This document shows, piece by piece, positions 1 to 64,000 of a DNA stretch of 64,000 nucleotides. A program made the position numbers and the translations under genes. Below the pieces are notes generated by a model. The model searched no databases, was not told the origin of the DNA, and worked only from the letters and a program-made list of their open reading frames with translations. The DNA is taken from NCBI GenBank assembly GCA_009869945.1, contig WIXG01000003.1, positions 496,001-560,000 on the forward strand, in the 5' to 3' direction. Every line of letters starts with the position of its first letter. Positions within the stretch are counted from its first letter, which is position 1. Origin of the DNA: Mesaphorura yosii. Taxonomy: Eukaryota; Arthropoda; Collembola; Poduromorpha; Tullbergiidae.

Positions 1-522
1 TTTCTTGTATCAACTTCCTTATCGTGTATCCTTATCTGATCCTGCATGCCATAGCGAAAGATGAGTGAAGAACAAGCCATATTTTATTGCAATTTGTATC
101 ATTTTATTGACGAATGCGAGAACGAAAAAATCAAAATCGAATCGACCGAATGCGCTACGAATACGAGTTTATGAGGAGCACGTCACGTCTTTGCCTAATT
201 GCCTACCTTGGCTAATCGGCCAATTTATGATGCGACAAAATATGTGTGCCACGTGCATTTTATACAGGCTAATAATAACAGTAGAAAGAAAATAGATTGT
301 CCAATCCTTTACACTACACGTCTGCCGGCACTCGAGTGTGAATCCAGTCAAGTGCAAATCGAACCGAAATGAATTTCAACCGCCTCAGAAAAACGCGGAT
401 GACATTGAATTCCAATCTCGTGTCTTCAGGCGCTTGACAAAGCACTTTTGTGGTCAGGGTCAGGAGCCACTGCATGATCTGTAATAATTTAATACATGTT
501 AGTCGAGTCCACTGTGTTCGGT
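1..522. other. Flank downstream of PINK1, no gene seen
   Basis: Open frames here are short and lack family resemblance or convincing splice sites. Apart from the presumed PINK1 3' UTR near 490-522 I see nothing. Confidence 0.5.
488..493 (-). promoter_or_regulatory. Probable poly(A) signal of PINK1 (ATTAAA)
   Basis: The minus strand reads ATTAAA about 30 bases past the PINK1 stop codon. It is the common variant of the animal poly(A) hexamer, and no other candidate is as close. Confidence 0.4.
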
Positions 523-2884
523 TTAATGCAGGCTGAGGCGAAAGTCAAAAGTTTCGCTCACCTCTGAGTCAGAGACCCGATCGCTGCTCTTCAGGAGCCA
601 GTTGGTGGGGCACCATAGATACAGCTGGCAAATTGTGGCTGCTATTTCAGCACTCAGTCTTTCGTTCGGATTCCTTCTCAAAAGCTCATGAATCAATGTC
701 TGAACTCTGTTTGGAATATCCACGTATTTTGGCAATTCACTGTCCTTGTACGTTCTGCTGTCAAGCGCTGCGGCTGACTGGCTAGACTCGCGGACGAACG
801 GATTCGGCTTCCCAAACATTTCGTACGCCAACGTTCCAGCAGCCCAGGCATCGGACTTTTCGTACGAAATCTTTTTCCATGTCCCGGGTTTTGCCGAAGC
901 TACTTCAGGCGCCATGAGTGCAGCATTTCCTCCTCGGTCAGTTTCATTGCTAGGAAATGGGAGTTGGAGCCCATTTGTTTTGTCTGCGAGACAGCAACCA
1001 AAGTCAGTGATTGTCAGATGCGGATAATCAAGGTCGGTTGTTGTGTCCAAGAGCAAATTGTCCATCTTCAGGTCCCTGCAGGAAGCGAATATCCCATTGA
1101 ATTGGAGTTCAGCGAAACAAAGACCTTCGAATTATTGGAGCTAGCGCTAACCTGTGAGCGATTCCGTTGCGGTTTAAATGTGCGATTCCTTCCAGGAGTT
1201 GTGTCAGTAACAAAATTCGATTCTTCAGCTTTAAATCAGGATGAGTGCGAATATAATTTTCGAGGTTTGTATCATAGCTGAAAAACGGCAATTCAATTCA
1301 AATTCAGAGTTCAAGCCCAACTAAACTACAATGACGGATTTTTCAACGAGAGTAGGATAACTTACCACTTCATCACGAGGAACAAACTCATATTTCGCCC
1401 ATACCCGTCTTCATTTAACCTTCTGGGAAGTGCAGCTGGAAACAGTTCCATTGACTCAGGTAGCATAGGGATTTGATCCGTAAACACGTGAGACACTTCA
1501 ATAATATTGGGATGTGGCGGACAGAATTGCAAATTGGTCAAATCATCAATCTGAATTCCTCTTAACGCAGGAATCGATCGTGATGGCACAATCTCTTTGC
1601 ACATTGCCCGAATAATCGATGTTGAGTTTGACTCGAAATCGTAATTAAACATCATCTTGACAGCGAGTGGATATTTCTGTGGAGCGGTCGTTGAACTGGA
1701 TGCTTCTGGTTCGTGCTTCCAATTTGCAGCGTAAACCGCAGCACAAGATCCTTTCGAAAGCACTGGCCCAAAGTTTAGATCATTGACTGAAACGGCCGAT
1801 TCTTCCTCCATCGGGACTGGTTCCATAGTTGTCTGTGGAATCACAGGCTTCTTCTTTTGCAATGACTCCTGCAAAACATATGAACATGTCTGTTCGTTGG
1901 CAAATTGTTCAACACGTATCCTCGAAACCGCCGTGACACAATTAATTACGAACCCTGATTTCCCAGCATATTCCTTCGAATTCATTCTCCTTTGTGAGCA
2001 TCCCAGTCCCGGACGCTAAAGACACCCCGACAAGGGCGAAGAAAGGCCTCGCATCGTTATCGTAAAGAAGTCGCTCTGATGCTTTTTTTCGGAGTTCTCC
2101 GGAAAGTGCGCTGGTTACCCGTCTCAGAACGTTGTCCACAAATAGTTTTCTAGAAATAAAAAACAAAGACAATAGATTCATATTGGGTAAGTACGACGTT
2201 AAGAATATCATGTAAACAAAACAAAATATAAACTACGACAAAGATTTTATGTATATTTTGTCCATCATTGACTGCTGAAACTTTTTGAGTTAGTGAAACC
2301 TTGTATTTCGTGTCAAGACCAGCTTCTCTTCTAGCCTCTAGCCTGCTCCAAATCAGAAGCATTTGACTTGAAACAGAAATTCTCAAGGGACAAATACCTT
2401 CTAACAGTATTTCTCTTGCGCGACAAATCTTCCTCATATTCGACTTAAGGCTGATGTCGTAATATGTGGGTGCCTGACCATGACATTGTTCACACTACAC
2501 TAATGGATTCTGATGCACTGCTGTCGTAATCTGAATTTGCAAATCTAAATGTGGAAATGTGTTGGCATTCTTCACTGACCTGACTCCTGACTGTAGTTCT
2601 TGGCCAAGCCATTGCAAGGGGCTCGCTGCAGTTCCAAACCCGAAAAGCTTGGAGGAAGTGGTTGGAGTTGCACCTCCAGTAGTTAGTACATGTGGTTCAA
2701 TTTTTGCCAGATCAGGACGATACCTCTTCCCATAGAATTCCAGATGATAGCGTATGAGTGCACGACTATGCCAAATAATTCTACGAAGAAAAGACATCTC
2801 CAAGTAATTGTGTTGAAATGTGGTCAGCAGTGGTTGAATCCCGTGTTGTTTTGCAGTGGTTGCATAGAACAAGAGTCTATTCAT
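523..2884 (-). CDS. PINK1: PINK1 mitochondrial Ser/Thr kinase, 5 exons
   Basis: Exons on the minus strand: 2884-2580, 2149-1954, 1868-1366, 1277-1152, 1075-523. The lengths keep frame and give 560 residues (human PINK1 is 581). The N-terminus is basic and serine/threonine-rich, like a mitochondrial presequence. Residues ~138-151 form the hydrophobic segment [14 protein letters not shown] seen in PINK1. The kinase domain has a glycine loop ([10 protein letters not shown], ~204-212), catalytic Lys238 (LAVKMM), HRDLK 376-380 and DFG 401-403, followed by GCCLAD, and then MAPEV. In the family, PINK1 phosphorylates ubiquitin and Parkin on damaged mitochondria. The intron at 1953-1869 has a weak donor (gttcgt) but an excellent acceptor, and the frame requires it. 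A later ATG at 2797 would give 531 residues. Identity is certain; the exact start is less so. Confidence 0.93.
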
Positions 2885-4003
2885 TGCTTGAAGGATTCCA
2901 CTGTGTAATTAACTAGGCTGTCTCAGAAATTATGGATTACTCGCAGGTTTATTGATGGTTCCAGGTCCAAGTTTCGTTTTCTTCCATCTGAAACGTGTAC
3001 ACAATAAAGCAGAACAGAGTTAACAATCCAGCTCAAACAAAAGCGCAAAATTACATAGAATTAAATACTTGTCAGGTTATTCACGACACGAATCATTGAA
3101 CTTACTGATAAGCGAATCCAAATATTTCCCGTGCCCGTTTGGTATCAGCTTTGTTTTGACTGTGATTTCCTCTCACATTTTGGAGTGTGTACCAGTCAAG
3201 ATAAAAACAAATGTAAGCGCCGCCGTCATTCTCTCCCGTGCGGCTCTTTGTATATGTACATGTGAAAAATTACGTACTCAACTTGACGTAACGTTAATAA
3301 TAGCACTTGCAGTCCAGAGTTCGTGTCTTTCTAGAAGGTCTTTGCAAGAACTCCTTCACTATCACTTTCTTTTAGCGAGAAACTGAGAGGCATTCATTCA
3401 CGTCTCGCATTTCGTATTGCTTGCGTATCTCGTTTAGTTTCAGCAAAAGCAAAGATACGCGATGTGGTTTCGCTTTTACGGTTTCACAACTCTGCGACGA
3501 TGCAAAGACAGCAATTGATTTAATGAAGGTGGATCGCAACCATTTAAATTATTTATTAGTCCCTTAAATGCAAAATGTTGATGCTTAATTACAGCCATTA
3601 ACACGACACCGTGACTCCCATGTTAAATTAAGGTTTTACAACGTGCGTGCGCACTGAACAGTGTCTGTAGTTTAACAGTTTAATTAGCACAATGACTAGC
3701 ACCGTTACTGTAATATCAAGCTGCGTAATCTTAGCACATAGCAGGATTCGAGGGCTTCATAAAATGTGTCGTGTGTGTGAGATTAACGCTCTTAGAATTA
3801 GATTCCCGGACATTTGACATTCTGAAGAGGACACAAGGAAAGAAGACTGGAGACAAATTAATAACTTAGCACAAAAGGAGGTAATCTAAAGTTCAGTCGT
3901 AATGGTTTCAGTAAGGAAAGGAATTAATCAATGACTAGATATAAGGCAGAAAACTGAAACCAGACAAAGTTCAGAGATAGGAGGAAGGGTAACTGCAAAG
4001 GTA
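2885..4003. other. Interval between DNAJC16 and PINK1
   Basis: AT-rich sequence holding the presumed 3' UTR of DNAJC16 on its right and the PINK1 promoter on its left. An open frame at 3069-3386 starts at a non-ATG codon and resembles nothing. No RNA gene or repeat was recognised. Confidence 0.5.
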
Positions 4004-7000
4004 TTATTTCAAAGGAAATTCTGGCCAATCGCCACTGATGTGATAGCGATGTGTAGAACCTTCGAAGAGTCTATCTAGCCAATTTGACAAGTTGTCCAAG
4101 AGATTTGAGGTGAAGAGAATACTCGGCTGCTCGTGCTGAGCCTAAAAGGTCAGAAATAGTTTAATATCATTGACCTTGAACATTACGGAAACAGCTTCTT
4201 CATGTCTGTACCTCATTCCTTCGGCCTTCAACATCAGAATTGTCATCATCTGAACTTCGATCGGAGTCAAACCCTAAGAACCCTCCATTGTGATAGCCGC
4301 CGTGTCCACGATGTTTCTGTAATAATGCATAGCATCCCTCTAATTTAATCTCCTTTTACAACAATGGGGCTTTCAATTCAAAAAGAATGCACCTACCAAT
4401 TTTGCATTTGATGACGGAAGTGTGGCGTGGAACACACAAAAGTATCTGCGGAAGCCGTTCAATGACAAGACTGTCCCAACACAGTTTCTCGGATTTATAT
4501 TTAAACTTCTTGGTTCTGGCAGACTGAGAAGCAACAATTGCTTGTACCACTTCAGACCTCCGCCCTTGTCAACGTGCATGTAGCCAAATTGCAGAGATTT
4601 GTTCCTGCGTCCAAAAGCGAGTCAGTAATTTGTCCCTGAGACTTCACTTGGAATTGTCAAGGCTTACTTTCTGTATGGATAGACACATCTTTGAAATTTT
4701 GGTAACAGTGAAGCTTTTGTGTCAGCATCCAACAATAAAATGATAGTTCGGCAGCCTGGCTTTATCAAGCGAATAAGACCGTTGTACGATTCTCCTCGCA
4801 ACTCATGAACCTTCAAATCTGAAGTTGCATCATGATTTCTATGCCGTGGTGTTGTTGACTGGCCACTGCGGTCACTTCGGTGAGTTGTAGAAGTATGGGC
4901 ACTTCGGGACGATGTATTCATTCCCTTGGCCTTAGCTTGAATCGACTCCTCTTCAAGGCGACTATTTATAAAAACCATTGTTCCATTTCAGAGACTCGAG
5001 ATTGTATTGGCTTAATTAATAATGATAATAAAGATTATAATACTTACACAAGGTATGCCATAATATATCCGCCAGCAACAATAAAAAGAATGGTAGCGAT
5101 AAGTGAAGTGGTTTGGATGACCATTTCTCTTGTTAAATGTCCACGAATGAATTCCATTGTCAATGAAACTTTCTTCAGAACCTTTGACATTACTCCAGGC
5201 GCATGTTCATCGGCCAATTCCTAAGCACATCGCGAATATGGTTAAAGTTAAAAGGTACTGGCAGCATTTCAAAAGCGAATAGAAAATTTACTTGTACTTC
5301 CACTTGGTACGCCAATGGCTGCTTTTCGTTCAGCAGCGTATACAAAGTTGAGTCAAGTTTTCTAGCTGAGGCGTTGGTTCCATCCCAGTCCATCCACTGA
5401 AACGCAACTCGACTGGTACTTTGACGCCAAATAACAGCAAGATTCGAGAATTTGTTCCCGGCTGCAAAAAAATTGCAAACCACAGTCTCATTCAAGAAAG
5501 TGTTACTCGGGCAGCAGAATAGCCATACCATTGGCAAGCGAGTTGAAGAAGTCTTTCTGCTTCTCTTGATAAATGTATGCAAATTGAACCCTTTGTTGCG
5601 TATTTTGGCTGGCAAATTTCCGCAAACTGTCCTTATTCTCCGTCTCCCGTTCACTCGGTTTATCTTCCGTGAGCAAGACAACACAGAGACGACGCCTGTA
5701 TATTGAGCTCTCAGTTGGGCACAGCGTATCCATGATTGGCTAAAGAGAGAGAAGTTCTTTTCAAGTCATATCAGACATGTGGAGTGAAAAACAATGGAAA
5801 GGATCACGATACCTGAGAAGAGAGCCGTGGCAGATTAAGGAATTTGTTATTCTCGAGCAAATCCTTCATTAAATTGAAGGGAATATCGCTCATTGACAAA
5901 GAGGCCACAGGCTTAGGATTTTCTTTGAAAACCATTAACCCGTCCATTAACTTCTGAATTCCAAATCGTGATCGCAAGATGTAATCACTTGGATGAATGA
6001 ATCCAAATGCAGCTCTTTCACGATATTGGAATGCTAGCGTCATGTATCTAAGTCGCACGCTTGTTCCAGTGCCAAAAATTAAAGCACGCACACGATTGTC
6101 ATTTGAAGGCTTTAAGAATTCGTCGATGTTTGCATTGTCCACCAGTTGAATTACATCAGTAGGAATTTTGGATCGAATGAAGGCTGAAAAATAAGTACGA
6201 GGTGAGTGATTTTGAATGATTTATCAGGATTTTGACTTTCGTTTCATTCGTGTTACCGATAACTTTGCTTCCACTAATTACTGCATCTCGATAATGATGG
6301 GGTTGAGTTTCCATGAGCAAGATGACCAAGGGCACGACAGACACGCCGAATTTACGTGCAATGGATCGCTCTTTCTCGGCATGTATTGTCATCACATCGA
6401 TCTAATAGACAAACAAGAGAGATATTAATTAGCTAGAGACATGGCTTTAGCAACCAGGCGAAGTCAGAATAAAGTCTTACCCCAATGCTTTCTAATTCAT
6501 CAGTAAGCGTTCGCCACACAGGAACCGCCCTTCCACAACTTGGACACCAGTCCCCATAAAAAAGTAAAAGCTGTGGCACACTTTTAGATTTTGGTATTAC
6601 AGTTTGCTCCACCGTTCTACAAGCATTCGAGATAATATGGTCAAAATCCATCCAAATATTGAGAACTTGATAATGTTGCAAGGCTAACTTACTTGGTTGT
6701 GACAGATTGAGCTTGCAAATACGCACTGGCTTCACCAAATGAATGGTGAAATGATCCACCAGCAGTGAATGTCAAAATTTCGTCAAGCGGGTCAAACCGA
6801 TGAAATCCCGACTCAAAAGACGACGAGCGATGCGCTGGAAAGTCTTCTGCGACTCCATGTTGGTCGTACAATCTTCGACGATCCGGATCAGAAAGCAACT
6901 GAAGAAATGAAATGCTTGTAAGCTTCTAAATTAAAGCATGTCCTTACGCTAGAAATTTAGGAAATGTTTATTACCTCATGAGCTCGAGTAATTTGCATAA

Positions 7001-7304
7001 ATTTTGCCTGCGCGTCGGGATCCTGATTCTTGTCAGGATGCCACTCCTTCGCTAACTGCTTGTACGCTCTCCGAATTTGTTGTACATCGGCGGACCTGGG
7101 CACTCCCAAAATCTTGTAAGGATCCTCTGAAGCTGCTCCAAAGACGTACGGTTCATGAACGAGAAAAATTAACCCAATTATTACGACAGCTATTCGTGAG
7201 GCGGAAGTATGGGCCCGGTATCTTGGTACAGATTTGCTTGAAGACATTCCTGAACTCATTCCAGCAGCCAGCCACAGTCCAAACCCAATTTGGCCAGGAA
7301 TCAC
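4004..7304 (-). CDS. DNAJC16: DNAJC16, ER J-domain/thioredoxin protein, 12 exons
   Basis: Exons: 7304-6975, 6898-6693, 6616-6481, 6401-6257, 6183-5813, 5739-5529, 5461-5292, 5220-5048, 4961-4668, 4604-4397, 4316-4212, 4141-4004. All joins keep frame and give 828 residues (human 782). A hydrophobic signal anchor lies at ~36-50. The J domain starts near residue 60, with HPD at 89-91 (EWHPDKN). A thioredoxin-like domain follows with W-CPSC at 202-206, where human has WCFSC. A membrane segment is at ~558-580. Segments such as CVVLLT, the LSLNGFRRYFCVF stretch and the C-terminal GDWPEF match the family end to end. Family members are ER-membrane J proteins that recruit Hsp70 and have been linked to autophagosome size. 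A start at Met16 is also possible. Exon 6 ends at gtatgg (5528); an alternative donor 22 bases downstream would break the frame. Confidence 0.93.
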
Positions 7305-8989
7305 AATAGATAAATGAATATTTGAGCTGAAACTTGTACCATGTTGTAGTATGGCCCACTGAACTGATGCTGATCGTTGATCCGATGTTAGATCACTGTT
7401 GACATTTTCTTAATTAAAGTTATGCTTCAGCGTCGAGACTTTTAACTGCTGAGCGCGTGCAATTCTAGCTATGAACACAGACTACATGGAACACTCCCTA
7501 AATTAATAGCAATGAAATTCTGGAGTCCTTTTTTGTATTTTCATGCTAATTGACATTTTGTTTCGAGTTGCAGTTGCAATTAAATTACGTAACAGCCCAA
7601 AATGCAACTTTAATTCGGGCTTCTACATTTAATTAAAAATCGATAACATTTCAAATGGCGAGAGAACAAGGATGTGCACCTGCAATGCAGTATAGCGAGT
7701 CAAGCGAGCTTTCGCTTATAAACAAAGAGCAATTTCATTGTATCATCAAGTTGCAATTTCGTTCAACTTTATTACAGTATAATTGATAATTGATATATTC
7801 TAATTCCTCGTTATTTAATTTTGTCATCGTCTTCTATCTTCTGTTGTTCTAATCTTCTAGCCCACCATGCACCATGACTGACGCATCATTCGTGCTAGAT
7901 TCTAGATTAGAATATAGGGGAATTAGGGCATTTTAAAACTTAAAATGTGGCATCTCTGCAGCATGACTGATTATATTAATGTCAAATTGTCAATTGACCA
8001 TCAGACACCTTCGACTTCAACTCCTTTGATCCGACTCCACCTTTGATCGACTTAGACTCTGATCAGATGCCCAGCTCCTCTCGTAAGTCAACATTTCTCT
8101 GCAACGAAAATATGGGATGGGAGTTGGAATCTCTAATAAGCATTTTCTCGATCTGGACACGTTTGAGCCTCCGTAATTGCCAAATTGCTACAAACTCCAT
8201 GAAAGCAGGCACAGGATGGGACAGGTACATAATTCTTTAGCCGACATTTCCTCACATTCACTGTGGTTAACGTCAATTTTTTGCGTTTATCGTTTATCCA
8301 TTTCTTTATACTTTATCTCTCAGATTTCACTTCAGGTAGCAAAATACATTCTTTCCATCAAGTTAATTGGAGTCAAGTTGAAGTTGGACAGTTGCCGTAG
8401 CACGAACTAATCCAGCTACAACAGTCCTCCTAAGACTGAATCCCCCAAGTCCCCTGTTGAGACAACGTAAGGGTCAGTGGCTAATGATGATATCATGAAC
8501 TCGACTTTGAAGGTTCGAGTCCCGGGCCCGTGACATGAAAACCTGAAGCCATTTTTTTGCACAATTTTATTTATGTGTACTCCGCCAAAGGGGACTCGGC
8601 CACAGGGGGACTGGATCGGGGGGACTGCTATAGGGGGATTCGTTCATGGAATCGACAGTTGCAACTTCATAGGGGCATTTGTATATCTTCCTGGTGATCC
8701 TGGGGCTGGGACGCGACAACTGAAATCGTAGTCGTAGTGTTAGGTAGGTAGTGAACAGAAAAGCGACTGATTCCAACTGCACAGGACTCCATCCCGATTG
8801 CTTTTCCAGTGAATAGAATTTGATGAAGCACCACAAGTTCGAGTTCATGAAATATGAAATACGAACTGATGGCGTAACTTTGCTGAATGTTCGGAGCGCA
8901 TGCGTACGTTGTTCGTCTCACGATTTCTGCATGTCTTGCTTGCATGAATAATTACAAAGGCATTCTGAATCAATTAAATTTAGTCTAAA
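7305..8989. other. Divergent intergenic region DNAJC16 / homeobox
   Basis: This is the shared upstream region of two genes reading outward. It contains a lone tRNA-like B-box word near 8510-8523 and G-run-rich sequence at 8580-8640. Open frames on both strands are short and unlike proteins. No coding exon could be supported. Confidence 0.5.
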
Positions 8990-11066
8990 ATGTCTTGCTC
9001 TCCGGGTCGGACCGGCGGCGGTGGCAGTGGATACTGTTATTCAATTAACGGATTGCTTCGCGAGACAAATTCGCACAGAGACGATGAGCCAACCGACGAT
9101 CAACTGTTTGGAGGTGTGGCAGCAGTAGTAGGAAACCACAAGGCGTCTGCCGATGTGTTTCAGTCGTCCTCCTCGTCAACTGACGAACCATTTTTCGATC
9201 CCGAAACTCAACGACTTGGCGCTGGTAAGTATTAACCCAAGGAATAGACCTTCTAAATCAAATTGTCAAATGGAATTGAGTAACTTAATCAACTTCAAAT
9301 CAAGGATTACATTGGCAAAACGACAAATGGCTTGATTTCATTTAATCCAATTGCATAAAGGAGTTAGGCAAATTAAGCTCACTGCTGAATAGACAAGATA
9401 GTTTCCAGTCTACCTCAACCATCTCGTTAATCCATTTTGTTTCAGTGCTGAATTGCGACTTGTGACGAAAATTCAGTTTTGAGTGGACACGTTGAGACAG
9501 CAGACAGCCTGTGTCGCTTGCCCGTTAATCTTAAGTATTTGCATTAAATAAACTTTGCCGGAGAAGTGAATGCATTAAATAAACGTTCTGGAGAGTCAAG
9601 TGCATAATCTCCGAGCCCTTTACCTGCTCCCTAAATGAATGAACCCGAACGATCAGCCTACAAATCCATTCAGACGTCGCTCTTTACTCGCTTTCCTCAA
9701 AGCCATGAAACTGTAAATTCCTGAGAAGAGAATGAAAGCCCACGCGTTTCGTCTCAAAACTTTTAATTAAAGTCCATGTGTGTATGCTGTGCGGGCATTC
9801 GGGCACGGTGCTAAAGAGTACCTTCGAGTTCACCTTCACCTGCATTCCTTGTAGGATCGTCAGGAGGGAGCAGCAGGAAACATGGGTCCCAGTCCGTCAC
9901 GTTCACCCCAATTCTTCTGAACCATTTTCATCATCACCGAAACAGCAGCCCAGGTGCTACATCAGTTTCTGGCAGAAGAAAGCAGAGAAGGTACAGGTAA
10001 GGAATCGTTCATTCCAAGAATCAGGTATCTAATTAAAAGTTACCTGGCATGGCTTCCCCATTCTACTTTTGCTTTTCATGTTTAATTAATATTCTTTCAG
10101 AACAACCTTCACCAGTTATCAGCTTGAAGAACTGGAACGGTCTTTTCTACGAACGCATTATCCTGACGTATTTTTCCGGGAAGAGTTGGCTTTGAGAATT
10201 GATTTGACGGAGGCTAGAGTACAAGTATGGTTTCAGAACAGGAGGGCAAAGTGGAGAAAACAAGAGAAACAAAATAGTGCAGGCGGCAGTGGCGGTGGGG
10301 GAATTAAATTATTCGGTAAGCTAAAAGTTCGCTAAAAGAACGCTGCAACAGCAACAATAGCACGTGCTTCATACAATTTTCTTCGTTCTCGGAATTCGCA
10401 GACAGTCCACCAAGTCACCAACTACTGCAATCTGGCAGTGTATATGGAATCTCGGCGTCTCCATCATCGCCTGCGTCGCCCTCTCAAGGCCCAGTGTCAG
10501 GATCCGCAGCTGCAGGGGCCAACGCCAGCAGCTCAAGCACGCCATCTTCAAATTCCCCAACCAACGGAATTCTTGGAAGAGAAAGCGTCTTTGGACAATC
10601 TTACCATCATCATCATAGTTACGGCAGCCACAGTTCGCCATCAGCATTCGTCCCAATGCCCATGTCAAACACGGGTGTGAATATTTCTGCGTTACATCAG
10701 CCAGCTTCAAGTCTCCTGCATCCACAGCCACAGCGACAAGCCCATTCTCACTCGGCAGAAATGGCGATGTCAGGAGCGGGACACCCATACTTGGGCTTTG
10801 ATTGGCAGTCGTCTTTTTTGTCACAAGCCTCTCTTTTCTCTGATATTACATTTCCGAAGGAGCTGGTCCAAAGTTCGGTTCCACAGCATCTGGGCCTGAG
10901 CAATAGCGGTAGCGGCTTGGAGTTTGGGAATATGAGTGGACATGGAATTAGTCTTGGAAGTGGTGGGGAATCTTCTGGAGGCGGACGTGATCGTTTTGTC
11001 GATGGTGGAACAGGTCTCCGGGCGACCGATTTGTTGCCTGATGATTTGTCACAATGCTTACGTTGA
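8990..11066 (+). CDS. Pph13: Paired-like homeodomain factor, Pph13/aristaless group, 4 exons
   Basis: Exons 8990-9224, 9855-9996, 10101-10315 and 10402-11066 join in frame to 418 residues. The homeodomain is at ~122-181: it has [16 protein letters not shown], then [11 protein letters not shown], and a recognition helix [15 protein letters not shown]. Gln at position 50 puts it in the paired-like, non-paired-box class. From memory, [20 protein letters not shown] fits Pph13 (a photoreceptor regulator in flies) better than aristaless or Arx, but this needs a tree. An octapeptide-like YSINGLL is at 17-23. The C-terminal half is Ser/Gly/His-rich with [14 protein letters not shown] as its only ordered-looking stretch. 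I see no OAR motif. An AATAAA follows the stop. Homeodomain identity is certain; the ortholog name is moderately sure. Confidence 0.9.
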
Positions 11067-11130
11067 AGAATTACGTGGCGTGGTTAAGAAAATTGGCATG
11101 AGTTGTTCTAGCACACCGGTTGAAAGTGGG

Positions 11131-11136
11131 AATAAA
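11131..11136 (+). promoter_or_regulatory. Poly(A) signal AATAAA of the homeobox gene
   Basis: Canonical hexamer 64 bases after the stop codon, on the coding strand. Confidence 0.5.
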
Positions 11137-11759
11137 AGGAACTGAAATCTATAGACTCGAAAAGGTCGGTCGTAGAGTACAAAGCGAATGTTGTCAAATG
11201 TATAATTTATTCTCATTCCACTAATGAACTGACATGTAAAGCACTATTGTTAGCCATAAACATAAATATGCTCAAATAATTTCGCAGCGCAGCAGCTGTG
11301 ACCTGGGTGAGTAATCGTGATCAGTAATCACAAATACTTCCATTTTCTATTGCATTGCTGAAAGTTTCCTCTCTTCTTTTTCACAATTTCTGCAGCATCG
11401 GTAACGGTAACGCAAAATGATCCACAATTAGCAATTACAGTTATTGAATCAGGGCGAGCGGAAATTCGCTGGTATACCCATGATGATTCTTTTATGTTGA
11501 CATGATTATTTCCTTCTTCGTACATTTTTCTCAGCCTGCCCCAAATTCGCGCGATTCACGCGATTTATGCATCAAAGCATATGAGATCCAATTCTAAAAA
11601 TAGAAATCAGACGAAACGATTCATTACTGCACCTGCAGTGCGAATGTGAATCTGTATCGCAATTGACGTGCTATTATTCTAGCTACACGCAAGACCCATT
11701 TCGAAAGTGAAACTCACCATTGTTGCGCCGACCACGAGAAAGTTACAGCACAGCTACAG
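11137..11759. other. Interval without recognised gene
   Basis: Lies between the homeobox poly(A) signal and the first short hydrophobic ORF. It probably includes that gene's 3' UTR. Nothing else was recognised. Confidence 0.4.
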
Positions 11760-11894
11760 TTACGTCTTCATGAGGAACCGCACAATCGTGATGGGCGTCT
11801 GTAGGATTACAAAGCAAGGGAAGAGCGCCACGCAGGCCGCAGCGACCAGGATTTTGGCTGCCTGCTGCACGGTGCGAGTTGCGAGAGTCAGCAT
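11760..11894 (-). CDS. 44-residue hydrophobic micropeptide (copy A)
   Basis: A complete ATG-to-TAA frame of 45 codons. The N-terminus is polar and short (MLTLATRTVQQ). It is followed by one hydrophobic stretch of about 20 residues containing ACVALFPCFVIL, then a C-terminus TPITIVRFLMKT. A possible splice acceptor (atttttag) lies 5 bases before the ATG, so a 5' UTR intron is likely. Copy B, 2.5 kb away on the same strand, aligns over the last 35 residues with 23 identities. Across the last 25 codons (stop included), 9 are identical, 10 differ silently and 6 change the residue, mostly conservatively. That pattern is what selection on protein gives. I do not recognise the family. A single-pass membrane micropeptide is an inference from hydrophobicity alone. 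Confidence 0.62.
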   Translation of the reverse strand: MLTLATRTVQQAAKILVAAACVALFPCFVILQTPITIVRFLMKT

Positions 11895-14304
11895 TTTACT
11901 AAAAATTTAATGCGAACTGAAAATATTGTATTGCAAAAATTCTGAATATGAATGCCGAATGCGCTTTGCGGCACGATTTGCAACGAAACTTTCTGTTAGT
12001 TTTTGTACGTCTTGTTTCCAAATTGCGACTGATACTCTACTACGCCTCTTCCTGGTCAATTTAAATAAAATCTCACGGCTTTGCCCCGCATCGTATGGCA
12101 CATGCAAGAAGTATCCATTCTATTCTATTGTATTTAGATTCTTGCACTGTACATGACTCCAATGGCAAATCTACAGAAGCATGTGCTCAAGTGGCTTAGC
12201 GCACTGAAATATGGGTTAGTAGTGGCAGTAACAGTAATACGCTGATACGTTAATACGCAGTTATAAAGTTGTGGATAACAAGTCATTTACTGCAGCACGC
12301 GGCAGGCTCAACACCAACATTTGTGTCTCACTACGCGCGGCTCGTGGCCGTGGCTCTCATACGGGAGAATAATACGAGAGAAATTGCGTCGCGTCTGGCG
12401 TCTGGGTTTTACTACGTGCACCGCACAAGGCCACACACTACGCCACTCGAGCTCTGATTGGCTGCTATCGAAGGCGTGTGTGGGTAATCAACATATTTCA
12501 TTCACATTTACGTAATGTTATGTTTAATTAACTGGCTACATAGTACGCAACGAAACCGGCCAGTCTCACATGACTCTCAAGCGGCAGCATTAGCATTGGC
12601 GTTGGCTGCATAATCGGCTTAATCATAACTACGCAGTTTAATTTAGTTTAGTCTACAGACAAACCAAACCACAATTAGCCTGACTTTAACTTAGCTAGCT
12701 TCGAGTTCAAATGCACTCTGGATGTTTTTTTCTGCGACTGGCCTGGCCTGTGATCTACCAATTCACGGCATAATTTAAAGCGACAGCCTCCAGCAACGGC
12801 ATTGTTCCATATCCAAAATGGGCATTCACTCGTTTCGTTTATGCTCTTCAGTTTGTTCAATTTCCATTTGCCTGCCTTGCGTATTTCTATTTCGACAAGT
12901 GGGAGTGGAACGCGACGGGACGGGACGGGACTTGTTTTGGTTTTCGCATTCCAAACTCGTTACATAATGCACAACGCGACGAGAATGCCAGGCGACGATT
13001 CGGCCAATAGCTGCGTTGTTATTGTCGATTTCTCTGAAAACAGAGAACTACGCACTTGTGTTTGTGTTGAGGCTCGTCTGCATCTCGGTTCTCAGGAAAC
13101 TGCATCATACCCGTCGTATCGAAGGACCTTGAACTAGTTTTGACTATGAATGGTATTGCGCACACTATTTTTAGTTCCAGGCGAGTCAACAAAGCATCTA
13201 CTGCTTCTGCTGCTCCTGCTCCTGAACGCGGGCTCTGTGCTGCACTGTGCTGAAACCGCAATAAATTGTCTTGAGGATGAAAGAAGATGAACTCTAAACA
13301 TAATGGACAATCACTGTACTCAATGCACACATTTTCCATTTGCCATTTAGGTGAATGTGAAAAGTGTGAATCGGATGATCAAACACATGTAGAAAGAACG
13401 GTCAAGGACGGCTCGTCGGGCAAGGCACTTGTTACTGGCTTAAGAATGCAGACGAGATCGAAGCTATAGCTTTAATTAAATCTGTGTCATTTTATTAGTC
13501 GCATTTGCATTTGCTATGCAAGACTTGCATCTGTATTATAAATTAACATATCAGATTATTTACAAGAATATGGCAAATATCCATTTATGGACTATACAAA
13601 CACAAACGGCTATGACTGTGACTGATGCAGTCAAGTAAAGTAAAGAGATTAAAGAGTACCCCCTTCATAATTCACAAACGAGTTAGATAATTAGCAAACG
13701 GTAAGGCGGAAAAGTAAAAGTAACTTATCGGCTGCGCTGCGCATCGGGTTCATTAAACAAATCACAAACAAGACTATAAATTAATACAAAAATGAAAAAA
13801 TTCCTTTCACGCGTCAGGCGATGATGAATCTCGTGCCCAATTCAATGTACGGTTTTGCAGAACGACAAAGGCACTTGAGTCTTGAGCCCAATTTCCCCAA
13901 TATCCAATTAATCATGTTCTTGCTCTTATCAGTTCCGAGTAGCATAAAGCTATCAGTTAAAACTCAATCACGCATCCCGCTGGCAGTAAATGGCTTTCGG
14001 TGGCTTCTTTCATTCCTTCTGTGGTTGGTGTTCCGCTGATTCATGACTCCTTTGCACTGCAGCAGCCTGAAATCCGAGAACAGGGTTCATTGATTCACCG
14101 CTTAAGAATGAGAATGAGCACACTTCCTGAACTTAATTTTAGAAAATGACAACGACAAAATTCTGATCCTACGCCTACTCAGTTTGCGTTAAGAGCAGGG
14201 CATCGGCATCTTTGATGCAGCATGCAAATGAAGCTATTCATAGAAATTATGACTCAATTCATCCGATTCACCTACCTTTCGTATGTTGGAACCTTTCTCA
14301 GTTC
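11895..14304. other. Interval between the two micropeptide genes
   Basis: AT-rich, no exon recognised. It should contain the upstream region of copy A and the 3' end of copy B. Several open frames of 60-110 codons (for example 12802-13137 plus, 13821-14039 plus) have no repeats, motifs or splice support. Confidence 0.4.
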
Positions 14305-14505
14305 TTATGTCTTGAGAATAAATCTGACTAGATTAATCGGCGTGGACAGGATCACAAAGCAGGGGAAAAGCACCACGCACGCGACGCCCGTCAGGATGTG
14401 AACACATTGCTGAGAGAAGGAGCTCTGGGCAGTGGCGGGCACGAGCGCCAGTGTCCTGGCCCTGGTTTTTGAAGGTGATGGCGACGAGGGAGCCAGTTTG
14501 GTCAT
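14305..14505 (-). CDS. 66-residue hydrophobic micropeptide (copy B)
   Basis: A frame of 67 codons from ATG at 14505. The first ~30 residues are polar and rich in Ser/Pro/Thr. The last 35 align to copy A: both share QQ, then IL, then C-V-x-LFPCFVIL-x-TPI-x-x-VRF-x-x-KT and a TAA stop. A strong acceptor-like sequence (ccttctctcag) sits just before the aligned part. The polar N-terminal part may therefore be intron, with the true 5' exon elsewhere; the shared block would begin exactly at that acceptor. No signal peptide cleavage site is evident. Function unknown; the C-terminal coding block is well supported by codon conservation against copy A, the start is not. Confidence 0.55.
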   Translation of the reverse strand: MTKLAPSSPSPSKTRARTLALVPATAQSSFSQQCVHILTGVACVVLFPCFVILSTPINLVRFILKT

Positions 14506-15911
14506 TTCGTTCTCTCTTCGTTCCTGGCTGAACTGAAGGCGACTCACGAACGGCACGACACGAGGAACGATGACGATGAACTCTTAACTCTTCGATCAAC
14601 TGATCCCAGATGATTGATTGACACTGTTTGCTTTAACGTTGCTGTAAACAATCTCCTGCTGAGAAGATCAAGTTGGTGCTGTGCTAATTTAGCCCACGCA
14701 GGACCAAAATGGCAAGCACGATTCACGCACACGTGTGAGGTCAATGAGTTCAGTTGTTGAGTATCTTCGACTTCGATATTCTGTAATTGGCTGATAACAG
14801 CTTCATAGCACAGCGCAGCGGGTTTCTGATTTGGGATAACTTCCCTGGAACGTAAACGTTGGAACGAAGTGCAGACTTGCTTTCGGTTGCTTTGTCGTTT
14901 CTCGAATGAACTCAAAGTATGTCAGCCAGTCGTTGCGGTGGCGCAGTGGAGTCGGAGGTTTTTGTGCAAGTGCATGGAATTCTACCGTTGTTGTTTGTGT
15001 TCGAGTACATTCGAAGCGAGAGTTCAATATGTGTTTACAACTTCAACTTGCCTTGGCTGCCTGGCTCTGGCTCTGTGACTCGCTGTCCGCTGGCTGTCCT
15101 GCGTTTAGAGGTGGTACAAAAACAACTCACAGCTGTTTCATGCAAGTGATTCGCTTTTTGCTAACTTGCGTGACTAGTAAAAAAAAACTGAACGTATGTA
15201 CACACGGCAAAAAGCGGAATGCGAATGGCATACGGAAAATTTTGGAGATGCAATGAGCAGAGATGAGGCGGCACGGAAGCAGCAAACAGTAAACAGCTCT
15301 AAAGCCCTTGGGGTTTGCTTATTCTTTGAGGAAAATTCCACGAATCAGTAGAACTAGAACAAGTGATTCGATTTTCAATGATAATGCAATTATGCAATAA
15401 AAGGGTACTAAATCAGCCACAAAGAAAGATTCTGGACAGTCTTTATTTTGCATTCCAGCACTGGGTTTGTTATGCAACTGAATTCCTGCAAAAATGCATA
15501 GAAAAATGGAATGCCCATACGCGAAGTGAAGAGAAGTAAGTGTCCAACCCAAGATTCATTCATCTCGGTCAGCCTGTGAGCGTAATTGTAAGGTCGTCAA
15601 CTTTCGTTATCTGTCTTCTTACACGTCAAAAATGCTTGTGATCTTTGCTGCGCGTGGTTGAATAATGTGCCTTAAAATACTTGTTTGTCTTTACCATGAT
15701 TTGCCAACTTCCTGCATCTGCATTCTTCAGCTGCAGCCACAACCGCACGTGCACGTTTCTTTTTATTTCCTCGTCTTGTCTTCGCTAATGAATCGAAGGA
15801 AAGAATGAATCATGATTCTTAAATAAATTGTGTATGAAAGTATGAACTTTGCTATTTTCTTTTGACGATTGGACTTCAAATACCAAGATGAATACGAATT
15901 CTGTTACGTTT
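14506..15911. other. Interval without recognised gene
   Basis: Upstream region of copy B and downstream region of the GMC oxidoreductase. Overlapping frames near 14544-15256 on both strands show no family resemblance and conflict with each other. Confidence 0.4.
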
Positions 15912-15917
15912 TTTATT
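15912..15917 (-). promoter_or_regulatory. Poly(A) signal AATAAA of the GMC oxidoreductase gene
   Basis: TTTATT on the plus strand, 21 bases beyond the stop codon. Confidence 0.5.
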
Positions 15918-15937
15918 TAATTTCACGCATTTACACA

Positions 15938-18319
15938 CTAAGGTTTAAAGTTCAGTGAAGGATTTTTTTGTGATTCCGCTCTGGGCCATCTTGCCTTAAC
16001 TAAATCCGCCCCTAATTCGCCAATCATTGTGCAGGCCGCCTGAATGTTGCTGCTGACGATTTGCGGCTGAATCGACGCGTCGATGACCCGCAGGTTCTCC
16101 GTCCCGTGCACCGTCAGCTTTGAGTCCACAACCGCCGAGTCACTGTCACCCCCACGCGGCCCCATGCTGCAGGTTCCCACGGGATGGTACACACTCAGCG
16201 TGTAGTGACGAACGTAGCACCTCCAGTAAGCGTCAGACTTGAATTCCGTATCCGCACAAGGTGGAAATGGAACAGTGGATAGCGTCGCGTTGATTGATTT
16301 GAATGCTTTCGTGGTCTCGACTAATTGCAACACTTTCCGAATGCCTCGCAAGATGATGTCCAAATCTTCTGCTTGCGATAAGTAATTCGGGTTAATGATC
16401 GGTGGATCGTAAGGGTCCGCACTACGAAGCTCGATGTACCCTCGTGATTTGGGTCGGCTGATAAGCGACATGATGTGGAACGAGTCTTTGCCTACAATGG
16501 GCCGATAGTACTCTTCAGTGATATTTCCTTCCAGGTTAAACAGGCTGGAGATCACACGAGGGCCGTCTTGATGCAGTGAGAGGCCCATCAAAATGAGTTG
16601 AATGTCCGGCCATCCGCTGGTGTCGTTCGAGTTTGTGTTTATGAATCCCGTGGCGAGGATCCCCGAAGATGTGAGTGGGCCCGTGCCAATGAGAGCCAAA
16701 TCAAGCAGGTGGAGTGGGCTGTTGTCTCGATCTATTAAGAAAGTTAACGGCTTATCGACGGTGAAGGGGCCGACCAGCCCAATGATGTGGTCCTGCAAGT
16801 TTCGCCCGACGCTGGGCAAGTTGAGTTTTTGCGTAATCTAAAAAGGCACAATAAAGATTGAGAACCTGTAAAAGATTTGCTGAAAGAGAAGTAACGCAAT
16901 TGAAAACTAGAAAACTTACCCCAACTCGTTTTAAATGCGCTTCCGGTCCAATTCCTGACGCCAAGAGCAATTTGGGCGATCCGATCGTTCCTGCGCTCAG
17001 AATAACTTCCTTTGACACGTACGACCGTCGAAGACGACCATGACGCATGTACTCCACGCCAATTGCTGTAGTGCTCCCCTCTTTAAATAGGACCTGTTGT
17101 TAATAAACAGTTTAGTCGAGCTTTTGGGCTTAGGATATCGTGGTTTGCACCTTCACTATGCCTGCCGTGGGCGTGTGTTCGAACCTTTGTGGCCATCGAA
17201 TACTTGTGAATCGTCAGTCGTTCTTTCTTAGGCGATTCGAGATTTTGGAGGAATGCCTGATAAGCTCCCCATCGCCTCCCGTCCTTTTGTGTGAAGTCAA
17301 ACTCTGAGAATCCCTCTTTTCCGTACGCCGCATTCAAGTCCTTAATCGGGTACCCGAGCTCTCTGGCCGCTCCCAAGAAGTACGGCGTCAGTGGACTCCA
17401 ATGCAGGGGCTCGACATTCAGCTCGCCATTGTATCCATGATATTTCTCTACAAATTATGATCCAGGCCATTGCATTATCATTGTACCAATTACACGTGCA
17501 CATGACGGACTTTATCTGTACTGACCGGTTTGAACCCGTGACCCGTTGCGTGGATGATAAGACTCTGATTTCTTAAAGTACGGCAACACGTTCTCGTAGC
17601 TCCAGCGATCGTCTCCGGTTATGTTGGCCCAATTGTCGTAGTCCAGTGGATGTCCACGAATATACGCCATAAAGTTCAGGTTGCTTGTGCCACCGAGTGC
17701 TTTGCCTCTCGGCCACAAGCTTTCCTGCATAAAAAGAGTCTTACTGACTAGCAAATATCAGTTGGTTCTTTCCATGTCCAATATGAGTCAAGTGGAGTAC
17801 AGTTCAACCGCGATAGCAGCGTGACTGGCGTCTAGCATGATGGCAGCGCCCATACCTTTTTTATCAATGACTGACACGAGTGTTGCTGCGGCGTCGTCCG
17901 GAATGACCAATCCAAAGAAAGCTGATTCGGAAAAAGAGACGCCAGTGCTGGAATCGCCATGAGCGGGTTGGGATCGCCACCAGCCTCGAGTAAGAGCACA
18001 GAAAAGTTTTCTGCAAGTCGGTTCGCAACGACGGCGCCTGACGACCCCGCACCAACTGCAAAGAATACCAGCCAGGATTGCCATAAGAGATAAGACCATG
18101 TCATGTCACTGTTACCGTCCAAGAACAGATAACCACGTATGACGTACCCACAATGAAGTCGTACACTTTGTCCGTTTCACTCCTCGTTTCCCGTCTGGTT
18201 GTAATCGAGTCCCTCCATTGATCAAGTACCGCGTACTCCAGAACGAAGAGTGGAAAGTACGCGAAGCCGCTGACCAACACCAGTTGGGTTAAGCTCATCA
18301 GTGGCGAATCCATCATCAA
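15938..18319 (-). CDS. GMC-type FAD oxidoreductase (glucose dehydrogenase-like), 6 exons
   Basis: Exons 18319-18148, 18055-17856, 17724-17526, 17447-17185, 17093-16920 and 16837-15938 join in frame to 635 residues, the usual arthropod GMC length. A hydrophobic N-terminus (~8-28) suggests a signal peptide or anchor. The FAD-binding site [18 protein letters not shown] (~54-71) is split by intron 1. The GMC signature [16 protein letters not shown] follows, then [18 protein letters not shown]. The C-terminus has the catalytic region [10 protein letters not shown] and [13 protein letters not shown], with the active-site His and Asn positions filled. Family members oxidise alcohols or sugars; the substrate cannot be read from sequence. 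The donor at 17184 (gttcga) is unusual but is the only one that keeps the motif ATKVLF in frame. Confidence 0.92.
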
Positions 18320-19142
18320 AATACTAAACTAGCCTAACTTAACTAACTACTGACTACGAAGGGCTTAATTACTGTAATTACACATTAAATCGCCTATTCT
18401 ATCGCCTGGTAGCAAGAATTATTCGGAAATAGGAAAAAGCAAGCCGCAGTTTCTGAGGGAGCCCGTGCGGCTCACCACGCAGATGAAGTTGCAGAAGTTG
18501 ACGAGCAGAAACTGGCAAAGTGAGTAGAAGAAATACATGATGACAATGTTGATGACGATAGCGACGAGTGGATCGAACGATCAAAGTAAATGTAAAGGGA
18601 AGGGTGCCAACGTGCCAAAGAGCTGACCAAATACAAGACGATGAACAACACGAGATGATGAATGAACACTGAAGGACCGTCGACCGTTGAACACCCAAGT
18701 CTTGTAGTTAATGATGAGCCAAACACTGCCGTGCACTGGCCTCGCCGTGGCTCGTCACAAGTGAAGGTCGCCAGTGCCAGTGCCCTTCTCGAAATGAGAA
18801 ACGAATCGCAAGCGCGTGATGGCGTGAGAGAGAAAAACGAAAGGCAAGAGGCGACCACTTGCAATTGCAATTACAATTAACACTTGTTGGGCAACAGCAG
18901 CTGAAAATGTGCAATAACTTCAAGAACTCGACGGAGAAGTAGAACAATGCAACCAATTCAGTTATTCACATTCTCTTTTTAATAAAGTTCGTTCAGTGCT
19001 ATTATGAATTAACATTAACAAGGAGCAAATGTGCCAGCAGATAGCAAGCAAACGGCAAAATGCAAATGCCATTTAGAATCAGCAACAACAAAGCACATAC
19101 AGGCAAGTTCAACTTAATAGTCCACGAGTTTAGAGGCTGGCA
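18320..19142. other. Interval GMC oxidoreductase / WS-DGAT
   Basis: Upstream region of the GMC gene. Open frames at 18399-18956 on the minus strand are rich in Ser and Cys, overlap in different phases and look spurious. Confidence 0.4.
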
Positions 19143-20756
19143 CTAGACGGCGGAATCTTCGCTCAGCATCCGAATTTCTGCATTAATGTTATTAATAAGT
19201 TCTTGCGCTTTGGGCTGCCCTGACAGGAGGCTGTGGTCCACTCCAATATTCATGGTCAACATTCCATTGTTGCTCATCATCGCCACTCCCATGCCTGAAA
19301 GCGAAGATAACCATGTTAAAGCAGAGCCGCGCACACTGACACGTTTCTTCTTATTGTTCGTCTTACCCAAGTTTCCTGGTCCCAGCCCACCGCCGAAATT
19401 CGACTCTAGAATCGGATAACCCAAAAAGTCCACGTTTGCAGGCGGGCCCGGGAAGTTGCTCAGGATCATCGTCGCGTTACTGCAGTTGACATGGCCCAAA
19501 AGTCTCATCCAGCCAACCGTCATGCTCCCAAGCAGTGGGACGAGATAAAAATTCATTGTTGGCAGAGTTGACCGTTTGATCTGCTCCCAGTTTGCGTGAG
19601 TGAACCGCAGCCTTTCCTCCGCACTCTTCAACCCCGTCGGCAGAGTTACGATCGCGCATGTCCAGTAGTTAATGAGTCTGTTCAGCGGGTGGTTAGGCCA
19701 CGGAAGCGGCATAACGACGTAAATGTGCTTCGGGACCTTCAACTCGTTGTCTTTCAAGAACTTGCGGAGCCCGCCAGCGAGCCCGGCCAGAATCACCGAC
19801 GTAAACGTGACATTATGAGCGCGGCGAATTGCTCCGATTGCGGCTATGGACACTCGCGTGCTTGCTGGGTAAACTTGGCGGGTGAGATCGCTCGAGCGTG
19901 CTGCCTGCAGTGGATTCCGGCCACTCGTGTACTCAATCACCAGCTGCCTGGAGAGATGGTACGGAGTGCTGAAGATGGTTTGGAGGTAATGCAGGTATTT
20001 AAGGCAGATATTCAGCCGCGGGTAGTTGGGCGTGGGTATGGACTCCTCCATGGCCCTCTTTCCCCGCTCTGTTATCACAGCAACCTCCATAAAGGCCTGC
20101 AGTATGGTGTATCCGTCGGCCATTCCGTGATGGGCGCGCGAGATAATTACAGATTTTGCCACCTCTGGAGACGGATCATTCGTGGGTTTGTAATTCCTGA
20201 CGATGATGAATTCCCACGGACTCTGACCACGCACGTAAGGCTTACGCACGAGCTGCAGCCGGAGTTTGGCGATGTCCACTTCGTTCATCACCCGAGTCTC
20301 CGACTCCGCATGGATATTAACGTGGTTTGTGATGTCGAATTTGTCCACCCACCTCCAGAATATGAACCCGAGCCACTGATGGTAGTGCTGCTGAAGTTCG
20401 GGGTACTGAAGTTTGCCCTTATTCTGCTTCTGTATGAGAGTCGTTAGAGCCGTGTGCCGGAATCTTTCCAGATCTTCCCGGTCCAAGTCTCCTTGCAATG
20501 TGTTCACGACGAGTAGGGTGAGTGTTGGGCGCACGTACAAGTCGTCGGTGGCGCAAATTGCACTTCGAGGATGCACGAATCCGGCCAAATCCCACCGGAA
20601 TAACTTCGCAGCACATAAAACGAGAAGGCGGTAAATATAAACTGGAATTAGCAAGAGAATAAAAAATAAAATCAGTAAGATTGCGATAAGAACTGTAAAC
20701 AGTGAAATAAGAAGTTGCCGGAAGGCGGATTTGCAGAATTTGCAGGCTTTCTTCAT
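19143..20756 (-). CDS. WS/DGAT-type O-acyltransferase, membrane anchored
   Basis: Unbroken frame of 537 codons, but 19366-19295 is almost certainly a 72-base intron (ttgg|gtaag donor, ctttcag acceptor). Removing it leaves 513 residues and joins GPGNLG to MGVAMMSN. The N-terminus is a long hydrophobic anchor (~14-49). The acyl-CoA-dependent catalytic motif HHxxxDG is present as HHGMADG at 209-215. The C-terminal half has LSNFPGPP, the counterpart of the NxPGP motif of the family's second domain. Family members make wax esters or triacylglycerol from fatty alcohols or diacylglycerol. Specificity is not readable. In an arthropod a role in cuticular or storage lipid is a reasonable guess only. 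Confidence 0.88.
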   Translation of the reverse strand: MKKACKFCKSAFRQLLISLFTVLIAILLILFFILLLIPVYIYRLLVLCAAKLFRWDLAGFVHPRSAICATDDLYVRPTLTLLVVNTLQGDLDREDLERFRHTALTTLIQKQNKGKLQYPELQQHYHQWLGFIFWRWVDKFDITNHVNIHAESETRVMNEVDIAKLRLQLVRKPYVRGQSPWEFIIVRNYKPTNDPSPEVAKSVIISRAHHGMADGYTILQAFMEVAVITERGKRAMEESIPTPNYPRLNICLKYLHYLQTIFSTPYHLSRQLVIEYTSGRNPLQAARSSDLTRQVYPASTRVSIAAIGAIRRAHNVTFTSVILAGLAGGLRKFLKDNELKVPKHIYVVMPLPWPNHPLNRLINYWTCAIVTLPTGLKSAEERLRFTHANWEQIKRSTLPTMNFYLVPLLGSMTVGWMRLLGHVNCSNATMILSNFPGPPANVDFLGYPILESNFGGGLGPGNLGKTNNKKKRVSVRGSALTWLSSLSGMGVAMMSNNGMLTMNIGVDHSLLSGQPKAQELINNINAEIRMLSEDSAV

Positions 20757-21657
20757 GGCTCTAGGCGAGTCTGGACGAAGAGAGGCCTCCGGGCCAAATA
20801 AAACCAGTGCCGATTCCGACTAGGCTAAATTCTTTGCTTCCGCGTCAGTAATTCGCAATTGCAATTAGACGAGACCCAGACCTAGAAACCTATTTGGCAA
20901 CGCGAATATACATACGTTAGGGTGAACGGTGGAGTTAAGCATGAGAACTGTATGTAGCTCACTTTGGCTCTCAATTATTGACCAATTTTAATTCCCACGA
21001 ACAGTCGTAAATAAGTTCCCATCGGTCTTCTGGCTTCTGGATGCCCGTCTGTTGGTGTCTGTGCTGAGTGATCATTGAGGATAAGCGTGATGAAAATTAT
21101 GCTAGCCAACGTCACACGTCAGCGTCAATATCAATGTCATGCCATGATACATGTCAGTGACAACACAAGATCGGGCTAACTTCTAGATGCGGAAGCTGGA
21201 AGTGGGAAGCCTCGTGCATGCTCGTACATTATTGAGAATTTGAATGAAATCATCACAGACCGAACCACGTCGCCGTCACGCGACCTGGAGGCTTGTATCT
21301 GGCTGAAAGAATCGTCCGAGATCAATCCGTTTCGCTGAGTCATGCTTGTCATGCAGCAGAGTGGCACAGTGGAAGGCTTTTTGGTTAATGTCTTAATGGA
21401 AATAGTGGAATGGATCGAAAGGATCGAGCAATGCTGCAATAAGCAATGGCTAAATCGCTTAATTAACCATAAACCCCAAACCGCAAAAGCAAAATCCTGT
21501 GTCAACAGCAGATAGGCATATGAAATCGAAATGTGCGACGTAATTGCAAGCAGCACAGCGAATAAACGAAATACCGAACCTGTTCCAGTCCCAGTTACAA
21601 GTTCAAATATTCAAAATTGACACTGTTAGCTAGCTGGCCAGTGCGTGTTAGTTGAAA
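20757..21657. other. Divergent interval WS-DGAT / secreted peptide
   Basis: Shared upstream region of two genes reading outward. A minus-strand frame at 21176-21556 has no family resemblance. No TATA box stood out. Confidence 0.4.
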
Positions 21658-21964
21658 ATGGTGGTGGATCCATTCACGATCACGATGGTCACTTGCCTGA
21701 CTACATTTTTGGTCCTTCAGTGCTGGTTTGGAGTCTGCTTGCACGCAGTGGATGTTGGTAATGTCAATAGTGCGTATTCTATTGAATTCAGTTCAAGATA
21801 TGATCTTGTTAACGTTAGGCTAAATTTTAATGATGGTGTGGCAAAATTATTATGACTTCCTGCTTTCTTACTTGCTAGATCGAAGCAGACTGAGAAGGGA
21901 CGTCGTAGTCGTAGAACAGAGATACCCTGGCGATCCCAATACATACAAATACGTGTACTACTAA
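21658..21964 (+). CDS. Small secreted peptide precursor, 2 exons, 61 residues
   Basis: Exons 21658-21757 and 21879-21964, joined across a 121-base intron with gtaatg donor and ttgctag acceptor, give 61 residues. ATG context is favourable (gaaaATGg). Residues ~8-30 are hydrophobic and end in CLHA, as a signal peptide would. A dibasic LRR follows at 38-40, then a C-terminal 21 residues that begin DVVVVEQRYPGD and end in YKYVYY. There are no Cys residues after the signal region, so a linear peptide is expected. AATAAA lies 33 bases past the stop. Neuropeptide, hormone or cuticle-type peptide are all possible. I do not recognise it. The layout (signal, dibasic site, short mature peptide, own poly(A) signal) is seen; function is inference. 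Confidence 0.6.
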
Positions 21965-21984
21965 TCACAATGTCAGCTATTTAA

Positions 21985-21990
21985 TTTATT
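21985..21990 (-). promoter_or_regulatory. Possible poly(A) signal of MYCBP
   Basis: Minus-strand AATAAA about 175 bases past the MYCBP stop, only 12 bases from the opposite-strand hexamer. The two converging transcripts would overlap at their ends. Confidence 0.4.
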
Positions 21991-21996
21991 CAGTCA

Positions 21997-22002
21997 AATA
22001 AA
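21997..22002 (+). promoter_or_regulatory. Poly(A) signal AATAAA of the secreted peptide gene
   Basis: 33 bases after the stop codon, on the coding strand. Confidence 0.55.
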
Positions 22003-22162
22003 GCACGACTGTACGTTAGTCGTTAACCTCTCATTGCTTTTTTATCAATTTGGAATTTAAGCTTGGGCCTGAGTTTTAGACGCTTATTAGGAAACAGGCC
22101 CCAACTTGACGCCGGCCTTTGAATTCACTGCAGAAGCTGCTCTAGACGCGGGGCGATCAGTC

Positions 22163-22803
22163 TCAGGATGTTTCACCTTCAGCCTCAGCTTCTTCTCCGA
22201 GGTCTTCCACTTCGCTCGTAGCTCCACCACCAAGAATCTCGATTGCAGCACGGTGCTCAAGTTCCTCCCGCAGTCGGTCGTTTTTCTGTTCCAATTCCGT
22301 AGCCTGCAGAAGAATGAGTACGCATAAGCTGCCAATCCAGGGTTCCGAGAGAATTAAATGGAGAAGCTGATGTCCTTACCCGAGCTTCCAGTTCAGCGAA
22401 TTCGCTCTGGAGGACGTCCAGTTCTTGTTTCGCTGGGACTCCGGACACCGGAATATTCGGTGAATACCTACCTGCAAGCTGCTCCAAGAAATATTCCATT
22501 GGGTTCGGTGGTTTATCCTGTTCCTCATAAAGTGCAATGAGGACACGGGTAATCGTGTCCAAAACGTCAGCATGTTCCAGGTAATGGCGGAATTCTTCGC
22601 GTTTGCTTTCAGGCTAAGAGAATCAGTAATATGTCACAAGATAAATGCAAGCATTACTACTCTATCGGATATGGCATTGCTTCTAGTCATGGTTGGCGTC
22701 TGAAGCAACTTACGGTGGTCTGTGGACTCTTAACCTGACTAACACGGGCGCCGGCACCCATTTCAGGGGCTGGGGCTAAGGATTCGTGAACACTTTGACT
22801 CAT
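22163..22803 (-). CDS. MYCBP: c-Myc-binding protein homolog, 3 exons
   Basis: Exons 22803-22714, 22613-22380 and 22303-22163 give 154 residues (human 103). The core PESKREEFRHYLE, then VLDTITRVLIALYEE, then DKPPNPMEYF matches human MYCBP (SKREQFRRYLE, VLDTLTKVLVALYEE) almost residue for residue. Exon 3 continues the C-terminal coiled coil (ELEQKNDRLREELE) and adds an acidic tail. The first exon adds about 30 Pro/Ala-rich residues that human lacks. Known roles are binding the Myc N-terminus and AKAP proteins, and association with cilia and sperm. It reads head to head with an uncertain plus-strand transcript. Within exon 2 an internal 40-base GT-AG stretch exists, but reading through it fits the family better. 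Confidence 0.9.
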
Positions 22804-22973
22804 TGCGGCGCGGTGTAGAGAATTGTATGTGTGGATGCTAATTCTTCGTTTCCCCAACCAGCTTCGGTTGTCGCTTTATGAAAAGGAGTTGTTCGATCCA
22901 CGCTTTCTAATCTTAACTGCTCAGGGAGAAATTTCATCGGTACAATCAATCATAGTCCTTTGTTCATGGAAAA

Positions 22974-23427
22974 ATGAAATCCGTCCCTGCACCGGCGACG
23001 GCTCGGGCCGTGCCTGTTTGCAAGTGCTTCAAATTTGGTGTAGTCCTGTTCTGGACGTTGGTCAGCCTGAATCGTGCGCCCTGAAAGGCGTGCGACATTT
23101 CCCACAAACACTGCAAGACATTTCGTTGAAAAACATCACTCTTGACTCGTACGAAGAATTTTGCCTGACTAAGCTTAATCAACTCCGCCGACTGCAGATC
23201 ACTATCAGTAAGAACGTGAGCATGAGTCAGGAATCCTCGACGTGGGACATGTACGTGCATGCGGCTTGTACGATCCCAAGACTGAGGATGCGAAAGCTGG
23301 GCTACCTGCTGACAGACTGCTGGGATCTAGGCAGTTACTCATTACAACGGAAAGGCATGCAAATCTACGGCCTCCTGAGCCCTTGGATTGACGCTTTTGG
23401 AACAATGAGACGGCGCACGAAAATAAA
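22974..23427 (+). other. Uncertain plus-strand transcript diverging from MYCBP
   Basis: Three hints suggest a small gene. An ATG at 22974 in good context opens a 36-codon frame with the hydrophobic stretch FKFGVVLFWTLVSL. A separate frame from ~23231 to a TGA at 23389-23391 reads protein-like (CGLYDPKTEDAKAGLPADRL). AATAAA follows at 23422-23427. A third frame stays open from 22823 to 23440 (205 codons with ATG). I could not find splice sites that join these convincingly, so the protein is unresolved. The start lies 170 bases from the MYCBP ATG, so a shared bidirectional promoter would be expected. Confidence 0.25.
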
Positions 23428-23692
23428 ACTTGCGTATTAAAGAAAGACTAAAGTTTTCTTTATCAATTCACAATTCATGAATACAATTTAGTCATTCGTG
23501 CAAAGTAGTGTAGGGTAAAATTGGCATCACTAATAATATTAGTCTAAAACTAACGAGTGACGTTATGAGTTGATTACACCTTTTTGAATTTAGAAACCCT
23601 TATAATTAGAATTTAAGTAGCTAAATCGTTCGATGGTGGATCAGGTCTTCTGAGAGAACGAACCAGCATTGCATGACCAGGAAATAGTAAAC

Positions 23693-24214
23693 TTAGACGC
23701 TGCGGCAAGCTCTGTCATCGCAGAATGGTTTTTTGTTGGACTTCTTGCAGGTGCACATCGAGTATGACTTTGTTTCAGGAACGATAAAGTGAATTGGTGT
23801 CTTATTGGTGGCCACATGACTTCCATCACAATGAGGCTGTAACCAATCAGTAGAAGACGAAGCATCCATCAATGATCATCCGATCTTGACATTGCACACG
23901 TAATATGGAGTAGAGGTGTTAAGCCAGAACTCACCTGGGATTTGCTCAGTCCACAAGCACACCATTTAACTTCTTGACCTTTTCTGTAGCTGCACGAGAT
24001 TGGTTCAATCCGAGTCCGGCCCCGCCCTGCCGTTGGAATTCCACTCTGAAAAGTTCTTGCCGTCATCCTTCCCTAAACAGCCAAGGATCCAATATCGAAT
24101 AAAAGCTATGCATAATTAAGCGAAGATATATGGCTCTTTACAGTTGTGGTTACATACCAGAGCCCATGCCCGAAGGCAGGAAGCTGCGCCCGAAAACATA
24201 ATTCGGCTGGCCAT
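23693..24214 (-). CDS. CISD3: CISD3-like mitochondrial iron-sulfur protein, 3 exons
   Basis: Exons 24214-24158, 24072-23935 and 23836-23693 give 112 residues (human 127). The start MASRIMFSGAASCLRAWAL looks like a mitochondrial presequence. The first CDGSH motif is complete: KWCACGLSKSQPHCDGSH, with the C-x-C-x2-S-x3-P-x-C-D-G-S-H pattern. An intron splits it between Gln and Pro. The second repeat reads SMCTCKKSNKKPFCDDRAC: three Cys are kept, but the Gly is Asp and the fourth ligand His is missing, with Ala there and a Cys one residue later. CISD3 normally carries two 2Fe-2S clusters in one chain in the matrix. Here the second may be lost or held differently. No alternative splice restores the His. 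Confidence 0.88.
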
Positions 24215-24692
24215 GATTCCAAACTCCAATGCACCAGAATGATTTGTCACCCACTCTCACTCGTATACATAATCGTAAAACTGAGGTCGCCAATAACTGA
24301 AGCAGGAACCAGAGAGATCCTCCGTTTCAATTTGGAAATGAAGTAACTTTACTGAACTAATCAGTCCAAAGCAAACGAAAGATCCGACGGACAGCCCAAG
24401 TCCATGGCAAGGGATAAATGGAAGCGACCGATTTCCGATTTGTGTTGAGAAGATAAACGGTATCGTTTCTAAGGACACGTGATAGAAGTGAGTTGCCGTT
24501 AGAAAGTTTCCGATTTCCTCACTTCATGTCTACCTAACCAACCAAGTTCCGTGAGTTGGGATTGTGTAGGACTTACGAGTATGGACCACCGGTGTTAAAA
24601 AGTTCGTCTTAATTTTTCTCTATAAAAGCGCTAACTGACTTTCAATTAGTGTGAATGTGAAGTGGCAATTTGGGTATCACCGCGAGACAGCC
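24215..24692. other. Head-to-head promoter region CISD3 / SPAG6
   Basis: 478 bases between the two start codons. It contains the TATA box of SPAG6. A minus-strand open frame at 24257-24478 begins at a GTG, not ATG, and is not convincing. Confidence 0.5.
24621..24628 (+). promoter_or_regulatory. SPAG6: TATA box (TATAAAAG) of SPAG6
   Basis: A perfect TATAAAAG lies 65 bases upstream of the SPAG6 ATG, which would place the start of transcription about 30-40 bases before the ATG. Confidence 0.5.
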
Positions 24693-27600
24693 ATGAGTCG
24701 CACCGTCGCAGGAGGTAAGACAAGTTTAAGATCCAACCTATAATTGCATGAGGAAAATACGCGTTTTGAGACTGTAATTCACACCTGGCCTCGTTCTGCT
24801 TATACTGCAGTGTTTCAGGCGTACCAGGTCGCCCGTGTCCAGTTCTCTCAGCAAATCGCGGAACTGACTGCTCGTCCCGAGCACCTCGAACAACTTCTGC
24901 AAGGAAACGTGATTGTACTACTTCGTAACCTTCTGACCGATGTTTCGCCGTCAGTTCAGCAGAATGCTACCATTGCAATCGGACGTTTGGCAGCGCATTG
25001 TGCTAGTATCGCGGAGCTCCTCATCAAACATGACATTGTTCGCATTCTGCTCTACTTTGACATGAACAAATCAAATGTAAGTGAAAGTGATGCACACGCA
25101 GATGACGTCATGTCATTTCTGGCCTGGCCCAATTAACTTGGCGTCAATCACCCGACTGTTATTTCAGAAATACTTGAAGCGTGCCGCATTGATGGCGATT
25201 CGATCAATTGTCAAGCATGGGACGCCGCTTGCCAAATCAGTGATTGACATCGGTGGGCTGGATCAAATTGTGTCGTCGCTGGAGGAGTTTGATCCTGGCG
25301 TCAAGGAAGGTAAGCAATTAAAAATTCTTCTTGTCCTCCATGCTACAATGCGTTTCGGTGACTGGTCCGAAGCCTGACTGCCTGAAAGACGCTGAAAGTA
25401 TCCCGATATACCTTCCAGGAGCCTGCTGGGTGCTCGGATACATGGCTCGTCACGATGTTTCCCTCGCTTACCAAGTGATTGCGGCTGGAGCCGTCCCGTT
25501 GCTGATTTTGTGCCTGCAGGAGCCTGAAATGAACGTGCGTCAAGTCGCCGCCAGTAAGTGTTTGACTTTTCATTGATCTTATAGGGGAGCTGAATACAAG
25601 TTGTCATTTTTGCAGGTGCTTTGAGTGATATTTCCAAGCATTCACCGGAAACAGCGCAGGTCGTGATCGAAACTGGAGGCATTAACCACCTTATAAAGAC
25701 ACTCTCCTCCGCTGATCCGAAACTGAAGGTAAAGCAGAATCTGATGGACTAGCTTGCCAAGCCTGTTTACACACGACTTTGACTTTTACAGAGACAAGCT
25801 CTCAACTGCCTGGCCTCAATCGCACAGCAGTGCATGGGCATGGCCGAGATGATTCTCGAATCCGGCAAGATTCAGCAGCTTCTGGAGAATTTGGGACACC
25901 CGGATGAGTCGGTTAGACGAGCCGCGGCTGGAGTAATTCGAGAGATTGTCAAGCATTCGCCAGAAGTAAGTATTTTCGTTTCAAAAGTGTATGTAATCAT
26001 GTTTCAATCAGATGACTAATCAGCGGTCGTTTTGCAGTTGGCTCAGCTCGTCGTTGAAGCAGGAGGGCTTGGTCTCCTCGTCAATGCTGTGATCAAGAAC
26101 CGTGGTGAAGCCAAGTTGCCTGCAATCATGACCCTGGGCTTCATCGCCGGGCACTCGCCAACACTTGCTCTGCCGGTCATCTATTCGCATGGAGTCGAGG
26201 CACTGTCGCAGGTCCTCGATGAAGATCCTGAGAGCCACGTCGGTGCTGTGGCCGCATGGGCATTGGGACATATCACCAGACATTCACCCGAGCACGCCCG
26301 ACATGTGACCAAGGCCGGTGTTCTTCCGAAAATTCTTCGCGTAAGTCCGCCCGTGTTCGCTTAACGCTAAGCCAAGTCAAGGCTGAAGGCCCTTTGATCC
26401 ATAAAATTGTTCTGCAGGCTTACATGAGCCCGAAGAGCACCGAAGAAATTAAGCAGAAGGCGAAGGAATCTCTGAAAATGATTTTGCTGCGCACGGATGA
26501 CCTCACCAGCGTCGAGCCGCTGTTGTCGACGGCCCCGCCTGAGATTCTCAAGTACGTCGTGGCACAGTACACAAAGGTAAGTAACCTTCTTGACGTTGTG
26601 TATTTTTCCTGTTTATGCTTTATGGATTTATTGCATCAAAATAACTTCTTTCCACACACCTTAATACATACACAATGCAAGTACGTACGTACAGGTCATT
26701 AATATTAATACGTTAGGAGCTTAGAAATAGCATACAATTAGGCCAGGCTATCCTCGACTCGACAGAGCGCTATATTTAGATTTAGATCACATTAGGCGTA
26801 CGTGTCAATTCAACTGACGAAACCGTTCAGCTGTTATGTAAATATTTATTCAGTACAATTATTAGGAATTATGAACTTTAATTTACAAACACCCGACTCG
26901 ACTCGACATGGCTTGGCCTGCCTTTTCTCGGCGAGGCGAACAGGCGATAATGAATAATGATTATGATTGCCATCGACTGTTGACACAATTTATGAAAAGT
27001 ACAATGACGTATGACAAAACGCGTGTGTGTTCGTTCGAGTCTCGGTTTTGAGTGCACAATGGAAATCTTTGCCTAAACTAACTCAGGACTGACAAGCATT
27101 CTAGCCTTTAGCATTAGCTTAGCTCAATATTGACGCAAACTGTAAACTTTGGTTAACTGATATGATACGATTAACTGGCTGTCACTATCGGCGTGACGTA
27201 TTCGCGTATTATCACAATGTCATTTGTCCTCTGTCGCTGTCGCATCGTGCCCTCCCACAATTGCGACTACTTGTTTGGAAATACGGCACACTTTCGCATG
27301 TCGATCTGGGGGACACTCAAAAACCTTGCCCCGGCTCCCTGATAAGGCGAGTACGACGACGGGCCGTGTTTTTGGTACTCAAATTCCGACTCCATCGAGT
27401 TGTTGCGTGAACAGGCCGGTGTGCTGGACGCACTTCGAATTGAGCCCGGGCTCGATGTTGACGGCGGGCTGAAGGAGATGTTTCGGAAATCGTCAATGAG
27501 CAGGTTGTGATTGTCGCAGTCCACGTCCATCGCGAATTCGTCCTCGTCGGGCGTGATGATGAGCATTGGGACCGTGAACGGGCCCACGGCTCGGCTTGAC

Positions 27601-30600
27601 GCAGGTACCGCAATTGCTGACGCAGGTGATCTCGTTCCTGTGTACGATGATGCATTTGAGGTCATCGCCATTGTTGTGGCTACGGACGGTGACTCACCAA
27701 ATGAGCCGGCCGTCATTATTGTACTCGTGCCGGAGGTACTCGAAATCGTTGCCGGTACGCTGGATTGACGTAAATCGTGAGGCATTATGATTACCATCTT
27801 CTGTTGACTTGTATTAGAATTGAGTAGGTTTCGGAGGCGCCGGTGACTTTTTCACGGTGTTGGCCCAGTAATTCCTTGTAAGCTTAGTTGATGGGGCGCG
27901 CTGGTGCTTTGAACTTAGTTGGTGGCCTCGTCGAGGGGTCACTTCTGGAATCGATTCGAGCCGCAGTTCATTTACATGCAGGAGAACAACTGACCGAGCT
28001 CTTGGCTTTGATGTTGATTGATTTATTTCGTCGGGTTCTTTGTAGGAGTCGTGATCGCTGTCCTCTTTATGATTAATACGCTCCTGTGACGGCGATGGCG
28101 ATGGCCTTCTTTTCTCTGCTTCAACTGCTGCTGGAGCTGCTGCCAATGCCAAATTTGGGTTAGATTCGATTGACACTATTTCACCACTCTTCAGAGACAG
28201 GAAATTAGTTAGACTCTCGCTCAGGCTATTGCCAGTCTCGAATTCGTTCTCGTCGGAGGCCTCTTCACCTTCTTTCCGTACGTTTAGCACTCGTTCTTTG
28301 TCACTGTCACTGTGGTCGTAGTCTCCTTCTTCGTCTTCTTCGCTACTGCTACCGTCACCCACTTTGGCTTGATTACCAGCCAATAACGCAGCTAGAGCAG
28401 TGTTATTGTCTGTGCCTGTGCCTGTGCCCGTGCTTATGCTTGCAGCCTTGATTGGCGCTAGCACAACGTTGTCAAGTGTCGGCGTCTGTGTCCGTCTCGC
28501 TGATTCGCACTCGGGGCAGTAAATTGAGTCGAATATTGGCAGAGGCCAAAAGTATCCGTCGTACTCGTCCTGATCGAGCTTCTCAGGCAGATGCTGGTGG
28601 AGGTGAACTCCTAAGGCGCCGAAGTGGCTGGAGACCGAGTCTGAGTCTGAGCCTGGGTAAAGAATTGAGACGACGCTTGCAGGACGTTTGACCGCCTTCC
28701 GTTGCCAATGTCTCGAGTTTCGGGGAATGAAACGATAGGAGAAGCCTCTGTTGTTAACGTTCACATTGCCTGTCGATTTCCTTGATGATCTTGGAATTGG
28801 CCGGGGTCTGGGTCTATAATCTTCGTAGTGTGCATGTGAATGTGTCAAGCACGACTGAGACGACCGTGCCTGTTGAGGCTGCACTAATCTGGATGATGAA
28901 CCGATGATTACTAATTGCTCGTTGCTATTGCTGCTGCTACTACTTGTACGTATATTTGTGTCCGTATGACTGTAGTACATAACGTTGAATAGTGAATAAC
29001 GCGAAGAGAACGAACGCAAGTCAGCTAGTCAGCTTGGCCTAAAGTGAACGTTCGCGTTGTGGCTGTTCTCACTCAGGATAAAAGTCTCATTCTTTTTTCC
29101 ACACACTCAGCCAATCTATTGACGTCAATGCGATGCCAAAGTTAATAGCAAGAGATTTTTTATATCGCACGAAGCACAAGCGAAGCTCTGAGCTCAACTC
29201 AGCGTTTGCAGCTTGCAAATTCAAGTGCCTATTTCGTATGCGTATGCTTTAATGCTTTATTCGACGACCGACACGCTCACACTCACTATCACACGCGTTT
29301 ATATTAATACTACTATGTCAATCGTGCGATCGTTCAGCTTTAAGCACACAGAATACAGAAATGCTGGCTGGAGTCTTGGCTCCAACGGACGGATGGACGG
29401 CGATGGCAATGACAATGATGACAGTAGTAATTAAACAATTCAAATTGAAGGTCAATCCAAAGGCAACCAAGCTAAACTGGACGGCCAGGTTCATTAAATC
29501 ATACGAGTTAATGTGAGCACTGGACTTGGACTCTGTAACCTTTTCCCATTGGAACTTGAACCTGTTCTGTTCCCAATCTAGTACTTCCCAACTCCTACCC
29601 GTTCCATTCGCTTGTAAATCTGCAAAACATCAAAACAGAAAACAATGCAAACTGCTGTAATAACTAGTTCCGAACGGAAATTTACCGGCTGACAAGATAA
29701 TGTAAACTATATTTTGCTTTTATTTTGTTGCAAGGCCAATTTCTTTTCCCGTTTGTGTTCGCTTAAGCCGTGAGCTTAAATTGCGGGTTGTCTGACGGTA
29801 AGAGACAAGGGCGAATTTTACAAGACAAAAACCCCAAAATCAAAGCCAAAATCAGCACGGCGCTTTTCGGCTTAGAGTGAGTTTGGATAATTCTGGTTCT
29901 TGTTAGGGTTTTTTGCATTTCGTCAATGCGATGCACTTGACTACTTGACTGTTGACTTTGACATGCTATTTTACAATCAATCATGCATGCAGGCACGGTG
30001 ATGACTTTACTGCGTGATTTGGTTTGTCGTAAGCGCTGAAAAAGATGAGACAGATATTCTCAATATGCGCCATACGCGCTTGAAAAACGAGGTTACGGGT
30101 AGTGCGAGGAGACGACGACCGCAAAGACAAAATATGTGCTAAATGCTAAGGTTATGAGTAATAAAAGCAAATAGTGCAACGTGGAAATTCATACTACCTG
30201 CGGTTGCGGCTCAGTGCGTCAATTGTTTAGCGTATAGGATTAGTCGATTAGTCAACATTTGCTCAAAATGTGGCTAGGGAGGTAGAAGGCAGCAATTTGA
30301 TGATGCAGTGATAATTTCCGTGAGGCAATGCGAAGCTACTGCTACGCAAGACAAGACACAAGACGTCTGTTCGGTGTTTCATCAGCCGATTAGTTGAAAG
30401 TTGAGTCATCAGTGCATGAATTAAGGCTTGACAAGAATCTTGACCCTTGTCATGGCCAATGCAAATGCACCGCACACACAGTCCACATCCACGTGCTCTG
30501 CTCCTGATCTTGAACAGAGGTCACTCGGATCAGGGATAGAAGGGAACACGACCGGCTGCGGGCTGTTAATTAGAAATTTCTAAAGACTTTGACTTGACTT

Positions 30601-33600
30601 GACTTGACGTGAGAAGCCTTGACTGTTGACTTGACGTTTTGCGTACGCACATGGCACATGTGCACAATGCGCTGATGGGCTGAGTTAAGTTATGTAAATC
30701 GTATGCACCATTTTACACTCACATCATTCCCGTCCTCGTTTTACTCGTGCTCACACACGGTACGTACATTGTACCTTTGCTCTTGCTTATGGCAGCAGTG
30801 CTTGATTTATGAGTTGGTGGATTAAATGACGTCAATCAATTCGAAGTGGTGAAATGGAGAATTCGCCTCTGCTTAATGTTAATGTAAAATAGATGATAAA
30901 CAGTAATTAGGATTCCCGACTCATTGTCGGCTGTGTTCATGTTCGTCGTATTCGTGTGCGGCGCGTATTCAATTAGTTGCACAGGACACAGGCAAAGGAC
31001 GTTGAGTACGAAAGCAAGAACGCTAAACACAAAATCACATCACACCACGACCCGATCGGCACAGCGTCGCGCAACACACGAAGATTTGCTTTTTATGGGT
31101 TTCGAACGCAATAAAATGAATATTTAACACACCTGAGACACAAACACCGGCAATAAAACTGGGCTGGCTTGAGGTTAAGAGTCTGGAATTTCTGCCGCCA
31201 TGCTACGCCAGACAGGATTGAGAGTGGAATCTTTTATGACGCGTTGGACGAAGCACCAGGCGAAACGCAAAATAGCTGAATGCAAATGCAAACTGGCAGA
31301 GATCTGTTTTGTGTTGGGCCAATTTATTTGACTTTCGGTCTCATTTTATTACTTAACTCCGATTCCATCCCACATGCATACCGCATGTGACAAACCTTTT
31401 GTCTACCGTGCTGACTACTTTCCGTGCAGTATGAGTGTTTGTGCTTGTGCTGGTGATGACTTGACAGATTTTTGCATTAAAATGAGCCAATGCCTGGTAC
31501 TGCTGTGCTGTCATCGTTGAGGTACAACATGGCAAGGTGAAAGGCGAGAGAGAGAGTTTCCGGTTGACTTTTGCTTGGCCTGACTTGGCAAACCCATTTT
31601 TACGATGGTTCACACTTTCTCCAGGGAATAATGAGTACATCGTCACCTGGCACTCTTGTTTTCCTTTCTCCATTCACTCATTTTATTACTCGATTCGTTC
31701 GTTGCTGTTGCCTTTGCTGGTCTGATTCCCATTTCCATAAAGCATCTTATCCTGACTTCGATCTCCCGGCAGAATGCATTTGCCATTCGTAATTTACCCT
31801 GCTCTGCTCTGCAAATTGCCAGTGTGGCTTAAGGTAAGGCTGCTACTCGTTTTTAATGGCTTTGTCACCGAATACGAAAATACGAAGCAGATTTTATCAC
31901 TTTGGCCTGGGAATGGAAGAACTGGCTTTCATTGTCGATCGTGCTCCATGCCTGCATGCATGGAAAATGTAGGCTGTATGTAACAATGTGATTAATAGCA
32001 GCCAGCACCATCGTACTGGCATATTAATGGCATGGATGAATGAAATTTGCATGAACGCATGAAATTCTGCGAACACAGATTCGCTGTGCTGTGAGCGAAT
32101 GAATTAGGATCAGGCGACGATTTTTCGCATACGAGCGAACGTTGGTGCTGGTGCTCTATTTCTTGGGACTCGAAGTGCAGGATTGCTAATTGAAAAGTTG
32201 ACGTCATGTCACCGCACCGCACCAATTCAACGAATAAACCCATACATAATGTCGTATAATGATGGAATGTCGTAAAATGGCGAAATGGAGCAGAGCATCA
32301 AGCATGATGGAACTTTTATTAATTAGCCGGCTGGCTTGGCTGGCGTGTGCTTTTCGCGAGACGGATTCCAAACAATGGAGAATCAATTATGCAAATCGGC
32401 CGCCCCACTCGCACGCTTTGTATTGACATAATTGAAATGGTGTAAAAATAGCGTAGCAAATGACAAAAGACGAGGAGGAAAAGTAATTATAATTTATTCT
32501 TCCATCTTCCGGCGCATTTCATGTGCTTTGGACAAACTGCAGCGATATACAATTAAAATTACGTTACAATAATTGCCATATGCTGGAAATGGCTGAGCAT
32601 ATGGCTCAGAAGCAATGAATAGCGAATTCCGCAATAGTGAGACAAAGGCGGGTGGGCGGAAATTAGCACTCATTTTATGCACGTATCAAGAAGCACGGCA
32701 AAGGAAAACCAGGGCACGCACACAGTTGAAAAGATTTTAGATTTTCGTCGCGACACGATTCGGAGAATAATTTAAATTGGGTTCTTCCTTTGTCAAAGTG
32801 CAGGAAATTGCTTGAAATTCTGCTTCTTTTCTTCTTTACAAGCTGAAAGTGCTGGAATTACAATAATCTCGTCCTCATACTTGTTCTTGAAATACAAGGC
32901 TTAGAAACTTTTGTGCATGTTTCTTCTACCGTGCAATTATAATACTCAGCTCCAAGTTCCAAGGCTTCTTTTTGCGACTCGCGAATTCGTGAATTCGTGC
33001 TTATGATTTGTATTCAGTTCCAAATTCAAGGCAAGTAAAGCAGAAACAGTCATTTTAATTTATTGTGATTCTTTACAAGTCAAGACAAGCCCGAGAGATT
33101 TTGCCCATCAAATGAGCTCAGTTTTCAGGCATCAGCTTAATTACGAACTGGAAATTCCACCGACGCGTGGTGTCTGGCGCGTTTGTAATTGTATGCATTT
33201 GTATTTCGCAGGTACTTCCTCTCGATCCTGCAGCACGTCGAGCGTTCGTCACGACAGGAGGTCTTCGGAAGATGCAAGAATTGCTCAACACGCTTCCCGA
33301 AACTTCGGACGCAACTACCGTGCTCAGAGAACACATTGAGCTCATCAATCAATGTTTCCCAGATGATGTTGTCAAGTAAGTACAAAAACCCATACAGTGC
33401 ACAAGCCCCGGACCGAGCTTCGATTCTTGCTTTGGCTTGGCTTGCCGGAGTTGGCCAGGCCTGGAATTTAAATGCTGCCCAGCCACTGGCCTGCCTAGCA
33501 AAGAATGATTCATGACTCTGTACATTATTAATATTTATTGTAGATATTTCTCGCCAAACTACCCAAGCACGCTACTCGATCGCGTGGAACAATTCAGACC

Positions 33601-34054
33601 CGCTCTGAATATTGACCCTTCACTCTGGTCAGAACGGCTTTTCTCCGACGCCAACATTCCCACCGATGTCAAGGAAGAGCTGGCGGCGCTACAGCAAGCA
33701 ATTGACGAGAATGCAGACGACTGCATTGGTGAGGGTGAACCGGAAGCTGAGCCTGTCGAGGAACGCCGACCGTCACTTGGAAAGAAACAGAACACATCGG
33801 CAAAGTCACACCAGTCAAAAGGACCGAAGCAGAATGCAATGATGCAAGTTCAAGTGAAGGAGGGCGAACAAGAAGAGGTGGTGGAGCCATGCCTTCGACA
33901 CTGCCGCAGCAAAAGCCTGAAGCAGGCACAAGGGAAGAAATTGTCCAACAATCCTTCGGAAGGAGTTCCAAAACCAGAGGCGCCAGAAGCAGGGGCAGGA
34001 AGTAAAAGAAACAGCAAAGACGTCGGGTGGCTTAGGTCAAATCCCTGTACTTAA
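24693..34054 (+). CDS. SPAG6: SPAG6 / PF16 axonemal armadillo protein, 11 exons
   Basis: Exons: 24693-24714, 24811-25076, 25168-25309, 25419-25553, 25616-25728, 25792-25965, 26038-26340, 26418-26576, 33212-33375, 33544-34054. An exon per armadillo repeat is roughly kept (ten coding exons traced; an eleventh 5' exon is possible). The joins are in frame and give 662 residues (human 509). GVFQAYQVARVQF at the start matches the human VFEQYQKARTQF. Armadillo repeats follow (IREIVKHSPELAQLVVEAGG, AWALGHITRHSPEHARHV). The core ends with KYFSPNYPSTLLDRVEQF, the family terminus. About 140 extra residues follow, rich in Glu, Lys, Ser and Gln. SPAG6/PF16 sits in the central pair of motile cilia and flagella, so sperm expression is expected. 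Intron 26577-33211 is 6.6 kb and hosts another gene. Confidence 0.93.
26577..27266. other. SPAG6 intron, left part
   Basis: AT-rich intron sequence. It probably holds the 3' UTR of the nested minus-strand gene, with a TTTATT (minus AATAAA) near 26848. No exon seen. Confidence 0.4.
27267..29019 (-). CDS. Nested gene in SPAG6 intron, disordered Ser-rich protein
   Basis: Two long frames lie end to end on the minus strand: 29019-27814 (401 codons) and 27797-27267 (176 codons). They join in frame if a 55-base intron is removed (27855-27801; acc|gtgaaa donor, caacag acceptor), giving exons 29019-27856 and 27800-27267 and 565 residues. The alternative is two separate or bicistronic proteins. The first part is Ser-rich with an acidic run (SSSEEDEEGDYDHSDSDKE) and a basic Arg/Pro region near residue 70. 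The second ends RFLSVPQIDMRKCAVFPNK and has a conserved-looking core TVPMLIITPDEDEFAMDVD. I recognise no domain. Length of open frame on a non-repetitive sequence supports coding. A regulatory or scaffold protein is only a guess. Confidence 0.6.
29020..33211. other. SPAG6 intron, right part
   Basis: Upstream region of the nested gene and intron remainder. It is AT-rich with short direct repeats, including a TTGAC tandem at 30591-30608. No coding exon recognised. Confidence 0.4.
30591..30608. repeat. Short GACTT tandem repeat
   Basis: Three and a half copies of GACTT, with further TTGAC words up to 30640. Confidence 0.6.
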
Positions 34055-34671
34055 GTAATTAATTGTGCATACACCTTATCGTAACAAACGTGATTGCGTG
34101 ATTAAACAATGTGAAATGTGATATGATTCGCAAACTCGAATCTTCTATGTTTATTTCTCTCAATTCTGAATCTTGCGTACCGTGGCGGCGACGATTTAGT
34201 TACAATAGTTTAAAACTAAATTTAGCACATAAGCTTTGTCTTGATTTTTGTAAGTTTTACGATTTTTTCGTATCACAAATAATATTCACGTTCCATCGTT
34301 TCAAATCCTTCGCAATTGCGCTTGCGTTGCACGGTTGCGTCGCTTTGATTTTGTCTGGGAAGACAAAAGGCACACTGATTTGCAGGCAGCGTAAACACAT
34401 TCTTGTTATCAAACTGATACTGATTCGAATCGCGCGTGTACAAACATCTTTGGCACGAACTACGTATAATAAGCTTAGTTTAAGACCACTTAAATATCTC
34501 AAGCTAGGTTCTGATTCCGATTCTGATTCAAGTTAAGCTAGCTAAAGTCTGTTTAGGTAAAGTTAAAGTCTTTGTATCTTCTACTCGCTGGCTTGGTCTT
34601 GCATGGACCACTAAAACTGTGCGCCTGAACTCAATAATTAATACTTAAATTACAAAGTCTGGAATGCATTT
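34055..34671. other. Tail-to-tail 3' region of SPAG6 and RhoGAP
   Basis: 617 bases between the two stop codons. ATTAAA on plus near 34101 may end SPAG6. TTTATT near 34148 is an AATAAA on minus for the RhoGAP, so the 3' UTRs would overlap or abut. Confidence 0.45.
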
Positions 34672-37600
34672 TCATTTCTTTTCGAATACAGGTCCGTGAT
34701 CTTGAAGCAGAGCTTCGATGACAAAGTTTTGTCGCATTAGATCCAGCGCCATGTTGGTCGATTCCTGTGCTGGCCACATTAATGTTGGACCTGTATACAA
34801 ATACGCACTTGAGTATTATGTGCAATAAAATATTAAATGGCGTTTGCAGAGTACGTCAGCCCAGGCAGTCAGTTTTTGAATAAGCTTGACCTTGCACGGA
34901 TTTAATACAGGACGTCACGTCAGTGAAAGGGAACAGGATAAGATTAAGAAGAGGAAGGAGGAACTAAGGACTCAATTCAAGACCGATAATGTGTAATGGA
35001 TCAGTAAACTCACCAAAGACGATAGCGAGGTTTGGAATCATCATCCGATTGTATTCAGAGAAGTCGGAGACTTTCAGAAGATGCTTCAGGAGGCGGATAA
35101 GCGTTTCTCGATTTGGTTTGGCGAGTTGGGAGACAATATCGCGAAAACGGGACACTCGATCTTTCTGGTTCTGAAGATCTGCAAAATAGCAAGTGCAAAA
35201 AAACGGTGAATAAATTGAAATTCCAGAAGGCAGGCAAAAGGCGCAGACGCGACGCGCACGACACGACAGCTGAATAATAAATCTACAACTGTCTGAAATA
35301 GTTTAAGCAATTAGCTCCAGTCGCAGTCTCACTCCAGCCTCATAATGACTCATTTTAGGCATAGGTCTTTACTTGAGGCACGGCGTGGTATTTGGAAGTC
35401 GCGTCACGATCGGGAGAATTTTAGCATTCAGAGAATGCACAAAAAATTAAGAAACATAAAACTACAACTGTCATTTGAGAAGTTTTAGACTTAGGAGTCG
35501 GTTGGTTAGTTAGGAGACATAGAGTCCTTGGAGATTTCTTTGGAGGAATTTTATTAGCTCGTCTATTAATCAACGGAATGTTGCGCAGTGAAGGAATCTC
35601 TTTCTGCATGAGTTGTTTCATCTCGTACTAAATCTTCCATCGCACATCGCGCATCGAGCTCCTGTTCGTGTTCGCGTTCGTGCTTCAGCGTGCAGCACAG
35701 CAGCAATACGCTGAGAATGAGAGAAAAATGTAGTGAAACTTACTGCTGGCTGCTAATGCCTTGTCAAAAAGATCAGATGGAATAAGTGGCTCTTTCATTT
35801 CACGAAAGAAGAGCTTGAGAGACCCGGCCAGCACGTGAACCTGTAATTGGAAACATAAAAAGGTGTAGAGTGCAGTGTTTGAGTCAATATTGCCCGACAT
35901 TATTTTAAATGAGTTTCTTCGGGAGAACATACATCTTCTTCTTGGTATAAACACGTCAAATTATTTTGATCAACTTGGAGCCGGAGCTTTTGCACTTGAC
36001 TTAAATTCCCAGAGGCCCGATAGATTCCATCTAAAATGGAGAAAGAACAAGGCGAAGGGGTTTTAGTTCCAGTCTTTTAGTGTTTTATGTGGACGGCCGC
36101 CGTGGACCGCGTCGTAAACAAAGCTACAAAATTAATGAATTGCTGCGCTCGCATTCAACTCACCTGTCTTTAAGTTCTCGTCTTTGCTCTCAATTGCCTT
36201 GATGCACTCTTCAACAAATCGAGGAACATCGCGACCTTCGCGAGTGCAGAGTTTCTCCAAATGACATCCAAATACGGCTTCATCTATTACAGACAGACGG
36301 AGATAAGGTTGATATTGCCCTTGTTCGACTTACTCTCACTTGCAATGCCTTGCCGTTAAGTAGAAGAATATAAAAAGTTAGCCAAAGAAAAGTTGTAAAT
36401 CACAAGTATCTGCCTGGCTAGTGTATAATAACAGTAAAGTACTACGAAATAAGACGTTTGCCCAGCCACGCCAGAGTTTTAGTTACAGAAACGAGTGGAA
36501 AGTGCAAAAGAGCAAATATCAAGCTAACAAGCAAGGTAGGCACGCCAGAAACTTTGGCATTATTTCCATCAAGCGAAAATCCGGAAAACATTTGCACAAG
36601 GCACAAAGGTCGAGATGGAAATTCAAACATATCATAAACCACTAAACTTTCGATGAACACTCACCCTTGTAGATTCCTTTCTTCACGAGGGACTCGCGTG
36701 GTGGGCGACGGTTGAAGAATTTCTTCAGCTGAGCTCGAATTTTGCTTCGTTCCTCAGAAGTCAGATTTTCTACGCTCCCCGTGATTTTTACTGTAGTTAA
36801 TTAAACAAAAGACACCCGCCATTCATTAGATACTTGCCTAATTGACGCAAGTCTAAATATAGAAAGATCAAACACAAAAAATTTGCTGGAACCTCATTAA
36901 TTGGCAATTAATTTGGGATCAGTATTACCTTTTGTTGATTTGGCTCTTCCAAGGCGTGTGCTGCTGTTTTTCTTCTCGCCGACCGGCATATCCAGGAATG
37001 TGTCAGGACTATTGCTTTTCAGTCTTAGAGTGTAGTCGGATTGCTGTTAATTAGTTACCACACAAGCGTTAGCGAATATCGTCCTGGGCCGTGTCAACAA
37101 CATCTGGTCATTACCTGACTGTCAACAACTTCAGCAATCTTCTCGAACCATTCCGCAGCGAGTTCCTTATCGTCGCATTGGAATAGGACTTGGACGTCTG
37201 AACTCGTGTTGAGCTGGAAGACATTTTTCCGACTCGACTTATCCTGAGCCCAGCTGAGCTGATTCGTTCCGGCCAATTCAATTTCCATTTCTGATTTTCT
37301 AGTCGTCTGTTTTTTGCAGTGGCGGATGTCGATGTTTTTCGTTTCCATATTTCATAAAAGGAAAAGAGCAAAGATGGAGAATATCATTATACATTCAGTA
37401 GCATTACATTTCCGGGCCAGGGACAGCGACGGTTTGATTTCTGACTTTGGTCCGTACTCTGCACTTTGTCAATGCATGTGGCGTGGCGCAGAGCGAGATT
37501 GGATACGCTTTTAAACTTTCACTCCACCGATTTGCGATTTGAGTAGCTGAGTCGTCGCTCGTAATGTGAATTAGATACACTTCGAGTCTGGCTTACCGTG

Positions 37601-40600
37601 TTTGCAAAACTCTTATGGTCCTTGAACAAACTCAAATGTCTCTCAGTGAGGACGACGTACGAAGTTGACCAATTCTTGCGCACTTTCTTCCCGTTTTCGG
37701 TAATGCGCGTCCTGGAGAGCAGACCTTCTTTGATCACGACGATTGGAGTCAAGTCTTCCTCTTCGTTTTCGCTAAATCCTACGTTCCATATTGATTTTTG
37801 CGGCGAGCGGGGAAGACTTGCAATTTTACCTTGCTCCAGTCCCTTTCTACTGCAAAATAAGCACATAAATCATAGGTTAAGCACACGAACCTTCAAAAAA
37901 GTGCAGCAGTTCATCAGACAAACAATAGAAAAAATCGAATCAATGGATTTCAAATGCCGAAAAGGTCAACTCAAAGTTTTGGGGTTCTTTCATTTCTTTT
38001 TCAATTCTACTTCAAAACAAGTCAACCAGTCGTCGCAGTCGCAAAGTTTTGATCGTAAACTAAACTCCAGACTTTGATTAACAGGCAGGCAGGATAGCCG
38101 TGCCGAGAGATGCAATTGAGAGCAGGGAAGATTGACATTTTCGACATTTTCTTAACTTTTGGACTTAATAGTCCATTATAATCGCATTGGTAAGATTTAT
38201 GTTGGCCCATTCATTCATTTCACTGCTGTTATTCACTCGGCTGTGTGCCACGTGCGTCGCGTACTAAACTTACCTAGGGTCCAGAATAATTAATGAACGA
38301 GCTTTCAAGGAGCGATCCGCAACATCTCCGGTCGAGTATCTTTTCTTGACTATGCCACCACCGCCGCCCAGTGTACTGACGACATCTGGCATCGGGATGT
38401 TTCCTCCGCCGCCGCCTGACTTGGGCGGTGTCGTCTCGCGTCCTTCCAGCGAGTCTGAAGTTGTGGATTTCGACAGCGGAGATGATGACTGGAATATTCA
38501 AGCGGGAGATTAATCGCGTTCCGAGAAATGTGAACTGAATTACATCAACGAATGAGGACAGGGACGCGAACTTACACTGCCGTCATCATTGACTGAAATG
38601 CCAGGAACAGGAAGAAACCAGGAAGACTTTGCGCTGTTTTCTTCGTAGTAGTAAATCTTGCCTTGAGGATCCTGCGACGAAAACCACTGCAAAGGAGAGC
38701 GAACAGAAGGAAAGGAAATTAATTCGGGGGTACTCAAAAACACATAAAACTCACAACCTGACACCTACAACCCTTGCCATTGTAAAATTTTAACTTCTAG
38801 TATTGCCTGAGCCGTGTATTCACGTCATTCTCCGACATGGACACGGACACCGCCATGCAAGACATGATTATCACATAAAATGCCAGTTAAATGCCGAGCG
38901 AGTAAAATGAGGAAAAGTGAGACAGAAAATATTCGAAGCCAAGCCAAAACAGTTTTGACATTCGAAATGATGAACCCAGCCAAATCAACTTTGTGAAGAT
39001 GAGACTTGGTACATAAAAGGTATCGTCATTTTGCGTTGCGAGAAGCAAGGCTTCCTTTCATTTCTCTGAAAATCTTTTTAATTCCATTCTAATCATCATC
39101 ATCAACTCAAACGAGTCGAGGCACGAGCTCGAGCTCAAACTTCGCGTGTAATGCGTAAACGTGAGAGGTGAGGAGATGGAAGACGAGCGAGTCAGTCGTG
39201 CCTTGAGTCGCGAGTCTCTTAAGAGCGCATTACCCACACTAAAGTATTCTAATAAAAAGAATCTATTAACTTTATACACATGCACTTTAGCCATTCGCCA
39301 TTGCCATTGCCAGTCGTTTAGTTATTGATTAAAATGGTACGTGCGATTCTCTCATCGTCATCATCATCATCATCATCCCATCAACAGCCATCACTAACCT
39401 CGCCGTTTTTGCTTGTGCCTGTTTCGCAAGCTTTTCTACTGCCTTCACTGTCATCATCATTGTCAACTTCACTTTCACCGCCACCGCCACGCTGTTCAGT
39501 CTGGAGCACAGCACTTTCGACGGGAGGAAAACCAACACCACCGTCGTTGTCGTCTTCATCACCAACGTAAATATTCTCGTAATCATCGTCCGCTCCCGCG
39601 TACTCGCATTCCGCCCAGTGCAGAATATTTTGCCATGCCAGAATCCCATTACCATTCATACCTCTTCGATTTGGGACATCGCCGTCACTGCCACGACTGC
39701 TTTTTCTGCCATTACTGCCACAATTATAACTATTATCATCCGAACTCGTTCTTTGATCACTTGTCTCATCGACACTCGCACTCAAACCCACACCAGCACC
39801 GGCAATGGCACTACTGCTTTGTCGCATTCGGTGGCCGGGTCCCATGGGACGATTTTGTGCTTGCGCTACGATTGTGCTCGCACTCACGACAGAAGCAGCG
39901 CCTGAAGAAGAATACGAAGAGGAAGGCAATGGACGTGGACGTGGGTTTGGCAGTGGCGGTGGCACTGGCAAATGAAACGGCAATGGTAATGGCAAGTCTT
40001 GAGTATGAGCTTCTTCACAAATGCAATTACATTTAGCCACGTTAACGTTAACATTACGACTACAGTAATTATCGGCCGCTGGGACATTTTCTATTGTTCT
40101 TGATTGTCCAGCTGATGCCATGCCGAGTCGCCTGCTTAATTCGTATTCCTCGAAGCAGCTTCCACTCAGAATCTCCCGGAGTAATTTTGCGGCTTCTGGC
40201 GAGATGCTGGCCATCAGATCTTCAGATGCGGAGAATGCTGTCGCCATTTCTCTTTGCAGTCGCAGTTTTTCAACTTGTTGCACTTGTTCGTCTTCAGTCT
40301 CGATGGAGAAGCGGATTGTGAGCAACCAGGCCGTGACGGAGAGCGGAGAATGGCTGACTGCGTTCCTCATTCTCTCATTACTACAACTAACGCATATGCT
40401 AACGCTGGTTTTAGCTTTCCTGGCCGAACTCGCACAGTCATAATTAGGATTATTAACAGTAGTGTCTTTGGCTATATCCTCAACGTTAGCTTTTTTAACA
40501 CTTTCATCGAAACCCTTCTCCTTTCCCCTGCGTGTAATTGAACTCAATTGAGCGTAATGATCAATTTCCTTCTCCCTCGCCCTCCACACCCTGCCTGCCG

Positions 40601-43600
40601 CTGCCACTGCAATGGATCCATGGCTAAGGCTACTACTTACTTTCCCACTTTCCCATGGCGCAACGGATCGAATCAGCTCGGCAACACCGCCAGCCAGTAG
40701 ATTCGGGTCAGATATTGATCGACGGAATGACAATGACGAGGGGACGACCGCGATTGTTGAACGGTGGCTACTACTTTGATTATCACTGCCACTACTGGGG
40801 CCAGTCGTGCTACTCTTGGCGGCCGAGTTCGAGTTTTTGTTCGTATTTTGGTGGACGTGGAGGGGTAGAAGCAAAGTCCTACTCCAGTTATTACTGCCAC
40901 TGTTACCACTTGCCATTTTGATTACTCAGGCCAGACCCATACAAAATCAGTCAGTCAAGTCACACGTCACACTCTTCCTCTTCCGTAATTCAGCTCTACC
41001 CTGCTTCTGTGATACGCGACACTATGCCTATGTCAGAGATACACGTTACAAAATCTGCAAAAGTAATTATTTATTCATCTAATCTTGCTTTTGCATTTGC
41101 AATGCGCTGCACAAGAATGCGACAGCGACAGAGCAGCGGACAGTGAACTATTACATGGAATACTGAATACGACCGGCCAAGCCTAGGCATAAGTCAGATT
41201 CATGTTTGATAACTCGTTACTTCCTTCACGGCACCAATTCTTGTCCTTTTTCCTCAAAAGTCAAGTCAAACCTTCATTCAATCCACAATTCACACGTACT
41301 TGAGAATTGAGACATTTTATTAACGCATGCATTTGATGCATTTGACAGATAATTAATGCATTGCACTCGTAAAAACCCAAAGCTGACATTTTTGTCAGGC
41401 TAAAAATCGTACGATTCTCCACACTCCCAAACCCGTGCGGAGCATGATTTCTAATTCCCAGTCAAAGTACCTGCCGTTGTTTTCGGGCGCCTTCCTTCCA
41501 ATTAGCATTTGTTTTTGTATTTTTAGGTAATGAAATGGTTAGTGACTAATATTTTCTAAATTGGCCATTAGCAGAGTTCAAGGCAGCAACCTTTTAGCGT
41601 TCGACACCGACCGCTTCTTTTGCTTGGATTGCAAAAATGAAACCATAAAAATCAGAAAATTAACATTCTATACCTCATCGTCCCGTAGCTGCCATGTGTG
41701 CAACCTCATTTCAACAGTTTTCATTGCTTTTGACGTACGGAAGCACCATTTCGATTATATTAATTAAACTTCATGTTTTCCTTATTCTCGCACTCTCGCA
41801 GAGCATGGCAGCTGGTAGTTGTAGGATTTATATATTTATATTTGTGCAGTGCTGTGGTCGCAGCAGAAGCCGCACATTGCGTCAATCGAACTATGAATAT
41901 AAACGCTGCTGCGCCGTGGCCGTGGCATGGCTGTGAACGGTGCAGGCAATGGTAATGAATCACAATAATAGTTTTATGAGCACAGGCAAAAAGAAATTCG
42001 TTTTTATCGCTCGACTCGACTCGATTTACACTCGCCGCTCAGAATGCAACCGAACCGAGCAAGCTAGCCAACTTCCCAAAACTTGTAGTAAAAATGACAA
42101 ATGATGCCATCGGGCGTGGAAAATTCGGCAATTAATTACTAGCTCGTATGATGCTATAATGGAATGCAAAATATCTCGAAAAATAAACGGTTCACTTACT
42201 TTGGCTCCAGTGACGTCATTCACGTAGCAAAGCTGCCCAGTCATTGTGTCCAAGCTGCAAGTGTACCCATCTGGAACCGGAAGCGCTGTGGATGCGGACG
42301 GACTTTGACTTCGTGCCTGTGCTTGGGCTGCTGCCGCCTGAAAATTGCTGTTGCTGCTGCCATGCGCATGCCCGTGCCCGTGTGGCACATGCAAGCGCAC
42401 TTGACCCGCTTCTTCGTCCTCTTCATCTTCAAGGACCTGATTCCTCTCGTGGTGGTGCTGGTGCTGGACGTGGCCGTGATTATTCCTCGACGTGGCCGAT
42501 GTCGAGGCTGACGCCGAGAATTTGTCAAAATAATTATTCTCGCTTGTCACAATGACCCGTGTCGTGTTACCACTCGACCCATTGTGGTGGTAGCTGATTC
42601 CTCCAGCCGGGTGACGGCTTCCGGTCCCCGTCGATGTCGACAGGCCAGCCACAGCCGTGGTCGCAGCAGTTGGATCAGACTTCAAGGAATTGATTCTCGG
42701 TGGTTTCCAGCTCGTCGCCCCACTGACATGATTGTAGTAGTAATGGCGTCCTTCGGCAGTGCAATACTCGGCCCAGTTGTCCAGCAGGAGTCGGTGAGGT
42801 TTCTCATTTTGGGAGGGCGGTGCGGGTCGAGTGCTGTGCCTCGAATTACTAGTCCCTGCTCCAGTGCCAGTCCCTGAGCTCAAAGTCGTGATGGACCCCG
42901 TTGCGGAGTTTATGGAATCAGTCGATACAGATTTGGCTTTATCACTGTTTGACGGAATGGTCACGATCGTTGCCTGCTTCTGGTGCTGCTTTGGCTTCAT
43001 ATCACTTCCAGCAGATCGCTGCTGTGGCGAATGTTGGTGCTGCTCGGATCCTGAATCTTGATCTCGATCTCTCTCCTGGAGAAGAGCAAAGCAAAAGAAT
43101 GAAAATTAATAATCTCAATCCACTCCACTCAAAGTCTGAGTATCACAATCACGAATCACGATTCAAGTGGTACTTGGCTTGGCAGGAACTGAAAGCTAAT
43201 TAATACGAAGAATTATGGACCTGAATCAGGCATGAGTCGCATGAGATATCAGACCGACTGACTCGACCAAGCTGAGGCCAGATTCATTCGCCGATCACAA
43301 ACACAAACGACGGGAGTAAAACAAAGTGCATCACAATCACGGTCACAAGAGCATCAATTAAAGTGGGAAATAATAAAAACGCAATCTCTTTAATAGAACA
43401 CATCCGCGATACGCGATCCGCAGCGCAGTCAGTCACAATTCAGTGTAAACGTATGAGACAGAAAAGCGAATACGGGATTGCAGATTGTATGCACAGCAGA
43501 TCTGCGCATCTCACATCTGTCAGTCTACAATTAGCGAAACGAAACTATTAACGAACACTAAAAATACGCTAAATGGCAGGCAGTCAAAATGACAACTGCT

Positions 43601-46600
43601 GAATTGCTGCCCTGCGATGCAATTCAATTTAATCTGTGCTGCGACTCCAACTGCGCCTGTCTACTTCCAATTGGCAATTTGACAATTTTGTCTGCGAAAC
43701 TGAAACCAAACCCTTCAAGTACGAATTTCTGTGCGTGGATTGTGGATTATATTCTGTGAATGAGCGTGACTATGAATTACAATTACACACGGCACACGGC
43801 ATTGGCGTTGTCTTGTCGTCCAAGTCGAAAATAGCACGGCACAAGTATAGACACAGGCTCACTTCACAAAAGTCACCTTGTAAGCGTAACACATTCGATT
43901 GCCATGCGAGGCTGAAATTGAATTGAAGCAGTTGTCGATTATTGAGCTGAGCGAAGATTGTGGCGTTGCGTGGCCAAGCCAGAATTTACAATTTACCAAC
44001 AATAATTCATATCCACTCGCTTTCAGCCATCATTCAGCGTACAGCGTATAAAAGTAAAACTTTAGCCTCCCTTCCTGAACTAACAACGTGAGATTAATTT
44101 TTTGCTACGAAAACACCAAACGCGTTAATGTTAAAGTTAAAATCACGATTCGCAAGTGCGATCGTTATTCGTTATTCGCGACTGCGACTAGCGAGTTGTA
44201 TTGTCCGTAATGCATTGGATTGTATTGTAACGCTCTATGAAGAGTGAGTTCACCTTTACACCATAAAAGCTTTAAATTAACTCCAACATCCGCGTCCTGT
44301 GCATTGTTGTTTGAGTGCAAGCTGCAAATTGTATCATTTTATCTGCTCAAACTGCAACAATGCACGCAAATACTCCAAAAGCACAGCAAAGCATCAAAGC
44401 AATAGCATTGGCAATCTGCAATGGACGGCCAAGAACCACTGCATTTGCACTTGATATCAATCTAAAGTACGTACAACAATGCAACACAATGAATAGCAAA
44501 ATTTATGTTGGCCATTGTTATCCCAATGCGAATGCGAATGCACATTAAATGTCAATCTAGTCACAGCCTTAGCGAACTCAGACGACCAGCTTGCTAGCCA
44601 TAAGAATAAGACGAGAAGAATAGTGGCCTGATTTCATTTCACATGGCAATAAATATTAAAACTCGAACGAAGCTCGGCCCGCTCGGCTGACAAGCCATAA
44701 ATAAATTATGGACTCGTCTCTCACGCCTCGCCAACGCCAGAATATGCATGAAGAATAGAAGTAGTCTCACACGACAATGACAATGGCAATGGCAATACAA
44801 ATTGAAATACAATACAAGACAACAACACAATATGCGACCATGGCCCGTCCTAATTAGAACACAATGCGAAACAATACAGTGCAATACGCTTTGCTTTATG
44901 CGTATTTGCAATTTGCTTACGCGTATAGCACTCAGGGCAAGGTCACGAATCAAGATTCACAATTGAGGATCTGGATTCTGGAATTCGTGCAAAAGGCAGA
45001 AGACCTGCTTTACTTTTGTCGTATGTGCGTCTGTATTTGGTCTTGGAGCCGTGAACCGGTTGTGCGGTTTATATCTCTAGTCACTAAAAGAGTATTGGGC
45101 GTAAGGCGTATTTAACCTTCGCAGTATTCGTAGTAATTCGTAATTCAAGGAACTCTCAGCCATAGTTCGCCTGGTCTTACCGAAGCAACTCATTAAATAA
45201 AAGATGATCTGTCCTACGGCGTACGAGGGCTATGGGAAATGAGAAAGTGATCCGCGACGCTTGCAACCCAATCCCTTCAGTTAAGAACCAAGAACTACTC
45301 TAATTAATTAAAATGTAATGCAATATTTAATGGCAAGCAGCACGAGCACGAGCTCGGGGCACAGCACAGCACAGAAACAGCTACTAATTTATTAAAACTA
45401 TCAGAAGCGCAATCACAGGCTTGATTGCGTAGTACGCGTAAGCCATCGCCTCGCCACGTCACGCTGTGACTGACTCCTACTGTTTTCTTAATTGGACGAT
45501 TTTCAGAATGAGGTGCGTGCCGTGGGGACTCACTTTTCGTTACATTGTGTGCGTTATGCGTTATTGGCCTTATTTCCAGATATTTAAGTACAGGTACAGT
45601 TTAATCCGTGTGCGTCCGCAATCTACTTGGTCGGTCTTGGAAGTTTGTTACGTTTTAATTAATTGGGCAATCAATCATGTACGCTGATTTAAGACACGAG
45701 ACTGTCGTGCGAGTGTGCCAATTTTGGCAGTGCAGCCGAGGAGCCTTGCTGGTGCTTAACAAGACGAATTTGGACACAGACAATTGGCACCGGCACCGGC
45801 CACCAAACAAGACAGATCCTCGCCCGGCCGGCCCAGTTTTTTGCAGATTGTAAGCATGCATCCTTGAACCTACTTACCTCGCCACATGATTGCGAACACG
45901 AACACAAAAAAGGCTAACTCTAAATGGGGCTCTGGGCTGTTTCTGTTTGTTTTACGTCATTTGGGTAATCAATGGAATTAAAGGCACAGCGGTGTCCGTC
46001 CACAGTAAGATCGCTTGGCAAGAGAAACCTGTCCAATTAGAAAAGTGATTATGCAGCGGTTTCTTACTGCACGCGTGCCAACCCAAAAGCCCAAAACGCC
46101 GAATCCGGACCTCTCTTGCCTTGTCGGACCCCTCAGCTGTGTTTTTCTCGTGTCAAGAAAAAGTTAAGTAGTAGAAAATGGCACCATTTGTTCTAACGTT
46201 CCAAACTAACAGCGCCCAAATTGAACTCCCGATCCCGATTTCTAATATCAATATTTTGAATGTATGATCGATCGCCGGTTTAGAGCGTAAACCTAACGAT
46301 TTAATCCAGTGATCCATACGGAAAGTGAAAAGCTAAACTGCATGTACAAACGTTTACGCTCGGCTCAAAGTTGAGGGGTTACAACTTATAAAAAAATATT
46401 TTATGGATTACGCCACAAAGCACCAATCATTAGCATTTAGCATTAGCATACAAAATGGCAGGCAATCTGTTCTACTGCACCGTGTTCTTCGCGTGCGCGG
46501 ATACGGAGAGTGAGCTGATAAGAAATCTCGGTGCACAAGAGAGAAAGAATCAAACTCAAGCAGCACTGCACGAGTTACTTACAAGTTAAGGAATCAGGCC

Positions 46601-49554
46601 GAGATCGAGATGAATTGGAAAAGTAAGAAAAGAAAGGAAGAGGAAGAAAGTTGAGAGTGCAGTGAGTGTAACAGATTTTATTATTCAACAACGATGATCT
46701 CGGGCTTCTGTCCTGCCGGGAGAAAAGTTGTTCTCTTTTATATTATTGTTATTACAACATAGTATTAACAACCACAAACACAAACTCCTGTTCTGTTCTG
46801 CGCTTGGAGCTCCAAGCAGTGAACAGAACAGAGAAAGTGCAACTTGACAGGAAGAAACGAAAAGTTGTTGGGCGGGCGGCGGTTGAGTAAAAGCAGAAGT
46901 AAAAGATATTGGATGTAATAATACGTTAATGTAAGTAGCTCAACTGAAACCGCCACGAAAGACGAAAGCAAATCAAATCCATTGCCAACTTAAAACTATT
47001 ACACCAGGCACAGGCGCCGTACGACGCACTAAAAATCAAAAGATGAAATAGGAAATAGGAAAGATGCTGAATGAACAGACGCAAGTTCCAAACTCCAAAG
47101 TTTCGAGACTCGTAATTGAGTTTAGTGAAACCACAGCACACAATGCATGCACAAGGCAGAATACGCGAACGTGATTATTATTAGCCAATATTAGCGGCGT
47201 GCCGTGGCGTATTTTGTCTGCCGTTTGCTGGGCCTACCTGCTGAAGTAAGCAATAAGTAACGCCGCCACCGACACCGAAAATCTGTATTATTTTTGCATA
47301 CTTTTTATATTTATAAAGATTGCAAAACTTTTCCTATTTTCCAAGTTTCATTATTATCCTGGGCTCAGGCTCCAAATAAAGGTAAACTTATGCCTAATTT
47401 GGTTGGAGGGAAAAGTTTGATCTTTAACGGACTCGAGTCGGTCTGTGGTCGGTTTCTCGCCTTGCAGAATTTAATCTGCGTGAGTTGCGACGAGACGACT
47501 CACGACTCGTGAGCATGGCATCAGTATCAGTATAAAAGAGAGCAGCAGCATAGCAGTGAAAACGATTATTGCTCGCAGGACACAAACTACAATGAATTAC
47601 GAACACGAACTTGAGTGTGAGAAATGAGAATGAACACAAGACAACAGGCGAAAGCCACGTGTCGTGCCGACGTGTCTGGCATCTGCATCTTTTCTTGCTG
47701 CACTTCTTCATCTTTTCTTTTTTTCGTGATTAATTTCGTTGGCGACGAGACATGAGCGTGGCGGACCACACGGACGGACGCTTCGAGTCGCGCACGTGAA
47801 AGTAATTGAACGAATTATACTCGCATTGCACTTTGAGGAATCTGATAAAATCGATAACTGAGTCAGTCGTATTTGCTATTTGGCGGCCGAGAATGAAATT
47901 GCTGGTAGTCTAGTTTATTTACCAAGATTGAAATCTTGGGTTACTCTCCACACAAGTACAAGCACAGGCTCAAGACACGACAAGATTCGCGTTTACCGGA
48001 TATTGCCTCTTTCGCATTTAGCCAGCGCTACGCCAAACCAGACTGCTGACTATAAGCATGAATTCTCATATTAACTGAATATAAGGAAAGTATCAAATGA
48101 CCATAGACGAAAAGAAGCATCGGCATCGGTACTCGAACAGAATCGCAGCGTGAACGACTTGGATTGAACGAGCCCGTGGTCCTTGCCTTTATTTGCGAAG
48201 GAATAAAACCTAATTCCTGATTCCTACATTATTTACTATTTCGCTAGTCGTTCTCGCTTACCTTGTCTTTATTATCTTCGCTGTACTTGTATTGATCCAA
48301 TTCCATTCTTCGACGGCCCTTTGGACTCTGCATCGCCTGAGCGTGAGACTGTCCCAGCTCAAGCTTACCATCAAGCTCTTCACATGAACTATTAAGAATC
48401 TCTGATGAACCACCACTTGATTTACTGTGACTGCTCCCGCTTGATGTATCACACAGCTGGCCTTTGCTTCGGGATTTCGGAATCGGTTTGGGCGATGAGA
48501 CTGTGAAGGAATCGGTCGAATGCTGCTGCTGAAGTTCAGCCACATTGCGACGTGGTAAAGGTACCGGCTTGGCAGCGGTCGCAGCTGTGGCAGTTGCTGC
48601 TTGTGGTCCTGGAATACTCTTCCCGCTGGACGGCGATTCATTCTTTCCTTGTGCCCGCTCCACGATTTCAGCTTTCGTGAATCCCGGGCTCTTATTGCTA
48701 TTGCTTCCCTCGCTTAAATTCATTACAGACTCGGAAGTCAGTCCCGGAAATACAATTTGCTTGGACAATTCCTCCAGACTGGCTGACCAATTCTTGACTT
48801 TTAACGCTCGCTTGCTGTTACGGCTTGAGTCTGCTCGTTTCATCTTCATGCTCATGCTACCACCATCGAGATTATGTCTGGGTGAAGAAACTTTGAGCGA
48901 AGGCGAGTGCTGGATCCTAAACATGTGTGGCGGAGTCGTAATCGTAGTTGTTTCGGTGTTTGAAGGAAGGAAGGTTGAGGTAGCAGTTGCCTTCAGATCA
49001 TGGTGGTGATGAAGCTCCTGCTGTTGGTGGTGATGGCGGTGCAGAGGAGCGGAGGAAGACGAAAACGACATTTCTTCGTCCTCCGACGACATTTCACCAG
49101 CCGCATCGTTTGAAGATGCCTCATGCGGCCCGGAGGTCGGTGAGGGAATTGTTTGAACGTACGAGGCTGGCACAAAAAAGGGACGATTGTGGTTCGGTCG
49201 AACAACTTTCCACCTGCGGAAAACAAAGGAATAATTTATTAAAAATTTACGCACTTTGTGTGGTGCCTGTTGAAATTTGTCAAATTCTAAATTGTGAATT
49301 CCATGAAAGGCACGGCCTGAGCCTCGGCTTCGCCTCAAATTTCATACATTCACTTTCACTTTGCTCGCAATTGCAGTGTCACACTGAAAAAGAGGCCTTT
49401 TATCTTGAAAATAACAATTTCAACTGGGTGCTTACCAGTGCTGGTTGGTTCTTTGTAAAAGTTTCAATTTTTCATCATGTACTATTGAAATTTTCTTCTC
49501 TTTATACTCGTACGAGTAGTCATAAAGAACTTGAAGTGTTTCCGATTCCATCAT
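34672..49554 (-). CDS. ARHGAP12/15/27: Rho GTPase-activating protein, SH3-WW-PH-RhoGAP, 14 exons
   Basis: Exons: 49554-49436, 49213-48262, 43075-42200, 38686-38576, 38488-38274, 37849-37597, 37306-37115, 37043-36929, 36790-36665, 36283-36164, 36030-35933, 35840-35744, 35178-35014, 34790-34672; 1185 residues. The SH3 domain is at 2-62 (VLYDYSYEY; split by intron 1 before WWKVVRPNHNRPFFVPASYV). A WW domain (NWAEYCTAEGRHYYYNHVSG, ending SWKPP) is near 456-484. A second lies at ~650 (WFSSQDPQGKIYYYEENS). The PH domain starts at ~783 (KEGLLSRTRITENGKK) and the RhoGAP domain has the arginine finger DGIYRASGN (Arg1031). The order SH3, WW, WW, PH, GAP is that of ARHGAP9/12/15/27. These proteins switch off Rac or Cdc42 near junctions and endosomes. 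Long Ser-rich linkers are encoded in exons 2-3. Which paralog cannot be said. Confidence 0.93.
36838..36852 (-). other. Possible 15-base micro-exon of the RhoGAP gene
   Basis: Between exons 37043-36929 and 36790-36665 a 15-base stretch is bounded by an AG acceptor and a consensus GC donor (ttag|gcaagt). It would add five residues in frame (DLRQL). The intron after it would be only 47 bases. Direct joining without it also keeps frame. Confidence 0.3.
38687..39398. other. RhoGAP intron between alternative first exon and WW exon
   Basis: Intron sequence with a TCA trinucleotide run at its left boundary with the exon (39352-39378). No further exon seen. Confidence 0.4.
39352..39378. repeat. TCA trinucleotide microsatellite
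   Basis: About eight TCA units with one interruption, just past the donor of the alternative first exon, in its intron. Confidence 0.7.
39399..40916 (-). CDS. Alternative first coding exon of the RhoGAP gene (506 codons)
   Basis: An open frame of 511 codons starts at ATG 40916 and runs into a TGA, but a gag|gttagt donor at 39398 lets it end in phase 0 after 506 codons. The next downstream exon, 38686 (WFSSQDPQGK), starts in phase 0, so joining gives a 1042-residue protein with WW, PH and RhoGAP but no SH3. An in-frame TGA four codons upstream of the ATG and no in-frame acceptor argue against internal use in the long form. The encoded region is disordered: it has a Pro-rich stretch (LPLPLPFHLPVPPPLPNP), acidic DDDYENIYVGDEDD, and one helix-like segment near SISPEAAKLLREI. 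A separate intronic gene is the alternative. Confidence 0.6.
40917..42199. other. RhoGAP intron upstream of the alternative first exon
   Basis: If the exon at 39399-40916 is a true first exon, its promoter lies here. No TATA box stands out. Open frames are short. Confidence 0.35.
43076..48261. other. Long RhoGAP intron 2
   Basis: 5.2 kb between the Ser-rich linker exon and the first WW exon. AT-rich, with short GGCAAT repeats near 44780-44800 and TATAAAAG words at 47531-47538 and near 44047 that could belong to unannotated promoters. No coding exon supported. Confidence 0.4.
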
Positions 49555-52500
49555 TCCAGCACCACGTGAGAGCCAAAGCCCAAAAAGTAATAATGTGTGC
49601 TCGCTCGGCCGTCTGAAGTTGAAGCCCAGAAAAGCGACGTTTTAATGGTTCAAAAAGTTGTGAAAGTAGCTGCAAGGGTAATAAAAGTTCACTTGAGAGA
49701 ATAGACGCCTTTCTCGGAACTTTCTATTATTAGTTGTCCTTCAGTCGTCGAGTCATCGCTCGCTTGATTTAATGCTGCTTCAGTTGCTGTCGTTATCTTC
49801 TTTACAGTAGCGGCGGGGTAGTGGCATAATTTACATTTCAGACCAGCCGCTCAGGTCGGGGGCGACCGTGCTTCATCGGGTGAATGGCAGAGGGAATCTG
49901 AAAGTGATAAAAGGAGAGATTTGAGAAGTTTGTTTTGAAAAAGTCAGCTTCGGCAATTTCTCTTGATTATCAATTAATTATTCTCTTAAATAATAACTTG
50001 TCAACCTTCAGGTTTGTTGCCTATTGCATCATTATACAGCTTGCTGTATTCATTAAGCATTGCTTTCATTCATGCAGAAAATAAGTTCGAATTCTCATCT
50101 GCCTTAGCTTGCGAGGTGGAAATTGAAAGTTATTTCGCCATTTCTCAATATGAGCGAATCTCTTTGATAAATTCACTTCAAAGACAAAGCAAAGCATGGG
50201 TATGGATAATGGTCATCATCGTCGTCGTTAGTTTGTCAATTTGCTTGTTTAGAATAGAGTCAGGCCAGGTGTCTCAATTTCAAAGCAAAGTTATCAGCAC
50301 GCCGAGGCAGGCACGAGATCAAAACCCGTCCGGAAAACGGCCACAACGAATAAATGCAAAAGTATAGCGAAAACGGAACCATAACGAGACGCCAGCGCCA
50401 ACGCTAAGACAACATTAAAGCAATGCATTTAATCATTTCAGCTTTCACCCGGTGAACCTCCCCCCACTAACTTTTGACATTTGCCCATCCTTTCGTAATG
50501 TCGTAATTTCCTCGAGAATTTACTCAGATAACTGGCTGCTGAGTTGAGTCCTGATTCTATTATAAATTCCAACTCGACTCGACATGGAATAGAATGAAAT
50601 ACAAATCGTGCCCTGTCAAAAAATGAATTCCTTAATTTCGTTTCGTATTAGTATCAGTATTTTCAGTATCGTGCACGATCAAATATTGCGATACACTTGA
50701 CAAATTGCCAAATGCAAGAAAAATGAGGCTGTGAGCACCAGCTTGTTACGATACGAATTTTACGAAGTACGAGAAAGGATGATAAATGAAGAAGGCACGG
50801 GCACGGGAAGAAAGGAGAAGAAGGATTGAGTGCAGACGAAATAATATTAATATTACGAGTTACGACCACGGCATGGTAGAGCATAGCAAACATTTAAATT
50901 GAGATCAAGATCAGTTTCAACTCTGGCTGAGATCTGAATAACATTAATAATCATCTCATCGTCTTGGTCTTCATCATCTAGTCAAGCCAGGCTGCCAGGC
51001 AGTCTGGTATTGATTTCGATTTCTCGCTGCATGGCAATGGTGCTCTTCAGGAAGCAAGTCCATTTCAAGATTTCAGCCTTTCACTTTCTCCCTTCCGCTT
51101 CCCGCTCCCTTCCTGTCGGTCCATTTTGCTAAATACTAAATCTCTCAAGAAAATCCTTCTCGAACCGCGAGCCAGGAGCGTTTTGCAAAATGTTAAGGCA
51201 AGTCAGTCGTTCAGTCGAATTATTGAATAAGAGGTTCTACAAGATTTATAAGCTGGTCACTTTCTACTGCTGTGTTCAATTGTGCTTCCCTTTGCCGTTC
51301 AATTAAGCATTCACATAAGCCGCTCAAGAACCGCTCAGCCCCTTAGTTTAATGCAGACGCAGGCGTTCAAATATGAGTGAATACATAAATAATCATTTCC
51401 CTCATCTACTCAGCTTAAGTCTGCGTCTGGTGTTTAGGAAAATCATGAAAAATGCATGTAACTTAATACGGACAAGACAGACGACGAATTGAGGCCCAGC
51501 CCAGCCTGAATTCTAGTGTCTTGCCCCATGTTCACCGTGCACACGTATGACGTATTTGATTAGATTATGCCGACAATATTAAAATGATAAAATCGCTGCT
51601 GTCTCGGAATAGCCGAACGCCGAAGTCGGTGTTGGGACAGATGTGCCCTGTCTGCTGTCTTGTATAATGTTACCTTGCGCGCATGCTTTTAAGAAGCTCT
51701 TCGGGACATAAATATCGAACAATTTTTCGATTCATGAATCTTCACGTGTTGGTGTGCCTCATGTAAAAGCCTTTAGAAGTCGAATTTCTACGCAGCGCAG
51801 CGCCCTGCTTTCGCTTTACGCAGCCTTAGCCTGGCAGTCTAGTCGTAGTCGTCGAGTTTTGGAAATATATCTTCATAAAATGGCTGCTGGCAATTTTATG
51901 CAGATGCGAAAATGTTAAAAGCAAAAACACCTTCTTAACTTCATCATTCATCTGCTACGCCATGCTTTACATTACTTAGGTTTCACATGGTTAGCTCTTT
52001 AGATGCTCGAGATAAGCTTTAACTTGGCAGCGTAAACGATTGCTTTAAAACCGAAACATGAGATAAATGGATTTATGCCACACCGGCCGAGCCGAAATTA
52101 TTTCAGCAAACGTCTGGTCGGTCGGTCGTGTTGCAGTAAACAAGCAGGCAGGCAGGACAAGACACGAAACACGATTATTGATGTCGACCATAAAATGAAG
52201 GCAGAAGCCATTCATTCAACCCATCCGAGAAATGGGTTTAAAATTTATACCGATCCAAGATATCAGATCGCATTTTGTATCTAGTGCTCATACATCATGC
52301 TTCTGTACTCTTCCATCCAATTTATGACCAAATGCCTCCCTGTGCTTGCTCCGCCAAAGCCAACGCAATGCTGGCCAATCTCAATAAAATCTCCTGATCA
52401 GGCTCCTGGCTCTAAACTAACCGGCACTGGCACAGTTTGACTTGCGGCTTCGGGTTGGTTGGGACTATAAAACTTATTCATTTTTAACCATGCGCCAAAG

Positions 52501-55500
52501 GCACTTTACAGCCACTGCCACGGCACAGTCAAACCCACAACATACATAAATCTTAAAATTGTATCTATGATTCGTATTCGTACTACCTGCAGGCTACTGC
52601 GGCTGCAGCTCGCACTGCATGTGCACTCGCAACAGCAAATCGCAATGGGCAATAACTTCGATGAAGTATTCTTATGCGTCCGTCTACATTTTACGAATTT
52701 TTCAAATAACTTTGCTATTCACTCTCATTTTATGCGTTCCGCTACTCACCAAGGACCCGATCCACTTCACTTTTCCTGGATTATCGTACACGCACGGGAT
52801 AACGGCTGATTTGATTGATTGACAATTCATGGCTCGTAGTTGGCAATGGCACTGGCACTAAATCCACACTAGAAGCTCGTATTCTATATTCTATCCGTAT
52901 CCGCATGTTTGTGCCTATTTTATTTCAGTATTCATTATTGTCTCTTGCCAATCCGACTGAATCGACAAGCCAAGCCACAAGCACAAAGGCCGTGTAATGT
53001 GAATGCTGTGGCTGTGTGCCGGGCCATAGCTCGATTAAAACTGCCTTGCAACTGCTGTTATTCTTTTGAATCATTAAAGCTTTCAGGAGACTGTGAAATC
53101 GCATTCGCATGGTGGCTTGGTTGATAAATAGCGTAGGCAATGGCATTGTTTTAATAAAAGAACCGAAAAATAACCCCTCTGGTCATTCTATTCATTCATT
53201 TACTGCAAATGCTCAGAGACTAAACAACTAAACACTAAACACCAGAGACAGGTAGTCGGATATTATGTAAATGAGTTTATTCTGAAAATAAGCATGACAA
53301 CCGCTATTCGCTGTTCGCTCCTGTACCGTCAGGAAGGAACGGACATGGTACTTTATACAATGGCAGGACGGCAGGCAGGCAGGTAGCACAATGTACGAGA
53401 GAATCGCCTATCAGTTAATTGAGATCCTTAAGACAACATAAAGATAATTAACAGAACGTTACATTTTTTCCTGCTGTGAGAACTGTGATCCCGTCCAAGA
53501 CAAGCCATTTAGAAAACTGGCTGACAGCGACAACTTACCAAGTGCCAACAACTGTACACCGAATACACTTGTACTTCTGTACTTGACTCATTCTTAGTTT
53601 TCTCAGACACGACATGTGTTGAATGCACCCGTTTACCATATTTGCTGTTTGCATTGTTACTCTGCTACTGTTTGTTTGCAATTGCATAGACCCATTTCCG
53701 GGAAACAACATTTGTCGGCTTTGGCTACGGCTTGGGTTCGATTTTTTACACTTTACACTTACAATGAATGATCTATAAACACAGTTCGTCGTGGGTCTTT
53801 GGTACAATTTGCATTTTGTATGTGGTTCATTTTATTACTTTCAACTGACAAACACAAATGTGGGTTGCATCGTATGGGGCACACGCCACTACTGCCACAG
53901 GTCACAAGGCTCAAATGTTAAAAGCAGGAGTTCGAATTCGTCTGATTTACGATTTATGTTAAATAGCGAACAGTTTGGTCATGATCACTGATCATTTCAT
54001 TCTCCAGTTTACTTAATGACTAAGAGTTCAATACACTTTACTCATGTTGGCTTAAACTGACCACAACGCAATGCAACGCAAGACAAGGCAATATGGATTG
54101 AGTAACCACAGAATCAATTACTCACCACACCACTAATTACACTACACACGACAATCGAATCGGTCTAACCTCTAAGCCACAACACCAAGCCAGGCTTAGG
54201 CTGTCAAGAATAATCTTGCGTATGCTTGCAAGGCAAATATGCAGTATCTTTGAGTTTAAGCACTTAATTGACTGAGCTATCAACATCAACTACGGCTACG
54301 CGGTATTTCGACTTAAAGCTGGATTAAACTGACGACCATTTAAGTATTAGCATCATCAGAACAAGGCCATAGACTAGACTGCAAGACTACGCCTGGATGG
54401 TACCTTAATGACTTGGACGGATATCGCTCTCATCACCGACACGGGCATGGATAAGACAGCATAATGCACGCATGCTTATGAATTAAAAACAAGAACTTTG
54501 CATATGAATGATATTAAGCAGCTCCCCAACATTAGACGTACGCAGGCAAGTGACTAATACTACACGTTAAATGGGATTATGCTTGAATAGTTTAGACCGT
54601 TGTCATCAAGAATGAAAACTCGTAGCTAATCTCGGTCTAGCCCTGTTCTACAACGACATAACGTACGTTATTCCTGTTCCTGTACATTGTTTATTAAATA
54701 AATCATCGATGAAGATCAGCCAGGAATTCCAAGAACAGAACACAGACAAGCTGCAGAGGAACTAGAGATTAGACAGACGGACCCAACCAAGAGACTAATG
54801 TACTGAAAATGATCCACTTTCTTTCGCCATTCGTTCAGATGCGAACGGGAAATGAATCATTGCGGCTCGGTACTTGGCTAGACTCTTTCGTTGCAACATA
54901 AGAAGCCCATTTCGTCGATCTATTCGAAATCGAAATCCTAGTTTGATGGATTGACTAATCGAATTGCAATGGCAGAAGCAGGATGGATCAAGATTTATTT
55001 CTGGGAAGTTGACCACCGGCGATTTAATTAAATTTATAACAAGACAAGGATACGAAAGAATAGGCACACTTTCTTACATGACTGGAAAACAGGAACGGAT
55101 ATCTGCGCAATGCGGAAGGTCAGTCTTCTTCGTGAAGACAATGCGCATTCAATTAATGAAGCATGAAGTTGACTTCTAATTTCAAGATTCAGCCCACCTC
55201 TTCAATGACACTGATAATCTGCTCGCTAGCTGATAATCAAGAATCTAGTTCTATCAATCAGGTTCACCGTCATTGTCTAATTTCTTTTCTCGTTCCATTA
55301 TAAACGCGCCACCAAGCACCATGAAACAATCACAATCTGATTGGTTTCTGTGATTTATCGGATATAGAATTTAATCAACGGCACTCTTGGCTTGACTGTC
55401 AGTTGTCAGCTCCACATGTCACAGTTCACAATGTATCACTGAATAAGTTCACGCGACTGTCTCTGCCCGGAATGATCACTGATCTGATCACCTTCAGCGT

Positions 55501-58500
55501 TTTTCTTGAGCCAAGAATCCTCTCTTCCCACCTCCGTCCACCAATTGTCTGCTGGGTCACAGCCACCAGTCACACAATAATTAACATTTCATGCTGAATT
55601 ACAATAGTTTAAAGTGTAAATAAATAAATTGGCCAATTTTCACGGTGTTCGCACCTGCTGATCAAGATTGAAAACTGCATGTACGAATCTTGAACCTTAA
55701 GAACGAATTTGTGGGCGAATTAATTATTAGACCGTTGCGTTTACGAAGCAGAGGAATGAAGAATTAACTAATTACGTAATTATACACCTTTAGCAGCCCA
55801 GACGAGACGAGACGATGGTCCATTGTATGTATAACCCCATTCACTCTCACGAACCAACGAATCACATCATCGCGATCGTACATTGTCAAAAGCAAATACA
55901 AATATCAATAACAATTTCGCACTCATGATGATGACACACCAGTTCACTACTGTTATCTTGCACTTGTAATGTACGCAGGCTGAAAATGAATGCGAAATAA
56001 CTACAGTAAAACTAAAATGATAAAAATATCAATACGAATACGCTGTTGCTGGCTTTGCACATTCCACCACCAGGCCAAAGAGTACACTTTTTGTTATTGT
56101 AGCCGCTCCCCATTCATTCAGCACACAGATTCATTCAGCCTGCTCTTGTGTACAAATTCAAAAGTAGCACCAGAGTGCAACACTGGCTGCAGCTGCATGA
56201 GAAGCGTGTGCTTACAGGCGCTTCAGGTGGCATGAACAAAGTACTGAAATTACCAGTTTCATATTTTACTAAATGTGGGCAGCTTTTCCAGAACTTTGCT
56301 GAACAATTTCTAAAATTTACGCGTGCCTGGCTAGGTCCATGTTAATGCCAATTTTGGATGTGAAAAAGTGGAGCAAGTATTGGGTAATCGAGGGCTGGAT
56401 TTTTTTCATCTGAAAGCTATCGCTGATCGCCTTTTTCACACGCCATTTGCCGATGCAATCAGCCCGTGCATTGTTTCAGGTTTCTAGCACGTCGATCTGA
56501 CAGATAATTCATTACTTTACTCATGGAAAACACAACCTGCCAAGCTAATTGCAATGGTCAATCGTCTGCCGATACTTAACGTAACTGCAAAATATTTGCA
56601 TTGCACAATTACGCATATTGCTTTCCATCTCTTCTTTGTCTTCGCTCTCTCTCGCTACTGGCTTTGACTGGGGCGGTCGAGGTTTTTCCCAGTCTTAATT
56701 GAATTTTGGATGCGACACCTCGGTTTGTCAAGCGCTCTAGGTCCCGTCGTAGAGTGTAGCCGACTCGAGTCGTTGTCGTGCAACGCAACGGTAAAATCCA
56801 GAAACGCTTTTTATGTCACGAGGCTGGAGCTGGGCGAGACGGGAAATAATTAATGAAATGAAAATGCGTGGCAGTGGCAATGGCAAGGCATATGAATCAA
56901 TACAGCAAATAATAGTTACAAGGACGAGACGCGAATCGCGAAAAGCATTTCTCCAACTTGAAACAGTAGCGATGCAAGAGCAAAAGTTGCCAGAGACCCG
57001 GTGCTTTATTGACAGTAATAAATTAATTCGCCGTCGCAAAGTTGAAGAATTAACGCACTGTATCAATACTCAATAATTTATAAAGCTTTTGTTTCATTCT
57101 CCGACCGAAAATTAGAACTACCAACCGCAGCAGCAGCGGAGGAGAAGTTTCAATCTGTTAAGAAGATGAAGCATAAATCATGGATGGAGTCGCAAAATGT
57201 CTCAAGATTCAACTCACCACAGCCGCAGCCTGAAACCTGAAGAAAAAATGATGGCATCACAGAGACACCATCGCGTTGCCAGTATTAATCTGAATCTCGT
57301 TCCGGGCAGGCAGCGACAGACAAACCAGAACGCAATTTCACTTCCAAGCCAAGCACATTCTATTTATTTATGCGTAGGTAAACAAATTCGTGTTATTTCA
57401 GCAATTTCGGCGTCCCAGCCGAGTGTTGTGAGGAAATTAAGCGTGTTTGACTAATGTGTCGTGAAATGGTGCGAATAAGTGAGTGGGAAGTTCGGCATAT
57501 TTCTGTTCGGGATGGTCGTGGCTTGGTGTGATGAGGTGTGAGGAACAGTATTTCTCAGCGTTCGAGTTCTAGCTCTGAGAATGCGAAGAAATATAACTAA
57601 TTAGTGTAATTAATAAGAGAAGGCAGAGAAAGGCAAGGCAAGAAAGTGTGAAGACATCTCAGCCTCAGCCACAGACACAGCATGAGAAGAAGTTTAAATT
57701 CTTGCTTCGTTGCCCGTCGTCGTCGCCTTATCACATCACATTATATTAATAATGCAGAATGCAGGCCAGGCGTAGTCAGGCAGAGCTACACAGTAAATTG
57801 TATTAGTCACTCGCGTTACAGTCTCGAGTTGATAATTTGTTGTGCTCCAGCAAGATAATAATAATGCTAATAATAATGGGTCCTGACAGGCGAGATTAAT
57901 TGTTCCACAATTAAGCATAAAGTACAAAGCAGTCGGGCAGGCAGGCAGGAAGAAAGTGCACCATAAATGCTAACCGCATATTCCAAGTTCACAGTTCTCG
58001 TTCACTCTCAACACACTCGTACTCTGTTTCTCCATTGCAATTTGCCAACTCAACCAAGCCAAAGCCAAGACCAAGCAATTATCACAATGCTGAGGCTAAT
58101 TATTAGCCAATTGCCATTTTAATTACATTCGCAGAATATTTAAAGCGAACAAACCTGGCAGCTTGCAATTTTTCGTTTGCATTCCGCGTGAAAGGTTTCT
58201 TTCACCAATGCAGGCTTATATTCACTAATTCCTGTAGATTTTCTTTGCAGATAGTCTCCAGCGTCCGCGTCATGCAGCTGGCCGCCTTTCATAGCTTTCA
58301 TTGTTCTTTCTCTGACAGATTCATACTCGACAGTCCGGCCGAGACCACAAACCGGCCTGGCCAGCCCTTTCCCCACGGTACGTTTCCACAAATACCACGT
58401 CAACGGGGTCCACGCCACGCTCTGGTCCACGTCTCATCAGGTCCACATGTGATGAAAGTGGAAATGGAAATAGAGTAATGGATTTTCTTTGAGTTGAGTG

Positions 58501-61500
58501 AAATGAAAAATTGTTCCGCAGGTCTCTCGTCTTTCAGGAGGGCTTGTCGGTGGGGCCCTCGGCCACTTTCTTCAACCAACTTTGCCACTTCTTGGACGTT
58601 AATTATTTTCCTTCGTTATACTTTACTTTACTTTGCAGATCCGGACGCGGGACTCTGCAGCTCTGCACACAGACTCCAGACTCATTCACACTTCGCGTCG
58701 CGCTTTCATTTTATTACGGCCTGCCTCTGCCTGCTCTGAAATGCCTTGAATGGTGAGAAAACAATATCGATATCACTTCACTGTAGCCGTGTGGTGTGAG
58801 TCTACTCTGAAAAATAATCGTTTTTTAACTTGCGCTTACGCTTTCTCCATAGCTTTCGCTTGCTTTCTCTTGTTTGGCCTGGACTTCGTGCGTAAATGCT
58901 GTCACAGGTGAAAAATCTTTTCTCGCCGGACTTTTCATCAGTCATTTAATGGACAAAGGAGAGAAATTCCTGAATCGGCTCGGCTCTCAAGCGCGCAGCT
59001 GGAGGGAACCGGAGCCCAGTCTGGGATAACGTCATGCGTCATGCCATGTCAAGACAAAAGTGGTCGAGTGCAGGCGTGAAGAAATGAAATTCTTTCTTAT
59101 CGCTATCGCTTATCGGCTATCACTTCTTCTGCCTTCTTGTGCGTTGCGTGTGTGGAGAATTTCAGGGTAGTGGAAGCCTGAAACACATGCCATAAATTCC
59201 AAAATTCTTCAAGCTCAAATGTTCAGAAGCCAAATGCCAATTACATTCTAAAGTCGAAGATCAAAGCTGACGCTGATTTGATTTCATTAAAGGTGATGTG
59301 CAATTATCAAGCGAGAACAAGAACAAAGGGCCAGCATTTTGAAGGGGCGTTTCCGCATGGCTCGCTTGCAGGCAGGAAGGCAGACAGGTCGACAGGTGGT
59401 TTATTGAAAATGTCACGTCGAAGCTTTGAGATTCACGGCTGAGCGGCAATCCGATCGTTTTGTCCGTTGCAGTCTGCAGTGTGGTGCGAATTGCGAATAA
59501 GATTGCGTTTCGCTGTTGCAACGTACAACTCGATTTCAACTGAACGAAGTTTTCCAGTACTTTCACTTTGAGTACGGACAATTATAAAGATTGAGTTCCT
59601 GTGCAGCGATGTGCAGTCAGTAAATCTCTGGGCTGGTGCGTCTCAAATCTCAAATGGCGCAAAAGAAAGCCGGAGGGCGCTTGCACCGAATTTCTCCAAT
59701 AAAATTTGACTCTAAAATATATACAACTGTAACAAATGTCTTTCTCTGCCTGCCTGACAGCCTGCTTGTAACTGTTTCTTTCCTTTTCGCAGCCTTGTGT
59801 CTTGTGCACTGGAATATTTCCTTTTGAATTGAATTGAATTTACTATTCAAAAGCCATACTCAACTCCCAGCACTAAAGTGGTATAAAGTACACGTTCAGT
59901 AAAGTAAATATTAGACTAAACTCTAAACCAGTCCTCAGTGAGGCAGGGTGAAGAGAGAAAGATTCATTGGAAATATATTTTTATATCAATCTTTCTTACT
60001 CTCAGCTTGCCGCCGCGCCGCGTCGTTGCTCTTCTTGAAATTGATTTGATTGGGAAATGTAAAACTCTGGCTTGGCTTTCTTTTCCTTTAGACTTTTTTC
60101 GTCAGTCACTCAGTCAAGCCGCCAGGAGAACCAGAAGACTTCGACTTAAGAGTAGCGAGTACTGAATATTAAGCCGGGCATAAGCATAAGCGCAGAGATA
60201 ATATGTCGCAGTCCCAGTACGCGTACGGGTTGGTGAAAGTGTGCAACGAAGAACCACCACCACAACTACGACTAGGACTACTTTCACTTTACATGTACTT
60301 TGCACGTACGCGTACTCGCGCTGGAATTTGGAACCACGGCCACTTAACTAAAACGAAAGGGGAAAGCGCATGGAAAGCAATACGTGGAGAGCCAAGCCAG
60401 CCCGGTTTAAAATAAAGTGAGTGAATTTGAGACAGAGTCCCATCAGGTTGAATCTGACCATTACTCAGTAAACACCGCGACCGCGAGCGAGCTACCACGC
60501 GTCCGTGAAATGTCAGCCTGAGCCCAATTCATCATTCTCCGAAACCGAAACTCAAAACAAACTTAACGCAACTCAACTCACTTTAGTTCCCATTGCGAAT
60601 TTATCACTACAATTTGCGACAGTTTCAGTCGTCCGCAAGTCCAGAACAGCCCATTTCATTCTAGGAACTCAGAACACACGCATCCGGGTTTGGTTAAGTT
60701 TAGTTTCGGTGCGGTACGTGAAAGTGACAAATATCAAATCTGTCATAACAAAACGTCAGGGCGCGAACGTGGTGAGCCTTGCGCGTGCAAAAGCAAAGTA
60801 CAAACGTGTGAAGTGTGAAAATGGACTCATTAACCGATCAAACGATCGAAGCGACGCAATTCCTGTAGCACGGTCGTGGTGAATGTGTCTGACACTTAGC
60901 ACACATCACACGCGCCGCGCAACCAGTGTAGGCACGGAAGTGGAAGTGAGTGACAAAATAATTCTATTAAAATCTATTTTATAGCGATAGTACACAAGCG
61001 CAGTGTATGCGTCGTGCGAGCAAAAACAAACGAAAACACACACACAAAAGCGCATAGATTCTATTTTAGTTAGGCTGAGCCCTGAAAATTGTCAAACAGT
61101 AAAGTAAAGTACGGTATAAAGCATAAAGCATAAAACTGGTGGAGTATAAAAGAGTAATTAGATTAACAGTTCCGTTTCGTTTCACGACACGATCGTGTAC
61201 TGCATTGCCCGGCTGCGAGTCGTGGCAATGAGAATTTTCCAAAAATAGCAATAGCAAGATAGGCCTGCAAATAATGCATGCGTGCTTGCCCGCAGTGACG
61301 GTGAAGGTTTGATCGTGACCCGCAAATGGCAAATCGTGTGTGATACGATCAACGTACGTGTGATTTTAATTGCCAAATGTACGGTGCACTGAAAGGTTGC
61401 CAAATCCGCAAAATACTAGCAAATTAGTGCAGATGCGGATTCGTGATAGTTTCGTGGCTGACCGTATTTACGTGTACTTTCCTTGAAACTCGATGTGCTT

Positions 61501-64000
61501 CTACGGAGAAAATCGAGCCGATAGCTTCAGGTTCATTTGTGTGAAGGAAAAAAGTGGGTGAAAAGTAGAAAAAATACTGCTGCCGCCAGAAATAATCGAA
61601 TGCGTTGGCGTTGGTGTTAATTCATTGCGATGCAATCAGGTTTTGTGTTACGTTTGAAGAAAATGCTCACAAGTCGTAGTTTGGGTCGCAAATGGGAAGA
61701 AAAGTAGTTTAAGCTCAAACGCCCGTGCCGTGTCGGCATTGACGAAGGCTTGGCTTTCTATTTACTTAATGGATCGAATTACTCCGGTGCATTATTTAAT
61801 TGACGAGAAATCTTCGCTTCATTCAGCAATGCAAGGAAAGAAAGACGCGACGCGAATGCGATGATTTAGAAACATGAATCCTGCACTGCATTTTTAGAAT
61901 GGATTGTCGCAATTCGGGCTAAACGCCTGGAGGGAAGCCGTCGTTAGAATCTAGTTTCATAATTTCGTCAATTAGGAGAACACTCGGAGAAATCCGATCT
62001 CAATTTATGTTTAAAGGCAAGCTGGCGATTGCTGGAGATTTTTCCCTCATCTCGGCCTTCAGAATGGAACGTAATATTGAACTGGATACAGTTCGCAATT
62101 TTTCTCGGAATTCCTAATCGATTTTTAAGTTCTCCAGCTCGCAGGTCGCAGAATGCCGGGCTCCGCCGAAACTGTCACCAGTTTAATGGATTTTTTTTCA
62201 ATTTCCAGATAAAAACTTGCACAAGATTTCATCACCCGCCAGGCTGTGATTAAAAACGAGTAAATTGAAATTAAAAATGTTTCCCAACTCAATTTTTCCA
62301 TTTTTTAGTTTGGCTGGTCAAAGTTCACGATTCTCGACAATACGAAATGCTTAGAAAGCTTTCCTTCGCCTGACTTGTGAAATTCTGACAAATATCTTTC
62401 GTAATTAATAATGTATTTATATCTGAAGTGAATTCAATGAAAGGCCACGGGCGGAGCATTTTTGAAGGAATTAGCTTCTCGTACCAGGGCGTATTTTGTC
62501 TTTATTTTGAATCACAACCTTTAATGAGTCCTTTCATAAAGGCAGTAAGGAGTTCATATTTCACAATGCATGTTAATCATCTGACGTCTCACATTCACCC
62601 AATGAGCTAGCAAGTACACAAGTTGAGAGAGTCCGCAATGTGAAACTTTGTTGTTGGCAGCAGGCCGCAAATAAGCTGGCATAATTTCCGACGTCAACGA
62701 CCAACTTTTGCACATTATTTTACCCGCAAGGAGACAATACTCTGACTTATGAGCTTTGCGAGCTGCGTGCGGCGAATTTCTCAAGGGAAAGTGCCTGAGC
62801 CCAAAATTACGTCCAAACAAAGTTTCCATTGAAGGCGTTTGAGTTTACGAACGCGTAAGGCACGACACAATGCATCCATGCCCATGATTTGTTATTTACT
62901 CTGGCATTTGCTTGTTTTTGCGCCGTGAAGCCAAAGCCAGGCCAGAAACATTTTATGGAAATCACGTACGTGTTGCGTCGCTAGTTTGTGTTGCGGGTTA
63001 ATAATGAAATGTGCTCGGCACAAGTCCTCGCGCAGACAAAAGCACACTACCAGGGCCTTGTACGGTAATTTTTGTGTAAACTGAGTCGACAGTTTTAGAT
63101 TCAGGAGCCAAAGCCAAAGCCAAAAGTCGACATTTTTCATGCCTGCCTGCCTGCAGTCTGCAGTTTCCAGTTTCGTTCATGCTGCGCTTTCTCCTGCTTG
63201 CACGTGCCAGCTCAGCCGCATTTAAATGTAAACATTTTGGCCGGCGATTCTGGTCTGCCATGTATGCATTTTGTACCTTTTGTTGATTTCCAAGCTCAAT
63301 TTTATGCTGCCGTCGTTGCCGCTGCTCATATGATTGTGATTTGTGTGAATGAAACAACGCACCGAATGGCCGTATTTCGTATTTTTATTTACAATCGAGG
63401 CCCGTGCCCGCTTGTCGTGCTATGCAATATGGAAATCTGCAGGGGCTCATTCAATTCTTGCTCACGCTGTACGCAGCACAATGTAGCATGCCATGCCATA
63501 ATAATAATATACAACAGCGCAACAATAACGTGCCGGTGGCTCAGCAGCTGCAGTAGCAGCAAGCAGCATGATGCAAAATGAAATTTATTTGGTAACAAAA
63601 ATCTAAACCACATGATGTTTCTTTTCCTCGTGGAGAAAGTTTGCCGCAGCCGCACGCTGCGTGAGGCAAGACAGCGTGTTTTCGTAGTTTTCGTAGGGGT
63701 AGAAAAGAAATACGCGGATCGCGGCCGCTGCTGAGATGCTGAGAGAAAGATGAGGAAGGTAAAACTGTAGAACGGGACAGCACAGTGGCGGAACGTCTTT
63801 ATCCACTTTCCCTTACGTTTTTGCCAATCGCCATCGCCATTCCTCATCCGCGCCTGCTTTTATGACCGCACTTCGAGTCCAGGATCCAAGATTTCCCCTT
63901 CACTGCCTCGCTGCCAGTGCCAACGCAGCGTAAGCGTAATGTGATGTGATGTAATGTAATGACTTCCATGAGCAGCTCGTCGCCGTCGTCTCACGTTGCA
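49555..64000. other. 14.4 kb without a recognised gene
   Basis: Upstream of the RhoGAP start codon. Scanning both strands found only frames of up to ~125 codons with no family resemblance, no consistent splice sites and no tRNA. Short repeats recur (GCAGG tetranucleotide-type runs at 52144-52156, 53371-53383, 57937-57949, 63141-63154). Non-coding 5' exons or enhancers could lie here but I cannot see them. Confidence 0.45.
57937..57949. repeat. GCAG tetranucleotide run
   Basis: GCAGGCAGGCAGG. The same word is at 38082-38093, 52144-52156 and 53371-53383, and its complement at 63141-63154, all in non-coding DNA. Confidence 0.6.

Follow-up and report, generated by a model that had tools for sequence, protein, structure and literature searches.

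Two Tandem Small Open Reading Frames under Coding Selection in a Collembolan Genome, Candidate Genes of Membrane Microproteins

Two short frames, here called A and B, lie on the minus strand of a 64-kb stretch of the Mesaphorura yosii genome (the window) and share a C-terminal block whose substitution pattern is that of a protein-coding sequence. The similarity of A and B is far above chance, and their strand and frame are well supported. It is likewise well supported by the pattern of substitutions that A and B are protein-coding and that selection acts on the peptide sequence. The best reading of the pair, as judged from the sequence, is that A and B would be small open reading frame (smORF) membrane microproteins, that is, members of a class that is already known and is not a homology family; the searches made here led to no family.

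Results

Two Paralogous Frames with a Common C-Terminal Block

The initial annotation had pointed to two short minus-strand frames 2.4 kb apart, and both were recovered as complete ATG-to-TAA frames on that strand, about 2.4 kb from one another (Table 1). At 44 and 66 amino acids, each with a start and a stop, they fall within the size of smORFs (fewer than 100 codons). The alignment of the C-terminal 35 residues is gap-free, and a recount returned the same 23 identities that had been reported for this common end. Among the 2,161 ORFs of the window with 20 residues or more, the A-B pair had a BLOSUM62 score of 125, and no other ORF exceeded 42. The similarity at the DNA level ends at the common TAA, the following 100 nt agreeing at 19 of 100 positions in an ungapped comparison.

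The differences between the two copies are concentrated where they leave the peptide unchanged. Over the last 25 codons we counted 11 silent codon changes, 6 residue changes, and 8 unchanged codons, so that the 6 residue changes first described stand and the 10 silent changes have to be corrected to 11. The 24 base differences in this segment are distributed over codon positions 1, 2, and 3 as 5, 3, and 16. A count of silent against non-silent sites had been proposed beforehand as a check; by the method of Nei and Gojobori, differences fall on 15.5 of 19.3 silent sites and on 8.5 of 55.7 that are non-silent, which on counts rounded for the Fisher test gives P = 2.4e-7; the silent sites are near saturation. 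Nineteen of the 25 residues are kept, a number that was not reached once when neutral change with 24 differences was simulated 20,000 times (mean 11.0 identical residues, maximum 17), and a stop was acquired in about one third of the simulations. For the frame and strand of A and B, the substitution pattern and the neutral simulation thus bear out the earlier proposal of selection on protein. This coding signature comes from one paralogue pair in one genome and bears on neither the age of the duplication nor present expression.

Table 1: Frames A and B, candidate transcript signals, and neighbouring genes in the window.
Feature	Position	Strand	Description
Frame A	11760..11894	-	ATG to TAA, 44-aa peptide; paralogue of B across the last 35 residues
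Conserved block of A	11760..11867	-	35 codons and stop; QQ...ACVALFPCFVILQTPITIVRFLMKT
Frame B	14305..14505	-	ATG to TAA, 66-aa peptide; last 35 residues form the conserved hydrophobic block
Conserved block of B	14305..14412	-	35 codons and stop; QQ...ACVVLFPCFVILSTPINLVRFILKT
Donor-like site ATG|GTGAGT	11712..11720	-	Candidate exon end 11718, 42 nt past the stop of A; equal-or-better sites 0.09 per kb
Donor-like site AAG|GTAGGT	14270..14278	-	Candidate exon end 14276, 29 nt past the stop of B; equal-or-better sites 0.11 per kb
Acceptor-like tract ending TTTTCAG	11917..11936	-	22 nt before the ATG of A; score 4.36, 1.38 such sites per kb
Acceptor-like site	11594..11613	-	Downstream of the donor-like site of A; score 4.56, 1.21 per kb; a terminal 3' UTR exon may begin here
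AATAAA poly(A) signal	11206..11211	-	Possible transcript end; convergent with the homeobox gene on the plus strand, whose 3' end it faces
TCAGTT, initiator-like	14531..14536	-	25 nt between site and ATG of B
TCAGTT, initiator-like	11915..11920	-	20 nt between site and ATG of A
Homeobox gene	Homeodomain 10090-10335	+	Downstream of A; last exon ends at 11066 by eye; AATAAA (+) at 11131
GMC oxidoreductase	ends 15938	-	Upstream of B
PINK1 exon	523-1131	-	Best structure matches are PINK1 (5oat, 8udc and others)

Properties of the Predicted Peptides

Both peptides are basic and contain no acidic residue, with a net charge of +4 for A and +6 for B. Each has a single hydrophobic stretch, located near a six-residue basic tail of the form RF[IL][LM]KT. 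The best 19-residue hydropathy mean is 2.48 in A and 2.52 in B, and of the 1,064 ORFs of 35 aa or more in the window, 28 reach a mean of 2.3. The conserved helix motif, ACVxLFPCFVILxTPI, includes two cysteines and two prolines. The invariant positions, among them C43, P48, C49, T55, P56, R61, and K65 of B, are concentrated in the helix and the tail.

A single helix was predicted by AlphaFold for residues 28-65 of B, with a block-mean pLDDT of 75-86 from residue 31 and of about 50 before it. The model is of modest confidence (mean pLDDT 67.1, pTM 0.35; the input alignment consisted of two sequences), and for residues 1-31, which are basic, the structure was predicted with low confidence. Hydropathy and the predicted helix are in agreement with the hydrophobic conserved C-terminus described initially. 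A transmembrane helix, suggested as a further check, is indicated by the hydropathy values together with this AlphaFold helix of modest confidence. In both A and B the predicted helix lies near the C-terminus, a position that would be compatible with a tail-anchored membrane protein.

Candidate Splice Sites and Transcript Architecture

Donor-like sites are present close behind both stop codons (Table 1); neither these sites nor the possible dicistronic arrangement discussed below had been described in the initial annotation. The donor matrix was made of insect frequencies, the best site was taken in the 60 bases after each stop, and the rates of equal-or-better sites were counted over both strands of the window. 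From these rates the chance of such a donor at most about 45 nt away from any one stop is roughly 0.005 for each frame, an estimate for sites that were noticed before they were scored. Each smORF would then sit in an exon that ends 29-42 nt past its stop codon. Nonsense-mediated decay spares an mRNA whose junction follows the stop by no more than about 50 nt. The donor-like sites of A and B lie within that distance, and an mRNA spliced there would escape this decay.

The acceptor-like tract before A has a score that falls within the range of four acceptors of neighbouring genes placed by eye (2.49-5.17), but with 1.38 such sites per kb it is not decisive alone. Initiator-like TCAGTT sites precede both frames, TCAGT[TC] being common, with 7 occurrences on the minus strand in 11700-15900. 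The site in front of A overlaps the acceptor-like site, and the initiator and acceptor readings of these bases are therefore mutually exclusive.

As a special case of the best explanation, we tentatively consider, with a limited chance of being right, that a single spliced mRNA carries B and A as two cistrons, in which case the peptides would be produced jointly and might work as a pair. The donor-like site 29 nt past the stop of B and the acceptor-like site 22 nt before the ATG of A fit this arrangement in strand and order, joining the exon of B to that of A at 11917 would leave 51 nt between the stop of B and the ATG of A, and an AATAAA follows behind A at 11211. There is precedent in Drosophila, where smORF paralogues such as Sloth1/Sloth2, pri/tal, and Sarcolamban are multicistronic, as stated in the excerpt of PMC9681215. 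Several observations speak against a common mRNA, however. The acceptor-like site at 11917 is equalled in quality at a rate of 1.38 sites per kb, and the interval from B to A holds four with better scores (14127, 13774, 13531, and 12052). A separate transcript of B could end at any of the AATAAA/ATTAAA signals at 13496, 13476, 12642, and 12528, a further signal of the AATAAA/ATTAAA type at 11911 falls within the supposed leader of A, and an alternative reading of the bases at 11917 is the initiator of a separate promoter of A.

The position of a donor-like site right behind the stop in both exons, with ATG as the last codon of the exon of A, could also be accounted for if the two exons served one downstream gene as alternative leaders, with the peptides as conserved upstream ORFs whose translation regulates it. 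We find this unlikely, since no recognisable minus-strand coding exon was seen before the convergent homeobox gene and the single ORF put to the Pfam scan in that interval (11328-11525, 65 aa) gave sub-threshold matches only (E 0.063 and 0.18). Exons beyond the homeobox gene were inspected by eye, and a long intron could still lead to such exons if A and B were leaders.

Searches for Further Copies and Known Families

The searches of the organism's own genome covered an assembly of 93 Mb in 1,127 contigs. With each peptide as query, A and B matched one another (E 5.0e-9 and 1.2e-9), and no third copy was found in the 93-Mb genome, where only the best candidates were scored and a much diverged copy could escape. 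The degenerate pattern LFPCF[VIM]xL, applied genome-wide, returned A, B, and one match on contig C213 whose frame drops the motif. A third copy suspected by eye at 15319-15453 was discarded, its scores of 20 and 34 being within the range of other window ORFs.

Neither A nor B had a match in Pfam at E values up to 10, in a scan that loses most hits with E above about 0.1 to its filters. When the frame of A was extended, it drew HTH_41 alone, below threshold (E 0.22). No PDB chain was matched by A or B with phmmer, which was also the check on TOM5 and Sec61-gamma as candidates; a two-row A/B profile returned ShuY-like and chuY chains at E 3.7 and 3.9, which we took as chance. In viral contigs 79 stretches fit a pattern, and 0 were confirmed. 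No Rfam match was obtained in the window at gathering thresholds, and a full-text literature search with four motif strings retrieved no paper containing any of them. The initial annotation knew of no family with this motif, and the Pfam, PDB, and literature searches agree with it.

A source of A and B within a known protein was considered in the WS/DGAT-type acyltransferases, one of which is encoded on the same strand at 19143-20819. Their N-terminal anchor resembles A and B in having a helix followed by P....R, with the difference that A and B are without the catalytic part. In favour of A and B being relics of this membrane segment, in ungapped comparisons with nine hand-chosen paralogues the locus L011 scored 49 with B and 42 with A, values attained by 0 of 2,000 and 2 of 2,000 shuffles. 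Two others, L009 and L010, gave shuffle P values of 0.025 to 0.039 for both peptides and L023 gave 0.035 for B; the remaining comparisons ranged from 0.08 to 0.84. A profile of 16 N-termini nevertheless put A in 22nd place and B in 76th among the 1,693 ORFs of the window, even without bias correction. This profile was derived from 30 loci, which gave 17 distinct stretches and then 16 on exclusion of L019 (an unrelated 35-residue frame), with L009 of the window included. The profile failed to lift A or B above other window ORFs, and we rejected the identity; purifying selection up to the common stop codon is moreover not expected of relics, and this origin is very unlikely.

The acyltransferase gene at 19143-20819 (minus strand, Pfam WS_DGAT_C) has in its own right many candidate paralogues (L009-L038) with similar N-terminal membrane segments. 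Genome searches with the WS/DGAT N-terminus gave 15 matches at E up to 10 and 16 at E up to 1, several of them weak and the query included. A further place resembling this N-terminus, with a TGA inside, was seen at C101:218567-218680.

Strand and Frame of the Conserved Sequence

Codon usage was coding-like over residues 1-31 of B (P = 0.008) and did not make the conserved blocks stand out (P = 0.08 for A, 0.23 for B). The codon-usage score was higher in antisense than in sense, at 1.43 vs -0.24 bits for A and 6.56 vs 2.53 bits for B. As the blocks are not singled out and the antisense scores are higher, codon usage lends the frame no support, whereas the substitution pattern does. When the other five frames were put to the neutrality test, a weak shadow of constraint (P = 0.025) was carried by the antisense frame that has its wobble positions in common with the sense frame, and the other four, with P 0.71 to 0.97, were without constraint.

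That the conserved coding frame sits on the opposite strand is scarcely credible: the wobble-sharing antisense frame keeps 16 of 26 residues, is free of stops over those 26 codons in both copies, and has the higher codon-usage score, but it meets two stops across the whole length of B, and the sense frame retains 19 of 26, lies much further from neutrality (0 of 20,000 against P = 0.025), holds a CGG/AGA arginine pair, and terminates at the common TAA.

Other Features of the Window and the Genome

The PINK1 structures 5oat and 8udc, to which the exon listed in Table 1 corresponds, are presumably insect proteins. A likely further PINK1 exon was seen by eye at 1362-2015 (minus strand), in the same 64-kb window as the smORF pair. 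A DnaJ domain is encoded at 6957-7409 (minus strand); by eye it is the start of a multi-exon gene that reaches about position 4000 and that we take to be DNAJC16-like.

TTAGG is the usual arthropod telomere repeat. It forms arrays in the genome, which together with the PINK1 matches make an arthropod source likely. Its 20-mer was found at 56 forward and 52 reverse places of the genome (overlaps counted), vs 0 and 1 for the reversed control. It occurs on many small contigs (e.g., C900, C936, and C866), at several places per contig, on both strands and not just at the contig ends. These scattered repeats are perhaps subtelomeric repeats or telomere-targeting elements.

Discussion

Pairs of this kind have been described in flies. 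Sloth1 and Sloth2 (SMIM4/C12orf73) of Drosophila are tandem smORF paralogues of 79 and 61 aa with 27% similarity, each has one predicted transmembrane domain, and each is essential in flies, according to the excerpt of PMC9681215. A and B, as far as that excerpt allows the comparison, are similar in being tandem smORF paralogues with one predicted membrane helix each. They are unlike Sloth1 and Sloth2 in that they terminate right after the helix and in that an arrangement on one mRNA is only a candidate for A and B. The frames are not Sloth1/SMIM4 itself (UPF0640, PF15114), since the Pfam scan gave no match and the genome has its own gene elsewhere: the SMIM4/Sloth1-like gene is at C150:12400-12540 (L007; PF15114, E 1.6e-22), with a weaker match on C80 below the cut-off.

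The likeness to annotated smORF membrane microproteins of the fly is one at the level of the class. Membrane helices are frequent among fly smORF peptides of about 80 aa (TMHMM, 32%), and a distribution resembling mitochondria was seen for six that had been tagged, as given in the excerpt of PMC4359375. With fewer than 100 aa, a membrane helix, and coding-type conservation, A and B are like the proteins of this class as outlined in the excerpts of PMC4359375 and PMC11674832. A likeness to COX7C was noticed at the end of the helix, by eye only, where a P, four residues, and an R are followed by hydrophobic and basic residues. COX7C was rejected as an identity, since the Pfam scan of A and B gave no PF02935 match and the true gene of the genome is on contig C109 (PF02935, E 2.7e-9), with the C-terminal end ATPFFLLRHQLLKKK.

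We infer transcription, splicing, location, function, and partner of A and B from the DNA. Our preferred reading, that of smORF membrane microproteins, can be made more specific: A and B are probably tandem-duplicated smORFs for basic single-pass membrane microproteins that serve as accessory subunits, perhaps in the mitochondrion. A tandem duplication would have given rise to the two frames. Each peptide would begin with a short soluble segment, of about 14 residues in A and 36 in B, followed by the conserved helix and the six-residue basic tail. Since selection is mainly on helix and tail, we propose that the peptide most likely acts through helix-helix packing with a partner in the membrane, which would make it a small accessory subunit in a membrane complex. 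For the location, the mitochondrion is our first guess and the endoplasmic reticulum our second. The mitochondrial guess follows from charge and hydropathy, both peptides being basic and without acidic residues, with a short basic tail after the helix.

A further-reaching version would have one dicistronic mRNA give two paralogous microproteins that pair through the C-x-x-x-x-P-C helix and are subunits of a mitochondrial complex. A and B would then represent an unrecognised arthropod family and an independent second case beside Sloth1/Sloth2, which we regard as doubtful.

Conclusions

Short membrane proteins are easily overlooked by annotation, and A and B may already appear in other annotations as genes of uncharacterised proteins, the sequence searched here being one arthropod genome. 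In the A/B pair the signature of codon-level selection is visible from a single genome. If expressed, A and B would supply a defined motif for an arthropod-wide search, and they would make it simple to test if smORF paralogues in tandem tend toward one mRNA and one complex.
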